Assembly: GCF_902833145.1 (NCBI RefSeq)
Contig: NZ_CADFEN010000010.1
Coordinates: 240,648 to 304,647, forward strand
Source: Burkholderia sp. BCC0506
GTDB lineage: Bacteria; Pseudomonadota; Gammaproteobacteria; Burkholderiales; Burkholderiaceae
Length of the DNA stretch: 64,000 bases
Direction of reading: 5' to 3'
In this document: piece by piece, positions 1-64,000 of the stretch
Numbering within the stretch: position 1 is the stretch's first letter
Layout of the letters: every line of letters begins with the position of its first letter
Position numbers and translations under genes: made by a program
Notes under the pieces: model-generated
Seen by the model: the letters and a program-made list of their open reading frames with translations, nothing else
What the model was told of the DNA's origin: nothing
The model's database searches: none

Positions 1-1
1 C

Positions 2-2656
2 GCGATGCGGATCTGGCTCGACCCGAACCGCCTGACCAACTACGGCCTCACGCCGGTCGACGTCAGCTCGGCGATCGCCGCGCAGAACGTGCAGATCGCG
101 GGCGGCCAGATCGGCGGCACGCCGGCGAAGCCGGGCACCATGCTGCAAGCGACGATCACCGAATCGACGCTGCTGCAGACGCCCGAGCAGTTCGGCAACA
201 TCCTGCTGAAGGTCAACCAGGACGGCTCGCAGGTTCGCCTGAAGGACGTCTCGAAGATCGAGCTCGGCGGCGAAAACTACAACTTCGACACGAAGTACAA
301 CGGTCAGCCGACCGCGGCACTCGGTATCCAGCTCGCGACCAACGCGAACGCGCTCGCGACCGCGAAGGCCGTGCGCGCGAAGATCGACGAGCTCGCACCG
401 TTCTTCCCGCACGGCCTGGTCGTCAAGTATCCGTACGACACGACGCCGTTCGTGAAGCTGTCGATCGAGGAAGTGGTCAAGACGCTGCTCGAAGGTATCG
501 TGCTCGTGTTCCTCGTGATGTATCTGTTCCTGCAGAACCTGCGGGCGACGATCATCCCGACGATCGCGGTGCCGGTCGTGCTGCTCGGTACGTTCGCGAT
601 CATGTCGATGGTCGGCTTCTCGATCAACACGCTGTCGATGTTCGGTCTCGTGCTCGCGATCGGCCTGCTGGTCGACGATGCGATCGTGGTGGTCGAGAAC
701 GTCGAGCGCGTGATGGCGGAAGAGGGGCTGTCGCCGAAGGAGGCGACCCGCAAGGCGATGGGCCAGATCACCGGCGCGCTCGTCGGCGTGGCGCTCGTGC
801 TGTCGGCGGTGTTCGTGCCGGTGGCGTTCTCCGGCGGCTCGGTCGGCGCGATCTATCGTCAGTTCTCGCTGACGATCGTGTCGGCGATGGTGCTGTCGGT
901 GCTGGTCGCGTTGATTCTGACGCCGGCGCTGTGCGCGACGATCCTCAAGCCGATCCCGCAAGGGCATCACGAAGAGAAGAAGGGCTTCTTCGGCTGGTTC
1001 AACCGCACGTTCAACAACAGCCGCGACAAGTACCACGTCGGCGTGCACCACGTGATCAAGCGCTCGGGCCGCTGGCTCATCATCTATCTGGTCGTGATCG
1101 TCGCGGTCGGGCTGCTGTTCGTGCGCCTGCCGAAGTCGTTCCTGCCCGACGAAGACCAGGGCCTGATGTTCGTGATCGTGCAGACGCCGTCGGGTTCGAC
1201 GCAGGAAACGACCGCGAAGACGCTCGCGAACATTTCCGACTACCTGCTGAAGGACGAGAAGGAAATCGTCGAGTCGGCGTTCACGGTCAACGGCTTCAGC
1301 TTCGCGGGCCGCGGCCAGAACTCGGGTCTCGTGTTCGTGCGCCTGAAGGACTATGCGCAGCGTCAGCATGCGAACCAGAAGGTGCAGGCGCTGATCGGCC
1401 GGATGTTCGGGCGCTACGCGGGCTACAAGGACGCGCTCGTGATTCCGTTCAACCCGCCGTCGATTCCGGAACTCGGTACGGCCGCCGGCTTCGACTTCGA
1501 GCTGACGGACAACGCCGGTCTCGGTCACGACGCGCTGATGGCCGCACGTAACCAGCTGCTCGGGATGGCTTCGAAGGATCCGACGCTGCAGGGTGTCCGT
1601 CCGAACGGCCTGAACGATACGCCGCAGTACAAGGTCAACATCGACCGCGAGAAGGCGAATGCGCTCGGCGTGACGGCGGATGCGATCGACCAGACGTTCT
1701 CGATCGCGTGGGCGTCGCAGTACGTGAACAACTTCCTCGACACCGACGGCCGGATCAAGAAGGTGTACGTGCAGGCCGACGCGCCGTTCCGGATGACGCC
1801 GGAAGACATGAACATCTGGTACGTGCGCAACAGCTCGGGCGGGATGGTGCCATTCAGTGCGTTCTCCAGCGGCCACTGGATCTACGGGTCGCCGAAGCTC
1901 GAGCGCTACAACGGCGTGTCGGCGATGGAAATCCAGGGTCAGGCCGCGCCGGGCAAGTCGACCGGTCAGGCGATGGCCGCGATGGAAACGCTCGCGAAGA
2001 AGCTGCCGGTCGGTATCGGCTATTCGTGGACGGGCCTGTCGTTCCAGGAAATTCAGTCCGGCTCGCAGGCGCCGATCCTGTATGCGATCTCGATCCTCGT
2101 CGTGTTCCTGTGTCTCGCGGCGCTGTATGAAAGCTGGTCGATCCCGTTCTCGGTGATCATGGTCGTGCCGCTCGGCGTGATCGGCGCGCTGCTCGCGGCC
2201 ACGCTGCGCGGCCTCGAGAACGACGTGTTCTTCCAGGTTGGCCTGCTGACCACCGTGGGCCTGTCCGCGAAGAACGCGATCCTGATCGTCGAGTTCGCGC
2301 GCGAACTGCAGCAGACGGAGAAGATGGGGCCGATCGAGGCCGCGCTGGAAGCGGCGCGCCTGCGGCTGCGTCCGATCCTGATGACGTCGCTCGCGTTCAT
2401 TCTCGGCGTGCTGCCGCTCGCGATCAGCAACGGTGCGGGTTCGGCGAGCCAGCACGCGATCGGTACGGGCGTGATCGGCGGGATGATCACGGCGACGTTC
2501 CTCGCGATCTTCATGATCCCGATGTTCTTCGTGAAGATCCGTGCGATCTTCAGCGGCGAGAAGGAAGACGTCGACGAGGCGCTGCGCCTGGCTCAGGAGC
2601 ACTCGCACCACGAAGAGAAGCCGGGCAACGGCGACGAAGGCAACAAGGGACAGTGA
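2..2656 (+). CDS. RND multidrug efflux pump, inner-membrane subunit (partial, 5' end outside window)
   Basis: This is the proton-driven inner-membrane pump of an AcrB/BpeB-type tripartite drug exporter. The reading frame is open from base 2. Comparison with AcrB from memory puts the first visible Met near AcrB residue 184, so roughly the first 180 residues lie outside the window. The proton-relay motif [14 protein letters not shown] and the later lysine motif [14 protein letters not shown] are both present, as are the helix-rich halves and a His/Glu-rich C-terminal tail. The stop overlaps the start of the outer-membrane lipoprotein gene, so the two are translationally coupled. The periplasmic adaptor gene is expected just upstream. 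BpeB is the likely orthologue, but that assignment is not proven here. Confidence 0.95.
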
Positions 2657-4179
2657 TGATGCAAAAACACGCTTTGACTGCAATCGCAGTCGCGCTCCTT
2701 GCCACGGGCTGCACGATGGCGCCGCATTACAAGCGGCCCGACGCACCCGTCGCGCAGGCGTACCCGGCCGGCGGCGTCTACGCGACGCAGCCGGGTGCGG
2801 CCGGCGCGCGCAGCGCGAACGGCCAGGCGGCGACTGCCATCGGCTGGCGCGAGTTCTTCGTCGATCCGCGCCTGCAGCGGCTCATCGAGATCGCGCTGAA
2901 GAACAACCGCGACCTGCGCGTGTCGGTGCTCAACATCGAGGCGGCGCGTGCGCAGTACCAGATCACGCGCGCCGGGCTGTTCCCGACGCTCGACGGCACA
3001 GGCACGGGCAATATCCAGCGCGTGCCGCAGGGGCTGTCGCAGACGGGGGCGCCGTACATCTCGCGCGCCTACAACGTCGGCCTGTCGGCGTCGTGGGAGC
3101 TCGATCTGTTCGGCCGCGTGCAGAGCCTGAAGGACCAGGCGCTCGCGCAATACCTGTCGACGTCGTATGCCCGGCAGGCATCGGAAATCTCGCTGGTGTC
3201 GCAGGTGGCCGACCAGTACCTGACGCTGCTGTCGACCGACGAGCTGCTGAAGGTCACGGAAGACACGCTGAAGTCCGCCCAGGGGCAGTACGACCTGACG
3301 AAGCTGCGCTTCGACAACGGCACGGGCTCCGAGCTCGAGCTGCGGCAGGCTCAGACGGTGGTCGAGCAGGCGCTCGCGAACCAGCAGGCGCAGGCGCGTG
3401 CGCGTGCGCAGGCGCTGAACTATCTGGTGCTGCTGATCGGCGAGCCGCTGCCGGACGATCTGCCGGCGGGCATGCCGCTCGACGCGCAGAACCTGCTGAC
3501 GGACGTGCCGGCCGGCCTGCCGTCGGATCTGCTCACGCGCCGTCCGGACGTGATGCAGGCCGAGCAGGCGCTGCTGGCCGCGAACGCGAACATCGGCGCG
3601 GCGCGCGCGGCGTTCTTCCCGAAGATCTCGCTGACGGGCGCGTTCGGCACCGGCAGCCCGACGCTCGGCGGCCTGTTCAAGGCCGGTACGGCGGCATGGT
3701 CGTTCGCGCCGCAGATCACGATGCCGATCTTCGAAGGCGGACAGAACATCGCGAACCTGAACCTCGCGCATGTGCAGAAGCGCATCGAGATTGCCAACTA
3801 CGAGAAGGCGATCCAGTCGGCGTTCCGCGAAGTGGCGGACGGTCTCGCCGCGCGCGGCACGTACGACCAGCAGATCGCGGCGCTCGAGCGCAACGAGCAT
3901 GCGCAGCAGCGCCGCTTCGACCTGTCGGACCTGCGCTACAAGAATGGCGTCGACAGCTACCTGACGGTGCTGACCGCGCAGACGGATCTGTACGCCGCGC
4001 AGCAGTCGTTGATCAATGCCCGTCTGGCACGCTGGACGAATCTGGTCGACCTGTACCGCGCACTGGGCGGCGGCTGGATCCAGCGCGCCGGCGAAGTGCC
4101 GCGCGCACCGGATGCACCGGTCGACTACGACAAGGCGGCCGCGCCTGCGCCTGCATCGGCAACGGCGACGAACGGGTAA
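2656..4179 (+). CDS. RND efflux outer-membrane factor lipoprotein (OprM/NodT family)
   Basis: This is the outer-membrane channel of the tripartite pump. The N-terminus is a lipoprotein signal with lipobox LATGC (Cys near residue 19), followed by the family start MAPHYKRPDAP. Two long repeats of coiled-coil/barrel type follow, with the typical motifs SWELDLFGR, LRFDNGTGSELELRQAQ and RRPDVMQAE. The length of about 507 residues fits the NodT family. The preceding gene ends TGATGATG, so GTG at 2653 and ATGs at 2656 and 2659 are all possible starts. I take 2656, which overlaps the upstream stop by one base. An 11-bp-stem terminator lies about 60 bases downstream, so this closes the operon. OprB of BpeAB-OprB is the likely match. 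Confidence 0.93.
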   Translation: MMQKHALTAIAVALLATGCTMAPHYKRPDAPVAQAYPAGGVYATQPGAAGARSANGQAATAIGWREFFVDPRLQRLIEIALKNNRDLRVSVLNIEAARAQYQITRAGLFPTLDGTGTGNIQRVPQGLSQTGAPYISRAYNVGLSASWELDLFGRVQSLKDQALAQYLSTSYARQASEISLVSQVADQYLTLLSTDELLKVTEDTLKSAQGQYDLTKLRFDNGTGSELELRQAQTVVEQALANQQAQARARAQALNYLVLLIGEPLPDDLPAGMPLDAQNLLTDVPAGLPSDLLTRRPDVMQAEQALLAANANIGAARAAFFPKISLTGAFGTGSPTLGGLFKAGTAAWSFAPQITMPIFEGGQNIANLNLAHVQKRIEIANYEKAIQSAFREVADGLAARGTYDQQIAALERNEHAQQRRFDLSDLRYKNGVDSYLTVLTAQTDLYAAQQSLINARLARWTNLVDLYRALGGGWIQRAGEVPRAPDAPVDYDKAAAPAPASATATNG

Positions 4180-4241
4180 GCGCGAAGAAGGGCAGGCGCG
4201 GCTTGCCGCACCTGCGCTTCAACCCGTTGTATGCGCAACAG

Positions 4242-4278
4242 AAAACGCCACGGACGAAAGTTCGTGGCGTTTTCTTTT
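4242..4278 (+). terminator. Rho-independent terminator of the efflux operon
   Basis: Arms AAAACGCCACG (4242-4252) and CGTGGCGTTTT (4263-4273) pair perfectly over 11 bp with a 10-base loop, and the run TTTTCTTTT follows on the plus strand. The A-rich left side could also let it work on the minus strand. Confidence 0.85.
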
Positions 4279-4480
4279 GCGCGGTCGAATCGTGCGGGAG
4301 GCCGTTGTCGTCGTGACGACAGGTGTGGCGCGTTCCACTGGCGCCGATCACGTCAATCGCGCCGATCCACACCGATCCGCGCGGTCGGCCGGCATTGCGC
4401 ATCGCGCCACCGGCGCCCCGCCTGCTCGCGAGAATCGAGATTGCTTGAGCCTGACGCGTGGTCAAGAATTCCCAAAACAA

Positions 4481-4504
4481 AACGCCACGGCATGCCGTGG
4501 CGTT
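4481..4504 (-). terminator. Rho-independent terminator of the NCS2 permease gene
   Basis: This is a perfect 24-base palindrome made of two 12-base arms (AACGCCACGGCA and its complement). On the minus strand it is followed by TTGTTTT and lies about 40 bases past the permease stop. The stem is nearly the same sequence as the efflux-operon terminator 230 bases away. The remaining bases between the two terminators show no gene. Confidence 0.8.
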
Positions 4505-4543
4505 CGTCGTTACCGCCTCACGCCATTGCTCGGCGCGGTGCGA

Positions 4544-5920
4544 TCAGTGGTGCACGTCGACGGGGCGGCCGTCGAAATCATGGCCTGCACGCCGAATCTC
4601 GCACTTCGCATCCTTTTCGCCTTTCACGCCGTTGAACACGATGTTCAGGATCACGGCCGTCGCCGATGCCAGCAGGATGCCGCTGTGCAGGATCGGTGCG
4701 AGCGCGGGCGGCAGCTTCGAGAAGAAGTGCGGCGACACGACCGGCACGAGGCCCATGCCGACGCTCACGGCGACGATGAACAGGTTGTGCGAATTGTTCA
4801 CGAAGTCGACCTTCGACAGCACCTTGATGCCGTTCGCGGCGACCATCCCGAACATCACGATGCCTGCCCCGCCGAGCACGAACGGCGGCACCGACGCGAC
4901 GACCTGCGCCATCTTCGGGAACAGGCCGAGCAGCACGAGGATCACGCCGCCCGTCGCGCACACGAAGCGGCTCTTCACGCCCGTCACGCCGATCAGGCCG
5001 ACGTTCTGCGAGAACGACGTATGCGGGAACGAGTTGAAGATGCCGCCGATCAGCGTGCCGAGGCCGTCGACGCGCAGGCCGCGCACGAGGCGCTCCTGGT
5101 CGACCGGGCGATCGACCATGTCGCCGACCGCGAGGAACATGCCGGTCGATTCGATGAACGTGACGAACATCACCGTGACCATCGTCACGATCGACAGCGG
5201 GTCGAAGTGCGGCAGGCCGAAGTGGAACGGCATCACGAAGCCGACCCACGGCGCGTGCGCCACGCCGTCGGTATTCACGCGGCCGAGCGCGAATGCGATC
5301 ACGAAGCCGGCGACGATGCCGAGCAGCACCGAGATGTTCGCGATGAAGCCGCGGCCGTACTTGTTGATCAGCAGGATCAGCGTGAGCACGAGCAGCGACA
5401 GGCCGAGATAGACGGGGCTGCCGTACTCGGGATTGCCGACGCCGCCGGCCGCCCAGTTGATGCCCACTTCCATCAGCGACAGCCCGATCACGGCGATCAC
5501 CGTGCCGACGACCACCGGCGGGAAGAACCGCAACAGCCTGCCGATCATCGGCGCGAGCACGATGCCGATGATGCCGGCGGCGATGGTCGAACCGAAGATG
5601 TCGAGAATGCCGAGGCCGGGGTTCGTGCCGATCGCGATCATCGGGCCGACGGCCGCGAACGTGCAGCCCATGATGACGGGCAGGCGGATCCCGAAGATCC
5701 ACAGGCCGAGCGTCTGGATCAGCGTGGCGATGCCGCACGAAAACAGATCGGCGCTGATCAGGAACGCGATCTGGTCTTTCGGCAGCTTGAGCGCCGCGCC
5801 GACGATGAGCGGCACGGCGACGGCGCCGGCGTACATGACGAGGACGTGTTGCAGGCCAAGCGTTACCAGCTTGCCGGTCGGCAGCACCTCATCGCACGGA
5901 TGGACCGTGTTCGATTGCAT
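4544..5920 (-). CDS. NCS2-family nucleobase:cation symporter (uracil/xanthine/urate permease)
   Basis: This is an inner-membrane proton-coupled purine or pyrimidine base importer. It has about 458 residues and roughly 12-14 hydrophobic segments. Family motifs include LGLQHVLVMYAGAVAVPLI near the N-terminus, LPVIMGCTFAAVGPMIAIG, and the region TFIESTGMFLAVGDMVDRP, which carries the substrate-binding Glu of NCS2 proteins. The start at 5920 (MQSNTVHPCDE) is chosen because GGAG lies 8 bases upstream. An upstream Met would add residues unlike the family. Which base it carries cannot be told from sequence alone. Xanthine or urate is likelier than uracil because the protein resembles the longer PbuX/UacT branch. 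It is transcribed divergently from the xylulokinase gene. Confidence 0.9.
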   Translation of the reverse strand: MQSNTVHPCDEVLPTGKLVTLGLQHVLVMYAGAVAVPLIVGAALKLPKDQIAFLISADLFSCGIATLIQTLGLWIFGIRLPVIMGCTFAAVGPMIAIGTNPGLGILDIFGSTIAAGIIGIVLAPMIGRLLRFFPPVVVGTVIAVIGLSLMEVGINWAAGGVGNPEYGSPVYLGLSLLVLTLILLINKYGRGFIANISVLLGIVAGFVIAFALGRVNTDGVAHAPWVGFVMPFHFGLPHFDPLSIVTMVTVMFVTFIESTGMFLAVGDMVDRPVDQERLVRGLRVDGLGTLIGGIFNSFPHTSFSQNVGLIGVTGVKSRFVCATGGVILVLLGLFPKMAQVVASVPPFVLGGAGIVMFGMVAANGIKVLSKVDFVNNSHNLFIVAVSVGMGLVPVVSPHFFSKLPPALAPILHSGILLASATAVILNIVFNGVKGEKDAKCEIRRAGHDFDGRPVDVHH

Positions 5921-6358
5921 CTGTCTCACTCCATGATCTTGTTTTCGGGGTGATACGAAGTTATTCGGAATGAATCCATGCAACAAGAGCACTGGGTTCT
6001 ATTCCGTTCTTTGCTGGTTCGATATGCCATTTCGGCATGGAGCAGGGAGTCGATCATCGGGAAACTGCCGCGGGAGTGAGGTTTACCGGTTTTATAGCGC
6101 TTCAAAATAGCGCCGGCCCCCCTGTCAAATATGGCCGGCTTTATGGTGTGTATCGGGTCCGTCGCATAGTGGCAAAAACGGGCGTGCGGAAACCGTGCCG
6201 GGTTAACCCGCGAGCGGCCGCTTTTGCATGCAAGGTGCCGCCTCGTCGAACCCGCCGGCCGGCGGCACGTTCGATGTGTCGACGCGGCGGCAAAAACCGG
6301 GGCGCCCATCGCGATCCCGTTATCATCGACATCCGTTCATACGAATCCCCGTCACGTC
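5921..6358. other. Divergent intergenic region, permease / xylulokinase
   Basis: These 438 bases must hold both promoters. I see a comparatively AT-rich patch near 6080-6135 and a small inverted repeat (GCGCT/AGCGC, 6097-6113). There is no convincing -35/-10 pair, riboswitch or small gene. Confidence 0.5.
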
Positions 6359-7825
6359 ATGCGCCTGCTCGGAATCGACCTCGGCACCGGCTCCGTCAAA
6401 CTCGTCACGCTCGATGCCGACGGCGTCGAGCGCTCGGTCGCGAGCGAACCTTATGCGTTGTCGTCGCCGCAGCCCGGCTGGGCGGAAATCGCGCCCGACA
6501 CCTGGTGGCAGGCGCTCGTGCGCGCGGCCGCGCGGCTGCCGGCCGACGAGCGCGCGCAGGTCGCGGCGATCGGCTTTTCGGGCCAGATGCATGGCGTCGT
6601 GCTGATCGACGCGGCCGGCGAGCCGGTGCGGCCCGCGCTGCTGTGGCCCGACACGCGCGCGGTGCGCGAGACAGACGCGGCCGGGTGGTCCGTCGCCGGA
6701 TTACCCGTCGCCGGATTACCCGTCGTCCCGAATCCCGTCGCGCCCGGCATGGCCGGCCCGCTGTTGCGCTGGCTCGCCACGCACGAACCCGATGCGCTGC
6801 GTGCCGCCCGCTGGGCCGTGCAGCCGAAGGACTGGCTGCGCATCGCGCTCGGCGGCGACGTCGCGGCCGATCCGAGCGACGCGTGCGCGACGGCGCTCGC
6901 GACGCCCGACGGCGCGTGGGACGGCGCATTGATCGATGCGCTGGGCTTGCCGGCCGACCGCTTCGCGCCGGTGCGTGCGTCGACCGCGCGCTGCGGGGTG
7001 CTCGGCGCGCAGGCCGCGGCCGCGCTCGGCCTGCCGGCCGGCGTGCCGCTCGCCACGGGCGCGGCCGATACCGCGTGCGCCGCGCTCGGCAGCGGGCTGA
7101 CCGCGGCGGGCGACGCGCTGCTGACGACCGGCAGCGGCGGGCAGATCGTCGTGCTCGCGGATGCGCTGCCGCCCGCGCGGCGCGGATTGCATCGCTATCG
7201 TGCGGCGGCGGGCGGCGGTTGTTACACGATGGCGGCGATGCAGAACGTCGGGCTCGCGCTCGAAGCCGTGCGCGGCTGGCTCGGCTATGCGCGATGGGCC
7301 GATGCGTACGACGATGCGTTCGCGCAGCCGGCGTCCGAACGGCTGTGCTTCCTGCCATACCTGACCGGCGAACGTTCGCCGTGGATGAACCCCGATGCGC
7401 GCGGCGGCTGGCTCGGCCTCGGGCTCGGCGACACGCGCGGCGCGATGATGCGCGCCGCGTTCGAAGGCGTCGCGTTCGCGTTGCGCGCCGGGCTCGACGC
7501 GATTCGCGACGCCGATCGCCGCGACGCGGTGACGACGCTGCGTCTCGCCGGCGGCGGCTCGGTCGACCCACGCTGGCGCCAGTTGCTCGCCGACGCGCTC
7601 GGCGCGTCGCTGCACGCGATCGACTGCCCGAACGCTGCGACGCGCGGCGCCGCCTTGCTCGCCGGCATCGCGATCGGGCATTGGCGTGAAGATGCGTTGC
7701 GCGCGCTGGCGCCGGGTGCGTCGCCGGTCGCCGCGCCGCATGACGACCGCCTGCTGGCCGCACGCCACGCGCGCTTTGTCGATCTGTACGCCCGCACGGA
7801 TGCATGGTTCACGACGGGCGTTTAA
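6359..7825 (+). CDS. xylB: Xylulokinase (FGGY family), copy 1
   Basis: It phosphorylates D-xylulose to D-xylulose 5-phosphate for the pentose phosphate pathway. It has 488 residues, the usual length. Visible motifs are the N-terminal phosphate-binding DLGTGSVK, GFSGQMHGVVLID, GSGGQIVV in the second domain, and the adenosine-binding segment RLAGGGSVDPRWRQLLADALG near the C-terminus. The ATG at 6359 places the DLGTG motif right at the N-terminus, as in the family. It stands alone here, away from a dehydrogenase or transporter. A 15-base tandem duplication at 6691-6720 adds an in-frame VAGLP repeat to the first domain. A second, more conventionally placed copy lies at 27521-29002. Another FGGY sugar substrate is possible. 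Confidence 0.85.
   Translation: MRLLGIDLGTGSVKLVTLDADGVERSVASEPYALSSPQPGWAEIAPDTWWQALVRAAARLPADERAQVAAIGFSGQMHGVVLIDAAGEPVRPALLWPDTRAVRETDAAGWSVAGLPVAGLPVVPNPVAPGMAGPLLRWLATHEPDALRAARWAVQPKDWLRIALGGDVAADPSDACATALATPDGAWDGALIDALGLPADRFAPVRASTARCGVLGAQAAAALGLPAGVPLATGAADTACAALGSGLTAAGDALLTTGSGGQIVVLADALPPARRGLHRYRAAAGGGCYTMAAMQNVGLALEAVRGWLGYARWADAYDDAFAQPASERLCFLPYLTGERSPWMNPDARGGWLGLGLGDTRGAMMRAAFEGVAFALRAGLDAIRDADRRDAVTTLRLAGGGSVDPRWRQLLADALGASLHAIDCPNAATRGAALLAGIAIGHWREDALRALAPGASPVAAPHDDRLLAARHARFVDLYARTDAWFTTGV
6691..6726 (+). repeat. 15-base in-frame tandem repeat inside xylB copy 1
   Basis: The unit CGTCGCCGGATTACC occurs twice in tandem (6691-6705, 6706-6720), followed by CGTCGT of a third. 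It encodes repeated VAGLP and does not break the frame. Confidence 0.9.
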
Positions 7826-8037
7826 ACTCGAACACTTGTTCATTTGCGTCAGCGATGACGCATCAAGGCAAGCCAGCGACCGTTTCCCGCACGCGATGCG
7901 CGCCGGGAGCGGCCATCATGGCGAGCACGACATTCTTGCGCCGGGCCACGCGGCACGGCGTCGACCGCATTGCATGAATCCCGGCCGGCGTCGCACGCCA
8001 GCCCGGGCCGATCTCACCGACACACAGGAGTGACACG

Positions 8038-9144
8038 ATGAAAACGAAAGCCGCGATTGCATGGAAGGCCGGGGCGCCGCTGACGATCGAGGAAGTCGAC
8101 CTCGAAGGGCCGCGCGCCGGCGAAGTGCTGATCGAAGTGAAGGCGACGGGCATCTGCCACACCGACTACTACACGCTGTCGGGCGCCGATCCGGAGGGGA
8201 TCTTCCCGGCGATCCTGGGCCACGAGGGCGCGGGCGTGGTGGTCGACGTCGGCCCCGGTGTCGGCACCGTGAGGAAGGGCGACCACGTGATTCCGCTCTA
8301 CACGCCCGAATGCCGCGAGTGCAAGTTCTGCCTGTCGCGCAAGACCAACCTGTGCCAGAAGATTCGCGCGACGCAGGGCAAGGGCCTGATGCCGGACGCG
8401 ACGTCGCGCTTCTCGCTCGACGGCAAGCCGCTGTTCCACTACATGGGTACGTCGACGTTCTCGAACTACATCGTCGTGCCGGAGATCGCGGTCGCGAAGG
8501 TGCGCGAGGACGCGCCGTTCGACAAGATCTGCTACATCGGCTGCGGCGTGACGACGGGCGTGGGCGCGGTCGTGTACTCGGCGAAGGTCGAGGCCGGTGC
8601 GAACGTGGTCGTGTTCGGCCTCGGCGGGATCGGCCTGAACGTGATCCAGGGCGCGAAGATGGTCGGCGCGGACAAGATCATCGGCGTCGACATCAACCCG
8701 AAGCGCGTCGAGCTCGCGAAGAAGTTCGGGATGACGCACTTCATCAACCCGAACGAAGTCGAGAACGTCGTCGACCACATCGTGCAGCTGACCGACGGCG
8801 GCGCGGATTACTCGTTCGAATGCGTCGGCAACGTGAAGCTGATGCGCCAGGCGCTCGAATGCACGCACAAGGGCTGGGGCCAGTCGTTCATCATCGGCGT
8901 GGCCGCGGCAGGCGAGGAGATCAGCACGCGTCCGTTCCAGCTGGTGACGGGCCGCGAGTGGAAGGGCTCGGCGTTCGGCGGCGCACGCGGGCGCACCGAC
9001 GTACCGAAGATCGTCGACTGGTACATGGAAGGCAAGATCAACATCGACGACCTGATCACGCACACGCTGCCGCTCGAGCGGATCAACGAAGGCTTCGACC
9101 TGATGAAGGCCGGCGAGTCGATCCGCTCGGTCGTGCTGTACTGA
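8038..9144 (+). CDS. frmA: S-(hydroxymethyl)glutathione dehydrogenase / class III alcohol dehydrogenase
   Basis: It oxidises S-hydroxymethylglutathione, formed from formaldehyde and glutathione, to S-formylglutathione using NAD in the cytoplasm. It is a 368-residue zinc enzyme of the expected size. Catalytic zinc ligands are visible in ATGICHTD and GHEG, and the four structural zinc cysteines in CRECKFCLSRKTNLC. The Rossmann motif is GLGGIGLNVIQ, followed by GVDIN. The ORF begins after ACAGGAGTGACACG, a good ribosome site. The partner hydrolase gene follows 17 bases later, so the two make a compact detoxification operon. Confidence 0.96.
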   Translation: MKTKAAIAWKAGAPLTIEEVDLEGPRAGEVLIEVKATGICHTDYYTLSGADPEGIFPAILGHEGAGVVVDVGPGVGTVRKGDHVIPLYTPECRECKFCLSRKTNLCQKIRATQGKGLMPDATSRFSLDGKPLFHYMGTSTFSNYIVVPEIAVAKVREDAPFDKICYIGCGVTTGVGAVVYSAKVEAGANVVVFGLGGIGLNVIQGAKMVGADKIIGVDINPKRVELAKKFGMTHFINPNEVENVVDHIVQLTDGGADYSFECVGNVKLMRQALECTHKGWGQSFIIGVAAAGEEISTRPFQLVTGREWKGSAFGGARGRTDVPKIVDWYMEGKINIDDLITHTLPLERINEGFDLMKAGESIRSVVLY

Positions 9145-9161
9145 CCGGGGAGCGCACCGCC

Positions 9162-10010
9162 ATGCTCGAACTCGTTTCCTCGCATGCGTGCCACGGCGGC
9201 GAGCAGCGTTTCTACCGTCACGATTCGGCAGTCATCGGCCTGCCGATGAAGTTCTCGGTGTACCTGCCGCCGCAGGCCGCGCACGGCCGCGTGCCGGCGC
9301 TGTTCTATCTCGCGGGGCTCACGTCCACCGACGAGACGTTCGCGATCAAGGGCGGCGCGCAGCAATATGCGGCGCAGCACGGCATCGCGCTCGTGATGCC
9401 CGACACGAGCCCGCGCGGCGCGGGCGTGCCGGGCGAGACCGATGCGTGGGACTTCGGCGTCGGCGCGGGCTTCTACGTCGATGCGACCGAAGCGCCGTGG
9501 TCGACGCATTACCGGATGGAGTCGTACGTGACGGGCGAGCTGCGCGAGCTCGTCGCGGCCGAGCTGCCGATCGACGGCGCGCGGCTCGGCATCTTCGGTC
9601 ACTCGATGGGCGGGCACGGCGCGCTGACGCTCGCGTTGCGTCATCCGGGCCTGTACCGGTCGGTGTCGGCGTTCGCGCCGATCGCCGCGCCGACGCGCTG
9701 CCCGTGGGGCGAGAAGGCGTTTTCCGGTTACCTCGGCGCCGATCGCGACGCATGGAAGGCGCACGACGCGAGCGAGCTGGTCGCGCGCGCCGATGCGCCG
9801 AAGTTCGCGGAGGGCATCCTCGTCGATCAGGGGCTTGCCGATCAGTTCCTCGCGAACCAGCTGAACCCGGACGTATTCGAAGCCGCGTGCGCGAAGGCCG
9901 GTCAGCCGCTGACGTTGCGCCGTCATCCGGGCTACGACCACGGGTACTACTTCATCTCGACGTTCATCGCCGATCACCTCGCGCATCACGCGCGCGTGCT
10001 GGCGCGGTGA
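9162..10010 (+). CDS. fghA: S-formylglutathione hydrolase
   Basis: It hydrolyses S-formylglutathione to formate and glutathione, completing glutathione-dependent formaldehyde removal. It has 282 residues with the alpha/beta-hydrolase serine esterase fold. The nucleophile elbow is FGHSMGGHGALT, and the catalytic His lies in the C-terminal HPGYDHGYYFISTFI. The oxyanion region is FYLAGLTSTDETF. The start at 9162 follows GGGGAGCGCACCGCC. It lies 17 bases behind frmA. Confidence 0.96.
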   Translation: MLELVSSHACHGGEQRFYRHDSAVIGLPMKFSVYLPPQAAHGRVPALFYLAGLTSTDETFAIKGGAQQYAAQHGIALVMPDTSPRGAGVPGETDAWDFGVGAGFYVDATEAPWSTHYRMESYVTGELRELVAAELPIDGARLGIFGHSMGGHGALTLALRHPGLYRSVSAFAPIAAPTRCPWGEKAFSGYLGADRDAWKAHDASELVARADAPKFAEGILVDQGLADQFLANQLNPDVFEAACAKAGQPLTLRRHPGYDHGYYFISTFIADHLAHHARVLAR

Positions 10011-10022
10011 GCGATCTCTGAC

Positions 10023-10055
10023 GCCACGTCGTTGCGCTCCGGCGGGCGACGTGGC
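10023..10055 (+). terminator. Possible hairpin terminator after frmA-fghA
   Basis: Nine-base arms GCCACGTCG (10023-10031) and CGACGTGGC (10047-10055) are fully complementary. No T-run follows, so it could be a weak or Rho-assisted terminator. It marks the edge between the detoxification operon and the odd cassette to the right. Confidence 0.4.
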
Positions 10056-10212
10056 TGTCATCCTTCGTTACTCATCCAACGGGGCGGTTGCCCGGAAAGA
10101 TCACCTGCTGCCGCAAATTCGTACTCGTTCTATAGGATATCGAATCGATTCGCCGAATAATGATCGACGATTTAATCGTCGTGAAATTTATTCGAGCGAG
10201 GCTTTGACCCGA

Positions 10213-10872
10213 ATGGATCGCATCGTTTGCGATGTATCAAACAACTCCCCGAACTGGGGGTTGATCAATCTGTTTGCGTGGAAACTTGTGCCCGAACGAT
10301 GGGCTGGCGGCATCAAATATATCCAGGCGTTCAAGGATGCGTGGGTCGTGCACAACAAGTCATCTATCCGCGTGGCAGCAGGGAGAAACCGTCTACCTCG
10401 GGAAATGCTCGCAGGCGTATGTTGGATCGAGGTGGCCGGTGACCCCGAATTCATCGATCGCGTTGCATTTGAAGTGCGCACGTTCGACTGGAGTGGTCCG
10501 GCATTTGTCGACAAGCATCTGACACTTACACGTCATCCCACGATGACATCGTTCGGTCCGGTGAGCATGCAGCTTCGCACGGCAGCACAAACACTCGGAA
10601 TGGATCCGTCGCAAATGTCAGCGTCGCAGTTCCGGAATTTGGCCCACTGCCTCCAGCGCGATGTTTTCAATATCGATGTGGTTGCGCGTCATTTGAGTCA
10701 ATTGGCGAAGAGCGATGGATTCCAGTATCCGTTCTCGATGGATCAAATTCGCATCGTCGGTGCTCGCTACAACCGAGGAAGCGGGTTGTCTCTCGAGCAA
10801 ATAAGACAAAATACCAGCTACGGTAACTTCATCGTTACGCATTGGTCGCGTTTCGCGCGGCTCATGCAGTAA
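10213..10872 (+). CDS. Lysozyme/lytic-transglycosylase-fold protein, candidate secreted effector
   Basis: I do not recognise a named family, but the order of motifs matches the SLT/lysozyme fold. It has a catalytic-type Glu73 in CWIEVAGDP, TSFGPVSMQLRTAAQTLG (residues 112-129), which matches the S-x-x-G-x-x-Q...TA..LG pattern, NIDVVARHLSQL (153-164), and GARYNRGSG (183-191), which matches the A-x-YN-x-G pattern. There is no signal peptide or membrane segment, so it would need lysis, type VI secretion or another route to reach peptidoglycan. Codon use and base composition are clearly less GC-rich than the neighbours, which suggests transfer. The start at 10213 is preceded by GCGAGG, but an upstream start at 10051 is open. 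A small membrane protein gene follows directly. Cleavage of peptidoglycan is inference. Confidence 0.6.
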   Translation: MDRIVCDVSNNSPNWGLINLFAWKLVPERWAGGIKYIQAFKDAWVVHNKSSIRVAAGRNRLPREMLAGVCWIEVAGDPEFIDRVAFEVRTFDWSGPAFVDKHLTLTRHPTMTSFGPVSMQLRTAAQTLGMDPSQMSASQFRNLAHCLQRDVFNIDVVARHLSQLAKSDGFQYPFSMDQIRIVGARYNRGSGLSLEQIRQNTSYGNFIVTHWSRFARLMQ

Positions 10873-10889
10873 TGCATCAGGATGCAAAC

Positions 10890-11186
10890 ATGGCTCGTCT
10901 CCTTCGCTTCGTCATTCACGTCGCATGTGTCATCGGATTGCTCGTCGTTATCGCGATCAGCGGGAACAAGTACGCGTGGATGCACGAAATCGATCCGTCC
11001 GTCGCGATCGGTGCGATCAAGGACGAAGCCGGCGACCATACGCTGGCCAGCTATGCATTGCTCGTGGTCGTTGCGACCGCGCAGATCGTGTTGCTCGCGA
11101 GGTCTGCGGCCACAGGTGCCAAACCATGGGTCGGGTTTCTGATCCTCGCGGCAACGGTGATGTGCGCATGGGGAGCGATCACGTAA
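10890..11186 (+). CDS. Small three-helix membrane protein, candidate immunity partner
   Basis: This 98-residue protein has predicted membrane segments near residues 6-24, 53-70 and 79-97. The positive N-terminus (MARLLRF) suggests N-in topology, which would put the acidic loop between helices 1 and 2 (MHEIDPSVAIGAIKDEAGDH) in the periplasm. The start at 10890 has AGGA 7 bases upstream. An ATG at 10872 overlaps the upstream stop (TAATG) and is an alternative. The gap to the lysozyme-fold gene is about 17 bases, so they are almost certainly co-transcribed. No family is recognised. An immunity role is inferred from position, size and location only; a holin-like role is the alternative. Confidence 0.6.
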   Translation: MARLLRFVIHVACVIGLLVVIAISGNKYAWMHEIDPSVAIGAIKDEAGDHTLASYALLVVVATAQIVLLARSAATGAKPWVGFLILAATVMCAWGAIT

Positions 11187-11210
11187 CGCCCCCCGCGGGC
11201 ATGCAGGGCA

Positions 11211-11993
11211 TCATGCCTTGCGCAACAGGCTCGCGCCGTACACGAGCGCCGACAGCGCGGTGATCCAGAAGCTCGTCGGCCAATCGGTGTGATACGCGAG
11301 CACGATGCCGGCCCACGCTTCGAACAGCGCGAACAGCGCGGCGAGCAGCACGCCCGTCGACAATCGCGTCGACACGTTCTGCGCGGCCGCCGCCGGCCCG
11401 ACCAGCAGCGTGAACACGAGCAGCACGCCGACGATCTGCGTCGCCGCGGCCACCGCGAGCGCGCACACCGCGAGGAACAGCATCGACACCGTGCGCAGCG
11501 ACACGCCCTTGGCCTCGGCCAGCTCGGGTTGCAGCGACGCGAACAGCAACGGCCGTGCGATCAGCGCGAGCGCGGCGAGGCTCACCGCGCCGATGCCCGC
11601 CAGCACCGCGAGCGTGTCGTGGCTGACCGCCAGCACGTTGCCGAACAGCAGCGCGGTGACCTGCGTCGCGAACGACGTGTAGAAGTGCAGGAACAGCAGG
11701 CCGAAGCCGAGCGCGCCGGACAGGATCACGCCGATCGCGACGTCGCGGCCCGCGAGCCGCTCGCCGAGCGCGCCCATCGCGACCCCGGCCGCGAGCGTGA
11801 AGCCGACCATCCCCCAGATCGGCGACATGCCGAGCAGCACCGCGCCCGTCGCGCCGGTGAAGCCGACGTGCGACAGCGCGTGGCCGGCGAAGGTCTGCCC
11901 GCGCAGCACCAGGAAATAGCCGACGATGCCCGCGAGCACCGCGACGATCCCCGACGCCGCGAAGGCGTTGATCATGAAGTCGTATTCAAACAT
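11211..11993 (-). CDS. znuB: Zinc ABC transporter, permease subunit
   Basis: This is the membrane channel subunit of a high-affinity zinc importer (ABC-3 family). It has 260 residues and about 8 hydrophobic segments. The family motif GQTFAGHALSHVGFTGATGA sits near residue 30, and RTVSMLFLAVCALAVAAATQIVGVLLVF is typical of metal ABC permeases. The start MFEYDF at 11993 overlaps the end of znuC by 8 bases. An in-frame Met further upstream (12020) would lengthen the overlap and lacks family similarity. It is the last gene of the zur-znuA-znuC-znuB operon. A manganese permease would look similar, but the Zur regulator favours zinc. Confidence 0.88.
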   Translation of the reverse strand: MFEYDFMINAFAASGIVAVLAGIVGYFLVLRGQTFAGHALSHVGFTGATGAVLLGMSPIWGMVGFTLAAGVAMGALGERLAGRDVAIGVILSGALGFGLLFLHFYTSFATQVTALLFGNVLAVSHDTLAVLAGIGAVSLAALALIARPLLFASLQPELAEAKGVSLRTVSMLFLAVCALAVAAATQIVGVLLVFTLLVGPAAAAQNVSTRLSTGVLLAALFALFEAWAGIVLAYHTDWPTSFWITALSALVYGASLLRKA

Positions 11994-12876
11994 CGTGCGA
12001 ATGCCCGGGATGAGCGTGTCCATGATGGTGATGGCCGTGACCGCCGCCACCGCCGTGCGAATGACCGTCGTCGTCCTCGTGCTCGTGATCGTGCTTCTCG
12101 ATCTCGACGTCGCCCGACATCACGAAGATCTTGCCGTTCACGCGCATCACGTCGATCGGCGATCCGTAGAGCCGCGACAGCACGGGCTTCGTGATCACCT
12201 CGTCGACGGTGCCGAGCGCCGCGACGCCGTTGCCGAGATACAGCACACGATCGAGCGCGTTCAGCAGCGGATTCAGTTCGTGCGCGGAGAACAGCACGGT
12301 GATGCCGAGCTCGCGCTGCACGGTGCGCACGAGTTCGACGACGCCGCGCTGGTGGTTCGGGTCGAGGCTGATCAGCGGCTCGTCGAGCAGCAGCAGCTTC
12401 GGATTGCCGAGCAGGCATTGCGCGAGCAGCAGGCGCTGCCGTTCGCCGCCCGACAGTTCGGACAGCGGCCGGCGCGCGAGCGACCGGCCGCCGACGAGCT
12501 CGAGCACGCGGTCGACGTCGCGGCGCGTGGCCGCGCTCGTGTGCGGCAGGCCCCAGCGGTGGCCGTCGGCGGCCATCGCGACGAGGTCGTAGCCGCGCAT
12601 CCGGCGGTTCGCGAGGCCGCTCCTGATCTGCGGCATGTAGCCGATCGACGCGTTGCCGCGTGCGACCGGCACGCCGCCGACCGACAGCGTGCCGGCCGAC
12701 ACGGGGACGAGGCCGAGCACCGCGCGCATCAGCGTCGTCTTGCCCGCGCCGTTCGGCCCGAGCACGCCGACGAATTCGCCGGGCTCGATCGAGAAGCTGA
12801 CGTCGCGCAGGATCGTGCGACCGCCCAGTTCGAGCGTGACGCGATCGAGTGCGAGGGCGTGGGGAGTAGCGGTCAT
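11986..12876 (-). CDS. znuC: Zinc ABC transporter ATPase with His-rich C-terminal tail
   Basis: This is the ATP-hydrolysing subunit of the zinc importer. Walker A is GPNGAGKTT, the signature is LSGGERQR, Walker B is LLLLDEPLISLD, and the switch His lies in FSAHEL. The catalytic domain ends near residue 245. The last about 40 residues form an unusual tail rich in His, Asp, Glu and Gly, with several HxH runs, that could bind zinc. It starts at 12876, 16 bases after the znuA stop, and overlaps znuB by 8 bases. Confidence 0.92.
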   Translation of the reverse strand: MTATPHALALDRVTLELGGRTILRDVSFSIEPGEFVGVLGPNGAGKTTLMRAVLGLVPVSAGTLSVGGVPVARGNASIGYMPQIRSGLANRRMRGYDLVAMAADGHRWGLPHTSAATRRDVDRVLELVGGRSLARRPLSELSGGERQRLLLAQCLLGNPKLLLLDEPLISLDPNHQRGVVELVRTVQRELGITVLFSAHELNPLLNALDRVLYLGNGVAALGTVDEVITKPVLSRLYGSPIDVMRVNGKIFVMSGDVEIEKHDHEHEDDDGHSHGGGGGHGHHHHGHAHPGHSHDV

Positions 12877-12892
12877 GTCGTTACGTCGTCTA

Positions 12893-13804
12893 TCACTTGC
12901 CGGCTGAAAGCGCGTTGCCGAGCGCGTCGAGCTGGCCGGCCATCCACTGCTGGAAGGTCTTGCCGGCCGGCTGCGTCTCGGTGACGCTGACGGTCGGCAC
13001 GCCGCCGTCGCGCGCGATCTTCAGCATGCGCTTGGTCATCGGTTCTTCGGCCTGGCTGTTGTAGATCAGCACGCGCACCTGCTTCTTGCGCAGGTCGTTC
13101 TCGAACGCGGCGACGTCCTGCGCGCTCGCCTCGGTGTCGTTCATCGTCGCGAGCTGGAAGCGCTGGTTGCGCATGTCGAGGCCGATCGCGTCGGACATGT
13201 AGCCGAACACGGGCTCGGTGGCCGTCACCGGCACGCCCTTGTACTTCGCGCGCAGTGCGGCGACCTTGTCGTCGACGGGCTTCAGCGATGCGACGAACTT
13301 CTCCAGGTTCGCGTCGTACTCGGCCTTGTTCGCCGGGTCGGCGCGGCCGAGTTCGGTCGCGATCGCGCGTGCGGCCGCCGGCATCGTCGCCGGGTCGTAC
13401 CACAGGTGCGGGTTGTCGCCGGCCTTCTTGCCGACCAGATCGGCGACGACGATCGTCGCGCGCTTCGCCTGTTTCGACGCGCCGAGCAGCTTGCCCATCC
13501 ACGGATCGTAATTGGCGCCGTTGTAGATCACGACCTGCGCGTGCTGGAGCGCGCGGGCCGTTTTCGGGCTCGCCTCGAACAGGTGCGGATCCTGATCGGG
13601 ATTGCTGAGGATGCTCGTGACCGCGACGTGGCGGCCGCCGATCTGCGACGCGACGTCGCCGTAGAAATTCTCGGCGGCGACGACGTTGACGGTCGCGGCG
13701 TGCGCGGCCACGGGCGCGGCGAACGACAGCGCGGCAGCGGCGGCGGCCAGCCAGCGGACAGGCGACAGGGCGCGGCGCGGCGCGCGCTTCAGGGCAATGG
13801 ACAT
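12893..13804 (-). CDS. znuA: Zinc-binding periplasmic protein of the ABC transporter
   Basis: This is the metal-capturing solute-binding protein (cluster A-I family). It has 303 residues with a clear Sec signal ending near AAHAA. The mature protein begins TVNVVAAENFYGDVASQIGG, the usual start of this family. Candidate metal ligands are His in DPHLFEASP, His in GDNPHLWYDP, and the C-terminal Glu/Asp region. There is no His-rich loop between the first ligands, unlike E. coli ZnuA; the His-rich segment is on znuC instead. It starts at 13804 (MSIALKRAP) with AGGAGTTCC upstream, 44 bases after zur. Confidence 0.9.
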   Translation of the reverse strand: MSIALKRAPRRALSPVRWLAAAAAALSFAAPVAAHAATVNVVAAENFYGDVASQIGGRHVAVTSILSNPDQDPHLFEASPKTARALQHAQVVIYNGANYDPWMGKLLGASKQAKRATIVVADLVGKKAGDNPHLWYDPATMPAAARAIATELGRADPANKAEYDANLEKFVASLKPVDDKVAALRAKYKGVPVTATEPVFGYMSDAIGLDMRNQRFQLATMNDTEASAQDVAAFENDLRKKQVRVLIYNSQAEEPMTKRMLKIARDGGVPTVSVTETQPAGKTFQQWMAGQLDALGNALSAGK

Positions 13805-13848
13805 GGAACTCCTCGTTGGAAGGGCGGCGCGTACGCCGCGATTCGGCG

Positions 13849-14310
13849 TCAGCGTTGCGCGGGCTTGCGCTTGCAGTGCCCGCACAGGCCGCTCAGCTCG
13901 ACGACCTGGTGGTGGACTTCGAAACCGTGCGCGGGCTCGCTCGCGGACAACTGCTTCGCGAGGTCGCCGCCGGGAATCTCGACGGTGTCGCCGCACGAAT
14001 CGCAGATCAGGAACTGGCCTTCGTGCGGCACGCCGATCTCGCAGCATGCGAAGAACGCGTTCTTCGATTCGATCCGGTGGATGAAGCCGTGCTCGACGAG
14101 GAAATCCAGCGCGCGATAGACGGTCGTCGGCGGCACGCGGCCGCGTTGCGGTTCGAGTTCGGCGAGCAGGTCGTACGCGCCGATCGGGCGTTGCGCGGCC
14201 AGCACGCGTTCGTAGACCTGGCGGCGCAGCGGCGTCCACGCGAGCCCGTGCTCGGCGGCGAATGCGTCGGCCCGGGACAGCCGGGCGTCAATGGACGATG
14301 AGGTAGCCAT
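13849..14310 (-). CDS. zur: Zinc uptake regulator, Fur family
   Basis: This zinc-sensing repressor is predicted to control its own operon. It has 153 residues. The winged-helix part (residues about 1-85) contains PPTTVYRALDFLVEHGFIHRIES. The dimerisation part has two Cys pairs, CDSCG and CGHC, making the structural zinc site, and the regulatory His/Cys-containing stretch FFACCEIGVPHEGQF. The operon neighbour znuA makes Zur far likelier than Fur or PerR. A palindrome about 30 bases upstream is a candidate operator. Confidence 0.92.
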   Translation of the reverse strand: MATSSSIDARLSRADAFAAEHGLAWTPLRRQVYERVLAAQRPIGAYDLLAELEPQRGRVPPTTVYRALDFLVEHGFIHRIESKNAFFACCEIGVPHEGQFLICDSCGDTVEIPGGDLAKQLSASEPAHGFEVHHQVVELSGLCGHCKRKPAQR

Positions 14311-14339
14311 GGCGTGAAGCAGGGCAATGAAACACAGTA

Positions 14340-14363
14340 CGGCGATGATATAACGTATCGCCG
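14340..14363 (-). promoter_or_regulatory. Candidate Zur operator and promoter of zur-znuACB
   Basis: Arms CGGCGAT (14340-14346) and ATCGCCG (14357-14363) flank the AT-rich core GATATAACGT. On the minus strand TATATC within the core could serve as the -10, so Zur binding would block initiation. Similarity to known Zur boxes rests on the TATAAC core only. Confidence 0.5.
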
Positions 14364-14525
14364 CGCCGTGCAGCGCGAATTCCGCTTTTCCGCCGTCGCC
14401 CCGTCCCCTTCGCTGCCGATACCACTGCGTCGCACCGTGCGCGCCGCGCGTTGGCGCGCGGGCATGGCAATGCGTGGTCGTGTGCCGCCGTGCCGCAGTG
14501 CGTCATAGAAAGCCGTCACGTCGTC

Positions 14526-14554
14526 TTGACAGCGCGTATCGCGTATCCGATCAT
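14526..14554 (+). promoter_or_regulatory. Promoter of the SDR/ABC polyol operon
   Basis: A perfect -35 TTGACA (14526-14531), 17-base spacer and -10 GATCAT (14549-14554). The -10 lies in the left half of the operator at 14547-14581. The dehydrogenase operon near 30.5 kb has the same arrangement. Confidence 0.65.
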
Positions 14555-14581
14555 TCGATCACCAACAGAGCAATTGATCGG
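14547..14581 (+). promoter_or_regulatory. Operator 1, shared polyol regulon (candidate SorC-family site)
   Basis: An imperfect inverted repeat with 14-base arms and a 7-base spacer (ACCAACA). Half-sites are CGATCATTCGATC on the left and, read on the other strand, CGATCAATTGCTC on the right. They match the half-sites at 30532-30576, and the spacer length is identical. Confidence 0.65.
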
Positions 14582-14640
14582 TCGCCGAGCGTTCGCTCAC
14601 TTCGCGGCCATCGTGCAACAGAACGAACCGGAGACAGCCA

Positions 14641-15417
14641 GTGAGACTGGAAGACAAGGTCGCGATCCTGACGGGCGCCGCGAGCGGCATCGGCGAGGCG
14701 GTCGCGCAACGCTATCTGGACGAGGGCGCGCGCTGCGTGCTGGTCGACGTGAAGCCGGCGGGCGGCTCGCTCGCGCGGCTGATCGAGGCCAACCCCGGCC
14801 GCGCGGTGGCCGTGACGGCCGACGTCACGCGCCGCGACGACATCGAGCGGATCGTCGCCACGGCGGTCGAGCGCTTCGGCGGCGTCGACATCCTGTTCAA
14901 CAACGCGGCGCTGTTCGACATGCGCCCGCTCCTCGACGAATCGTGGGACGTGTTCGACCGGTTGTTCTCGGTCAACGTGAAAGGGCTGTTCTTCCTGATG
15001 CAGGCCGTCGCGCAACGGATGGTCGAGCAGGGGCGCGGCGGCAAGATCGTCAACATGTCGTCGCAGGCCGGCCGTCGCGGCGAGGCGCTCGTTTCGCACT
15101 ACTGCGCGACCAAGGCCGCGGTGATCAGCTATACGCAGTCGGCCGCGCTCGCGCTCGCGCCGCACCGGATCAACGTGAACGGCATCGCGCCGGGCGTCGT
15201 CGACACGCCGATGTGGGAACAGGTCGATGCGCTGTTCGCGCGCTACGAGAACCGGCCGCTCGGCGAGAAGAAGCGGCTCGTGGGCGAAGCCGTGCCGCTC
15301 GGCCGCATGGGCGTGCCGGGCGACCTGACGGGCGCCGCGCTGTTCCTCGCGTCGGCCGACGCCGATTACATCACCGCCCAGACGCTGAACGTCGACGGCG
15401 GCAACTGGATGAGCTGA
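14641..15417 (+). CDS. Short-chain polyol dehydrogenase (sorbitol/galactitol 2-dehydrogenase type)
   Basis: It oxidises a hexitol at C2 to a ketose with NAD, for example sorbitol to fructose or galactitol to tagatose. It has 258 residues of the classical SDR fold. The cofactor motif is TGAASGIG and the Asp after strand 2 (LVDVK) favours NAD. NNAA, Ser in NMSSQAG and YCATK complete the catalytic set. The ending LNVDGGNWMS is like SmoS/PolS proteins. It starts with GTG at 14641, preceded by CCGGAGACAGCCA. It is the first gene of the operon; the promoter and operator lie 60-115 bases upstream. Confidence 0.85.
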   Translation: MRLEDKVAILTGAASGIGEAVAQRYLDEGARCVLVDVKPAGGSLARLIEANPGRAVAVTADVTRRDDIERIVATAVERFGGVDILFNNAALFDMRPLLDESWDVFDRLFSVNVKGLFFLMQAVAQRMVEQGRGGKIVNMSSQAGRRGEALVSHYCATKAAVISYTQSAALALAPHRINVNGIAPGVVDTPMWEQVDALFARYENRPLGEKKRLVGEAVPLGRMGVPGDLTGAALFLASADADYITAQTLNVDGGNWMS

Positions 15418-15467
15418 CCCATGGCGCCGCTCGCACGCGCAGCCGCCGAACGACGAGGGCTCGCCTG

Positions 15468-16424
15468 ATGGCCGAGATCGTCGTCGCCGGCGAACTGCTG
15501 GCCGAATTCGTCGCCGCCGAGCGCGGCCAGGGTTTCGATGCGCCGGGCCTGTTCGCCGGCCCGTTCCCGAGCGGTGCGCCGGCGATCTTCGCCGACCAGG
15601 CCGCACGGCTCGGCGCGCGCGTCGCGTATGCGGGCTGCGTCGGCCGCGACGCGTTCGGCGATGCGATCGTCGCGCGGCTCGCCCGCGACGGCGTCGACGT
15701 CGCGCGCATTCGCCGCGTCGCCCGCCCGACCGGCACCGCGTTCGTCGCGTATCGCGACGACGGCTCGCGCAGTTTCGTCTTCACGCTGTCGACCAGTGCC
15801 GCTGCGTGCGTCGATGCGTCCGACGTCGACACAGCGATGTTCGACGGCTGCCGCTACTTCCACGTGATGGGCTCGTCGCTGACGAGCGAATCGGCGATCG
15901 CGGCCGTGCAGCGCGGCGTGATCGAGGCCGCGCGCGCGGGAGCCAAGGTGTCGTTCGATCCGAACGTGCGGCCCGAGATGCTGAGCTTCCGCCCGATGCG
16001 CGCGGCCCTCGACGAGATGCTCGCCGCGTGCCACCTGTTCCTGCCGAGCGAAGCCGACCTGCCGTTCTTCTGCGGGCCGCAGCCGGCCGAGCGCGCGATC
16101 GCGGGCCTGCTCGCGACGCATCCGCTGCTCGAGCGCGTCGTGCTCAAGCGCGGCGCGCAAGGCAGCGTCGCGTTCGATCGTGCGAGCCGCGTCGACGCAC
16201 AGGCTTATCCTGTCGACGAAGTCGATCCGACCGGCGCCGGCGACTGCTTCGGCGGCACGCTGGTCGCGAGCCTCGTCGCGGGCTTGGCCGTCGACGTCGC
16301 GTTGCGCCGCGCGAACGCGGCCGGCGCGATCGCGGTCACGCGGCGCGGCCCGATGGAGGGCAACAGCAGCGCGGCCGAGATCGACCGCTTCCTGACCGAA
16401 CGAGGTATCGCATGTCCGGCCTGA
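15468..16424 (+). CDS. PfkB-family sugar kinase (candidate tagatose/fructose kinase)
   Basis: It should phosphorylate the ketose made by the dehydrogenase. It has 318 residues. The PfkB signatures are present: an N-terminal substrate segment (GPFPSGAPAIFADQAARLGARVAYAGCVGRDAFG), and the catalytic anion-hole motif DPTGAGDCFGGTLVASL near the C-terminus with the catalytic Asp in GAGD. The ATG at 15468 lies 50 bases after the SDR stop. The gene overlaps the GatZ-like gene by 13 bases. Substrate is inferred from the company of a GatZ-like protein. 2-keto-3-deoxygluconate kinases look similar. Confidence 0.8.
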   Translation: MAEIVVAGELLAEFVAAERGQGFDAPGLFAGPFPSGAPAIFADQAARLGARVAYAGCVGRDAFGDAIVARLARDGVDVARIRRVARPTGTAFVAYRDDGSRSFVFTLSTSAAACVDASDVDTAMFDGCRYFHVMGSSLTSESAIAAVQRGVIEAARAGAKVSFDPNVRPEMLSFRPMRAALDEMLAACHLFLPSEADLPFFCGPQPAERAIAGLLATHPLLERVVLKRGAQGSVAFDRASRVDAQAYPVDEVDPTGAGDCFGGTLVASLVAGLAVDVALRRANAAGAIAVTRRGPMEGNSSAAEIDRFLTERGIACPA

Positions 16425-17776
16425 CGACCGTTGCCGAGCGCACGCGCACCGCGCACGCGGACACCGTGCTGCGGATGATCTTCGACGCGAACCGCGCGGA
16501 CGCGCAGCGCGGCATCTATGCGGTCTGCAGCGCGCACCGGCTCGTGCTGGAGGCCGCATGCGAAGCCGCGCGCGCGGACGGTTCGCCGCTGCTCATCGAG
16601 GCGACCTGCAATCAGGTGAACCATCTCGGCGGCTATACGGGCATGACGCCCGCGGATTTTCGTCGCGACGTCGAGGCGATCGCCGCGCAGTGCGGGCTCG
16701 CGCCGTCGGCGCTCGTGCTCGGCGGCGACCATCTCGGCCCGAACCCGTGGCGGCACCGCCGCGCGGCCGACGCGATGCGTGAAGCGGCCGCGATGGTCGC
16801 GGCCTACGTGGAAGCCGGGTTCGAAAAGATCCATCTCGATGCGAGCATGGCGTGCGCGGACGATCCGGCGCGGCTCGACGATCGCACGATCGCCGCGCGT
16901 GCAGCCGAGCTGTGCCGCGTCGCGGAAGACGCGGCGGCGCGCGCCGGGATCGCGCCCGTCTACGTGATCGGCACCGAGGTGCCGACGCCGGGCGGCGAGG
17001 TGAGCGGCGAGGCCGGCAACGACGCAGGCGGCCATGCGATCGCGCGGATCGCCGTCACGCGCAGCGACAGCGTCGCGGCCACGCTCGACGCGCACCGTCG
17101 CGCGTTCACCGCGGCCGGGCTCGACGACGCGTGGACGCGCGTCGTCGCGATCGTCGCGCAGCCGGGCGTCGACTTCGACGATCGCCACGTGCTCGATTAC
17201 GACAGCGCCAAGGCAGCGTCGCTGGGCGCGAGTATCCTGCAGACACCGCGCCTCGTGTTCGAGGCGCATTCGACCGATTACCAGACCGAGGACGCGCTCG
17301 CCGCGCTCGTGCGCGACCACTTCGCGGTGTTGAAGGTCGGCCCCGCGCTGACGTTCGCGCTGCGCGAGGCGCTGTTCGCGCTGACGTTCATCGAGGACGC
17401 GCTGATCGACGATGTCGCGCAGCGCTCGCGATTGCGCGACGTCGTCGACGCGGCGATGCGCGCGCAGCCCGAGCACTGGGCGCCGTACTACCGCGGCGAC
17501 GAGAGCGCGCAGCGGCTCGCGCGCCAGTTCAGCTACAGCGACCGCATCCGCTATTACTGGCTGCAGCCGGCCGTCGCGGCGGCGGTCGAGCAGCTGTTCG
17601 ACAACCTCGCGCGGCAGCCGGTGCCGGAGACGCTCGTCGCGCAGTGGCTGCCGGACGTCTACGCGGCGTGCCGCGCGGGCGGCCTCGCGAAAGCGCCGCG
17701 CGCGTGGGTGCGCCACCGGATACGCGACGTGATCGCGCACTATGCGCGCGCGTGCGGCATGCAGCGGCCGGCATGA
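16412..17776 (+). CDS. GatZ/KbaZ-like protein (annotated class II tagatose-bisphosphate aldolase subunit)
   Basis: It has 454 residues and belongs to the GatZ/KbaZ family. Visible are IYAVCSAHRLVLEAACE, IEATCNQVNHLGGYTGMTP, LGGDHLGPNPW and IHLDASMACADD, and the later GTEVPTPGGE. In enteric bacteria GatZ/KbaZ supports the catalytic GatY/KbaY aldolase, but no such partner is in the window. Some stand-alone members beside a tagatose kinase in Agrobacterium were, as I recall, shown to be D-tagatose 6-phosphate 4-epimerases giving fructose 6-phosphate. This operon fits that model: dehydrogenase, kinase, then this protein. It starts at 16412, overlapping the kinase by 13 bases. Confidence 0.8.
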   Translation: MSGLTTVAERTRTAHADTVLRMIFDANRADAQRGIYAVCSAHRLVLEAACEAARADGSPLLIEATCNQVNHLGGYTGMTPADFRRDVEAIAAQCGLAPSALVLGGDHLGPNPWRHRRAADAMREAAAMVAAYVEAGFEKIHLDASMACADDPARLDDRTIAARAAELCRVAEDAAARAGIAPVYVIGTEVPTPGGEVSGEAGNDAGGHAIARIAVTRSDSVAATLDAHRRAFTAAGLDDAWTRVVAIVAQPGVDFDDRHVLDYDSAKAASLGASILQTPRLVFEAHSTDYQTEDALAALVRDHFAVLKVGPALTFALREALFALTFIEDALIDDVAQRSRLRDVVDAAMRAQPEHWAPYYRGDESAQRLARQFSYSDRIRYYWLQPAVAAAVEQLFDNLARQPVPETLVAQWLPDVYAACRAGGLAKAPRAWVRHRIRDVIAHYARACGMQRPA

Positions 17777-17848
17777 CGGGCCGCGAAGGAAACGACGCAA
17801 CACCGACGCAAGACCGACGACATTTCGAACAATCACAGGAGACATGCC

Positions 17849-19174
17849 ATGCAACGAAAGATGCTCGACGCCGCCGCACGCTGTTTCGCCGGAGCCGCGC
17901 TCGCGACGGCGGCCTGCGCGGCGTCCGCCGGCACGCTGACGATCGCGACGCTGAACAACCCCGACATGATCGAGTTGAAGAAGCTGTCGCCGGCGTTCGA
18001 GAAGGCGAACCCGGACATCAAGCTGAACTGGGTGATCCTCGAGGAGAACGTGCTGCGCCAGCGCGCGACGACCGACATCACGACCGGCAGCGGCCAGTTC
18101 GACGTGATGGCGATCGGCACCTACGAAACGCCGCAGTGGGGCAAGCGCGGCTGGCTCGCGCCGATGACGGGGCTGCCCGCCGACTACGACCTGAACGACA
18201 TCGTGAAGACCGCGCGCGACAGCCTGTCGTACAACGGCCAGCTCTACGCGCTGCCGTTCTACGTCGAAAGCTCGATGACGTTTTACCGCAAGGACCTGTT
18301 CGCGGCGAAGGGGCTGAAGATGCCCGACCAGCCGACCTACGACCAGATCGCCGAATTCGCGGACAAGCTCACCGACAAGTCGAAGGGCACCTACGGGATC
18401 TGCCTGCGCGGCAAGGCCGGCTGGGGCGAGAACATGGCGTACGTGTCGACGGTCGTGAACACGTTCGGCGGGCGCTGGTTCGACGAGAACTGGAACGCGC
18501 AGCTCACGTCGCCCGAGTGGAAGAAGGCGATCAATTTCTACGTGAACCTGCTGAAGAAGAACGGCCCGCCCGGAGCGAGCTCGAACGGCTTCAACGAGAA
18601 CCTGACGTTGACCGCGTCCGGCAAGTGCGCGATGTGGATCGACGCGACGGTCGCGGCCGGGATGCTCTACAACAAGCAGCAGTCGCAGGTGGCCGACAAG
18701 ATCGGCTTCGCGGCCGCGCCGGTCGCCGCGACGCCGAAGGGCTCGCACTGGCTGTGGGCGTGGGCGCTCGCCGTGCCGAAAACGTCGAAGCAGCAGGACG
18801 CCGCGCGCAAGTTCATCGCGTGGGCGACGTCGAAGCAGTACATCGAGATGGTCGGCAAGGACGAAGGCTGGGCGTCGGTGCCGCCGGGCACGCGCACGTC
18901 GACGTATCAGCGCGCCGAGTACAAGGCCGCCGCGCCGTTCTCGGACTTCGTGCTGAAGGCGATCGAGACGGCCGACCCGAACGATCCGTCGCTGAAGAAG
19001 GTGCCGTACACGGGCGTGCAGTACGTCGGGATTCCTGAATTCCAGTCGTTCGGCACGGTGGTCGGCCAGTCGATCGCGGGCGCGGTCGCGGGCCAGATGT
19101 CGGTCGACCAGGCGCTTGCGGCCGGGCAGGCCGCCGCCGACCGGGCAGTCCGGCAGGCCGGCTACAAGAAGTAA
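17849..19174 (+). CDS. ABC transporter solute-binding protein for polyols
   Basis: This periplasmic receptor delivers a sugar alcohol to the two permeases encoded next. It has 441 residues of the CUT1 family. A Sec signal ends near ACAASA, and the mature protein begins GTLTIATLNNPDMIELKKL. Later segments such as GTYETPQWGKRGWLAPM and LYALPFYVESSMTFYRKDLF are typical of SmoE/MtlE receptors of Rhodobacter and Pseudomonas sorbitol/mannitol systems. Its ribosome site is CAGGAG, 10 bases upstream. The preceding gap of 72 bases shows no terminator. Confidence 0.9.
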   Translation: MQRKMLDAAARCFAGAALATAACAASAGTLTIATLNNPDMIELKKLSPAFEKANPDIKLNWVILEENVLRQRATTDITTGSGQFDVMAIGTYETPQWGKRGWLAPMTGLPADYDLNDIVKTARDSLSYNGQLYALPFYVESSMTFYRKDLFAAKGLKMPDQPTYDQIAEFADKLTDKSKGTYGICLRGKAGWGENMAYVSTVVNTFGGRWFDENWNAQLTSPEWKKAINFYVNLLKKNGPPGASSNGFNENLTLTASGKCAMWIDATVAAGMLYNKQQSQVADKIGFAAAPVAATPKGSHWLWAWALAVPKTSKQQDAARKFIAWATSKQYIEMVGKDEGWASVPPGTRTSTYQRAEYKAAAPFSDFVLKAIETADPNDPSLKKVPYTGVQYVGIPEFQSFGTVVGQSIAGAVAGQMSVDQALAAGQAAADRAVRQAGYKK

Positions 19175-19288
19175 CGCGCAAGCCGCCGCGCGGTCCGCCT
19201 CGTGCGCCGTCGCACACGACGCGGGCCGGCGAAGCTGACAGGCGGGCGCGCCGTTCGCGCCCGCGCATCAACCGGAGGGACTCCGATC

Positions 19289-20242
19289 ATGCGTCACCTG
19301 CGTCTTCCCCTGAGTCACGCTCACGCGCCGTCGGTCGGCGACGCGTCGTCGCCGCCCGGCGCGCCGCGCCGTGCGCGCGGCGGCGCGAGCTGGCTCGTGT
19401 CGCCGTCCGTCGCGGTGCTGCTGCTGTGGATGTCGATTCCGCTCGCGATGACGATCTGGTATTCGTTCTCGCGCTACAACCTGCTGAACCCGGACGTGAA
19501 GGGCTTCGCCGGCTTCGACAACTACCGCTTCCTCGCGACCGATCCGTCGTTCCTGCCCGCGATCTGGCACACGCTCGTGCTGATCGGCGCGGTGCTCGCG
19601 ATCACCGTGATCGGCGGCGTGCTGATGGCCGTGCTGTTCGATCGCAAGTTCTACGGGCAGGGCGTCGCGCGCCTGCTCGCGATCGCGCCGTTCTTCGTGA
19701 TGCCGACCGTCTCCGCGCTGATCTGGAAGAACATGATCCTGCATCCGGTGTACGGGCTCGTCGCGAACGCGATGCGCGCGCTCGGGATGACGCCGATCGA
19801 CTGGTTCGCCGATTATCCGTTGACCGCGGTGATCATCATCGTCGCGTGGCAGTGGCTGCCGTTCGCGTTCCTGATCCTGTTCACCGCGATCCAGTCGCTC
19901 GACCAGGAGCAGAAGGAAGCCGCGCGCATCGACGGCGCCGGCCCGATCGCGATGTTCTTCTACATCACGCTGCCGCACCTGAAGCGCGCGATCGCCGTGG
20001 TCGTGATGATGGAGACGATCTTCCTGCTGTCGATCTTCGCGGAAATCTACACGACGACCGGCGGCGGCCCGGGCGACGCGACGACCAACCTGTCGTACCT
20101 GATCTACGCGCTCGGCCTGCAGCAGTTCGACGTCGGCCTCGCATCCGCGGGCGGCATCATCGCCGTCGTGGTCGCGAACGTCGTGTCGTTCTTCCTCGTG
20201 CGGATGCTCGCGCGCAACCTGAAGGGGGAATACGAAAAATGA
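19289..20242 (+). CDS. ABC polyol transporter permease 1 (SmoF/MtlF type)
   Basis: This inner-membrane subunit has 317 residues and six predicted helices after a charged N-terminus of about 35 residues. The permease EAA loop is EAARIDGAGPIAMFFYITLPHLKRA near residue 210. The start at 19289 is chosen from CCGGAGGGA 8 bases upstream. The stop overlaps the next permease start (ATGA). Confidence 0.92.
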   Translation: MRHLRLPLSHAHAPSVGDASSPPGAPRRARGGASWLVSPSVAVLLLWMSIPLAMTIWYSFSRYNLLNPDVKGFAGFDNYRFLATDPSFLPAIWHTLVLIGAVLAITVIGGVLMAVLFDRKFYGQGVARLLAIAPFFVMPTVSALIWKNMILHPVYGLVANAMRALGMTPIDWFADYPLTAVIIIVAWQWLPFAFLILFTAIQSLDQEQKEAARIDGAGPIAMFFYITLPHLKRAIAVVVMMETIFLLSIFAEIYTTTGGGPGDATTNLSYLIYALGLQQFDVGLASAGGIIAVVVANVVSFFLVRMLARNLKGEYEK

Positions 20243-21090
20243 GCGACCTGACTCTGGCAGGCCGGCGCACGCCGGCCGTGTTCGACCTCGTGCGGCGCGC
20301 GCTGCCCGGCACGCTTGCGTGGCTGATCGCGCTCTTGCTGTTCTTCCCGATCTTCTGGATGGCGATCACCGCGTTCAAGACCGAGCAGCAGGCGTACGCG
20401 TCGTCGCTGTTCTTCATGCCGACGCTCGACAGCTTCCGCGAGGTGTTCGCGCGCAGCAACTACTTCGCGTTCGCGTGGAATTCGATCCTGATCTCGGCCG
20501 GCGTCACGGTGATCTCGCTGCTGTTCGCGGTGCCGGCCGCGTACGCGATGGCGTTCTTCCCGAACCGCCGCACGCAGAAGGTGCTGCTGTGGATGCTGTC
20601 GACCAAGATGATGCCGTCGGTCGGCGTGCTCGTGCCGATCTACCTGCTGTGGAAGAACGCGGGGCTGCTCGATACGGTGTCGGGGCTCGTGATCGTCTAC
20701 ACGCTGATCAACCTGCCGATCGCGGTGTGGATGACCTTCACGTACTTCAACGAGATCCCGAAGGACATCCTGGAAGCCGGGCGCATCGATGGCGCGTCGA
20801 CGTGGCAGGAGATCGTCTACCTGCTGATGCCGATGGCGCTGCCGGGGCTTGCGTCCACCGCGCTGCTGCTCGTGATCCTGTCGTGGAACGAGGCGTTCTG
20901 GAGCATCAACCTGTCGAGCTCGAACGCCGCGCCGCTGACCGTGTTCATCGCGTCGTACTCGAGCCCCGAAGGGTTGTTCTGGGCGAAGCTGTCGGCCGCG
21001 TCGCTGCTTGCGGTCGCGCCGATCCTGATCGTCGGCTGGCTGTCGCAGAAGCAGCTCGTGCGCGGGCTCACGTTCGGGGCGGTGAAATGA
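20239..21090 (+). CDS. ABC polyol transporter permease 2 (SmoG/MtlG type)
   Basis: This is the second channel subunit, with 283 residues and six helices. The EAA loop, which contacts the ATPase, is EAGRIDGASTWQEIVYLLMPMALPG near residue 180. The N-terminal helix (WLIALLLFFPIFWMAITAFKTEQQ) is typical of MalG-like permeases. It starts by ATGA overlap with permease 1, after GGGGGAATACGAAAA, and its own stop overlaps the HAD gene the same way, so the three are coupled. Confidence 0.92.
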   Translation: MSDLTLAGRRTPAVFDLVRRALPGTLAWLIALLLFFPIFWMAITAFKTEQQAYASSLFFMPTLDSFREVFARSNYFAFAWNSILISAGVTVISLLFAVPAAYAMAFFPNRRTQKVLLWMLSTKMMPSVGVLVPIYLLWKNAGLLDTVSGLVIVYTLINLPIAVWMTFTYFNEIPKDILEAGRIDGASTWQEIVYLLMPMALPGLASTALLLVILSWNEAFWSINLSSSNAAPLTVFIASYSSPEGLFWAKLSAASLLAVAPILIVGWLSQKQLVRGLTFGAVK

Positions 21091-21797
21091 GTGCGGGCAA
21101 ACGCGCGACCGGTCATGGCATGAACGTGCTGATCTGCGATTGCGACGGCGTGCTGATCGACAGCGAGGCCGTCGCCGCCGACGTGATCGTGCGCGAACTC
21201 GACGCGCGCTGGCCGGGCGTCGATGCGCGGCCGGCCGTGATGCCGCTGCTCGGGCTGCGCATCGAACGCGTACTGGCCGGTGCGAGCGAGGCCGTCGGCC
21301 GCACGCTGTCGGCCGACGACGTCGACGCGATCCGCCGCGCGGTCGAGGCGGCGGCCGTGAATGCGCCGATGGTCGAAGGCATCGACGCGGCGCTGGCCGC
21401 GATCGACCTGACGACGGCCTGCGCGAGCAACAGCTACCGCGCGTACGTCGAAGCGGCGCTCGCGCGCACCGGCCTCGCGCGCTTCTTCGGCGACCGGCTG
21501 TTCTGCGCGGATTCGGTCGCGCGGCCGAAGCCGGCGCCCGACGTGTATCTCGCGGCCGCGCGCGCGCTCGGCGCGGTGCCCGCGCAATGCCTCGTCGTCG
21601 AGGACAGCGTGACCGGCATCACCGCGGCGGCGGCGGCCGGCATGACCGTGCTCGGCTTCGTCGGCGGCGGGCACGCATCGGCGGCGCAGATCGATGCGTT
21701 GCGCGGCATCGGCGCGCGCCACGTATTCGACGACATGCACGAGCTGCCCGGCTACGTCGCGCGTTGGCAGGCGACGGGCGCGGTACTGCCGGGCTAG
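21087..21797 (+). CDS. HAD-family sugar-phosphate phosphatase
   Basis: It has 236 residues of HAD subfamily IA. Motif I is ICDCDGVLIDSE with the nucleophile and acid Asp pair, motif II is ACASNSY, motif III Lys lies in RPKPAPDVYL, and motif IV is VVEDSVTGI. It probably removes phosphate from sugar or polyol phosphates, protecting the cell from dead-end phosphates made by the operon's kinases; this role is inference. It starts by ATGA overlap with permease 2 at 21087. A second in-frame ATG lies 11 codons further on and would put DCDG closer to the N-terminus. Confidence 0.85.
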   Translation: MSAGKRATGHGMNVLICDCDGVLIDSEAVAADVIVRELDARWPGVDARPAVMPLLGLRIERVLAGASEAVGRTLSADDVDAIRRAVEAAAVNAPMVEGIDAALAAIDLTTACASNSYRAYVEAALARTGLARFFGDRLFCADSVARPKPAPDVYLAAARALGAVPAQCLVVEDSVTGITAAAAAGMTVLGFVGGGHASAAQIDALRGIGARHVFDDMHELPGYVARWQATGAVLPG

Positions 21798-21881
21798 CAA
21801 TCAGCAACGAACCGGCAACGAACCAGGAACGAATGCGCGCCGCTTTCAGCGCGGCGCATCACGAACGAACGGAGACAGATC

Positions 21882-22991
<1,110 letters not shown>

Positions 22992-23005
22992 CGGCTGCGC
23001 GCCGG

Positions 23006-23890
23006 CTACAGCCGCAAATGCTCGGCCATGTAGTCGACGAATGCGCGTAGCTTGGGCATCGGATGGCGGCCGGACGGCCACAGCACGTAGAACGGCGTGC
23101 GGCTCGCGACATGGTCGTCGAGCACCGTGCACAGCCTGCCTTCGTCGAGCGCGTCGCGCACGAAGAACTCGGGCAGGCATGCGATGCCGAGCCCGCGCAG
23201 CGAGAAGCACAGGCGCGTCTCGGCGTTGTTGCTGACCATCGAGACGGGGACCTCCGGCGGCGTGCCGGTGCGCGGCGCGCGCAGCGGCCAGATCTCGAGC
23301 CTGCCGCTGCTCGGGAAGCGGTAGTGCAGGCAGCGGTGCCGCGCGAGATCGGCCGGCGTGCGCGGCGTGCCGTGCCGCTCGAGATACGCGGGCGACGCGA
23401 CGAGGTGCTGGCGGAAATGCCCGAGCAGCCGCGACGACAGCCGCGAATCGGACGGCTGGCCGGTGCGCAGCACCACGTCGAAGCCTTCATCGACGACATC
23501 GACGAGCCGGTCGCTGAAATCGATGTCGAGCTCGATTTCCGGATACGCAGCCATGAAATCGGCGAGCACCGGCAGCAGCAGCGTGCCGATCGTCGGCAGG
23601 CTCACGCGCAGGCGTCCGCGCGGCGCTTCGGCACTGTGCGTCAGTTCCCGTTCGGCCGCGTCGATCTCGGCGATCACGCGCCGGCACCGTTCGAGAAAGC
23701 GCGCGCCTTCGGCCGTCAGCGTGATGCTGCGCGTGCTGCGGTGAAAGAGCCGCACGTTCAGGCGCGCCTCGAGCCGCGCGATGCGCTTGCCGATCGCCGA
23801 CGCCGACAGCCCGAGCGCGCGGCCGGCCGCGACGAAGCTGCGCGTTTCCGCGACCTGGACGAACACGACGAAACCGCCAAGATTTTCCAT
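23006..23890 (-). CDS. LysR-family transcriptional regulator (esterase-MFS module)
   Basis: It has 294 residues. The helix-turn-helix (residues about 3-62) is FVAAGRALGLSASAIGKRIARLEARLNVRLFHRSTRSITLT. The remainder is a PBP2 fold of the CrgA-like group (LDIDFSDRLVDVVDEGFDVVLRTG). It is divergent from the esterase gene across 113 bases that hold palindromes, so it probably controls that gene and itself. It is convergent with the polyol ABC operon, 14 bases between stops. Confidence 0.88.
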   Translation of the reverse strand: MENLGGFVVFVQVAETRSFVAAGRALGLSASAIGKRIARLEARLNVRLFHRSTRSITLTAEGARFLERCRRVIAEIDAAERELTHSAEAPRGRLRVSLPTIGTLLLPVLADFMAAYPEIELDIDFSDRLVDVVDEGFDVVLRTGQPSDSRLSSRLLGHFRQHLVASPAYLERHGTPRTPADLARHRCLHYRFPSSGRLEIWPLRAPRTGTPPEVPVSMVSNNAETRLCFSLRGLGIACLPEFFVRDALDEGRLCTVLDDHVASRTPFYVLWPSGRHPMPKLRAFVDYMAEHLRL

Positions 23891-23906
23891 GCTGGGCCCC
23901 GATTGC

Positions 23907-23933
23907 GGACATCGATGTCCGGAGTGTCCGGAA
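23907..23933. promoter_or_regulatory. Candidate LysR operator between regulator and esterase
   Basis: A 14-base perfect palindrome, GGACATCGATGTCC (23907-23920), overlaps two tandem 9-base repeats, TGTCCGGAG and TGTCCGGAA (23916-23933). The cluster sits 17 bases upstream of the LysR start and about 70 bases from the esterase start. Confidence 0.5.
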
Positions 23934-24003
23934 CTCTAACCCGGTTTTTCTCCTTGCGCAGGCTCCCTACGATGGGCGTTCCTTCACTGTTCGAGGTCAC
24001 GCC

Positions 24004-25200
24004 ATGTCATCCCTGCCTGTCTCCGTCACGCGAGCCGATCCCGACGCCGCACTGCGCGGCCGGCTCGATGCCGCTCTCGACCGCGCGCTGGCCGATGCGC
24101 GCGTGGTCGGCGCGGTCGTGCTGGTTGCCCGCGATGGCGAACCGCGCTATGCGCGCGCGGCCGGTCTCGCCGATCGCGAACGCGGCACGCCGATGCGGGA
24201 GGACACGCTGTTCCGGCTTGCGTCGATGTCGAAGCCGATCGTGACGGCCGCCGCGATGCGACTCGTCGAGGCCGGCCGCATCGCGCTCGACGAGCCGGTC
24301 GCGCGCCGGCTGCCGGCGTTCGAGCCGACGCTGCCGGACGGCACGCCGGCCGACATCACGCTGCGGCATCTGCTGTCGCATACGGCCGGGCTCGGCTACC
24401 GCTTCCTCGAAGCCGATGGCGACGGCCCGTATGCGCGCGCCGGCGTGTCCGACGGGATGGACCGCGCGGGCCTGTCGCTGGCGGAGAACGTCCGGCGCAT
24501 CGCCAGCGTGCCGCTGCGGTTCGCGCCCGGCACGTCGTGGGACTACTCGCTCGCGACCGACGTGGTCGGCGCGCTGATCGAGGCGGTCGACGGCCGGCCG
24601 CTCGCCGATGCCGTGGCCGCGCTCGTGACGACGCCGCTCGGGATGGCCGACACGGCATTTTTCACGCACGACGCGGCGCGCGTGGCGACGCCTTACGTCA
24701 GTACGCCCGACGTGCCGCGCCGGATGACCGACGACGATCTCGTGCCGGTGTACGAGGGCACGGTCGGCATCCGCTTCGCACCGGCGCGCGCGTTCGACGC
24801 GGCCGCGTGGCCGTCGGGCGGCGCAGGGATGATCGGTACGGCGGGCGATTGCATGACGCTGCTCGATACGTTGCGCACCGGGCGGGACGGCTGGCTCGCC
24901 CGCCGCTGGATCGACGAGATGTCGCGCGTGCAGCCCGGCGCGCACGACCTGCCGGATGCGCCGGGGTTCGGCTTCGGGCTCGGCTTTTCCGTGCTGCATG
25001 ACCCGGCGGCCGCGCAATCGCCGGAATCGGTCGGCACGTGGCGCTGGGGCGGCGCGTACGGGCATGCGTGGTTCGTCGACCGCGCGGCGGGGCTGACGGT
25101 GGTGGCACTGACCAATACGCTGTACGAAGGGATGCACGGGCGGATCGTCACCGACGTGCGCGATGCGGTGTACGGCGTCGACGATCGGAGCGCGCGATGA
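24004..25200 (+). CDS. Serine hydrolase of the class C beta-lactamase / EstB esterase family
   Basis: It has 398 residues. The nucleophile motif S-x-x-K is LASMSKPIVTAAAM near residue 78, and the tyrosine base lies in WDYSLATDV near residue 181. The third motif is in the WGGAYGHAWFVD region near residue 348. There is no signal peptide, so it is probably cytoplasmic, like EstB of Burkholderia gladioli and unlike true AmpC. Esterase or lactam hydrolase activity is likely; the substrate is unknown. Its stop overlaps the start of the MFS exporter (ATGA), so the two are made together. Confidence 0.85.
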   Translation: MSSLPVSVTRADPDAALRGRLDAALDRALADARVVGAVVLVARDGEPRYARAAGLADRERGTPMREDTLFRLASMSKPIVTAAAMRLVEAGRIALDEPVARRLPAFEPTLPDGTPADITLRHLLSHTAGLGYRFLEADGDGPYARAGVSDGMDRAGLSLAENVRRIASVPLRFAPGTSWDYSLATDVVGALIEAVDGRPLADAVAALVTTPLGMADTAFFTHDAARVATPYVSTPDVPRRMTDDDLVPVYEGTVGIRFAPARAFDAAAWPSGGAGMIGTAGDCMTLLDTLRTGRDGWLARRWIDEMSRVQPGAHDLPDAPGFGFGLGFSVLHDPAAAQSPESVGTWRWGGAYGHAWFVDRAAGLTVVALTNTLYEGMHGRIVTDVRDAVYGVDDRSAR

Positions 25201-26420
25201 GCGAGTGCGTATCCGTTTCCGGCCGCGCGATCGATCGTGCGGCAGATCCGTCCGCGCCGGCCAGTGCGCGCCTGCCCGTCGCGAACCTGCTCGCGCTTGC
25301 CACCGCCGGTTTCATCACGGTCCTTACCGAAGCGCTGCCGGCCGGCCTGCTGCCGCTGATGAGCGCCGACCTGCGCGTGACCGAGGCGCTGATCGGCCAA
25401 CTGGTGACCGTCTACGCGCTCGGCTCGATCGTCGCGGCGATTCCGCTCGTCGCCGCGACGCGTGCGATGCGCCGGCGCCGCCTGCTGATCGCGGCGCTGG
25501 CCGGCTTCGTCGTGTCGAATGCGGTGACGGCCGTGTCGCCGTACTACGCGCTCACGCTGGCCGCGCGCTTCGTCGCCGGGATGGCGGCCGGGCTGCTGTG
25601 GGCGCTGCTGGCCGGCTATGCGAGCCGGATGGTCGACCCTTCGCTGCGCGGCCGCGCGATCGCGGTCGCGATGCTCGGCATCCCGGCGGCGATGTCGATC
25701 GGCATTCCGGCCGGCACCGCGCTCGGCGCGATGCTCGGCTGGCGCATCGCGTTCGCCGGTATTTCGGCCGCGGCGCTGGCGCTGATCGGCTGGATCCGGC
25801 TGCGCATGCCCGACTATCCGGGCCAGCCGGCCGGCGCGCGCGAGCCCGTGCTCGGCGTGATGGCGCTGCCCGGCGTGCGGCCGGTGCTGACGGTGATGTT
25901 CGCGTACGTGCTCGCGCACAACATGCTGTACACGTACGTCGCGCCGTTCCTCGCGGGCGTGCGGATGGGCGCGCAGGTCGACGTGGTGCTGTTCGTGTTC
26001 GGCGTCGCGTCGCTCGTCGGCATCGCGCTGACGGGGGCATGGATCGGCGCCGCGCAGCGCCGCCTGACGCTCGCGAGCATCGCGCTGTTCGCGCTGGCGG
26101 CGGCGATGCTCGGCGCCGGGGCGGGGATGGCGATCGTCTATGCGGGTGTCGTGTTGTGGGGGCTCGCGTTCGGCGGTGCGCCGACGCTGTTCCAGACCGC
26201 CGCCGCGAACGCGGCGGGGGAATCGGCCGACGTCGCGCAGTCGATGCTCGTCACGGTGTGGAATCTCGCGATCGCCGGCGGCGGCATCGCGGGCGGGATG
26301 CTGCTCGACGCGACGGGCGCCGGCGCGATTCCGTGGGTGCTCGTCGTGCTGCTGGCGGCAGCGTGGGCCGGCGCGTGGCGCGCCCGCCGCCATGCGTTTC
26401 CGGCGCCGCGCGCGGCCTGA
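25197..26420 (+). CDS. MFS efflux transporter (DHA1, YdhP/AraJ-like)
   Basis: It has 407 residues with 12 predicted helices. The segments LTEALPAGLLPLMSADL and ALLAGYASRMVDPSLRGRAIAVAMLGIPAAMSIGIPAGTALG are typical of sugar/drug efflux proteins of the YdhP/NepI type. Antiporter motif C-like glycines lie in the fifth helix. It is translationally coupled to the EstB-type hydrolase, so it may export the same compound or its product. It ends 24 bases before the convergent SorC regulator gene. Confidence 0.88.
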   Translation: MSECVSVSGRAIDRAADPSAPASARLPVANLLALATAGFITVLTEALPAGLLPLMSADLRVTEALIGQLVTVYALGSIVAAIPLVAATRAMRRRRLLIAALAGFVVSNAVTAVSPYYALTLAARFVAGMAAGLLWALLAGYASRMVDPSLRGRAIAVAMLGIPAAMSIGIPAGTALGAMLGWRIAFAGISAAALALIGWIRLRMPDYPGQPAGAREPVLGVMALPGVRPVLTVMFAYVLAHNMLYTYVAPFLAGVRMGAQVDVVLFVFGVASLVGIALTGAWIGAAQRRLTLASIALFALAAAMLGAGAGMAIVYAGVVLWGLAFGGAPTLFQTAAANAAGESADVAQSMLVTVWNLAIAGGGIAGGMLLDATGAGAIPWVLVVLLAAAWAGAWRARRHAFPAPRAA

Positions 26421-26444
26421 GCCGTAGCGTGCGCGACGGCGGCG

Positions 26445-27401
26445 TCAGGCCGCCTTCGCGGCGAGCGCGGCGCGTGCGCAGGTCTCGTCGGTGACGAGCC
26501 CCGACAGCCAGCCGCCGCGCAGCGCGGCAATCACCGCGTCGTGTTTCTTCGGGCCGCCGGCGAACGCGATCGTCGGCCGCTTCGGCGGCGTGGCGAGCGC
26601 GACGCTCGTCACGCGCGCGCTCGTCGACACGGTGATCTGCGTGCCCTGCGCGTCGATCGGCACGCCGAGCAGTTCGGCCACCGCGCCGAGCGCGGTCATC
26701 TCGTCGCGCTCCTGTTCGGTGATGAAGCCGTCCTCGTAGAGCGGGCAGTGCGGGCCGATGTTGCCGATCCCGACGAACGCGACGTCGGCCTCGCCCGACA
26801 GCGCCTCGACGATCCGGTACAGCCGGTGGTTGCACCACTGCGCGCGTTCGGCGTCGCTGTCGGCGAACAGCGGCGCGGGCAGCAGGAAATGCTTGCTGCC
26901 GGTTTTCTCGGAGATGTACTGCGCGACGTCGTAGCGGTTCGACGAACCGTCGGCCGCGATCGCGCCGACCATCGACACGAGCCGGTGCTGCGGGCGATCG
27001 ATCTGCGCGATCTGCGCGACCGCGGCCTTCAGCGTCCGGCCGCTGCTGACCGCGATCACCATCGGGCGCGTTTCGTTCAGGTAGCGCTCCATCACCTGCG
27101 CGCCGGCGACCGCGAGCTTGCGATCGATCGCGTCGGGCGCATCGGCGTCGACCGGCACGACTTCGCACATCGCGAGGCCGTAGCGTTTCGACAGTTGCGC
27201 GCCGAGATCGAGACAGTCGGCGAGCCGATGATCGACGCGCACGCGGATCAGGTTCTTCTCGACCGCGAACGCGACGAGGCGCTGCGCGACGGGGCGCGAC
27301 ACCTGCAGCTTTTCGGCGATTTCGTTCTGCGTGTCGCCCGCGACGTAATAGAGCCACGCGGCGCGCGTGGCGAGATCGAGTTTTTCTGAGGACTTGGACA
27401 C
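26445..27401 (-). CDS. SorC/DeoR-type sugar-binding transcriptional regulator
   Basis: It has 318 residues. The N-terminal helix-turn-helix is GDTQNEIAEKLQVSRPVAQRLVAFAVEKNLI (residues about 22-52), and the rest is the sugar-phosphate-binding domain of the SorC family (AVSSGRTLKAAV; VAFVGIGNIGPHCPLYEDGFI). The frame is open far upstream, but only GTG at 27401 (MSKSSEKLDLATRAAWLYY) gives the family N-terminus. It is the last gene of the dehydrogenase-xylulokinase operon and the best candidate to bind the two matching operators at 14.5 and 30.5 kb. The effector is probably a ketose or ketose phosphate. Confidence 0.88.
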   Translation of the reverse strand: MSKSSEKLDLATRAAWLYYVAGDTQNEIAEKLQVSRPVAQRLVAFAVEKNLIRVRVDHRLADCLDLGAQLSKRYGLAMCEVVPVDADAPDAIDRKLAVAGAQVMERYLNETRPMVIAVSSGRTLKAAVAQIAQIDRPQHRLVSMVGAIAADGSSNRYDVAQYISEKTGSKHFLLPAPLFADSDAERAQWCNHRLYRIVEALSGEADVAFVGIGNIGPHCPLYEDGFITEQERDEMTALGAVAELLGVPIDAQGTQITVSTSARVTSVALATPPKRPTIAFAGGPKKHDAVIAALRGGWLSGLVTDETCARAALAAKAA

Positions 27402-27520
27402 GATAGCGATTCGGTTCGGATCTGGGGGCCGCCCCGCGGGCCGGCCGGCGGGCCGCACGACGGCATCCACTGTACCGCATGTCGCGCGCACGGCCGGCGG
27501 CCGGCCGCGCGGGCGCGGGT

Positions 27521-29002
<1,482 letters not shown>

Positions 29003-29107
29003 GAACGATCCGTTCGGTCAGAGAGGAGCCGCTACTGTAGCCGTGCCGCGCGGCCTGTGCCAAGCGGGTTCACCCGACTGCGCGGCCGGGGGCCGGCGCG
29101 CGCGCCG

Positions 29108-30502
29108 TCAGCGCGCGGCGAGCCATGCATCGACGCGTGCGAGCCCGGCGCGCAGCGCGTCGAGCAGCGCCGCGTTGCCGGCGAGCGAGCCCCACAGCGC
29201 GCGGTTGGCGCACAGTGCGACCGCCGGATCGTCGGCCCCGACGATCGCGCGGGCGCTGCCGTCGTCCATTACGCCGTCCTGGTACGCATACGGCAGCGTG
29301 CCGCGCGCCCAGCGTTCGAGAAAGCGCAGGAACAGCGCGGGCAGCACGGCGGTGGCGACGGGCGCCGCGCCGCGCGCGAACGATTCGACGAGCGTCGGCG
29401 CGATGAAGCCGGGAATCTTCGAGAAACCGTCGGCCGCGACGCGCTGGTTCGTGTCGAGCACGTACGGGTTGCCGAAGCGCTCCAGCACGACGTCGCGGTA
29501 GCGCGCGAGATCGAGCGGGCTCGGCGTGAGGCACGGGATCACGTCCTGCGTCACGTAGTCGTGCGCGAAGCGGCGGATCGCCGCGTCGTGCGTGCCTTCG
29601 TGGATATACGTATGGCCCGCGAGCGTGCCGGCCCACGCGATGCAGCTGTGCGTCGCGTTGAGGATGCGGATCTTCGCTTCCTCGTACGGATGCACGTCGT
29701 CGACGAGCTCGGCGCCGGCCAGCTCCCAGCGCGGCCGGCCGGCCGCGAAGCGGTCCTCGATCACCCACTGGATGAACGATTCGCCCATCACCGGGCACGC
29801 GTCGTCGACGCCGGTGGCCGCACGTACGCGTTCGCGCACGTCGGCGGTCGGGCGCGGCGTGATGCGGTCGACCATCGCGCTGGGCGTCGCGACGTGCGCA
29901 TCGAACCACGCGAGCAGGCCGCCTTCGCCGCGCCGCTCGAGGAATTCGCGCATGCCCGCGCGAAAGCGTGCGCCGTTGTTGCGCAGGTTGTCGCAGCTTT
30001 GCAGCGTGAGCGGGCCCGCGCAGCGCTTCACGCGTTCGGCGAGCAGCGCTGCGAGCGCGCCGTACAGCGTCGTGCGCGCGCCCTGCAGGTCGGCCGCGAG
30101 ATCGGCGTTCGCGACGTCGAGCCGGTTGTGTTCGTCGAGGTAGTAGCCGCCTTCGGTGACGGTAAACGACACGATCCGGCAGGCCGGATCGGCGCCGGCG
30201 TCGATCAGCGCGGCGAGGTCGATCGACCACGGCAGCACGCGCGTGATCGCCCGGATCGTCTCGTAGGCGCGCTCGCCTTGCGGCGTGACGGTCTCGAGCG
30301 TGTACGCGCCGTGCTGCGCGGCGAGCGCGTCCATCGTCGCGCGCATGTCGTCGCGGATGTTGCCGACCGTCAGCGACCAGCGTTCGCCGACCGGCACGGC
30401 CGCGTTCACGCGATGCAGATACCACGCCTGGTGCGCGCGGTGAAACGAGCCCGCGCCGATGTGCAGCAGCACGGGCGCGCGGGCGGCGGGCGATTCGGTC
30501 AT
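29108..30502 (-). CDS. dalD: Long-chain polyol dehydrogenase (D-arabinitol 4- / mannitol 2-dehydrogenase)
   Basis: It oxidises D-arabinitol to D-xylulose, and often mannitol to fructose, with NAD. It has 464 residues of the polyol-specific long-chain family. The N-terminal Rossmann motif is LHIGAGSFHRAHQA, and the family signature with the catalytic Lys is EEAKIRILNATHSCIAW near residue 300. The start at 30502 (MTESPAARAP) has CAGGAGACACCTG upstream; the frame extends further but without family similarity. The following xylulokinase makes DalD-like arabinitol use the best reading. The promoter and operator lie directly upstream. Confidence 0.85.
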   Translation of the reverse strand: MTESPAARAPVLLHIGAGSFHRAHQAWYLHRVNAAVPVGERWSLTVGNIRDDMRATMDALAAQHGAYTLETVTPQGERAYETIRAITRVLPWSIDLAALIDAGADPACRIVSFTVTEGGYYLDEHNRLDVANADLAADLQGARTTLYGALAALLAERVKRCAGPLTLQSCDNLRNNGARFRAGMREFLERRGEGGLLAWFDAHVATPSAMVDRITPRPTADVRERVRAATGVDDACPVMGESFIQWVIEDRFAAGRPRWELAGAELVDDVHPYEEAKIRILNATHSCIAWAGTLAGHTYIHEGTHDAAIRRFAHDYVTQDVIPCLTPSPLDLARYRDVVLERFGNPYVLDTNQRVAADGFSKIPGFIAPTLVESFARGAAPVATAVLPALFLRFLERWARGTLPYAYQDGVMDDGSARAIVGADDPAVALCANRALWGSLAGNAALLDALRAGLARVDAWLAAR

Positions 30503-30531
30503 CAGGTGTCTCCTGTTCCTGCCTGTTCTGT

Positions 30532-30576
30532 CGAATACGATCATTTGCTCTTTGTGTGAGCGAATGATCGTATTCG
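30532..30576 (-). promoter_or_regulatory. Operator 2, shared polyol regulon (candidate SorC-family site)
   Basis: A 45-base inverted repeat with 19-base arms (30532-30550, 30558-30576), one mismatch and a 7-base spacer. The innermost half-sites are CGATCATTTGCTC and CGATCATTCGCTC, matching those upstream of the SDR operon. Confidence 0.75.
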
Positions 30577-30592
30577 GGCGAACGAAAGTCAA
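30564..30592 (-). promoter_or_regulatory. Promoter of the dehydrogenase-xylulokinase-regulator operon
   Basis: On the minus strand, -35 TTGACT (30592-30587), 17-base spacer and -10 GATCAT (30569-30564). The -10 sits in the operator half-site exactly as in the SDR promoter. Confidence 0.65.
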
Positions 30593-30673
30593 GGCGGAGG
30601 CGCGGCATTTCGATGGTGCGCTGCGGCGGCATTCGGGGCAGGGCGGACGCGGCGGCGCCGGCGGAAAAAAGTG

Positions 30674-31585
30674 TCAGCGCCCTTCGCGCGTGAGCGCGAC
30701 GAGTTCGTCGAGCAGCTTCCCGGCCGGCCCCGGCAGGATCCCGTGGCGGCGCCGGAACGCGGTGAGCGTGCGCACCGCGACGACTTCGCGCACGGGCAGC
30801 GTGTCGATCGTGCCGGCACGCTGCTCGGCGCCCACCATCGGCTCGGCCATCCAGCTGAGGAAGCCCGCGTGCGCGACCAGGCTTTTCAGCGTGATGACCG
30901 AGCGCGTCTCGACCGCGATGTCGGGCAACGGCAGCCCGTGCGCGTCGAAGGTCGCGCGCATGTGGTCGAACGGCGCGGTACCGCGCGGCGGAAGCGCCCA
31001 GCGCGCGTGCAGCGTATCGGCGAGCGTCGGCGCGCGGCCGAGCGCGCGCAGCGGATGGTGCGGCGCCGCAACGATATGGCTGCGATCCTCCCAGCGGCAC
31101 TCGGGAATCGCGACGATCTCGTCGGTATCGGGCGCGTGCGCGGACAGTGCGAGGTCGATCTCGTGCTTGACCAGCCCTTGCGCGAGCCGGTCCCACACGC
31201 CTTCGATGATGTCGACGCGCAGGTTCGGCCAGCGGTCGAGCACGCGGCCGACCGCGACCGGCAGCACGAGGCTCGCGATGCTGCCCACCGTGCCGACCTT
31301 GATCGTGCCCTTCGCGAGCCCGCGCATCGCGTCCAGTTCCTCGCGCGCATGCTCGGCCTCGTGCTGCAGCAGTGTCGCGTGGGGCAGCAACGCCTCGCCG
31401 AACGCGGTGAGCTGCACGCCCTTCGAGTGGCGTTCGAACAGCGGCGCGCCGACCTGGTCCTCGAGCCGTTTCAGGATCCGGCTCAGCGCCGGCTGCGTGA
31501 CGTGCAACGCGTCGGCCGCGCGGCCGAGGCTGCCGCACGCGACGATCGTCGTGAACGCGCGCAATTGTCGGAGATCGAAAGTCAT
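30674..31585 (-). CDS. LysR-family regulator of the aromatic-acid cluster
   Basis: It has 303 residues. The helix-turn-helix is FTTIVACGSLGRAADALHVTQPALSRILKRLEDQVGAPLFERHSKGVQLT (residues about 10-60), followed by a PBP2 effector domain of the GbpR/CatR-like type. It starts at 31585 (MTFDLRQLRAF), 99 bases from the divergent benzoylformate decarboxylase gene, so it probably senses an aromatic acid and controls the four-gene operon. Confidence 0.88.
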   Translation of the reverse strand: MTFDLRQLRAFTTIVACGSLGRAADALHVTQPALSRILKRLEDQVGAPLFERHSKGVQLTAFGEALLPHATLLQHEAEHAREELDAMRGLAKGTIKVGTVGSIASLVLPVAVGRVLDRWPNLRVDIIEGVWDRLAQGLVKHEIDLALSAHAPDTDEIVAIPECRWEDRSHIVAAPHHPLRALGRAPTLADTLHARWALPPRGTAPFDHMRATFDAHGLPLPDIAVETRSVITLKSLVAHAGFLSWMAEPMVGAEQRAGTIDTLPVREVVAVRTLTAFRRRHGILPGPAGKLLDELVALTREGR

Positions 31586-31613
31586 GCCGGAACGTAATGG
31601 CTTTTCGCAGAAA

Positions 31614-31650
31614 ATACAGTATCCGAGAATGGCTTGCGCTTCGATACTGT
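31614..31650. promoter_or_regulatory. Candidate LysR operator before the benzoylformate decarboxylase gene
   Basis: ATACAGTAT (31614-31622) is itself a 9-base palindrome with an ATAC/GTAT core. ACAGTATC (31616-31623) recurs as its complement GATACTGT at 31643-31650. The spacing is consistent with a LysR recognition and activation site pair. Confidence 0.5.
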
Positions 31651-31684
31651 GGAAACCGCCAAGCCATCGAGGAGACGCCCGAGC

Positions 31685-33292
31685 ATGTCCGGCACCCCGT
31701 CCCATTCCGCCGCACCGGTCAGCGTTCGCGATGCGGTCATCGACCTGCTCCGCCAGTTCGGCATCGACCGCGTGTTCGGCAATCCCGGCTCGACCGAGCT
31801 GCCGATGTTCCGCGACTTCCCCGACGATTTCCGCTATGTGCTCGGCCTGCACGAGGCCGTCGTGGTCGGGATGGCCGACGGTCATGCGCAGGCCGCCGGC
31901 AATGCGGCGGTCGTCAACCTGCATTCGGCGGCCGGCGTCGGCAACGCGATGGGCAATCTGTTTACCGCATTCAAGAACCGCACGCCGCTGATCGTCACCG
32001 CGGGCCAGCAGGCGCGCGCGATCCTGCCGTTCGATCCGTTCCTCGGCGCGACCCAGGCCGCCGAGCTGCCGAAGCCGTACGTGAAGTGGAGCATCGAGCC
32101 GGCGCGCGCGCAGGACGTGCCGGCCGCGATCGCGCGGGCGTACCGGATCGCGATGCAGGAGCCGCGCGGCCCCGTGTTCGTGTCGATCCCGGTCGACGAC
32201 TGGGACCAGCCGGCCGAATGGCTGCCGCGCCGTGACGTGAGCAGCATCGTGCGGCCCGATCCCGACGCGCTCGCGCGGCTCGGCGACGCGCTCGACGCCG
32301 CGCGCCGGCCGGCGTTCGTGGTCGGCGCGGCCGTCGATCGCGCGGGCGCGTGGGACGACGTCGTGCGCCTCGCCGAACGGCACCGTGCGCGCGTGTACGT
32401 CGCGCCGATGTCGGGGCGCTGCAGTTTTCCCGAGGACCATCCGCTGTTCGCCGGCTTCCTGCCCGCGATCCGCGAGAAGATCGTCGCGCGGCTCGACGGG
32501 CACGATCTCGTGTTCGCGTTCGGCGCGCCCGCGTTCACCTACCACGTCGAGGGCTTCGGCCCGCACGTGCCGCCGGGCGCGACGCTCGTGCAGCTCGTCG
32601 ACGATCCGGGCGTCGCCGCGTGGACGCCGTCGGGCGATGCGGTCGTCGGCAACTTGCGGCTCGCCGCGCGCGAGCTGCTGGCGCGGCCCGCGCCGCCCGA
32701 GCGGCCGATGCCCGCACCGCGCGCGCCGCGGGTGCGCGCCGCCGCGCCTGCGGCCGGCGAGCGCATGTCGGCAGCGTTCGCGCTGCAGACGCTCGCCGAC
32801 GTGCGCGACGCGCACGACATCGTCGTCGAGGAGGCGCCGAGCGCGCGGCCCGTGATGCAGGAACATCTGCCGTTCACGCGCAGCGGCACGTTCTACACGA
32901 TGGACAGCGGCGGGCTCGGCTACGGGATGCCGGCCGCCGTCGGCGTCGCGCTCGCGCAGCCGGGCCGGCGCGTGATCGGGCTGATCGGCGACGGCTCCAG
33001 CCTGTATTCGATCCAGGCGCTGTGGAGCGCGGCGCAGCTGAAGCTGCCGATCACGTTCGTGATCCTGAACAACCGGCGTTATGCGGCGCTGCAGGATTTC
33101 GCGCCCGTGTTCGGCTTCGGCCCCGGCGACCCGGTGCAGGGCACCGATCTGCCCGACCTGGATTTCGTCGCGCTCGCGCAAGGGATGGGTTGTCGCGGCG
33201 TGCGGGTCACCGAAGCGGCGAAGCTGCGCGATACGCTGACCGACGCGCTGCGTGCCGCGACGCCGGTCGTCGTCGAAATCGAGATTGCTTGA
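31685..33292 (+). CDS. mdlC: Benzoylformate decarboxylase
   Basis: This thiamine diphosphate enzyme converts benzoylformate to benzaldehyde and CO2. It has 535 residues. Motifs resemble Pseudomonas putida MdlC closely: FGNPGSTELPMFRDFPDDFRY (active-site Ser), the activating Glu in LHEAVVVG, NLHSAAGVGNAMG with the active-site His, and VTAGQQARA. The ThDP signature is GDGSSLYSIQALWSAAQLKLPITFVILNN. The start MSGTPSHSAA at 31685 is preceded by GAGGAGACGCCCGAGC. It leads the operon with an aldehyde dehydrogenase, a ketopantoate-reductase-like enzyme and an aromatic-acid carrier. Other 2-keto-acid substrates are possible. Confidence 0.88.
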   Translation: MSGTPSHSAAPVSVRDAVIDLLRQFGIDRVFGNPGSTELPMFRDFPDDFRYVLGLHEAVVVGMADGHAQAAGNAAVVNLHSAAGVGNAMGNLFTAFKNRTPLIVTAGQQARAILPFDPFLGATQAAELPKPYVKWSIEPARAQDVPAAIARAYRIAMQEPRGPVFVSIPVDDWDQPAEWLPRRDVSSIVRPDPDALARLGDALDAARRPAFVVGAAVDRAGAWDDVVRLAERHRARVYVAPMSGRCSFPEDHPLFAGFLPAIREKIVARLDGHDLVFAFGAPAFTYHVEGFGPHVPPGATLVQLVDDPGVAAWTPSGDAVVGNLRLAARELLARPAPPERPMPAPRAPRVRAAAPAAGERMSAAFALQTLADVRDAHDIVVEEAPSARPVMQEHLPFTRSGTFYTMDSGGLGYGMPAAVGVALAQPGRRVIGLIGDGSSLYSIQALWSAAQLKLPITFVILNNRRYAALQDFAPVFGFGPGDPVQGTDLPDLDFVALAQGMGCRGVRVTEAAKLRDTLTDALRAATPVVVEIEIA

Positions 33293-33321
33293 CGCGCCGT
33301 GCGCGTCTTTCCGGAGATGCC

Positions 33322-34773
33322 ATGCAAACCGTAGCGATGCTGATCGGCGGCGAACGCCGCCACGCGTCCAGCGGCGCGACCTTCGTGCGCCGCAACCCGC
33401 TCGACGGAGAAGTCGCGTCGGAAGCGCCCGCGTGCACCGTCGACGATGCACGCGCGGCGGCCGATGCCGCGGCCCGCGCGTTTCCCGACTGGGCCGCGCT
33501 CGGCCCCGGCGCGCGCCGGGCGCTGCTGCTCAAGGCCGCTGCCGCGCTCGAAGCGAAGCGCGACCCGTTCGTCGCCGCGATGGCGGCCGAGACGGGCGCG
33601 TCCGCGCTGTGGGCCGGCTTCAACGTGCAGCTTGCCGCGAGCGGGCTCGTCGAGGCCGCGTCGCTCACCACGCAGGTCGGCGGCGAGCTGATTCCGTCCG
33701 ACGTGCCGGGTTCGCTCGCGATGGGCGTGCGGCAGCCGGCCGGCGTCGTGCTCGGCATCGCGCCGTGGAATGCGCCGGTGATCCTCGCGACGCGCGCGCT
33801 CGCGCTGCCGCTCGCATGCGGCAACACGGTCGTGCTGAAGGGCTCGGAGCTGTGTCCCGTCACGCACGGGCTGATCGTCGAGGCGTTGCAGGAGGCCGGA
33901 CTGCCGCCGGGCGTCGTCAACTTCGTGACGAACGCGCCCGACGATGCGGGCGCCGTCGTCGATGCCCTGATCGCGCATCCGGCCGTGCGCCGCGTGAATT
34001 TCACCGGCTCGACGCGGGTCGGGCGGATCGTCGCCGAAGCGTGCGCGCGTCACCTGAAGCCGTCGGTGCTGGAACTCGGCGGCAAGGCGCCGTTCGTCGT
34101 GCTCGACGATGCCGATCTCGACGCGGCGGTCGCCGCAGCCGCGTTCGGCGCATTCGCCAATTCCGGGCAGATCTGCATGTCGACCGAGCGCATCGTCGTC
34201 GACGCATCGATCGCCGATGCATTCGTCGCGAAGCTCGCCGACAAGGCCGCGTCGCTGCCGCTCGGCGACCCGCGCAACGGGCCCGTCGTGCTCGGCTCGC
34301 TGATCGACATGAAGGCCGTCGAGCGCTGCAACGCGCTGATCGACGATGCGCTCGCGCACGGCGCGACGCTGCTGTGCGGCGGCCGCGCCGACAGCACGTT
34401 GTTTCCCGCGACGCTGCTCGACCACGTGACGCCGGCAATGCGCATCTACGCGGAAGAATCGTTCGGCCCGGTGAAGGGCATCGTGCGCGTCGACGGCGAG
34501 GAAGCCGCGATCCGCTGCGCGAACGACAACGCATTCGGGCTGGCGTCGGCCGTGTTCAGTCGCGACGTCGCGCGGGCCTTGCGCGTCGCGGCGCGTATCG
34601 AATCGGGCATCTGTCACGTGAACGGGCCTACCGTGCACGACGAGGCGCAGATGCCGTTCGGCGGCGTGAAGGACAGCGGCTTCGGCCACTTCGGCGGCAA
34701 CGCCGGCATCGCCGCGTTCACCGATCTGCGCTGGATCACCGTGCAGACGGCGCCGCGCCACTATCCGTTCTGA
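33322..34773 (+). CDS. NAD(P)-dependent aldehyde dehydrogenase (benzaldehyde/salicylaldehyde type)
   Basis: It should oxidise the benzaldehyde made upstream to benzoate. It has 483 residues. Motifs: PWNAPVILATRALALPLACGNTVVLKGSELCP for cofactor binding, FTGSTRVG, LELGGKAPFVVLDDADL with the general base Glu, and FANSGQICMSTER with the catalytic Cys. This layout resembles salicylaldehyde and vanillin dehydrogenases. It starts at 33322 with CCGGAGATGC upstream, 29 bases after mdlC. Confidence 0.88.
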   Translation: MQTVAMLIGGERRHASSGATFVRRNPLDGEVASEAPACTVDDARAAADAAARAFPDWAALGPGARRALLLKAAAALEAKRDPFVAAMAAETGASALWAGFNVQLAASGLVEAASLTTQVGGELIPSDVPGSLAMGVRQPAGVVLGIAPWNAPVILATRALALPLACGNTVVLKGSELCPVTHGLIVEALQEAGLPPGVVNFVTNAPDDAGAVVDALIAHPAVRRVNFTGSTRVGRIVAEACARHLKPSVLELGGKAPFVVLDDADLDAAVAAAAFGAFANSGQICMSTERIVVDASIADAFVAKLADKAASLPLGDPRNGPVVLGSLIDMKAVERCNALIDDALAHGATLLCGGRADSTLFPATLLDHVTPAMRIYAEESFGPVKGIVRVDGEEAAIRCANDNAFGLASAVFSRDVARALRVAARIESGICHVNGPTVHDEAQMPFGGVKDSGFGHFGGNAGIAAFTDLRWITVQTAPRHYPF

Positions 34774-34787
34774 CGAGGCCGCCGACG

Positions 34788-35732
34788 ATGAGAATCGCGA
34801 TTCTGGGCGCGGGCGCGATGGGCTCGCTGTTCGGCGGGCGGCTCGCCGAAAGCGGCGAAGCCGTCACGCTGATCGACGTCAACGATGCGCATCTCGATGC
34901 GATCCGCCGCGACGGGCTGCGCATCGACGACGACCGCGGCGAACGGCGCATTCGCACGCTGCACGCCATGCGGCCGGAAGCCGCGAACGCGCAAGCGGCC
35001 GCAACGCCCGACACGCCGTTCGATCTCCTGATCGTTTTCACGAAATCGCTGCACACGCGCACGGCGCTCGACGGCGTGCGTGCGCTGCTGACGCCGGACA
35101 CGTTCGTGCTGACGCTGCAGAACGGGCTCGGCAACGTCGAGACGCTGAATGCGTTCGTGCCGCTCGAGCGCATCCTGGTCGGCGTGACGACGTGGCCGGC
35201 CGACGCGGCCGGGCCTGCGCACGTGCGCTCGCACGGCGCCGGCACGATCCGCATGATGACGGCCGACGGCGCGGCCCGCCCGTTCGCGGCGGCCGTGGCC
35301 GACGCGCTGTCGCGCGCGGGGCTCGCGTGCACGCTCGACGTCGACGTGTGGGCCGCGATCTGGGAGAAGGTCGCGTTCAACGCGGCGCTCAACACGGTGT
35401 GCGCGGCGACGGGCTGCACCGTCGACCAGCTCGGCCATCATCACGACGGGCCGCGGCTCGCGCTCGCGATCGCGGCCGAGACGGCCGCCGTTGCACGCGC
35501 GAAGGGCATTGCGGTCGACGGCGAGCGCATCGCGCGCAACGTCGAGCATGCGATCCGCGACCATCGCGGGCACCGTCCGTCGATGCTGCAGGACGTGCTC
35601 GCGGGCCGTCGCACCGAGATCGACGCGATCGGCGGCAAGGTCGTCGCGGCCGCGCGCGAAGCGGGCGTCGCGGTGCCGCATGCCGAGACGCTGCTCGCGC
35701 TGGTCCGGTTGATCGACGCACGGGCGAACTAA
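34788..35732 (+). CDS. Ketopantoate-reductase-family protein (PanE/ApbA), candidate D-mandelate dehydrogenase
   Basis: It has 314 residues. The N-terminal nucleotide motif is ILGAGAMGSLFGGRLAESGE. The catalytic Lys is in VFTKSLHT, the second Lys in WEKVAFNAALNTVCA, and the Glu/Ser region lies in PSMLQDVLAGRRTEIDAIGG. By default it would be 2-dehydropantoate 2-reductase of CoA synthesis. Its place between aromatic-acid genes, 14 bases after the aldehyde dehydrogenase, suggests a 2-hydroxy-acid substrate instead. D-mandelate dehydrogenases of this family are known from Enterococcus. The substrate is therefore open. Confidence 0.8.
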   Translation: MRIAILGAGAMGSLFGGRLAESGEAVTLIDVNDAHLDAIRRDGLRIDDDRGERRIRTLHAMRPEAANAQAAATPDTPFDLLIVFTKSLHTRTALDGVRALLTPDTFVLTLQNGLGNVETLNAFVPLERILVGVTTWPADAAGPAHVRSHGAGTIRMMTADGAARPFAAAVADALSRAGLACTLDVDVWAAIWEKVAFNAALNTVCAATGCTVDQLGHHHDGPRLALAIAAETAAVARAKGIAVDGERIARNVEHAIRDHRGHRPSMLQDVLAGRRTEIDAIGGKVVAAAREAGVAVPHAETLLALVRLIDARAN

Positions 35733-35989
35733 GCAGCTGGCCGGCGGCCGGCTGGCGCCGCATGACGATACGGGTGCCGCGCGAGCGACGCGATGGCGCC
35801 GGATCGTGAAGGATGGGACAGGAGGCCGACGCCGATGCAGGGCGCCGGCCGACTGCACAGCACGAGATCCGGGCACGCGTGTGCGCCAGCCCGGGCAACC
35901 GGAGACGCCATGAAAGCCATCGAACGCCGTTGTCTTGCCGCGCGCCGTGCGCGCACGTTGCCGCCGCCGCGCGGCGCCCGGGAGGCCGC

Positions 35990-37399
35990 ATGAGCGCGCC
36001 CGACGCACTGGATGGACGGCTGCCGCCGTCGGTCGACATCGGCACGACGCTCGACGACGGGCCGTTCACGCCGATGCAGCGCTGCGTCGTGTTGCTCGCC
36101 GCGCTCGCGATCGTGCTCGACGGCTTCGACGGCCAGTTGATCGGCTTCGCGATTCCCGTGTTGATCCGCGAATGGGGCATCACGCGCGGCGCGTTCGCGC
36201 CGGCCGTCGCGGCGGGGCTGATCGGGATGGGCATCGGCAGTGCGTGCGCGGGGCTCGTCGCCGACCGCTTCGGCCGCCGCCAGGCCGTGATCGGCAGCGT
36301 GTTCCTGTTTGGCCTCGCGACCTGCGCGATCGGGTTCGCGCCCGACGTCGCGACGATCGCGATGCTGCGCTTTTGCGCCGGACTCGGGATCGGCGGCGCG
36401 CTGCCGACGGCCACGACGATGACCGCCGAATACACGCCCGCGCGGCGCCGCACGATGATGGTGACCGCGACGATCGTCTGCGTGCCGCTCGGCGGAATGC
36501 TGGCCGGGCTGTTCGCGCACGAGGTGCTGCCGCGCTACGGCTGGCGCGGGCTGTTCTTCGCGGGCGGCGCGTTGCCGCTCGTGCTCGGCTTCGTGCTCGT
36601 GCGCGCGCTGCCCGAATCGCCGCGCTATCTCGCGCGATGCCCCGCGCGCTGGCCGGAACTCGGCGCGCTGCTCGCGCGGATGCGGCGGCCGGTCGCGCCG
36701 GGCACCGTGTTCACCGATACGAGGGACGCGCGCGTGCCCGGCGGCCGCGGCGGTTTCGGCGCGCTGTTCGCGAGCGGCCAGGCGCGCGACACGATCGCGC
36801 TGTGGTGCGCGTTCTTCATGTGCCTGCTCGCCGTGTACGCGGCGTTCAGCTGGCTGCCGACGATGCTCGCGGCGAGCGGGTTGAGCGTGTCGGTCGCGGG
36901 CTCGGGACTCACCGCGTACAACCTCGGCGGCGTGATCGGCGCGCTGCTGTGCGCATGGGCGATCGCGCATGCGGGGTCGCGCTGGCCGCTCGCGCTGTGC
37001 AGCATCGGCGGCGCGGCGAGCGCGGTATGGCTGATGGGTGTCGATGCCGGCCGCCATACGAGTTGGCTGATCGTCGGGCTCGGCCTGCACGGGTTGTTCG
37101 TCAACGCGGTGCAGTCGACGATGTATGCGCTGTGTGCGTACATCTACCCGACGGCCGTGCGCGCGACGGGCACCGCGAGTGCGCTCGCCTTCGGCCGGCT
37201 CGGCGCGATCCTCAGCGCGTTCGCCGGCGCGATCGTGATCACGGCGGGCGGCGCGGGCGCGTACCTGACGATGCTGGCCGTCGCGATGGGTGTGGTGTGC
37301 ATCGCGCTGCTCGCGGTGCGGCGGCACATTCCGCGGCTGTCGCATGCGCCGGCGCAGCCGCCGCGCGAAGGGGAGGAACTCGCCCGCACGTCGTCGTGA
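35990..37399 (+). CDS. MFS aromatic-acid:proton symporter (AAHS family)
   Basis: This inner-membrane carrier has 469 residues and 12 helices. The family motif DGFDGQLIGFAIPVLIREW is in helix 1 and the conserved loop 2-3 is GLVADRFGRRQAVIGS, as in PcaK/BenK proteins. The start at 35990 (MSAPDALDG) follows GGGAGGCCGC closely; the frame is open upstream but without similarity. It lies 257 bases after the ketopantoate-reductase-like gene, a gap in which I see nothing. It probably imports the cluster's substrate, an aromatic hydroxy acid such as mandelate. It is convergent with kynA. Confidence 0.88.
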   Translation: MSAPDALDGRLPPSVDIGTTLDDGPFTPMQRCVVLLAALAIVLDGFDGQLIGFAIPVLIREWGITRGAFAPAVAAGLIGMGIGSACAGLVADRFGRRQAVIGSVFLFGLATCAIGFAPDVATIAMLRFCAGLGIGGALPTATTMTAEYTPARRRTMMVTATIVCVPLGGMLAGLFAHEVLPRYGWRGLFFAGGALPLVLGFVLVRALPESPRYLARCPARWPELGALLARMRRPVAPGTVFTDTRDARVPGGRGGFGALFASGQARDTIALWCAFFMCLLAVYAAFSWLPTMLAASGLSVSVAGSGLTAYNLGGVIGALLCAWAIAHAGSRWPLALCSIGGAASAVWLMGVDAGRHTSWLIVGLGLHGLFVNAVQSTMYALCAYIYPTAVRATGTASALAFGRLGAILSAFAGAIVITAGGAGAYLTMLAVAMGVVCIALLAVRRHIPRLSHAPAQPPREGEELARTSS

Positions 37400-37417
37400 C
37401 GGCGGGCGCATGGCGCG

Positions 37418-38353
37418 TTACAGCGTGGTGCGCACGTGCCAGAGCTCGGGGAACAGCACGACGTCGAGCATCTTGCGCAGGTACGGCGCGCCGCTCGTGC
37501 CGCCCGTGCCCTGCTTGAAGCCGATGATGCGCTCGACCGTCGTCACGTGACGGAAGCGCCACTGGCGGAACGCATCCTCGAGATCGACGAGTTCCTCGGC
37601 CATCTCGTACAGCTCCCAGTGCTGCTGCGGATGACGATAGACCTCGAGCCACGCGGCTTCGACCGTCTCGTCGTGCCGCGTCGGCTGCGTCCAGTCGCGC
37701 TCGAGCCGCCCGGGCGCGATCGGGAAGCCGCGCCGCGCGAGCAGGCGCACGACCTCGTCGTAGAACGACGGCGCCTCGAGCGTCGCGCGCACCTGTTCGA
37801 GGATGTCCGGCCGGTGCGCATGCGGCTGCAGCATCTGCGCATTCTTGTTGCCGAGCAGGAATTCGAGCTGGCGATACTGGTAGGACTGGAAGCCCGACGA
37901 CTGGCCGAGATACGGCCGCATCGCCGAATACTCGGACGGCGTCATCGTCGACAGCACGTTCCACGCCTGCACCAGTTGCTCGAGGATGCGCGACACGCGC
38001 GCGAGCATCTTGAACGCGGGCGGCAGCGCGTCGGTGCGCACCGCGTCGAGCGCGCCGCGCAGCTCGAACAGCGCGAGCTTCATCCACAGCTCGCTCGTCT
38101 GATGCTGGATGATGAACAGCATCTCGTTGTGATCGGGCGACAGCGGATGCTGCGCGTCGAGGATCGAATTCAGCGACAGGTAGTCGCCATAGCTCATCGA
38201 CTTCGAGAAATCGAGCTGCGCGTTGTGCCAGCCGGCTTGAGTGTCGGCCTCGCCCGGCACGTGCGGCGCTTCGTGCGCGGCTTGCGCCGGTTGTGCGGCG
38301 CGTGCGCCCGAGAACGGGCAGCCTGCCGGCGCGTCGCCGCCGGGGGGCTGCAT
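37418..38353 (-). CDS. kynA: Tryptophan 2,3-dioxygenase
   Basis: This haem enzyme opens the indole ring of tryptophan to N-formylkynurenine. It has 311 residues. Visible are MSYGDYLSL, the substrate and haem segment [32 protein letters not shown], and the C-terminal [14 protein letters not shown] with haem-ligand region [13 protein letters not shown]. The N-terminal about 40 residues are Pro/Ala-rich. ATG at 38353 matches the usual annotated start; an in-frame GTG at 38368 has the better ribosome site (GGAG, 7 bases away) and may be the real start. It follows kynU by about 100 bases. Confidence 0.96.
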
Positions 38354-38454
38354 ATGACCAGAATTCACGACTTTCTCCAGATTTGAATGACGAACGCGCG
38401 GCGCGCTTCGCATGCAACTGCGGCATGCAACGATCGCGCGCCGCGCAGAACCGG

Positions 38455-39708
38455 TCAGGTCACCGCGCCGCGCTCGGCGAACTCGGGCGCCTTCCACGCA
38501 TCGGTGGCGAGGATGTCGCGCAGCGTCTCGACCGCATCCCACACGTCGGCGAAGCGCGTATAGAGCGGCGTGAAGCCGAAGCGCAGCACGTACGGCTCGC
38601 GGTAATCGCCGATCACGCCGCGCGCGATCAGCGCCTGCATCACTTCGTAGCCGTGCGGATGCTCGAAGCTCGCCTGCGAGCCGCGCTGATGATGCGCACG
38701 CGGCGTGACGAGCTTCAGCGACAGGCCGGCGCAGCGCGCTTCGACGAGCGCGATGAAGGCATCGGTCAGCGCGAGCGACTTGCGGCGGATCGTGTCCATG
38801 TCGGTCTGCAGGAACACGTCGAGCCCGCATTCGACCATCGACATCGACACGATCGGCTGCGTGCCGCACAGGAAGCGCGCGATACCCGGATCGGGCGCGA
38901 AGCCCGGCTGCATCGCGAACGGCGCGCGGTGGCCCCACCAGCCGGACAGCGGCTGCGAAAAATGCGCGAGATGGCGTTGCGGCACCCACACGAACGCAGG
39001 CGAGCCGGGGCCGCCGTTCAGGTACTTGTACGTGCAGCCGACCGCGCCGTCCGCGCGCGCGCCGTTCAGGTCGACCGGCACCGCGCCGGCCGAGTGCGCG
39101 AGATCCCACAGCATCAGCGCGCCCGCGTCGTGCACGAGCTGCGTGACGGCCGGCATGTCGTGCATGTAGCCGGTGCGGTAGTTCACGTGCGTGATCATCG
39201 CGACGGCCGTGTCCGCGCCGAGCGCGTCGGGCAGGTCGGCCGGATCGTCGATCAGGCGCAGTTCGTAGTCGCCGCCGAGCTGCTCGATCAGCCCCTGCGC
39301 GATATACAGGTCGGTCGGGAAGTTCGAGCGTTCCGACACGATCACGCGACGCTCGGGCGCACGCTCGGCCTGGTGGCGCAGCATCGCCGACAGCAGCTTG
39401 AACAGGTTGATCGAGATGGTGTCGGTCACGACCGTTTCGCCAGGTGCGCCGCCGATCAGCGTCGCGAGCTTGTCGCCGAGGCGGCGCGGCAGCGCGAACC
39501 AGCCGGCCGTGTTCCAGCTGCGGATCAGGCCGTCGCCCCATTCGGCGCCGATCACCTGCTGCGCGCGGGCGGCCGACGCGCGCGGTTGCGCGCCGAGCGA
39601 GTTGCCGTCGAGGTAGATCACGCCGTCGGGCAGCGAGAACTGCTCGCGCAGCGGGGCCAGCGGGTCGTCGCGGTCGAGCGCGAGCGCATCTTCACGGGTC
39701 TTGATCAT
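38455..39708 (-). CDS. kynU: Kynureninase
   Basis: This PLP enzyme cleaves kynurenine to anthranilate and alanine. It has about 417 residues. The PLP Lys is in [18 protein letters not shown], the Asp/His contacts are in [16 protein letters not shown], and the N-terminal substrate region is [10 protein letters not shown]. Three ATGs in a row (39714, 39711, 39708) are possible starts; the last is chosen as the usual family start. It sits between kynB and kynA. Confidence 0.96.
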
Positions 39709-39735
39709 CATCATATGAGGTCGTAGGTCGGGTAA

Positions 39736-40377
39736 TCAGGAAGCCTGTGCCGGCAGCGCGCGCAGCACCGCGCGCACGGGGCTCGCGTCGAGCGTCGCGA
39801 ATTTCAGCGGCAGCGCGATCAGTTCGTAATCGCCGGGCGGCACGTCGTCGAGCACGATGCCTTCGAGGATCGCCATCCGGTGCGCGCGCACGCGGCGATG
39901 CGCATCCATCGTCTTCGATTCCTGCGGGTCGAGCGACGGCGTGTCGATGCCGATCAGCTTCACGCCGTGCGCGGCGAGCAGGTCGACGGTGTCGGGCGCG
40001 ACCGCGCAGAAGTTGCTGTCCCATTGCTCGACCGCGGCGCGCGCATACGTGCGCAGCAGCACGCGCGGCGGCACGCCGGCGAGCGCGGCTTCCACGTCGG
40101 CCGGGCGCACGGCCGGCGCCGCGCCGATGCAATGGATCACGCGGCACGGGCCGAGATAGGTGTCGAGCGGCACCGCGCCGATCGGCGCGCCGTCGGCGTC
40201 GTAGTGCAGCGGTGCGTCGCAGTGCGCGCCCGTGTGCGGCGACAGCGTCAGGCGCGCGACGTTGACCGGCGAGCCGGCCTCCATCCGCCACACGCGTTCG
40301 ACGGAAACCGGCGTATCGCCCGGCCACACGGGGGTGGCGGGGCTGACGGGCGGCGAGATGTCCCAGAGTGTGTCCAT
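39736..40377 (-). CDS. kynB: Kynurenine formamidase
   Basis: It hydrolyses N-formylkynurenine to kynurenine and formate. It has 213 residues of the metal-dependent cyclase family. The metal-binding H-x-G-x-H-x-D motif is [18 protein letters not shown], and a second His-containing segment lies near [10 protein letters not shown]. It is the first gene of kynB-kynU-kynA and is divergent from the regulator kynR across about 130 bases. Confidence 0.95.
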
Positions 40378-40506
40378 GGCATGACGAAGCGTGAATCGAT
40401 GCTTCGAATGATAGGTGGACGCTCGCGGAAAGTGCTTGCGAAATAAACATGGACAATCCGCCGGATTGGCAGATAATTCGACTCAGAGGGAAAACGGGGA
40501 CCAAAA

Positions 40507-41007
40507 ATGCACGCGATCACGCTCGATGCCACCGACTGCCGGATTCTGGCGGTATTGCAGGAGGAGGGCAGAATCAGCAATCTCGACCTGGCCGAACGCA
40601 TCTCGCTGTCGCCGTCGGCCTGCCTGCGCCGCATGCGCCTGCTCGAGGAGCAGGGTGTAATCGAGCACTATCGCGCGTGCCTGAGCCGCGAGAAGCTCGG
40701 CTTCGAGCTCGAGGCATTCGTGCAGGTGTCGATGCGCAACGAAGAGAATCAATGGCACGAGCGCTTCGCGGAAGCGCTGCGCGAATGGCCGGAGGTGGTC
40801 GGCGCGTTCGTCGTGACGGGCGAGAGCCACTATCTGCTGCGCGTGCTCGCGCACAACCTCAAGCACTATTCGGATTTCGTGCTGAACCGCCTGTACAAGG
40901 CGCCGGGCGTGATGGACATCCGTTCGAACATCGTGCTGCAGACATTGAAGGACGAAGCGGGCGCGCCGGTCGGGCTGGCGCGCACGGGGGCGATCAAAGC
41001 GGTGTGA
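40507..41007 (+). CDS. kynR: Lrp/AsnC-family regulator of kynurenine genes
   Basis: It has 166 residues. The N-terminal helix-turn-helix is ATDCRILAVLQEEGRISNLDLAERISLSPSACLRRMRLLEEQGVI, followed by an AsnC/RAM ligand-binding domain with VTGESHYLLRVLA. Its position opposite kynBUA matches KynR, reported as a kynurenine-responsive activator in Pseudomonas. Its 3' end overlaps the convergent flavin reductase gene by 14 bases. Confidence 0.9.
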   Translation: MHAITLDATDCRILAVLQEEGRISNLDLAERISLSPSACLRRMRLLEEQGVIEHYRACLSREKLGFELEAFVQVSMRNEENQWHERFAEALREWPEVVGAFVVTGESHYLLRVLAHNLKHYSDFVLNRLYKAPGVMDIRSNIVLQTLKDEAGAPVGLARTGAIKAV

Positions 41008-41512
41008 GGCCGTGGAAGCCGCCGCCGTGGAACACGAGCGGCGGGGCCGTGTCCGATACCGCGCGCACGCCGCAGCGTTCCACTTCGCCGACGAAGATCA
41101 CGTGGTCGCCTTCGTCGTAGCGGCTGCGGTTGTGGCATTCGAACCACGCGAGCGCGCCGTCGAGCACGGGCATCCCCGAGTTGCCGGCCGCATGCGCGAT
41201 TCCTTCGAAGCGGTCGCCCTTGTAGGTCGAGAAGCGCTTGCACAGGTCGAGCTGCGACGCCGCGAGCACGTTCACCACGTAATGGCTGTTGCCGCGGAAC
41301 ACCGGCGTCGATGCCGATTTGTGCGCGAGGCTCCACAGCACGAGCGGCGGATCGAGCGAAACCGAATTGAACGAGCTGGCGGTGATGCCGATCAACTGGC
41401 CGGACGGCGCGCGCGTCGTGATTACCGTCACGCCCGTCGCGAACTGGCCGAGCGCCTGCCGGAAGGCGGCCGAATCGAAATCCGGCGGACTGGCGTGGCT
41501 CATGTGACTCAT
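40994..41512 (-). CDS. Flavin reductase-domain protein (HpaC-like FMN reductase family)
   Basis: It has 172 residues of the split-barrel flavin reductase family. Motifs: RQALGQFATGVTVITTRAPSGQLIGITASSFNSVSLDPPLVLW near the N-terminus and the His in FHGGGFHGL at the end. It would supply reduced FMN/FAD to a two-component monooxygenase that is not in the window. The start at 41512 (MSHMSHASPP) is chosen over an upstream frame extension lacking similarity. It overlaps kynR tail to tail. Confidence 0.87.
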   Translation of the reverse strand: MSHMSHASPPDFDSAAFRQALGQFATGVTVITTRAPSGQLIGITASSFNSVSLDPPLVLWSLAHKSASTPVFRGNSHYVVNVLAASQLDLCKRFSTYKGDRFEGIAHAAGNSGMPVLDGALAWFECHNRSRYDEGDHVIFVGEVERCGVRAVSDTAPPLVFHGGGFHGLTPL

Positions 41513-41800
41513 CGGGCCACCATCCGGAACGGGACGGGCGAGCGCGACACGGCACGGATGTGACGGGCGCGGCGGACGAAAGACGAGAAAGACGACCAGG
41601 CGGTCGATGAGGAACGGGTGCGCATGGGCCGATTTTAGCGGAATCGGGGCCGCCGGGCCCGATCGGGCGGCGCATCGCGACGGCAGGGTGACGTGGCGAA
41701 CACTGCGGCGCGCGGCCGGCATCGCCGTTCTGTCACGTTTTGCAACGATGTGGCCGCTCGAGCCGACGCCGTATCGCCCGGCCCCGCATCGCGACCCGCG

Positions 41801-42466
41801 CTATCGCGCCGCCGCCAGCCCGAGCGATACGGCCCCCGTCACGATCAGGCTCGACGCCCACACCGCATCGAGATTGAACCAGCTCCGCGACACGAACTTC
41901 AGCCCGAGGTAGCGGTACACGAGCCATGCGAGCCCGCCGCCGGCGGCGATCATCGCGGCCGCGTGCACGGCGGCGACGACGAGCGCCATGCCCAGATGCG
42001 CATCGACGAGCTGCGCGGCCGCGCGGTGGCCGGCATCCCGATCGAGTCCGCAGAGGCCGAGATAGATCGGCACGAGCATCAGCCCCGCGCCGTGCGCGAG
42101 CGCGACCGCGAACGACCACAGGCCGAGCCGCGCCGGCGGAATCCGCGCGAGCGCCCGCGGATGCCGGCGCCGGATCAGCAGCACCGCGCCGAAGCCGATC
42201 ACGAGCGCGCTCGCGCCGATCCGGATCGCCGACTGCCACGCGAGCAGCGCGGCGAGCAGCCCGAACGGCAGCATCACCGCGAAGACGGCGAGCGCATGAC
42301 CGAGCGCGAGATAGCCGAGCGCCGCGACGAGCGCGCCGCCGCGGCGCGTCATCAGCGCGTTCGACACCGCGAGCGGCCAGCCCATTGCCGGGTTGAGCCC
42401 ATGATAGACGCCGCTCGCGAGCACGGCCGCCCACAACGCGAGCGATGCATGAAGGCCGGTGCTCAA
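41801..42466 (-). CDS. Multi-helix membrane protein coupled to the SBP56 gene
   Basis: It has 221 residues and about 6 predicted helices. The conserved-looking N-terminal stretch GVYHGLNPAMGWPLAV carries His, Asn and Pro in a membrane segment. Further His residues lie in LVDAHLGMALVVAAVHAAAM. I do not recognise a named family. The only sensible start is TTG at 42466, which overlaps the SBP56 stop (TTGA), so the two are translationally coupled. A role in metal (copper) handling or sulfur-compound metabolism is guesswork from that pairing. Confidence 0.75.
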   Translation of the reverse strand: MSTGLHASLALWAAVLASGVYHGLNPAMGWPLAVSNALMTRRGGALVAALGYLALGHALAVFAVMLPFGLLAALLAWQSAIRIGASALVIGFGAVLLIRRRHPRALARIPPARLGLWSFAVALAHGAGLMLVPIYLGLCGLDRDAGHRAAAQLVDAHLGMALVVAAVHAAAMIAAGGGLAWLVYRYLGLKFVSRSWFNLDAVWASSLIVTGAVSLGLAAAR

Positions 42467-43869
42467 CGCTTGACCGACGGATAGCAGAACGAGTCGGTCG
42501 AGCAGTCGCCGCCTTCGAGCCGGATCTGGTGCGCGCGATAGCCGTCGGGGAAGTCGACCCAGTAGTCGTCGGCGAGCGTCAGCCCGCCGTTTGGCCCCGC
42601 GTGCGCGAGCACCTGCGCGGCCGGCACGCCGTCCGGGTAGAACTGGTCGTCCCACGTCGAATAGAGCGAGTTGGTCCAGTACACGCGCCGGCCGTCGCGG
42701 CTGATCTCGACCATCTGCGGGCCGCCCGCGAACGCGCGGCCGTTCGAGTGCGGCGCGCGCCGCGCGATGCCGCCGATGCGCACCGACCCGGCCAGCACCG
42801 GGTTGTGCGGGTCCGACACGTCGTACTGGCGCATCTCGCCGGTGCCCCAGCACGACACGTACAGGAAGCGGTCGTCGAGCGACAGGTCGATGTCGGTCAC
42901 GAGCGGCGGCACCGCGCCGAATCCTTGCAGCAGCGGCGGCAGTTCGTCGGCCGCGGCCGGCTCGGCCGGGATCGTCGCGGTCTTCTTCACATGGAACTGG
43001 CCGCCTTCGCGCCACCAGGTCCAGATCGAGCCTTCGAGATTGGTCGTGTCGACCACGACGCCGACGAAGCCGTATTCGCGCACCGGGTCGTGCGCGGGCC
43101 GCACCTCGAGCGCCATCTGGTGCTGCGCGCCGAGATCGATCGTCTGCACGTTGCGCCGCGCGCGCAGGTCCCAGAAATGCAGCCGGTGCCCGTACTTGTT
43201 CGCGAGCAGATCCTCGGGGACGATCCCGTTCTCGAACTGCGGCGGCAGCGCCCATTCGCTCGACACCATGTAGTCGCGCGGCAGGTTCCACCAGAAGTCG
43301 TAATGCTTGTCCTGCGGGCCGCGGTCGATCTCCCAGCGGCCGAGCACGTCGAAGGTCTCGCAATCCATGATGAAGATGCCGGGCGCGCCGTCGGTGCCGT
43401 CCTTGCCCGCGCCGCCGAGCGTGCTCACGTAGATGCCCTCGGGGCCGCAATGCACGGTGTGCGGCCGCGAATAGCCGGTCTTCGCAAAGATTTCGTCGGG
43501 CTCGATGATCTTGTGGATGCGCGCCTGCGTCGGATGCGGCTTCGTGTCGATCACGTAGATGCGCGACGAACGCAGGCCGGGGATGATCAGGAAGCGGCGC
43601 TCGAGGAACGCATGGCCGGTGAGCGGCGACAGCGACGACGAGCACGCATTCCAGCCGAAGTGGTGAAACTCGTCGCCGGTGTTCGGCATCGTCACCGTGT
43701 GCACGATCTTGCCGTACGTCGACGAACCGGGCTTCACGTCGATCACGGCGAGCGCGTCGGGTCTGGAAAAATCGGGGCTCAGCAACAACGTATACGCAAA
43801 TTCCTCCGCCGGCGCCTGCATCGCAAGTTCGGGCGAAGCGTGGAAAGTCGGGTCGGGCCGCATGCTCAT
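42463..43869 (-). CDS. SBP56 / selenium-binding family protein, candidate methanethiol oxidase
   Basis: It has 468 residues of the SBP56 beta-propeller family. Family segments include GDEFHHFGWNACSSSLSP, RFLIIPGLRSSRIYVIDT, SRPHTVHCGPEGIYVSTLGG and HYDFWWNLPRDYMVSSEWA. Bacterial members shown to be MtoX are copper enzymes that oxidise methanethiol to formaldehyde, sulfide and peroxide. Histidines able to bind copper are present here. No signal peptide is apparent, whereas reported MtoX is periplasmic. The usual SCO1 and MauG companions are absent, replaced by a membrane protein. Function is therefore tentative. Confidence 0.85.
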   Translation of the reverse strand: MSMRPDPTFHASPELAMQAPAEEFAYTLLLSPDFSRPDALAVIDVKPGSSTYGKIVHTVTMPNTGDEFHHFGWNACSSSLSPLTGHAFLERRFLIIPGLRSSRIYVIDTKPHPTQARIHKIIEPDEIFAKTGYSRPHTVHCGPEGIYVSTLGGAGKDGTDGAPGIFIMDCETFDVLGRWEIDRGPQDKHYDFWWNLPRDYMVSSEWALPPQFENGIVPEDLLANKYGHRLHFWDLRARRNVQTIDLGAQHQMALEVRPAHDPVREYGFVGVVVDTTNLEGSIWTWWREGGQFHVKKTATIPAEPAAADELPPLLQGFGAVPPLVTDIDLSLDDRFLYVSCWGTGEMRQYDVSDPHNPVLAGSVRIGGIARRAPHSNGRAFAGGPQMVEISRDGRRVYWTNSLYSTWDDQFYPDGVPAAQVLAHAGPNGGLTLADDYWVDFPDGYRAHQIRLEGGDCSTDSFCYPSVKR

Positions 43870-44433
43870 GGTGTTGTCCTCCGGATGGTGTCGGATCGTG
43901 GACGCACGGCCGTTCGTTGCGGGCGTGCGGACTGCGGTGGCCGCGCGGCGTGCATCCTGCCGGCGCGGCGATCGGCCAGGCGGACGTACGCGTCGGCACC
44001 GCGCGCGATGCCGGGCATCAGGTCGTGAAAGCGGGAAAAGGCGAGGGGTTGCCGCGCGGCGCGCTGCGTGAAACGGGTACGCGCCGTCGCGATGGTGCGA
44101 TCGCCGTGTCGGCGACCGGGCCCGCGACGCAGGCGATGTCTGTTAAGGCGTGCATATCGATGTTCCGGCAGATGATGGTGGCATCGGGGGCGGGCATGCA
44201 TCGGACGCTGCGCGGGCGCGACGGGTTGGCCGTCGCTTGCGCGTGCCTAAGTGTAGACGAGAAACACGCGGCGGGCTCGCGCGCGGAGCCTGTCCGGTCT
44301 GCCAGGTTCGCGCGCGAGTGAGATACTTGACGGCGTGCCGCTGCCGCCCGAATCGCGGGCGGCCAGTGGAGAGACGAAACGAGGGCGCCGGCACTTGCGT
44401 GCCGGCTGCCGCCATCCACGAGGGACTGATTTC
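43870..44433. other. Intergenic region, SBP56 / msrA
   Basis: In these 564 bases short open frames exist on both strands, but their composition (Arg/Pro/Ala-rich) looks like noncoding GC-rich DNA. It must contain the promoters of both divergent genes; none is clear. GAGGGA at 44420-44425 is the msrA ribosome site. Confidence 0.5.
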
Positions 44434-44994
44434 ATGGGGAACGAGATGCTTGAAACCGCGACGCTCGGAGGCGGGTGTTTCTGGTGCACGGAGGCCGTGT
44501 TTCTCGACGTCGACGGCGTGACGGCCGTCCAGTCGGGTTACGCGGGCGGCCATACGCGCAATCCCGGCTATCGCGACATCTGCGAAGGCGACACGGGCCA
44601 CGCGGAAGTCGTCAACGTGACGTTCGACCCTGCGCGCATCGGCTATCGCGAGATCCTCGAGATCTTCTTCGCGACGCACGATCCGACCCAGTTGAACCGG
44701 CAGGGCAACGACGTCGGCACGCAGTACCGGTCGGTCGTGTTCACGCATTCGGATGCGCAGCGCGACACGGCGCTCGACGTGATCCGCGAGCTCGAGCGCG
44801 AACAGGTGTTCGGCCAGCCGATCGTCACGCAGGTCGTGCCGCTCGACGGCAACTACTGGCCGGCCGAGGACTATCATCAGAACTATTACGCGCGGAACCC
44901 GGGGCAGGGCTATTGCTCGGTCGTGATCGGGCCGAAGCTCGCGAAATTCCGGCAGAAGTTCTCGCACCGGCTGAAGTCGCTGCGCGGCGCGTAA
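44434..44994 (+). CDS. msrA: Peptide methionine-(S)-S-oxide reductase
   Basis: It repairs oxidised methionine in proteins. It has 186 residues. The catalytic Cys is in GGGCFWCTEAVF, followed by GVTAVQSGYAGG, the family segment NRQGNDVGTQYRSVVF, and EDYHQNYYARNPGQGYC with a possible resolving Cys. The start at 44434 follows GAGGGACTGATTTC. Confidence 0.95.
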   Translation: MGNEMLETATLGGGCFWCTEAVFLDVDGVTAVQSGYAGGHTRNPGYRDICEGDTGHAEVVNVTFDPARIGYREILEIFFATHDPTQLNRQGNDVGTQYRSVVFTHSDAQRDTALDVIRELEREQVFGQPIVTQVVPLDGNYWPAEDYHQNYYARNPGQGYCSVVIGPKLAKFRQKFSHRLKSLRGA

Positions 44995-45022
44995 GCGCGG
45001 GCACGACCGGCGCAAACCGGCG

Positions 45023-46315
45023 TCACGCCGCCTCGTTGCGCCACCGCTCGCACGCGGCGGCGATTTCCCGTGCGAGCGCGAGGCACGACAGCGGCGCGGA
45101 GCCTTCGGCCTTGTTGTTGATCGTGATGATCACCGGCTGCCCGGCGAGCGCGTAGCGCGCGGCCAGTTCGGCGAGCGCCGAGCGCGTGGCCGGGTCTTCG
45201 TCGACGAGCTTGTCGAACGGCTCGTATTTCGCTTTCGCCTGCTCGTACTTGAAGCCGCCGTGCAGGCTCCAGCGCACGATCAGCGGGCCCGGCGCGTCGC
45301 CGTCGAGCAGCGCGAGCGCGGCCGCCTGGCGCAGCGGGTCGGGCATCCGCGCATGCAGGCCGACGCAGTAGCGCACGCCGAGCGCGGCCAGCGCACGGAT
45401 GAAGCGCGGCGTGAGCAGGCTCGCGTCGCGGATCTCGATCGCGTAGCGTGTGCCATCGGCGTCCGGCGGCAGCGGCGGCAGCGCCGCGAAGAACGCGGCG
45501 AGCCGGTCGATCAGCGCGGCCGGCTCCGCGAGCAGTTGATCGGGCAGCGGCGAGAACTGGAACACGAGCACGCCGGCCTTGCGGCCGAGCCCGTCGAGAC
45601 ACGGCTGAACGAATTCGCGGGTCGCGAGCGACGCATCGAGGAAGGTCGGGTTCGGCCCGGACGGCTCGCCGCGCCGGCCGCGAATCACCGCGTCGGTCAC
45701 CGCGGCCGGCGCCTTCACGACGAAGCGGAAATCGTCGGGCACCTGTTGCGCATAGCGCAGGTAGTCGGCTACCGACAGCGGGCCGTAGAACGACCGGTCG
45801 AGGCTCACGCTTTTCAGTAGCGGATGTGCGCCGTACGCTTCGAGCCCTTCGCGCGACAGCTTCGTCTGCGCGAAATCGCCGTCGTAGACGATCCCGTTCC
45901 AGCCCGGGAAATACCACGACGACGTGCCGAGCCGCACGTTCGGCGGCAGGCCGGCCGCGGCGTCGGCCACGTCCGCCGAGACCGGTGCGGGCAGCACGCC
46001 GCGCTTGCGGCGACCTTTCTTCGATGGAGCGGGCGGCGGCGACGGTTCGTCCCAAAGCAGCCCGGACGACGGTGCGGGCGCGTCGTCGGCGGCCAGACGG
46101 GCGGGCGTACGGGCCGGCGTCGGTCGCGCGTCTTGCTGCGCGTCCGGCGTCCCATGCCCGTCGGGGCGGGCGGGGCGATCGTCTTCCGGCGATGCGCGTG
46201 CGGCATCCGTCGGCACGCCGAACAGGTCGAACTGTCCGTCGGCGTGCGACTCGCTGGCGTCGTCGTGCTGCTGTCGTTGCGGCGGCGCCTTGCGCCGCGT
46301 CCTGCCGTCACCCAT
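45023..46315 (-). CDS. DUF72-family protein with long disordered N-terminus
   Basis: It has 430 residues. Residues about 1-140 are Pro/Ala/Asp/Arg-rich and probably disordered, with a basic stretch SKKGRRKRG. Residues about 150-425 are the DUF72 TIM-barrel-like domain, with RLGTSSWYFPGWNGIVY, FRFVVKAP, EIRDASLLTPRF and RWSLHGGFKYEQAKAKYEPF. The biochemical role of DUF72 is unknown to me; nucleic-acid or sugar chemistry has been suggested. The start at 46315 (MGDGRTRRK) is the first Met in good context. The stop is 29 bases from msrA, convergent. Confidence 0.85.
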   Translation of the reverse strand: MGDGRTRRKAPPQRQQHDDASESHADGQFDLFGVPTDAARASPEDDRPARPDGHGTPDAQQDARPTPARTPARLAADDAPAPSSGLLWDEPSPPPAPSKKGRRKRGVLPAPVSADVADAAAGLPPNVRLGTSSWYFPGWNGIVYDGDFAQTKLSREGLEAYGAHPLLKSVSLDRSFYGPLSVADYLRYAQQVPDDFRFVVKAPAAVTDAVIRGRRGEPSGPNPTFLDASLATREFVQPCLDGLGRKAGVLVFQFSPLPDQLLAEPAALIDRLAAFFAALPPLPPDADGTRYAIEIRDASLLTPRFIRALAALGVRYCVGLHARMPDPLRQAAALALLDGDAPGPLIVRWSLHGGFKYEQAKAKYEPFDKLVDEDPATRSALAELAARYALAGQPVIITINNKAEGSAPLSCLALAREIAAACERWRNEAA

Positions 46316-46338
46316 GCATGCCCAACGTGATGCGCGGC

Positions 46339-47559
46339 CTAGCGCGGCAGCGCGTGTTCGTACATATAGCGCCGCGACCACGGCAGCGTTTTCGCGCTGC
46401 GTCCGGCCTTGCGGCACACGATCTGGAAGATCGACACGTCGTCGTGCTCGAACGCATACGCGCAGCCGGCAAGATACACGCGCCAGATACGGAATTTCTC
46501 GTCGTCGACGAGCTTTCTCGCTTCTTCGGCTTTCGCCTCGAAGTTTTCCGTCCAGATATCGAGCGTGCGCGCATAGTGCCGGCGCAGGCTTTCGACGTCA
46601 ACCGCCTCGAGGCCGCCGCGCTGCGCCGCTTCGAGCGCGAGGCTGATGTGCGGCAGCTCGCCGTCCGGGAACACGTAGCGATCGATGAATTCGCCGCCGC
46701 CGAGCGCCGTTTCGCCGCTTTCCGCGTCGGTCGACGTGATCCCGTGATTCATCGCGATGCCGTCGTCGGTCAGCAGCTCGCGGATGCGCGAGAAATAGAG
46801 CGGCAGGTTCTTGCGCCCGACGTGCTCGAACATCCCGACGCTCGTGATGCGGTCGAACTGGCCTTCGATCTCGCGGTAATCCTGCAGACGAATCTCGATC
46901 TTGTCTTCGAGCCCCGCGGCCTTCACGCGCGCGGTCGCGAGGTCGAACTGGTTCTGCGACAGCGTGACGCCGAGACACGTCGCGCCGAACTCCTGCGCGG
47001 CGCGCAGCACGAGCGCGCCCCAGCCGCAGCCGATGTCGAGCAGGCGCTGGCCGGGCTGCAGCTGGATCTTCGTCAGGATGTGGTCGATCTTCTTGATCTG
47101 CGCGGTGGCGAGATCCTCGTCGCCGTTCTCGAAGTACGCGCACGAGTACACCATGTTCTCGTCGAGCCACAGCTGGTAGAACGCGTTCGAGACGTCGTAG
47201 TGGTACTGGATCGCCTTCTTGTCGGTGCTCTTCGTGTGATTGAAGTAGCGCTTCACGCGTGCGAGCTTGCTCGCGCTCGTCACGGTGCTGCGCGCGAGCG
47301 AGTAGCCGATGTTGATGATGTCCGACAGCTTGCCTTCGATGTCGATCTTGCCCTTCACGTACGCCTCGCCGAGATTGTCGAGGCTCGGTTCGAGCAGCAG
47401 CGGCAACGCCGACGCGCTGTTCACCTTCAGCGTGACCTGCGGCGCGCTGAAGGTGCCGAAATCGAGTTGTTCGCCGTTCCACAGCACGAGGCGCGCCGGT
47501 ATGTTCGCCTTCGCCCGTACTTCATCCGCCCACTGTGCCAGCTTCTTTTCCCAGAACAT
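46339..47559 (-). CDS. cfa: Cyclopropane-fatty-acyl-phospholipid synthase
   Basis: It transfers a methylene group from S-adenosylmethionine to unsaturated phospholipid chains, stabilising the membrane under stress. It has 406 residues. The SAM motif is RLLDIGCGWGALVLRAAQEFG. Family segments are KAIQYHYDVSNAFYQLWLDENMVYSCAYF, GVTLSQNQ and SVGMFEHVGRKNLP. The N-terminal about 100 residues form the lipid-binding domain. It starts at 47559 (MFWEKKLAQW). It lies 23 bases upstream of the DUF72 gene on the same strand. Confidence 0.94.
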   Translation of the reverse strand: MFWEKKLAQWADEVRAKANIPARLVLWNGEQLDFGTFSAPQVTLKVNSASALPLLLEPSLDNLGEAYVKGKIDIEGKLSDIINIGYSLARSTVTSASKLARVKRYFNHTKSTDKKAIQYHYDVSNAFYQLWLDENMVYSCAYFENGDEDLATAQIKKIDHILTKIQLQPGQRLLDIGCGWGALVLRAAQEFGATCLGVTLSQNQFDLATARVKAAGLEDKIEIRLQDYREIEGQFDRITSVGMFEHVGRKNLPLYFSRIRELLTDDGIAMNHGITSTDAESGETALGGGEFIDRYVFPDGELPHISLALEAAQRGGLEAVDVESLRRHYARTLDIWTENFEAKAEEARKLVDDEKFRIWRVYLAGCAYAFEHDDVSIFQIVCRKAGRSAKTLPWSRRYMYEHALPR

Positions 47560-47675
47560 TTGGATTCTCCGTTTGTTCGTTGAATCGAATACAGCCAAGT
47601 ATCCTGACCGGCGCCCGCCGCTTGCGGCGCGGGCACCCGGATGCAACACGAGACACGACCGGCGCGCGCCGGCGC

Positions 47676-48320
47676 TTACGGCGACAGGCGCGCGATCGTC
47701 CAGCCCGACGCCGCCGCGGCGTCGCGCGTGTAGAGCAGGCGGTCGTGCAGCCGCGACGGGCGCCCCTGCCAGAACTCGATCGAATCGGGCACGAGACGGT
47801 AGCCGCCCCAGTGCGGCGGGCGCGGCGGGTTGTCGCCGTAGCGTTCGCTGACGGCCTTTTCGCGCGCTTCGAGCGTCGCGCGGCTGTCGATCACGGTGCT
47901 CTGCTCCGACGCCCATGCGCCGATGCGCGAGCCGAGCGGGCGCGACGCGAAATAGCGGTCGCTTTCCTCGGCGCTGGTTTTCTCGATCCGGCCTTCGATG
48001 CGCACCTGGCGCTCGAGCTCGATCCAGTAGAACAGCAGCGCGGCTTGCGGATGCACGGCGAGGTCGTGCCCCTTGCGGCTTTCGTAATTGGTGAAGAAGA
48101 CGAACCCGCGTTCGTCGACGCCCTTGATGAGCACGATCCGGGCCGACGGCCGGCCGTCGGCGCCGACGGTCGCGAGCGTCATCGTGTTCGGCTCGGGCAG
48201 CTTGGCGGCGAGCGCCTCCTTGAACCAGCGATCGAACTGGGCGAAGGGGTCGGGGGCGGCATCGGCTTCGTCGAGCGAAGCGCGTGAATAGTTGATGCGG
48301 AGATCGGCGAGAGTCGTCAT
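47676..48320 (-). CDS. pdxH: Pyridoxamine/pyridoxine 5'-phosphate oxidase
   Basis: It makes pyridoxal 5'-phosphate using FMN. It has 214 residues. Segments: [65 protein letters not shown], and the C-terminal [15 protein letters not shown] with the substrate-binding Arg residues. The start [11 protein letters not shown] at 48320 is the family N-terminus. Confidence 0.96.
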
Positions 48321-48448
48321 GTTATGCAAACGCTTCAATCTGGGGCCAGTATAGCGAACGCGCGAGAATCGTGCGTGCACAGTGGCGCGTGCGGGCGGGG
48401 AGTTCAGGCAAAATAGAGGGCTGCCCGACTTACGTTTTCCTTGCTGCC

Positions 48449-49306
48449 ATGTCCTCCGCCGACGCTGCCCCGCCCAGTTCTTCTGATCTTACCCCGACAC
48501 CGGAAATCCGGCTTGACGTGGATCGCGCGCGGCGCTTCGGCGGTGTCGCGCGCCTGTACGGCGCGCCGGCGGCCGCCGCGTTCGAGCGGGCGCACGTCGC
48601 GGTGATCGGCATCGGCGGCGTCGGGTCGTGGGCGGCCGAGGCGCTCGCGCGCAACGCGGTCGGCACGCTGACGCTGATCGATCTCGACAACGTCGCGGAG
48701 AGCAACACGAATCGTCAGATCCATGCGCTCGACGGCAATTACGGCAAGCCGAAGGTCGACGCGATGGCCGAGCGGATCGCGCTGATCGATCCCGCGTGCC
48801 GCGTGAACCGCGTCGAGGATTTCGTCGAGCCCGACAACTTCGACGCGCTGCTCGGCGGCGGCTTCGACTACGTGATCGATGCGATCGACAGCGTGCGCAC
48901 GAAGGTCGCGCTGATCGCATGGTGCGTCGCGAAACGGCAGCCGTTGATCGTCGTCGGCGGTGCGGGCGGGCAGCTCGACCCGACGCGCATCCGCATCGAC
49001 GATCTCGCGCTGACGATCCAGGATCCGCTGCTGTCGAAGGTGCGCGCGCAGTTGCGCAAGCAGCACGGTTTTCCGCGCGGGCCGAAGGCGCGCTTCAAGG
49101 TCAGCGCCGTGTATTCGGACGAACCGCTGATCTATCCGGAAGCGGCGGCCTGCGACATCGAGGACGGCGCCGAGCCGTCCGCGGCCGCGCACGTCGCGGG
49201 CCTCAACTGTGCGGGCTTCGGTTCGAGCGTGTGCGTGACCGCGAGTTTCGGCTTCGCGGCGGCCGCGCATGCGCTGCGGGCAATCGCGGCACAGGTGGCC
49301 GGCTGA
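48449..49306 (+). CDS. tcdA: tRNA threonylcarbamoyladenosine dehydratase (ThiF/E1-like)
   Basis: It converts t6A to cyclic t6A at tRNA position 37 in an ATP-dependent step. It has 285 residues. The E1-like nucleotide motif is [21 protein letters not shown], followed by [29 protein letters not shown] and [13 protein letters not shown]. The C-terminus contains [19 protein letters not shown]. The start at 48449 (MSSADAAPP) adds about 25 residues before the family core [10 protein letters not shown]. It is divergent from pdxH. Confidence 0.92.
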
Positions 49307-49414
49307 GCCGGCGGCGCGCCGGCAGGGACGGGCGATGCCGCGGCGCGGGTAACGCGCCGCGAGCGACACGGCGATGCAGCCGGGCCATGGCGGCCCGACC
49401 CGTCGCGCGTCAGG

Positions 49415-50263
49415 TCAGTTGAGCGCCATGCTCAGCTTGCGTCGCCACGCGGCGACGAGCTCCGGGCGATCGCCGGCCAGTTCGAACACCGAGATCATCG
49501 TGCGGCGGCCGAGGTCGTCGCCGTAGGTGCGATCGCGTGTCACGATTTCCAGCAACTGCTCCAGCGCCCCTTCGTACGCGCGCCGCGCGATCAGGCTTTG
49601 CGCGAGGTCGAAGCGCGCGTCGAGATCGGCGGGGTTCGCCGCGATGCGCGCTTCGAGCGCGTCGGTCGGCGGCAGGTCGGCCGTCGCATCCAGCGCGTCG
49701 AAACGGGTCTTGATCGCCTGGTAGCGCGGGTCGCCGTTCTGCACGGTTTGCGGCGACAGGCGCTCGGTCTCCGCGCGCGCGGCGTCGACTTCGTTGCGTG
49801 CGAGCAGCAGCTCGATCAGGTCGAGGCGCGCGTCGTCGTAGCCGGGGTTCAGCGCGAGCGCCGCCTCGAGGTGGCCGAGCGCATCGTCGAAGCGCTGTTC
49901 GGCCATCGCATACTGCGCGGCGCGGCGCTCGGCTTCCTCGGGCGCCGGCAGCAGCCGGTCGAGGAATGCGCGCAACTGGCCTTCGGGCAGCACGCCGACG
50001 AACTGGTCGACCGGGCGCCCGTCGGCGAACGCGATCACGTGCGGGATGCTGCGCGTCTGGAAGTGCGCGGCGAGCTCCTGGTTCTCGTCGACGTTGACCT
50101 TCACGAGCTTCCAGCGGCCTGCGTAGTCGGCTTCGAGCTTTTCCAGCAGCGGGCCGAGCGTCTTGCAGGGGCCGCACCACGGCGCCCAGAAGTCGACCAG
50201 CACGGGCGTGTCCAGCGACGCCTCGATGACGTCTTTCTCGAATGTGGCAAGCGTGGTGTCCAT
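49415..50263 (-). CDS. cnoX: Thioredoxin-TPR co-chaperone (CnoX/YbbN)
   Basis: It has 282 residues. Residues 1-110 are a thioredoxin domain with WAPWCGPCKTLGP; unlike E. coli CnoX, which lacks the full CxxC, both active cysteines are present, so redox activity is likely. Residues about 115-280 are TPR-like helices (EAERRAAQYAMAEQRFDDALGHLEAALALNPG). Family members protect proteins from oxidative aggregation and hand them to chaperones. It is the only gene between tcdA and the pirin gene. Confidence 0.9.
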   Translation of the reverse strand: MDTTLATFEKDVIEASLDTPVLVDFWAPWCGPCKTLGPLLEKLEADYAGRWKLVKVNVDENQELAAHFQTRSIPHVIAFADGRPVDQFVGVLPEGQLRAFLDRLLPAPEEAERRAAQYAMAEQRFDDALGHLEAALALNPGYDDARLDLIELLLARNEVDAARAETERLSPQTVQNGDPRYQAIKTRFDALDATADLPPTDALEARIAANPADLDARFDLAQSLIARRAYEGALEQLLEIVTRDRTYGDDLGRRTMISVFELAGDRPELVAAWRRKLSMALN

Positions 50264-50332
50264 GTCGTTCTCTTCCGTTCCAATATCGTCAGGGTGGGGG
50301 CGGTGCGCCGCTTTTTCAACGCGGCTTCGATT

Positions 50333-51214
50333 TCAACGCGGCTTCGTTTCGGGCAGCGGAATCCACTCGGTCTCGCCCGGCACCTTGCCCATTTCCTGGC
50401 GCGTCCAGGCCGCTTTCGCCCGCTCGATCGCGTCGCGGCTGCTCGCGACGAAATTCCACTCGATGTAGCGTTCGCCGTCGATCCGGTCGCCGCCGAGCAG
50501 CATCGCGCGTGCGCCGCTGCCGCTCGCGAGCGTGACCGTCGCGCCCGGCGCGAGCACGGCCATCCGTTCGGCCGGCACCGGTGTGCCGTCGATCGCGAGC
50601 TCGCCGTCGACCACGTAGACCGCGCGCTCCTCGTGCGACGCGTCGAGTTCGAGCCGGCCGCTGGCCGCGAATTCGGCGGCGACGTACAGCGTGCGCGAGA
50701 ACGTCGTCACGGGCGAGCGCAGCCCGAACGCGTCGCCGGCGATCACCGTCAGCGCCACGCCGTCTGCGTCGCGCCTGGGCAGCGTGTCGGCCGCGTGATG
50801 CTCGAACGACGGCTCGGTCGTCTCGTGCGCTTGCGGCAGCGCGACCCAGGTCTGGATCCCGTGCACGGTATGGCCGCTGGCGCGCTGCGCGTCCGGCGTG
50901 CGCTCCGAATGGACGATCCCGCGGCCGGCCGTCATCCAGTTCACGTCGCCCGGCACGATTTCCTGCCGCGAGCCGAGGCTGTCGCGGTGCAGGATCGCGC
51001 CGTCGAACAGGTAGGTGACCGTCGCGAGCCCGATGTGCGGATGCGGGCGCACGTCGAGCCCCGTGCCGGCCGGCAACGTGGCGGGCCCCATGTGATCGAA
51101 GAAGATGAACGGGCCGACGAGGCGTGCGGCGAGCGCGGGCAGCGTGCGGCGCACCTGCAGGTTGCCGATGTCGCGCACGTGCGGCTTCAGCAGGGCTTTG
51201 ATGGAGTCGGTCAT
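50333..51214 (-). CDS. Pirin-family protein
   Basis: It has 293 residues of bicupin fold. Metal-binding His in RPHPHIGLATVTYLFDGAILHRDSLG and Glu/His in MTAGRGIVHSERT are intact, so an iron centre and possibly quercetinase-like activity are expected. The start MTDSIKALLKPHVRD at 51214 is the family N-terminus; an in-frame Met 13 codons further upstream is possible. It lies 69 bases upstream of cnoX on the same strand. Confidence 0.9.
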   Translation of the reverse strand: MTDSIKALLKPHVRDIGNLQVRRTLPALAARLVGPFIFFDHMGPATLPAGTGLDVRPHPHIGLATVTYLFDGAILHRDSLGSRQEIVPGDVNWMTAGRGIVHSERTPDAQRASGHTVHGIQTWVALPQAHETTEPSFEHHAADTLPRRDADGVALTVIAGDAFGLRSPVTTFSRTLYVAAEFAASGRLELDASHEERAVYVVDGELAIDGTPVPAERMAVLAPGATVTLASGSGARAMLLGGDRIDGERYIEWNFVASSRDAIERAKAAWTRQEMGKVPGETEWIPLPETKPR

Positions 51215-51464
51215 GGCGGCCTCGTCGGGAACGGCTGGATTGCCGGTCATTGTACTGGCGGCGCGGCGGCGCGCGTGACGGGGCGCGCGAAACGCGCGCG
51301 GCGCGAGGCGGCCGCGGCAGGCACGCGTCGTGCGGCAGCCGCGGCGTTGCGCACGCCGCGCGCGGGTCGTGGATTCCATGTACGCCGCGCGGGTATCGGG
51401 GCGGGCGGCGAAACCCGGTAGACTGACCGCCTTCAGAAATCATCCGACAATCGAGGAGACGCCG

Positions 51465-52346
51465 ATGATGGCCCCCAAGGACCTGCTGCTCGCGCTGGTC
51501 GTGATCCTGGCGTGGGGCGTGAACTTCGTCGTGATCAAGGTGGGCCTGCACGGCATGCCGCCGATGCTGCTCGGCGCGCTGCGCTTCACGCTCGCGGCCG
51601 TGCCCGCGGTGTTCTTCGTGCGCCGGCCGCAGATTTCGTGGCGGCTGCTGGTGCTGTACGGCGCGACGATCCAGCTCGGCCAGTTCGTGTTCCTGTTCAC
51701 CGGCATGTACGTCGGCATGCCGGCCGGCCTCGCGTCGCTCGTGCTGCAGTCGCAGGCGTTCTTCACGCTGGTGTTCGCGATGCTGTTTCTCGGCGAGCGG
51801 CTGCGCGTGCAGAACCTGGTCGGGCTCGCGATCGCCGCGGGCGGCCTCGTCGTGATCGCCGCGCAGGGCGGCCGCGCGATGACGCTCGCGGGCTTCCTGC
51901 TGACGATCTGCTCGGCCGCGATGTGGGCCTTCGGCAATATCGTCACGAAGAAGGTCGGCAAGGCGAACCTCGTGTCGCTGGTCGTATGGGCAAGCCTCGT
52001 GCCGCCCGTGCCGTTCTTCCTGCTGTCGCTGTGGTTCGAGGGGCCGCAGCGGATCGCGACCGCGCTCGCCGGGCTGGACGGCTCCTCGATCTTCGCGGTC
52101 GTCTATCTCGCGTTCGTCGCGACGCTGCTCGGCTACGGGCTGTGGAGCCGCCTGCTGTCGCGCTACCCGGCCGCGCAGGTCGCGCAGTTCTCGCTGCTAG
52201 TGCCGATCGTCGGGCTCGCGTCGTCGGCGCTGCTGCTCGACGAGCATCTGACGCAAGCGCAGTTCATCGGCGCCGCACTCGTGATGGGCGGGCTCGCGGT
52301 GAACGTGTTCGGCGGGAAACTGCTGCGCCGCTTCGCGGCGTCGTGA
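51465..52346 (+). CDS. eamA: EamA/DMT-family transporter (O-acetylserine/cysteine-exporter type)
   Basis: It has 293 residues and ten predicted helices in two EamA repeats. Opening KDLLLALVVILAWGVNFVVIKVGLHGMPPMLLGALRFT and the second repeat GFLLTICSAAMWAFGNIVTKKVG are close to EamA. It probably exports amino-acid-like metabolites such as cysteine derivatives. ATG at 51465 or 51468 follows CGAGGAGACGCCG. It is convergent with amiC. Confidence 0.88.
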   Translation: MMAPKDLLLALVVILAWGVNFVVIKVGLHGMPPMLLGALRFTLAAVPAVFFVRRPQISWRLLVLYGATIQLGQFVFLFTGMYVGMPAGLASLVLQSQAFFTLVFAMLFLGERLRVQNLVGLAIAAGGLVVIAAQGGRAMTLAGFLLTICSAAMWAFGNIVTKKVGKANLVSLVVWASLVPPVPFFLLSLWFEGPQRIATALAGLDGSSIFAVVYLAFVATLLGYGLWSRLLSRYPAAQVAQFSLLVPIVGLASSALLLDEHLTQAQFIGAALVMGGLAVNVFGGKLLRRFAAS

Positions 52347-52391
52347 CGCGCCGGCACGCGTGGCGTGCCGGCGGCGGGGAAGCGATGGCGC

Positions 52392-53918
52392 TCAGGCCAT
52401 CCGGCTCTTAGCGAGCGGCGGATTCGCGGCGAAATAACGCTTGATGCCGCGGAAGATCGCGTCGGCCATCTCGTCGCGATAGCTGTCGTCGTTGAGCCGG
52501 CGCTCTTCGTCCGGGTTGCTGATGAACGCGGTCTCGACGAGGATCGACGGAATGTCGGGCGCCTTCAGCACCGCGAACCCGGCCTGCTCGACCGAGCCCT
52601 TGTGCAGCTTGTTGATGCCGCCCACTTCCTTCAGCACGTAGTTGCCGTAGCGCAGCGAGTCGCGGATCTGCGCGGTCGTCGACATGTCGAACAGCGCACG
52701 GTTCACCGCCGCGTCCGCCGTCTTGATGTTGATGCCGCCGATCAGGTCCGACGAGTTCTCCTTGTTCGCCATCCAGCGCGCGGCGGCGCTCGTCGCGCCG
52801 TGATCGGACAGCGCGAACACCGACGAGCCGCGTGCGGACGGCGTCGTGAACGCGTCCGCGTGGATCGACACGAACAGGTCGGCGCCGACGCGGCGCGCCT
52901 TCTGCACGCGCACGTTCAGCGGCACGAAGAAATCGGCGTCGCGCGTCATCATCGCGCGCATGTTCGGTGCGGCGTCGATCTTCGCGCGCAGCTTCTTCGC
53001 GATGTCGAGCGCGATGTGCTTCTCGTACGTGCCGGCGCCGCCGATCGCGCCCGGATCCTCGCCGCCGTGGCCCGGGTCGATCGCGACCGTCAGCAGACGC
53101 ACGGTGCCGCCCTTGCCGGATTTCGGTGCGGTGAACTTGTACGTGTCGCCGTCGTCGTCGCTGTCGTCGCGTCGCGCGATGACGGGCGGCGGCTTGACGG
53201 CCGGCTTCGCGGGCGTCGACGGCGTGCCGGCGGCCGGCGGCGTATGCGGCGCGGCCGGCGTGTTCTGCGCGAAACGCTGGAAGAATGCGTCGCTGTTGTC
53301 GCTCGCGGCAGGCGGCGGCGTGCCCGGGCCGGCCAGCGTGGACGGCGGCTGCATCTGCTGCGCGCGCGTGCTGTCGTTGAGCGCCTGCTCCTTGCGTTCC
53401 GTCTGCGCGATCAGGTCGGACAGCGGATCGGGCGCGACGGCCGGATACAGGTCGAACACGAGCCGGTACTTGTACGTGCCGACGGGCGGCAGCGTGAACA
53501 CCTGCGGCTTCACCGAGCCTTTCAGGTCGAACACCATCCGCACGACGTGCGGTTGATACTGGCCGACGCGCACCGACTGGATCTGCGGATCGTTCGGCGC
53601 GATCTTCGACACGAGGTCGCGCAGCGCCTGGTCGAGGTCGAGGCCGCTCAGGTCGACGACGAGACGGTCGGGACCCTGCAGCAGCTGTTGGCTATTCTGC
53701 AGCGGCTGGTCGGATTCGATCGTGACGCGCGTGTAATCGCGTGCGGGCCACACGCGCACGCCGAGCACCGACGACGCGTGCGCGAGCCGCGGCGCGACGA
53801 GACCGAGCACCAGCGTCGACGCCCCCGCGCGCAGGATCTGACGGCGCCGCCAGTTGTGCGTCGCGGTGGCCGCCGATTCGATCGAGCGGAACGGTTTGAT
53901 CAACATCTTTCGAGACAT
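52392..53918 (-). CDS. amiC: N-acetylmuramoyl-L-alanine amidase (AmiC type)
   Basis: This zinc amidase splits septal peptidoglycan during cell separation. It has 508 residues. The N-terminus has a twin-arginine signal (NWRRRQILRAGAST), then an AMIN domain (about 50-155), a Pro/Ala-rich linker (about 190-260) and the Amidase_3 domain. Zinc ligands are in AIDPGHGGEDPGAIG, the Glu of TYEKHIALDIA and SIHADAF, and the catalytic Glu is in LVETAFISNPDEE. The start at 53918 (MSRKMLIKPF) is chosen for AGGAAAGG just upstream; it overlaps tsaE by 19 bases. The next Met at 53906 is possible. Confidence 0.92.
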   Translation of the reverse strand: MSRKMLIKPFRSIESAATATHNWRRRQILRAGASTLVLGLVAPRLAHASSVLGVRVWPARDYTRVTIESDQPLQNSQQLLQGPDRLVVDLSGLDLDQALRDLVSKIAPNDPQIQSVRVGQYQPHVVRMVFDLKGSVKPQVFTLPPVGTYKYRLVFDLYPAVAPDPLSDLIAQTERKEQALNDSTRAQQMQPPSTLAGPGTPPPAASDNSDAFFQRFAQNTPAAPHTPPAAGTPSTPAKPAVKPPPVIARRDDSDDDGDTYKFTAPKSGKGGTVRLLTVAIDPGHGGEDPGAIGGAGTYEKHIALDIAKKLRAKIDAAPNMRAMMTRDADFFVPLNVRVQKARRVGADLFVSIHADAFTTPSARGSSVFALSDHGATSAAARWMANKENSSDLIGGINIKTADAAVNRALFDMSTTAQIRDSLRYGNYVLKEVGGINKLHKGSVEQAGFAVLKAPDIPSILVETAFISNPDEERRLNDDSYRDEMADAIFRGIKRYFAANPPLAKSRMA

Positions 53919-54454
53919 GCCTTTCCTGAAGCGCTGTACGCCCGGACGGTGAGGGCGCGGCCGTCGCCGTCCACGTCGAGCGAGAAAACCAGATCGGGCA
54001 CGCCGAGCAGCGCGCCCGCCTGTTGCGGCCATTCGACGAGGCAGATCGCGCTGGAATTGAAGTATTCGCGAAAGCCTGCGTCGGACCATTCGGCCGGATC
54101 GTTGAATCGATACAGATCGAAGTGATAGACCTCGAGTTCCCCGTCGCTGCGTTCGAGCGCGTACGGCTCGACGAGCGTATAGGTCGGGCTGCGCACGCGC
54201 CCCTGGTGGCCGAGGCCGCGCAGGATCGCGCGCACGAGGGTCGTCTTGCCCGCGCCGAGATCGCCGACCAGCTGGATCTGCAGCCCGTCGAACGCGTGGG
54301 CGCGGTCGAGCTCGATGCGCGCCGCGTCGAGCGCGTGCGCGAAGCGGGTGCCGAAGGCCTCGGTCGCCGCTTCGTCGGCGAGCGCGATCACGCGCTCCGC
54401 GAGCGGGGCGGGCAGCATGGCGTCGTGAGGCGGTTGGCTGGACGTGGCTGGCAT
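53900..54454 (-). CDS. tsaE: tRNA t6A synthesis ATPase TsaE
   Basis: This ATPase of the TsaBDE complex makes N6-threonylcarbamoyladenosine in tRNA. It has 184 residues. Walker A is VGDLGAGKTTLVRAILRGLG, followed by VRSPTYTLVEPY, and the family segments VYHFDLYRF and ICLVEWPQQAG. The start at 54454 (MPATSSQPPH) lies only 17 bases from the divergent queG start. It overlaps amiC. Confidence 0.92.
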   Translation of the reverse strand: MPATSSQPPHDAMLPAPLAERVIALADEAATEAFGTRFAHALDAARIELDRAHAFDGLQIQLVGDLGAGKTTLVRAILRGLGHQGRVRSPTYTLVEPYALERSDGELEVYHFDLYRFNDPAEWSDAGFREYFNSSAICLVEWPQQAGALLGVPDLVFSLDVDGDGRALTVRAYSASGKACLERC

Positions 54455-54471
54455 TCTCGTAAAATAGTGCG

Positions 54472-55707
54472 ATGAACCGACTACCGGAACGCGCCGCATC
54501 CGACAGGCCTTCGACTCGTGACGAAGGCGCGGCGCCGTGCGCGCTCGACGATGCGGCGTTGACTGCGCTCGCCGCTCGCATCAGGGCGTGGGGGCGCGAA
54601 TTGGGTTTCGGGGCGATCGGCATCAGCGATACCGATCTCTCGGATGCCGAAGCAGGCCTCGCCGCCTGGCTGGAAGCCGGGTACCACGGCGAAATGGATT
54701 ATATGGCGAAACATGGGATGAAACGCGCGCGGCCGGCCGAACTTGTGGCCGGTACGCGACGCGTGATCTCCGTGCGGCTTGCCTATCTGCCCGCGCAAAC
54801 GCTCGCGTCCGACGCGCCCGACGGTGCGCCGGGCGCGCTCGCGCCGCACGACTGGCGCGCGCGCGAACGGGCGCGGCTCGACGATCCGCAGGCGGCCGTC
54901 GTGTCGATCTATGCGCGCGGCCGCGACTATCACAAGGTGCTGCGCAACCGGCTGCAGACGCTTGCGGAGCGCATCGAGCGCGAGATCGGCGGGTTCGGCT
55001 ACCGCGTGTTCACCGATTCGGCCCCCGTGCTCGAGGTCGAACTCGCGCAGAAGGCCGGGGTCGGCTGGCGCGGCAAGCACACGCTACTGCTGCAGCGCGA
55101 CGCCGGCTCGCTGTTCTTCCTCGGCGAGATCTACGTCGACCTGCCGCTGCCGACCGACGCGCACACGTCGCCCGACACGGCGCCCGAGACGCCCGGCGCG
55201 CATTGCGGCAGCTGCGCGCGCTGCATCGACGCGTGTCCGACCGGCGCGATCGTCGAGCCGTACCGCGTCGACGCGCGCCGCTGCATCTCGTACCTGACGA
55301 TCGAACTGAAAGGCAGCATCCCCGAGCCGCTGCGGCCGATGATCGGCAATCGCGTGTACGGCTGCGACGACTGCCAGCTCGCGTGCCCGTGGAACAAGTT
55401 CGCGCAGGCCGCGCCCGTCGCCGATTTCGACGTGCGGCACGGCCTCGACCGCGCGACGCTCGTCGAGCTGTTCGCGTGGGACGCGGACACGTTCGATACG
55501 CGGATGCAGGGCAGCGCGATCCGGCGCATCGGCTACGAAAGCTGGCTGCGCAATCTCGCGGTCGGGCTCGGCAATGCGCTGCGCGCGGGCGCGGACCGGC
55601 TCGCGCCGCCGGCGCGCGACGCGATCGTCGCCGCGCTGCGCGCGCGGGCCGACGATCCGTCGCCGGTCGTGCGCGAGCATGTCGAATGGGCGCTGCGAGC
55701 CGCGTGA
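54472..55707 (+). CDS. queG: Epoxyqueuosine reductase
   Basis: This cobalamin and iron-sulfur enzyme does the last step of queuosine tRNA modification. It has 411 residues. The two cluster motifs are CGSCARCIDACPTGAI and CDDCQLACPWN. The conserved Asp region is FTDSAPVLEVELAQKAGVGWRGKHT. The first about 30 residues are a variable extension. There is no ribosome site; a -10-like TAAAAT (54460-54465) sits 7 bases before ATG, so the transcript may be leaderless. Confidence 0.93.
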   Translation: MNRLPERAASDRPSTRDEGAAPCALDDAALTALAARIRAWGRELGFGAIGISDTDLSDAEAGLAAWLEAGYHGEMDYMAKHGMKRARPAELVAGTRRVISVRLAYLPAQTLASDAPDGAPGALAPHDWRARERARLDDPQAAVVSIYARGRDYHKVLRNRLQTLAERIEREIGGFGYRVFTDSAPVLEVELAQKAGVGWRGKHTLLLQRDAGSLFFLGEIYVDLPLPTDAHTSPDTAPETPGAHCGSCARCIDACPTGAIVEPYRVDARRCISYLTIELKGSIPEPLRPMIGNRVYGCDDCQLACPWNKFAQAAPVADFDVRHGLDRATLVELFAWDADTFDTRMQGSAIRRIGYESWLRNLAVGLGNALRAGADRLAPPARDAIVAALRARADDPSPVVREHVEWALRAA

Positions 55708-55770
55708 AGGCAGCGTAAAGTGTCGTCGGCGCGCGGGCAGGGCCGCGCGCATCCCGGTCAGGAGAAGGCA

Positions 55771-56241
55771 ATGTTCAACGCAGTCATCGACGCGCCGTTC
55801 GGCAAGGTCGGCATCCGCACGGATGCCGCGGTGGTGCGCGAGATCGTCTATCTGCCCGAATCGATGAAGTCGGTCGAGCCGGATTCGGCGCTCGCGAAGC
55901 GCGCGGTCGAGCAGATCGAACGTTATTTCGAGCGCGCGTCCGCACGCTTCGACCTGCCGCTCGCCGACGTCGGCAGCGCCTTCCAGCACCGCGTGTGGGA
56001 CGTGATCAGCGACATCCCGCCCGGTACGGTGCTGACCTACGGCCAGGTCGCGAAGCGGATCGGCAGCGCGCCGCGCGCGGTCGGCCAGGCGTGCGGCGCG
56101 AACTATTTCCCGCTCGTGATTCCGTGCCATCGCGTCGTCGCCGCGGGCGGCCTCGGCGGATTCGCGAACCACGACGACAACGGCTACTACCAGCAAGTGA
56201 AGCGCTGGCTGCTGGCGCACGAGGGCGTGCCGTACCGATGA
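55771..56241 (+). CDS. ogt: Methylated-DNA--[protein]-cysteine S-methyltransferase
   Basis: It repairs O6-alkylguanine by transferring the alkyl group to its own Cys. It has 156 residues. The acceptor Cys is in VIPCHRVVAAGGLGGF, the helix-turn-helix with arginine finger is TYGQVAKRIGSAPRAVGQACGAN, and FQHRVWDVISDIPPG is typical. The start at 55771 follows AGGAGAAGGCA. Its stop overlaps the xerD start (ATGA). Confidence 0.94.
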   Translation: MFNAVIDAPFGKVGIRTDAAVVREIVYLPESMKSVEPDSALAKRAVEQIERYFERASARFDLPLADVGSAFQHRVWDVISDIPPGTVLTYGQVAKRIGSAPRAVGQACGANYFPLVIPCHRVVAAGGLGGFANHDDNGYYQQVKRWLLAHEGVPYR

Positions 56242-57188
56242 GTGAACCCTTGATGAACCCCGAAGCCGACGGCGACGCCGTCGCGGCCTCGCCCGCGCTG
56301 CTCGCGAGCCGCGCGTCGATCGACGTGTTCTGCGATGCGCTGTGGCTCGAGCACGGCCTCGCGCGCAACACGCTCGACGCGTACCGGCGCGACCTGATGC
56401 TGTTTTCCCAATGGCTGGCGGCGACGCACGATGCGCCGCTCGACTCGGCCGACGAGGCGATGGTGACGGGCTACATCGCCGCGCGCAGCGACGGCAAGGC
56501 GACGTCGTCGAACCGGCGGCTGTCCGTGTTCCGTCGCTATTACGGCTGGGCCGTGCGCGAACATCGCGCGAGCGCCGACCCGACGCTGCGCATCACGTCC
56601 GCGAAACAGGGCGCCCGGTTCCCGTCGACGCTGTCCGAGGCGCAGGTCGAGGCGCTGCTCGGCGCGCCCGACATCGGCACGCCGCTCGGCCTGCGCGATC
56701 GCACGATGCTCGAGCTGATGTACGCGAGCGGGCTGCGCGTGAGCGAGCTCGTGACGCTGAAGACGGTCGAGGTCGGCCTCAACGAAGGCGTCGTGCGCGT
56801 GATGGGCAAGGGCTCGAAGGAGCGGCTCGTGCCGTTCGGCGAGGTCGCGCACGGCTGGATCGAACGCTACCTGCGCGACGCGCGGCCGGCGCTGCTCGGC
56901 GCACGCGCGGCCGACGCGCTGTTCGTGACCGCGCGCGGCGACGGCATGACGCGCCAGCAGTTCTGGAACATCATCAAGCGTCACGCGCAGCAGGCCGACG
57001 TGCGCGCGCACCTGTCGCCGCACACGCTGCGGCATGCGTTCGCGACGCACCTGCTGAACCACGGCGCCGACCTGCGCGTCGTGCAGTTGCTGCTTGGCCA
57101 CAGCGACATCTCGACCACGCAGATCTATACGCACGTCGCGCGCGAGCGGCTCAGGACGCTGCACGCGCAGCACCACCCGCGCGGCTGA
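56238..57188 (+). CDS. xerD: Site-specific tyrosine recombinase XerD
   Basis: With XerC it resolves chromosome dimers at dif. It has 316 residues. The N-terminal SAM-like domain covers about 25-115. The catalytic set is visible: Arg in YASGLRVSELVTL, Lys in GKGSKERLVP, His-x-x-Arg in LSPHTLRHAFATHLL, His in LLGHSDISTTQ and nucleophile Tyr in IYTHV. It is translationally coupled to ogt by ATGA. No phage or integron context is seen. Confidence 0.95.
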   Translation: MSEPLMNPEADGDAVAASPALLASRASIDVFCDALWLEHGLARNTLDAYRRDLMLFSQWLAATHDAPLDSADEAMVTGYIAARSDGKATSSNRRLSVFRRYYGWAVREHRASADPTLRITSAKQGARFPSTLSEAQVEALLGAPDIGTPLGLRDRTMLELMYASGLRVSELVTLKTVEVGLNEGVVRVMGKGSKERLVPFGEVAHGWIERYLRDARPALLGARAADALFVTARGDGMTRQQFWNIIKRHAQQADVRAHLSPHTLRHAFATHLLNHGADLRVVQLLLGHSDISTTQIYTHVARERLRTLHAQHHPRG

Positions 57189-57254
57189 CGCGCGCCGCGT
57201 GCATGCGGCGCGACGCGGGCCGCGATGCCGGCTCCGCCGCACGCGGCGGCCGCG

Positions 57255-58817
57255 TCAGACCAGTTCGCGCAGCCGGTGCTTGAGCACCTTGCCGGTCGAC
57301 GCCGCCGGCAGCGCATCGAGCACGCGGATGTGCGCAGGGCGTTTGTAAGCCGTGAGCCGGTCCGCGCACCACGCGTGCAATGCCGCCTCGTCCGCCGCCG
57401 CGCCCGGCACCAGCTCGACGAACGCGAGCACTTCCTCGTTGCCTTCGATGGCGCGCCCGATCACGGCCGCCTGCACGACGTCCGGGTGCGCGTTCAGCAC
57501 CTGCTCGACCTCGACCGGATACACGTTGAAGCCCGAGCGGATGATCAGCTCCTTGCTGCGGCCCGCGATCGTCACCGCACCGTCCGCTTCCTGCCGCGCG
57601 AGATCGCCGGTGCTCAGCCAGCCGTCCGGCGACACGGCCGCGCGCGTGGCGTCCGGGTTGCGGTAGTAGCCGAGCATCACGTTCGGCCCGCGCACGCGGA
57701 TCTCGCCGACTTCGCCCGGCCGCACGTCGGTGCCGTCCGGCGCGACGATCCGTACGTCGACGCCCGGGATCGGCACGCCGACCGAACCGTCCGTGCGCGG
57801 CGCGTCGAGCGGTGTCTGCGTGATCGTCGGGCTGCTTTCGGTCATCCCGTAGCCGTTGTGCAGCGGCACGCCGTACAGGCGCTCGACGCGGGCCTTCAGG
57901 TTCGCATCGAGCGGCGAGCCGCCCGAATACGCGAAGCGCAGCCGCGGTGCGCGCCATGCGTAGCCGTGCGTGTGCAGATGTTCGAGGAGCTTCGCGTGCA
58001 TCGCGGGCACGCCCTGGAAGATCGTGACGCCTTCGTCGGCGAGCGCGACACGGACGGCTTCCGGCGAGAAGCGCGGCGCGAGCCGCAGCGTCGCGCCTGC
58101 GTACAGGCTGCCCAGGCACACCGACGCGAGCCCGTACACGTGCGACACGGGTAGCACCGTGTAGACGACGTCGTCCGGCGACACGCGGCGCAGCGTGCTC
58201 GACGTCGCCGCGATGAACAGCAGGTTGCGATGCGACAGCATCACGCCTTTCGGCGTACCGGTCGTGCCGGTGGTGTAGATCAGCGCCGCGCATTGGGCGG
58301 CGCCGTCGGCGGCCACCGGTTCGGCCGGCGCGCTCGCCTCGACCCGGTACGACCACGCGCCGATGTCGACCGGCAGCGCGCCGGCGGGCGTGGCGCCGAG
58401 CCGCTCGGCATGGGTGCGCGCGTCGGGTGATACGTCCGTCGTGAACGCGATCAGCTTCGGACGCGCGTGCGCGGCGATCGCATCGAGCTCGGCGGCCGAC
58501 AGCCGGGCGTTCGACACGAGCGCCCACGCGTCGATGCGGGCGGCCGCGAACAGCAGCACGATCTGCGCGACGCAGTTTTCCGCGACGATCATCACGCGGT
58601 CGCCGCCTTGCACGCCGAGGCTCGCCAGCCGCGCGGCCGCCGCATCGACGGCCTGCGCCAGATCGCCGTACGACAGGCGGCGCGCATCTTCGATCAGTGC
58701 CGGATGCGCGGGCGACTGCGCGGCCCGGTGCGCGGGCACGTCGGCGATGCGACGCGGCAGCGCGGCGAGCAGCGCATCGACATCGAGCGATTCGGCGGAA
58801 CGGAGGGGCGAGGACAT
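57255..58817 (-). CDS. AMP-forming acyl-CoA synthetase
   Basis: It activates a carboxylic acid as adenylate and then as CoA thioester. It has 520 residues. The phosphate loop is LIYTTGTTGTPKGVMLSHRN, A5 is NGYGMTESSPT, A7 is GWLSTGDLA, A8 is GRSKELIIRSGFNVYPVEVE, and the C-terminal Lys is in PAASTGKVLKHRL. Substrate is uncertain: medium/long-chain fatty acid or aromatic acid. The start MSSPLRSAES at 58817 follows GGAGACGCC. It is convergent with xerD. Confidence 0.9.
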   Translation of the reverse strand: MSSPLRSAESLDVDALLAALPRRIADVPAHRAAQSPAHPALIEDARRLSYGDLAQAVDAAAARLASLGVQGGDRVMIVAENCVAQIVLLFAAARIDAWALVSNARLSAAELDAIAAHARPKLIAFTTDVSPDARTHAERLGATPAGALPVDIGAWSYRVEASAPAEPVAADGAAQCAALIYTTGTTGTPKGVMLSHRNLLFIAATSSTLRRVSPDDVVYTVLPVSHVYGLASVCLGSLYAGATLRLAPRFSPEAVRVALADEGVTIFQGVPAMHAKLLEHLHTHGYAWRAPRLRFAYSGGSPLDANLKARVERLYGVPLHNGYGMTESSPTITQTPLDAPRTDGSVGVPIPGVDVRIVAPDGTDVRPGEVGEIRVRGPNVMLGYYRNPDATRAAVSPDGWLSTGDLARQEADGAVTIAGRSKELIIRSGFNVYPVEVEQVLNAHPDVVQAAVIGRAIEGNEEVLAFVELVPGAAADEAALHAWCADRLTAYKRPAHIRVLDALPAASTGKVLKHRLRELV

Positions 58818-59052
58818 GGCGTCTCCAGATGAGGGGCCGGCAGCGGCCGGCGCTATTTGCGAACGATCGTGCCATGACGACGCGCGCGCCACAATCGGCC
58901 AATCGGTCAATAGCGCTTCACGATGTCTGCAATGATGATGGGCGCAATCGTGACGGCGATGCGGCGGGCCGGCGGAAAACGGGCCGCGAGTATACCGTCG
59001 GCGCGGGCACGCCATCGCGCGCCCGCCGATCGTTCGCCATTAAAATGCCGCC

Positions 59053-59544
59053 ATGAGCAAATCCAGACACGTGTCCGAAACCCCCGCGACCCAGTTGCTG
59101 CGCCGTCATGGCGTCGCATTCGGCGAGCATCCGTACGAATACGTCGAGCACGGCGGCACCGGCGAATCGGCGCGCCAGCTCGGCGTCGACGAGCACAGCG
59201 TCGTGAAGACGCTCGTGATGGAAGACGAACACGCGAAGCCGCTGATCGTGCTGATGCACGGCGACCGCACCGTATCGACGAAGAATCTCGCGCGGCAGAT
59301 CGGCGCGAAGCGTGTCGAGCCGTGCAAGCCCGACGTCGCGAACCGCCATTCGGGCTATCTCGTCGGCGGCACGTCGCCGTTCGGCACGCGCAAGACGATG
59401 CCCGTCTACGTCGAGGCGACGATCCTCGAATTGCCGACGATCTACCTGAACGGCGGCCGGCGCGGCTATCTCGTCAGCCTCGCGCCGGCGGTGCTCACGT
59501 CGCTGCTCGGCGCGCGGCCCGTGCAATGCGCGAGCGTCGACTGA
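59053..59544 (+). CDS. ybaK: Cys-tRNA(Pro)/Cys-tRNA deacylase YbaK
   Basis: It hydrolyses Cys wrongly attached to tRNA-Pro. It has 163 residues. The N-terminus ATQLLRRHGVAFGEHPYEYVEHGGTGESARQLGVDEHSVVKTLVM, followed by TKNLARQIGAKRVEPC and GYLVGGTSPFGTRKTMPVY, is typical of the YbaK/EbsC group, with the conserved Lys in SVVKTLVM. Confidence 0.94.
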   Translation: MSKSRHVSETPATQLLRRHGVAFGEHPYEYVEHGGTGESARQLGVDEHSVVKTLVMEDEHAKPLIVLMHGDRTVSTKNLARQIGAKRVEPCKPDVANRHSGYLVGGTSPFGTRKTMPVYVEATILELPTIYLNGGRRGYLVSLAPAVLTSLLGARPVQCASVD

Positions 59545-59660
59545 GGGTTTCACCTTCGTGGCACGCCGCGCCCGTTCGGTAGAATGGGCGCCGTTTCGGC
59601 CCGCCGGCTTGCCGCGCACGGCCGTCCCTTTCCCGATACGTTGAAAGAAGAGTCCTCCGC

Positions 59661-60302
59661 ATGCAGATCCTGCTCGCCGCCCTCGTTGCCTACCTGATCG
59701 GTTCGGTGTCGTTCGCCGTCGTCGTCAGTTCCGTGATGGGCCTGGCCGACCCGCGTTCGTACGGATCGAAGAATCCCGGCGCGACCAACGTGCTGCGCAG
59801 CGGCAACAAGAAGGCCGCGATCCTGACGCTCGTCGGCGACGCGTTCAAGGGCTGGATCGCCGTCTGGCTCGCCCGGCGCTTCGGCCTGCCCGACGTCGCG
59901 GTCGCGTGGGTCGCGATCGCCGTGTTCCTCGGCCACCTGTACCCGGTGTTCTTCCGCTTCCAGGGCGGCAAGGGCGTCGCGACCGCGGCCGGCGTGCTGC
60001 TCGCCGTGCACCCGGTGCTCGGGCTCGCGACCGCGCTCACCTGGCTGATCGTCGCGTTCTTCTTCCGCTATTCGTCGTTGGCGGCGCTGGTGGCGGCCGT
60101 GTTCGCGCCTGTGTTCGACGTGTTCCTGTTCGGCACGCCGGCCCATAACCCGATCGCCTGGGCCGTGCTCGCGATGAGCGTGCTGCTCGTATGGCGTCAC
60201 CGCGGCAACATTTCGAAGCTGCTCGCGGGGCAGGAGAGCCGGATCGGCGACAAGAAGAAGGCGGCCGCGGACGGCGGCGCGCAGGACGGCGGGAAAGCCT
60301 GA
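59661..60302 (+). CDS. plsY: Acyl-phosphate:glycerol-3-phosphate acyltransferase
   Basis: This membrane enzyme does the first acylation of phospholipid synthesis. It has 213 residues and five helices. Motif 1 is [36 protein letters not shown], motif 2 is [20 protein letters not shown], and motif 3 contains Pro/Glu-poor [12 protein letters not shown]. The C-terminal about 15 residues are a hydrophilic Lys/Gly-rich tail. ATG at 59661 follows AAGAAGAGTCCTCC. Confidence 0.95.
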
Positions 60303-60378
60303 GAAAGCGCGGCGCTTGCCGCGCCGGGCGCGCCGCGCAGTCGGGGCCCGGCCGGATGACGCGACGGACGGCTGCCGG

Positions 60379-60864
60379 TCAGTCGCGGAAGTTGTTGAAG
60401 TCGAGCGGCGTGTCGGTCACGTCCTTGCGCAGCATCGCGATCACGCTTTGCAGGTCGTCGCGCTTCGTGCCGGCCACGCGCACCGCGTCGCCCTGGATGC
60501 TTGCCTGCACCTTGATCTTGCTGTCCTTCACGAGGCGCACGATCTTCTTCGCGAGGTCGCCCGTCACGCCTTTCTTCACGGTGACGACCTGCTTGACCTT
60601 GTCGCCGCCGATCTTCTCGACCTTGCCGTAGTCGAGGAAGCGCACGTCGACGTTGCGCTTGGCCAGCTTGCCGATCAGCACGTCCTTGACCTGGCCGAGC
60701 TTGAAGTCGTCGTCGGCGAACAGCGTCAGCTCGCGCTCCTTCTGCTCGACGCGTGCGTCGGAGCCCTTGAAGTCGAAGCGCGTCGAAATTTCCTTGTTCG
60801 ACTGCTCGATGGCGTTCTTCACTTCGATCATGTTCGCTTCGGAAACGACGTCGAACGATGGCAT
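60379..60864 (-). CDS. yajQ: YajQ-family nucleotide-binding protein
   Basis: It has 161 residues. [35 protein letters not shown] and [17 protein letters not shown] are family hallmarks. Members bind nucleotides or RNA, and some bind cyclic di-GMP and act with a LysR partner in virulence control. The start at 60864 follows AAGGGAGAATGCC. It is convergent with plsY. Confidence 0.95.
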
Positions 60865-61000
60865 GGCATTCTCCCTTGAGATGCGGGTACCCGGCTCGCG
60901 CGCGGGCACTCGCTATAATTGCGGACTGTTTGCCATTTTACCGATGCCCCTCCGTTTGCCCAAGGCCGGCCATGCGCCGCCCGGGCCGACGTGACCGCGA

Positions 61001-62050
61001 ATGCCGATGCCCCCTGACGATTCCGCCCTGTCGCTGCTTCCCGACCATCCGCTCGCCGCGCACAACACGTTCGGCATCGCCGCGCGCGCGCGCTTTGCCG
61101 CGCGCATCACGCAGGCCGAGCAGTTCGAGGCGCTGCATCGCGACCCGCGGGTCGCGAGCCTGCCGCAGCTCGTGCTCGGCGGCGGCAGCAATATCGTGCT
61201 GACGCGCGATTTCGACGGCGTCGTGCTGCTCGACGAGATCGCGGGCCGGCGCATCGTGTGCGAGGACGACGACGCGTGGTACGTCGAGGCCGGCGGTGGC
61301 GAGAACTGGCACGCGTTCGTCGCGTGGACGCTCGAGCACGGCATGCCGGGCCTCGAGAATCTCGCGCTGATCCCGGGCACCGTCGGCGCCGCGCCGATCC
61401 AGAACATCGGCGCGTACGGCCTCGAGATGAAGGTATATTTCGATTCGCTGGTCGCGGTCGAGCTGGCGACGGGGCGCCGCGAGCGCTTCGACGCCGCACG
61501 CTGCGCGTTCGGCTATCGCGACAGCTTCTTCAAGCGGGAAGGGCGCGGCCGGTTCGCGATCGTCGCGGTGACGTTCCGGCTGCCGAAGCAGTGGGCGCCG
61601 CGGCTCGGCTACGCGGACGTCACGCGCGAGCTCGACGCGCGCGGCATCGCGCCCGATGCGGTGACGCCGCGCGACGTGTTCGACGCGGTCGTCGCGATCC
61701 GCCGCGCGAAGCTGCCCGATCCGCTGGTACTCGGCAATGCGGGCAGTTTCTTCAAGAATCCGGTGATCGACGCCGCGCAATTCGATGCGCTGCGCGCCCG
61801 CGTACCCGACGTCGTGTCGTATCCGCAGCCGGACGGGCAGGTGAAGCTCGCGGCCGGCTGGCTGATCGACCGCTGCGGCTGGAAGGGGCGCGCACTCGGG
61901 GCGGCGGCCGTGCACGATCGCCAGGCGCTCGTGCTCGTCAATCGCGGCGGCGCCACCGGTGCCGACGTGCTCGCGCTGGCGCGGGCGATCCAGGCGGACG
62001 TGCACGCGCGGTTCGGCGTCGAGCTGGAAGCGGAGCCGGTCTGCCTGTAA
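61001..62050 (+). CDS. murB: UDP-N-acetylenolpyruvoylglucosamine reductase
   Basis: It reduces UDP-GlcNAc-enolpyruvate to UDP-MurNAc in peptidoglycan synthesis. It has 349 residues. The FAD motif is [20 protein letters not shown], followed by [22 protein letters not shown] and the catalytic Ser in [12 protein letters not shown]. The type I Tyr loop region is FGYRDSFFK. Adjacent ATGs at 61001 and 61007 are possible starts. Its terminator is shared with argF. Confidence 0.95.
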
Positions 62051-62084
62051 TGCGGCGCGCGCGCCGGTTTGACGCGTCCAAACG

Positions 62085-62116
62085 AAAAGCGCCGATCGTC
62101 GACCGGCGCTTTTTTT
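62085..62116. terminator. Bidirectional terminator between murB and argF
   Basis: Arms AAAAGCGCCG (62085-62094) and CGGCGCTTTT (62104-62113) pair over 10 bp with a 9-base loop, followed by TTT on the plus strand. The 4 A's give a T-run on the minus strand as well, so it can end both convergent genes. Confidence 0.85.
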
Positions 62117-62137
62117 ACGCGTGTGCGTTGCCGCGCG

Positions 62138-63067
62138 TCAGTGCTTGAGGCGGCCGAGCAGCAGGAACTCCATCAGCGCCTTCTGCACGTGCAGGCGGTT
62201 TTCCGCTTCGTCCCACACGACGCTCTGCGGGCCGTCGATCACGCCGGCCGTCACTTCCTCGCCGCGGTGCGCGGGCAGGCAGTGCATGAAGAGGGCATCC
62301 GGATTCGCGTGGCCCATCATTTCCTCGTCGACGCACCAGTCGGCGAATGCCTGCTTGCGGGCCTCGTTCTCGGCCTCGAATCCCATGCTCGTCCACACGT
62401 CGGTCGTCACGAGATCGGCGCCCTTGCACGCTTCGTTCGGATCGTCGAACACCTCGTAGAACGGCGCGCTGTCCGGCGACACGAGCTTCATGTCGAGCGT
62501 ATATCCGGGCGGCGTCGACAGGCGCAGCTTGAAGCCGAGAATCTGCGCGGCTTCGATCCACGTGTAGAGCATGTTGTTCGCATCGCCGACCCACGCGACG
62601 GTCTTGCCGGCGATCGGGCCGCGGTGCTCGTAGTACGTGAAGATGTCGGCGAGCACCTGGCACGGGTGGTATTCGTTCGTCAGGCCGTTGATCACCGGCA
62701 CGCGGGAATTCTGCGCGAAGCGCGTGATCACGTCCTGCTCGAACGTACGGATCATGATGATGTCGACCATCCGCGAGATGACCTGCGCGGAATCCTCGAC
62801 GGGTTCGCCGCGGCCGAGCTGCGTGTCGCGCGTGCTCATGAACACGGCATGGCCGCCGAGCTGGAAGATCCCGGCCTCGAACGACAGGCGCGTGCGCGTC
62901 GAGCTCTTCTCGAAGATCATCGCGAGCGTGCGGTCGTGCAGCGGGTGATAGGTTTCGTAGTTCTTGAACTTGCGCTTCAGGATACCCGTGCGTTCGAGCA
63001 CGTACTCGTAGTCTTCCAGCGAGAAATCCTTGAACTGCAGGTAGTGACGAATGGTTTTGGCGGTCAT
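62138..63067 (-). CDS. argF: Ornithine carbamoyltransferase
   Basis: It condenses ornithine and carbamoyl phosphate to citrulline in arginine synthesis. It has 309 residues. The carbamoyl-phosphate loop is SSTRTRLSFE, and HPCQVLAD and FMHCLPAHRGEEV (catalytic Cys) are intact, as is the ornithine-binding DVWTSMGFE. The start MTAKTIRHYLQF at 63067 is the family N-terminus. Confidence 0.96.
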   Translation of the reverse strand: MTAKTIRHYLQFKDFSLEDYEYVLERTGILKRKFKNYETYHPLHDRTLAMIFEKSSTRTRLSFEAGIFQLGGHAVFMSTRDTQLGRGEPVEDSAQVISRMVDIIMIRTFEQDVITRFAQNSRVPVINGLTNEYHPCQVLADIFTYYEHRGPIAGKTVAWVGDANNMLYTWIEAAQILGFKLRLSTPPGYTLDMKLVSPDSAPFYEVFDDPNEACKGADLVTTDVWTSMGFEAENEARKQAFADWCVDEEMMGHANPDALFMHCLPAHRGEEVTAGVIDGPQSVVWDEAENRLHVQKALMEFLLLGRLKH

Positions 63068-63479
63068 GAAACGAAATACGGCGGGTCTCACCCGGCAGCG
63101 AAGCCGGACGGCGCCGCCGTCGGGTGTGGATAACTCAAAGCAGCATAAAGGATTTTCCGTGCTTTGACGAGCCGTGAAGCGACGCGGGGCCGGATCGCCG
63201 CGCGCGACCGGCGGGGCGGGAAGGCGGGTGTCGGGACGACGCGCGATGCCGCGCTGCGGTATAATTCGAAAGTTTTCTCCAGCCCGGCAGGCAAGGCTTT
63301 TCGCGCTCTGCCGGACACAAGCCGTGCGCTGCACACATCCGGTGCAGTCCACCGGCGGCGCGCATCGACGCCCCGTTTTCGGGATATCGACGGGCATGTG
63401 CCGCCGCTCCTCCAGCTTTGTGTTCGCGTATCCAGGCGCCGTTGCCTGGACATCGCCGGGCCGTCACTTGGGTAACCAC
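63068..63479. other. Divergent intergenic region, argF / DUF3579
   Basis: In these 412 bases a perfect -10 TATAAT (63260-63265) without a good -35 points toward the DUF3579 gene and would give a leader of about 205 bases. Within that leader CTGCAC (63329-63334) and GTGCAG (63342-63347) can pair. On the minus strand, facing argF, lies the nonamer TTATCCACA (63125-63133), a perfect DnaA-box sequence. No small gene is convincing. Confidence 0.5.
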
Positions 63480-63800
63480 ATGGCTGAAACCCCTCCGACC
63501 GAATTTTTCATCCAGGGCATCACGAAAGACGGGAAAAAGTTTCGCCCGAGCGACTGGTCGGAACGTCTGGCCGGTGTGATGGCCTGCTTCGGGCCGGGGG
63601 CGAGCGGGCCGAATGCGCGTCTCAAGTATTCGCTGTACGTGCGCCCGACGATGCTCGGCGACCTGAAATGCGTGATTCTCGATTCGCGGTTGCGCGACAT
63701 CGAGCCGATGGCTTTCGATTTCGTGCTGAATTTCGCGAAGGACAACAACCTCGTCGTGACCGAGGCGTGCGAGCTGCCGGACTACAACGCGAAGAAATAG
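63480..63800 (+). CDS. DUF3579-family protein
   Basis: It has 106 residues: ETPPTEFFIQGITKDGKKFRPSDWSERLAG, followed by LKYSLYVRPTMLGDLKCVILD and DFVLNFAKDNNLVVTEACEL. This small family is common next to argF in Burkholderiales; its function is unknown to me. There is no signal peptide or membrane segment. The start at 63480 (MAETPPTEF) is the only one that gives the family N-terminus; its ribosome site (TTGGGTAACCAC) is weak. Confidence 0.88.
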   Translation: MAETPPTEFFIQGITKDGKKFRPSDWSERLAGVMACFGPGASGPNARLKYSLYVRPTMLGDLKCVILDSRLRDIEPMAFDFVLNFAKDNNLVVTEACELPDYNAKK

Positions 63801-63874
63801 GTGAAGCGGCGGGCGAGGGCGCGCGCTGCGCCGGCCCGCACAAATGTCGCCGCGATGCGTGATGCGCAGGCGAC

Positions 63875-63894
63875 AAAAAAGCCCGCCTAGGCGG
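63875..63894 (-). terminator. Terminator-like palindrome at the insertion-element edge
   Basis: CCGCCTAGGCGG (63883-63894) is a perfect palindrome followed on the minus strand by GC and six T's (63880-63875). It works as a terminator for minus-strand transcripts. On the plus strand the sequence after the palindrome is not T-rich, as if the right half were displaced. Confidence 0.6.
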
Positions 63895-64000
63895 TAATGC
63901 CGTTCAGTTAAGGTTCTTTTTAAGGACGCGGACGGCATAGCGTTTTGGCACTGCCTTCACGGCCCGCTCGAATTTTCGAGCGGGCCGTTCTTCTTTGAGC
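63895..64000 (-). mobile_element. End of a probable IS4-family insertion sequence (cut by window edge)
   Basis: The segment starts right after a broken terminator with TAATGCCGTTCAGTTAAGG, a sequence I associate with IS4-type ends in Burkholderia, and contains the tail of a transposase-like frame whose stop lies inside the presumed terminal repeat. The other end is outside the window, so the repeat cannot be confirmed. Confidence 0.5.
63904..64000 (-). CDS. IS4-family transposase, C-terminal end only (partial)
   Basis: On the minus strand the frame is open from the window edge to TGA at 63906-63904 and encodes about 31 basic residues ending RYAVRVLKKNLN. As far as I recall, IS4-type transposases of Burkholderia and Pseudomonas end in RYTVRFLKKDLN-like tails. 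Only the tail is visible, so the assignment rests on this resemblance and on the 10-base distance from stop to element edge. Confidence 0.5.
   Translation of the reverse strand, partial: LKEERPARKFERAVKAVPKRYAVRVLKKNLN

Follow-up and report, generated by a model that had tools for sequence, protein, structure and literature searches.

A candidate antibacterial effector-immunity pair in Burkholderia: a predicted cell-wall glycosidase beside a distant relative of DUF2645/YgiZ

What are two short, comparatively GC-poor open reading frames (ORFs) doing between two conserved chromosomal genes of Burkholderia sp. BCC0506? We consider it very probable that one encodes an antibacterial effector and the other the matching immunity protein, that is, a stand-alone wall glycosidase and an inner-membrane protector that arrived together by transfer. 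The stretch of contig NZ_CADFEN010000010.1 that was analyzed (64,000 nucleotides, hereafter the window) has the following features at this site:

9162..10010, plus strand: fghA, left flank of the insertion site, which we take to encode S-formylglutathione hydrolase
10011..11210, unstranded: segment from the fghA stop to the znuB stop, holding effector and partner
10023-10031 and 10047-10055, unstranded: arms of a 9-bp inverted repeat 3' of fghA, found by eye, without a T run
10213..10872, plus strand: effector ORF, 219 aa, predicted lysozyme/SLT fold, phrog_11932 family, predicted catalytic Glu73, N-terminus not hydrophobic
10429..10431, plus strand: Glu73 codon (coordinate computed as 10213 + 72 x 3)
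10890..11186, plus strand: immunity candidate ORF, 98 aa, three predicted membrane helices and an acidic loop
11211..12050, minus strand: presumably a znuB-like permease gene, right flank of the insertion site

Both ORFs lie where the preliminary description had placed them, on one strand and 17 bases apart. That description had also called the pair less GC-rich than its surroundings, and its GC content is indeed 55.1%, versus 69.0% for the whole window, a value as low as that occurring in 0.5% of 631 equal-sized windows; GC3 is 0.61 for the effector and 0.74 for the partner, versus 0.93, 0.89, and 0.96 for frmA, fghA, and znuB. A match to fghA is present in 65/65 Burkholderia genomes, and among the best-scoring 30 of these 65 genomes the fghA-znuB gap measures 115 to 169 bp, with neither effector nor partner, in 26 (about 1.2 kb in three others and 657 bp in one). 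The gap is thus conserved and the pair an occasional insertion in it, which would have entered by transfer, and fghA/znuB is a more fitting name for the site than the frmA-fghA used at first. As to the hairpin boundary proposed behind fghA, the inverted repeat is there, but a terminator with a T run on the plus strand is not: the terminator scan returned a single site, on the minus strand, with 1.1 expected by chance.

The effector ORF contains no hydrophobic 19-residue stretch (highest Kyte-Doolittle mean, 0.66), in keeping with the absence of a signal peptide noted earlier. The SLT/lysozyme motifs named in the preliminary description are conserved: E73 and ten further positions (G76, S113, G115, Q120, R185, Y186, N187, G189, Y203, and G204) are invariant in 43/43 aligned relatives, an alignment without four fused, stop-containing, or broken sequences (L047, L051, L060, and L075) and 9 of 13 prophage rows. 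A Glu, Gly-x-x-x-x-Gln, and Tyr-Asn-x-Gly are the motifs of lytic transglycosylases; this superfamily pattern, catalytic Glu included, is present in the effector at the level of the fold, and profile comparison aligns Glu73 with the SLT catalytic Glu. Medium-confidence models (mean pLDDT of 65.7 and 67.3, with residues 77 to 119 below 50) predict a fold shared with lytic transglycosylases and goose-type lysozymes, the outcome that the preliminary description had anticipated; Foldseek returned nothing below E 0.4 for the first of them. Searches of Pfam, NCBIfam, and PDB sequences gave no significant match, and the effector does not reach the curated cut-off of Pfam SLT (PF01464), a profile that matches 3 of 11 family members at E values up to 1 and places the full-length protein of locus L017 above its cut-off. 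MltE, MltC, and Slt (Pfam SLT) share the fold and the Glu, Gly..Gln, and Tyr-Asn-x-Gly elements with the effector, which differs from them in its lack of an export signal, its effector-immunity context, and its lack of a Pfam SLT match. Homologues of the effector make up phrog_11932, which is listed with function unknown. Two sets of weak matches were discarded: one to CmoB/Methyltransf_9 (E 0.02-0.09, about residues 119 to 178), dismissed as chance because it covers the helices of the lysozyme core, and four at class level (E 7e-5 to 6e-4), set aside as generic SLT domains.

The second ORF, as first described, encodes a membrane protein: it has three hydrophobic 19-residue segments (residues 5-23, 52-70, and 80-98), and the loop that joins the first two helices is acidic. 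Across relatives the layout is of two or three helices, and a Tyr-x-Trp-Met behind helix 1 is common to most partners. The Burkholderia partner has no match in Pfam and no useful one in NCBIfam and so falls below the Pfam cut-off of PF10840 (DUF2645/YgiZ, a functionally uncharacterized E. coli membrane protein). The regions from E. coli, Serratia, and Rahnella have partners annotated as DUF2645 (named ygiZ in E. coli); those of E. coli and Serratia score above the PF10840 cut-off, and that of prophage locus L040 scores below it (E 0.028). When a hidden Markov model (HMM) built from three Burkholderia partners was iterated over the ORFs of the collected loci, its second round picked up YgiZ from K-12, ST131, and Serratia (E 0.001-0.007, relative to that pool), and five rounds recovered 31/34 of the ORFs that a DUF2645 HMM finds. 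The model has 73 matches, 64 of them in effector-matching loci; the remaining nine comprise ygiZ of K-12 and partner genes from the Burkholderia site. By iterated profile, then, the 98-aa partner is a distant relative of DUF2645/YgiZ, graded as distant because the direct Pfam scan was negative; the two occupy the same place behind the effector, although K-12 ygiZ stands without hcp and effector. Two tandem DUF2645-like ORFs follow the effector at L055:670-1543 and L048:818-1458, as if immunity alleles had accumulated. Within the part of the literature that was searched, we found no paper on DUF2645 and none linking ygiZ to type VI secretion, nor any type VI secretion system (T6SS) topic among ygiZ titles.

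Does the membrane protein belong to the effector? An ORF of 75 to 200 aa with at least two transmembrane segments lies directly downstream in 54/55 family loci (a set without L010, with L008 as its only Burkholderia locus, and with some near-identical plasmid pairs), compared with 3/180 control ORFs of the same loci (stop-to-stop frames of at least 220 residues, not all genes). The genes for effector and partner are therefore not independent of each other. Such an ORF is absent downstream at the Nostoc locus of the set and at L010, outside it. Within Burkholderia, an effector match (fragments included) occurs in 5/65 genomes, and all five have a partner match as well, in line with the pairing first proposed. 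Predicted fold and co-occurrence together support the original effector-immunity reading, with putative cleavage, secretion, and rescue. Three points go beyond the preliminary description: a T6SS route, read from hcp genes linked to the pair in relatives; the kinship of the partner with DUF2645/YgiZ; and the gene decay described below.

In the mechanism that we propose, the effector would act as a stand-alone glycosidase that cuts the glycan strands of peptidoglycan, with Glu73 as catalytic acid/base; as it carries no signal peptide, it would be harmless in the cytoplasm and would have to be injected into the periplasm of a target cell. In proteobacterial relatives the injector would most likely be a T6SS with Hcp as carrier, as linkage to hcp and tssL/tssM suggests. 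The partner would sit in the inner membrane with its acidic loop in the periplasm, where the loop would bind and block incoming copies of the enzyme, and similar modules elsewhere appear to travel on prophages and plasmids. To our knowledge, immunity proteins against periplasmic muramidases rarely reside in the inner membrane, so that a substrate near the membrane is conceivable. The pair could accordingly be an effector and immunity protein aimed at something other than mature peptidoglycan, for example, nascent lipid-linked glycan at the membrane: such a target would account for membrane-bound immunity and a predicted membrane partner in nearly all loci, and the low-confidence stretch at residues 77 to 119 could form a special substrate site. 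However, the family shows no variation at the catalytic-site positions of lytic transglycosylases, and no positive pointer to another substrate emerged, so that we regard this variant as improbable.

The gene neighborhoods bear on the route of delivery. Linkage to T6SS genes is seen in relatives and not at the window locus, where nothing adjacent to the Burkholderia pair encodes Hcp, VgrG, or another T6SS component. Hcp lies within 1.5 kb in 14/32 whole-genome loci (none in the other 18). Of 13 plasmid regions (the best 13 of 14 plasmid matches), seven, from Serratia, Rahnella, and E. coli, have hcp next to the pair, and those from Cronobacter, Streptomyces, and Nostoc lack it. At one locus (L057) the pair stands between TssL-like and TssM-like ORFs. 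The source genome has one Hcp match and one VipB match. This sole VipB/TssC match (G000:C16:41192-42099; L084 and L085) is frameshifted in the assembly and read in two overlapping frames; as such, the T6SS of the source genome may be inactive or misassembled.

In Streptomyces the effector domain forms the C terminus of proteins of 445 to 460 aa, which are followed by a membrane ORF, and one of two such proteins gives a weak match to a type VII secretion system (T7SS) signal (E 1.5e-4, below cut-off). A domain that swaps leaders while keeping its small membrane partner bears the mark of a polymorphic toxin. The Streptomyces plasmid fusions (L017:4164-5848 and L019:4158-5851), each followed by a three-helix membrane ORF, provide a Gram-positive setting of the module. 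At L047:16-3591, a 708-aa protein with the effector domain at its C terminus precedes two similar ORFs (187 and 181 aa), the first with three predicted helices. On a MAG contig labelled Kuenenia (L010:7938-12450), a 59% identical effector lies near ORFs that we take to be lipase-like and VgrG-like.

Viral sequences hold the pair too. Profile scans found 13 and 5 loci with effector homologues, while a viral scan with the effector alone as query found nothing and the partner had no homologue in the phage collection. In the first scan, hcp stands beside the pair in 5/5 viral contigs with enough flank; among the P2-like prophage loci of the second scan with room for it, hcp is present in 1/4 and absent in 3/4. 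In one P2-like prophage (L125:3001-4518), effector and DUF2645-like partner form a cargo block together with an hcp gene of the prophage itself. Could the pair, then, be what remains of a phage lysis cassette, namely, a prophage endolysin and a three-helix protein resembling a holin? The homologues form a phrog and occur in viral contigs, and an endolysin paired with a small membrane protein is a common arrangement in phages. Yet the pair was not found in the position of a lysis module: the L125 pair and its hcp lie among tail-type ORFs, and the window pair lies between fghA and znuB. The L125 phage has a separate endolysin-like ORF about 1.5 kb upstream of the pair, with two other ORFs between, and L030 and L040 each have a separate ORF that we take to be a GH19-like endolysin. 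Two effector queries against 50,697 phage records gave no match, and a role in lysis would not explain the link to Hcp, the place between tssL and tssM, or the T7SS-type fusions; we judge this origin very unlikely.

The pattern of loss fits an effector and its immunity protein. Intact pairs occur in 2/65 Burkholderia genomes, the source genome and Burkholderia sp. MS389 (locus L008; another relative, L009, is from B. puraquae). At the same site, five genomes show states of decay: the partner is kept beside a frameshifted effector (G031), beside an effector interrupted by a transposase-like gene (G020), beside a 24-residue effector remnant (G052), or with no effector (G062), and one genome retains only broken pieces of the partner (G013). 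Effector decay with the partner kept is the pattern expected from selection for protection against neighbors. A lytic transglycosylase with a housekeeping or structure-specific task (opening the wall for assembly of a secretion machine, for example) and with a membrane anchor or regulator would have the same fold and catalytic pattern, and one such enzyme, MltE, is known in T6SS assembly according to excerpts of PMC10433429, but sparse occurrence even with fragments counted, low GC content, the lack of a hydrophobic export signal, and decay of the enzyme gene while its partner stays make this scarcely credible.

In E. coli, the presumed immunity gene is far more widespread than the effector. 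Matches to ygiZ occur in 4566/5426 complete genomes (4549, about 84%, over at least 80% of the length), to the effector in 1254/5426 (1253 over at least 80%), and to the hcp of this locus in 1254/5426 (1249 over at least 80%); the whole hcp-effector-ygiZ triad is found over at least 80% in 1253 genomes, and ygiZ alone in about 3,300, by subtraction of totals rather than genome-by-genome matching. Because the genomes are clonally biased, these counts are not independent events. The hcp-effector block that directly precedes ygiZ in ST131 is missing from K-12 MG1655, with matching flanks, and K-12 ygiZ is likely an orphan immunity gene. In K-12 MG1655, ygiZ (L041:2479-2811) lies between mdaB and qseC. 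In E. coli X14-3 (L129), an IS1 occupies the expected place of ygiZ and leaves a 34-bp match to its 3' end, so that this strain has naturally lost the presumed immunity gene.

Among known systems, three come closest: Tge1/Tse3-Tsi3, whose fold class is the same but whose immunity type differs, and, by description, VT5 and the Pantoea hcp-island transglycosylase. Tge1 (Tse3)-Tsi3, a T6SS muramidase of Pseudomonas aeruginosa with its immunity protein, resembles the effector in predicted fold only: a phmmer search of all PDB chain sequences returned nothing up to E 10 and hence no sequence homology to Tse3. Tsi3 is reportedly a soluble periplasmic protein, unlike the partner with its three predicted membrane helices, and the genes of our relatives are hcp-linked, unlike those of Tge1-Tsi3. 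VT5, the Pantoea protein, and the SPI-19 LysM effector are set beside this family by description only. As excerpts of PMC3942780 describe it, a gene of a Pantoea ananatis Hcp island has homology to the phiKZ lytic transglycosylase or pesticin; like the family here, its product is a predicted glycan-cleaving T6SS effector beside hcp, but it has a PG_binding domain and its gene lies within a T6SS cluster, with hcp on one side and tagH on the other, and the term DUF2645 is absent from that paper. VT5 (excerpts of PMC6730261) denotes lysozyme-like T6SS effectors of ETEC from vgrG islands with a GLxQ motif; the family here would likewise be lysozyme-like T6SS cargo in E. coli, whereas it is hcp-linked and has G-x4-Q. 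T6EC3/T6IC3 (excerpts of PMC11148199) pairs a SleB-like, periplasmic, lytic-transglycosylase-like T6SS effector that needs its Glu with an immunity protein; by description, it differs in its SleB-like C-terminal domain and in the periplasmic localization signal of the immunity protein. PseM-PA0990, a T6SS endolytic muramidase with immunity protein, was ruled out as a relative by fold and signal peptide, since PseM carries a signal peptide and its authors found no structural homologue for its beta-sheet core (excerpts of PMC12494544). In two large effector predictions, SLT transglycosylase domains are common in a Klebsiella T6SS effector set, with a class 'Tme' for muramidase effectors (PMC12469244), and hundreds of predicted effector families are listed (PMC11148199), so single members of the family may already have been predicted; such collections may hold members without the reading given here.

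A broader proposal, which we hold to be about as probable as its negation, is that the pair belongs to a phylum-crossing module of phrog_11932 glycosidase and DUF2645-type immunity protein, which would travel with its own Hcp (T6SS) on prophages, plasmids, and chromosomes and carry T7SS-type leaders in Streptomyces, with inhibition at the inner membrane and with YgiZ as an orphan immunity protein shielding strains that lost the attacker or never had it. We know of no T6SS muramidase immunity protein that uses inhibition at the inner membrane. This would add a cell-wall effector family with an unusual membrane-bound immunity type to the T6SS list, and T6SS effector cassettes with their own Hcp to P2-like and Pseudomonas-like prophages. 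It would also give a testable function to phrog_11932 and to DUF2645/YgiZ, the product of a gene of most complete E. coli genomes, K-12 included. The comparison of relatives suggests that ygiZ is a remnant of such a protector gene, and because K-12 and ST131 differ cleanly at one locus with ygiZ kept, this orphan-immunity idea is directly testable.
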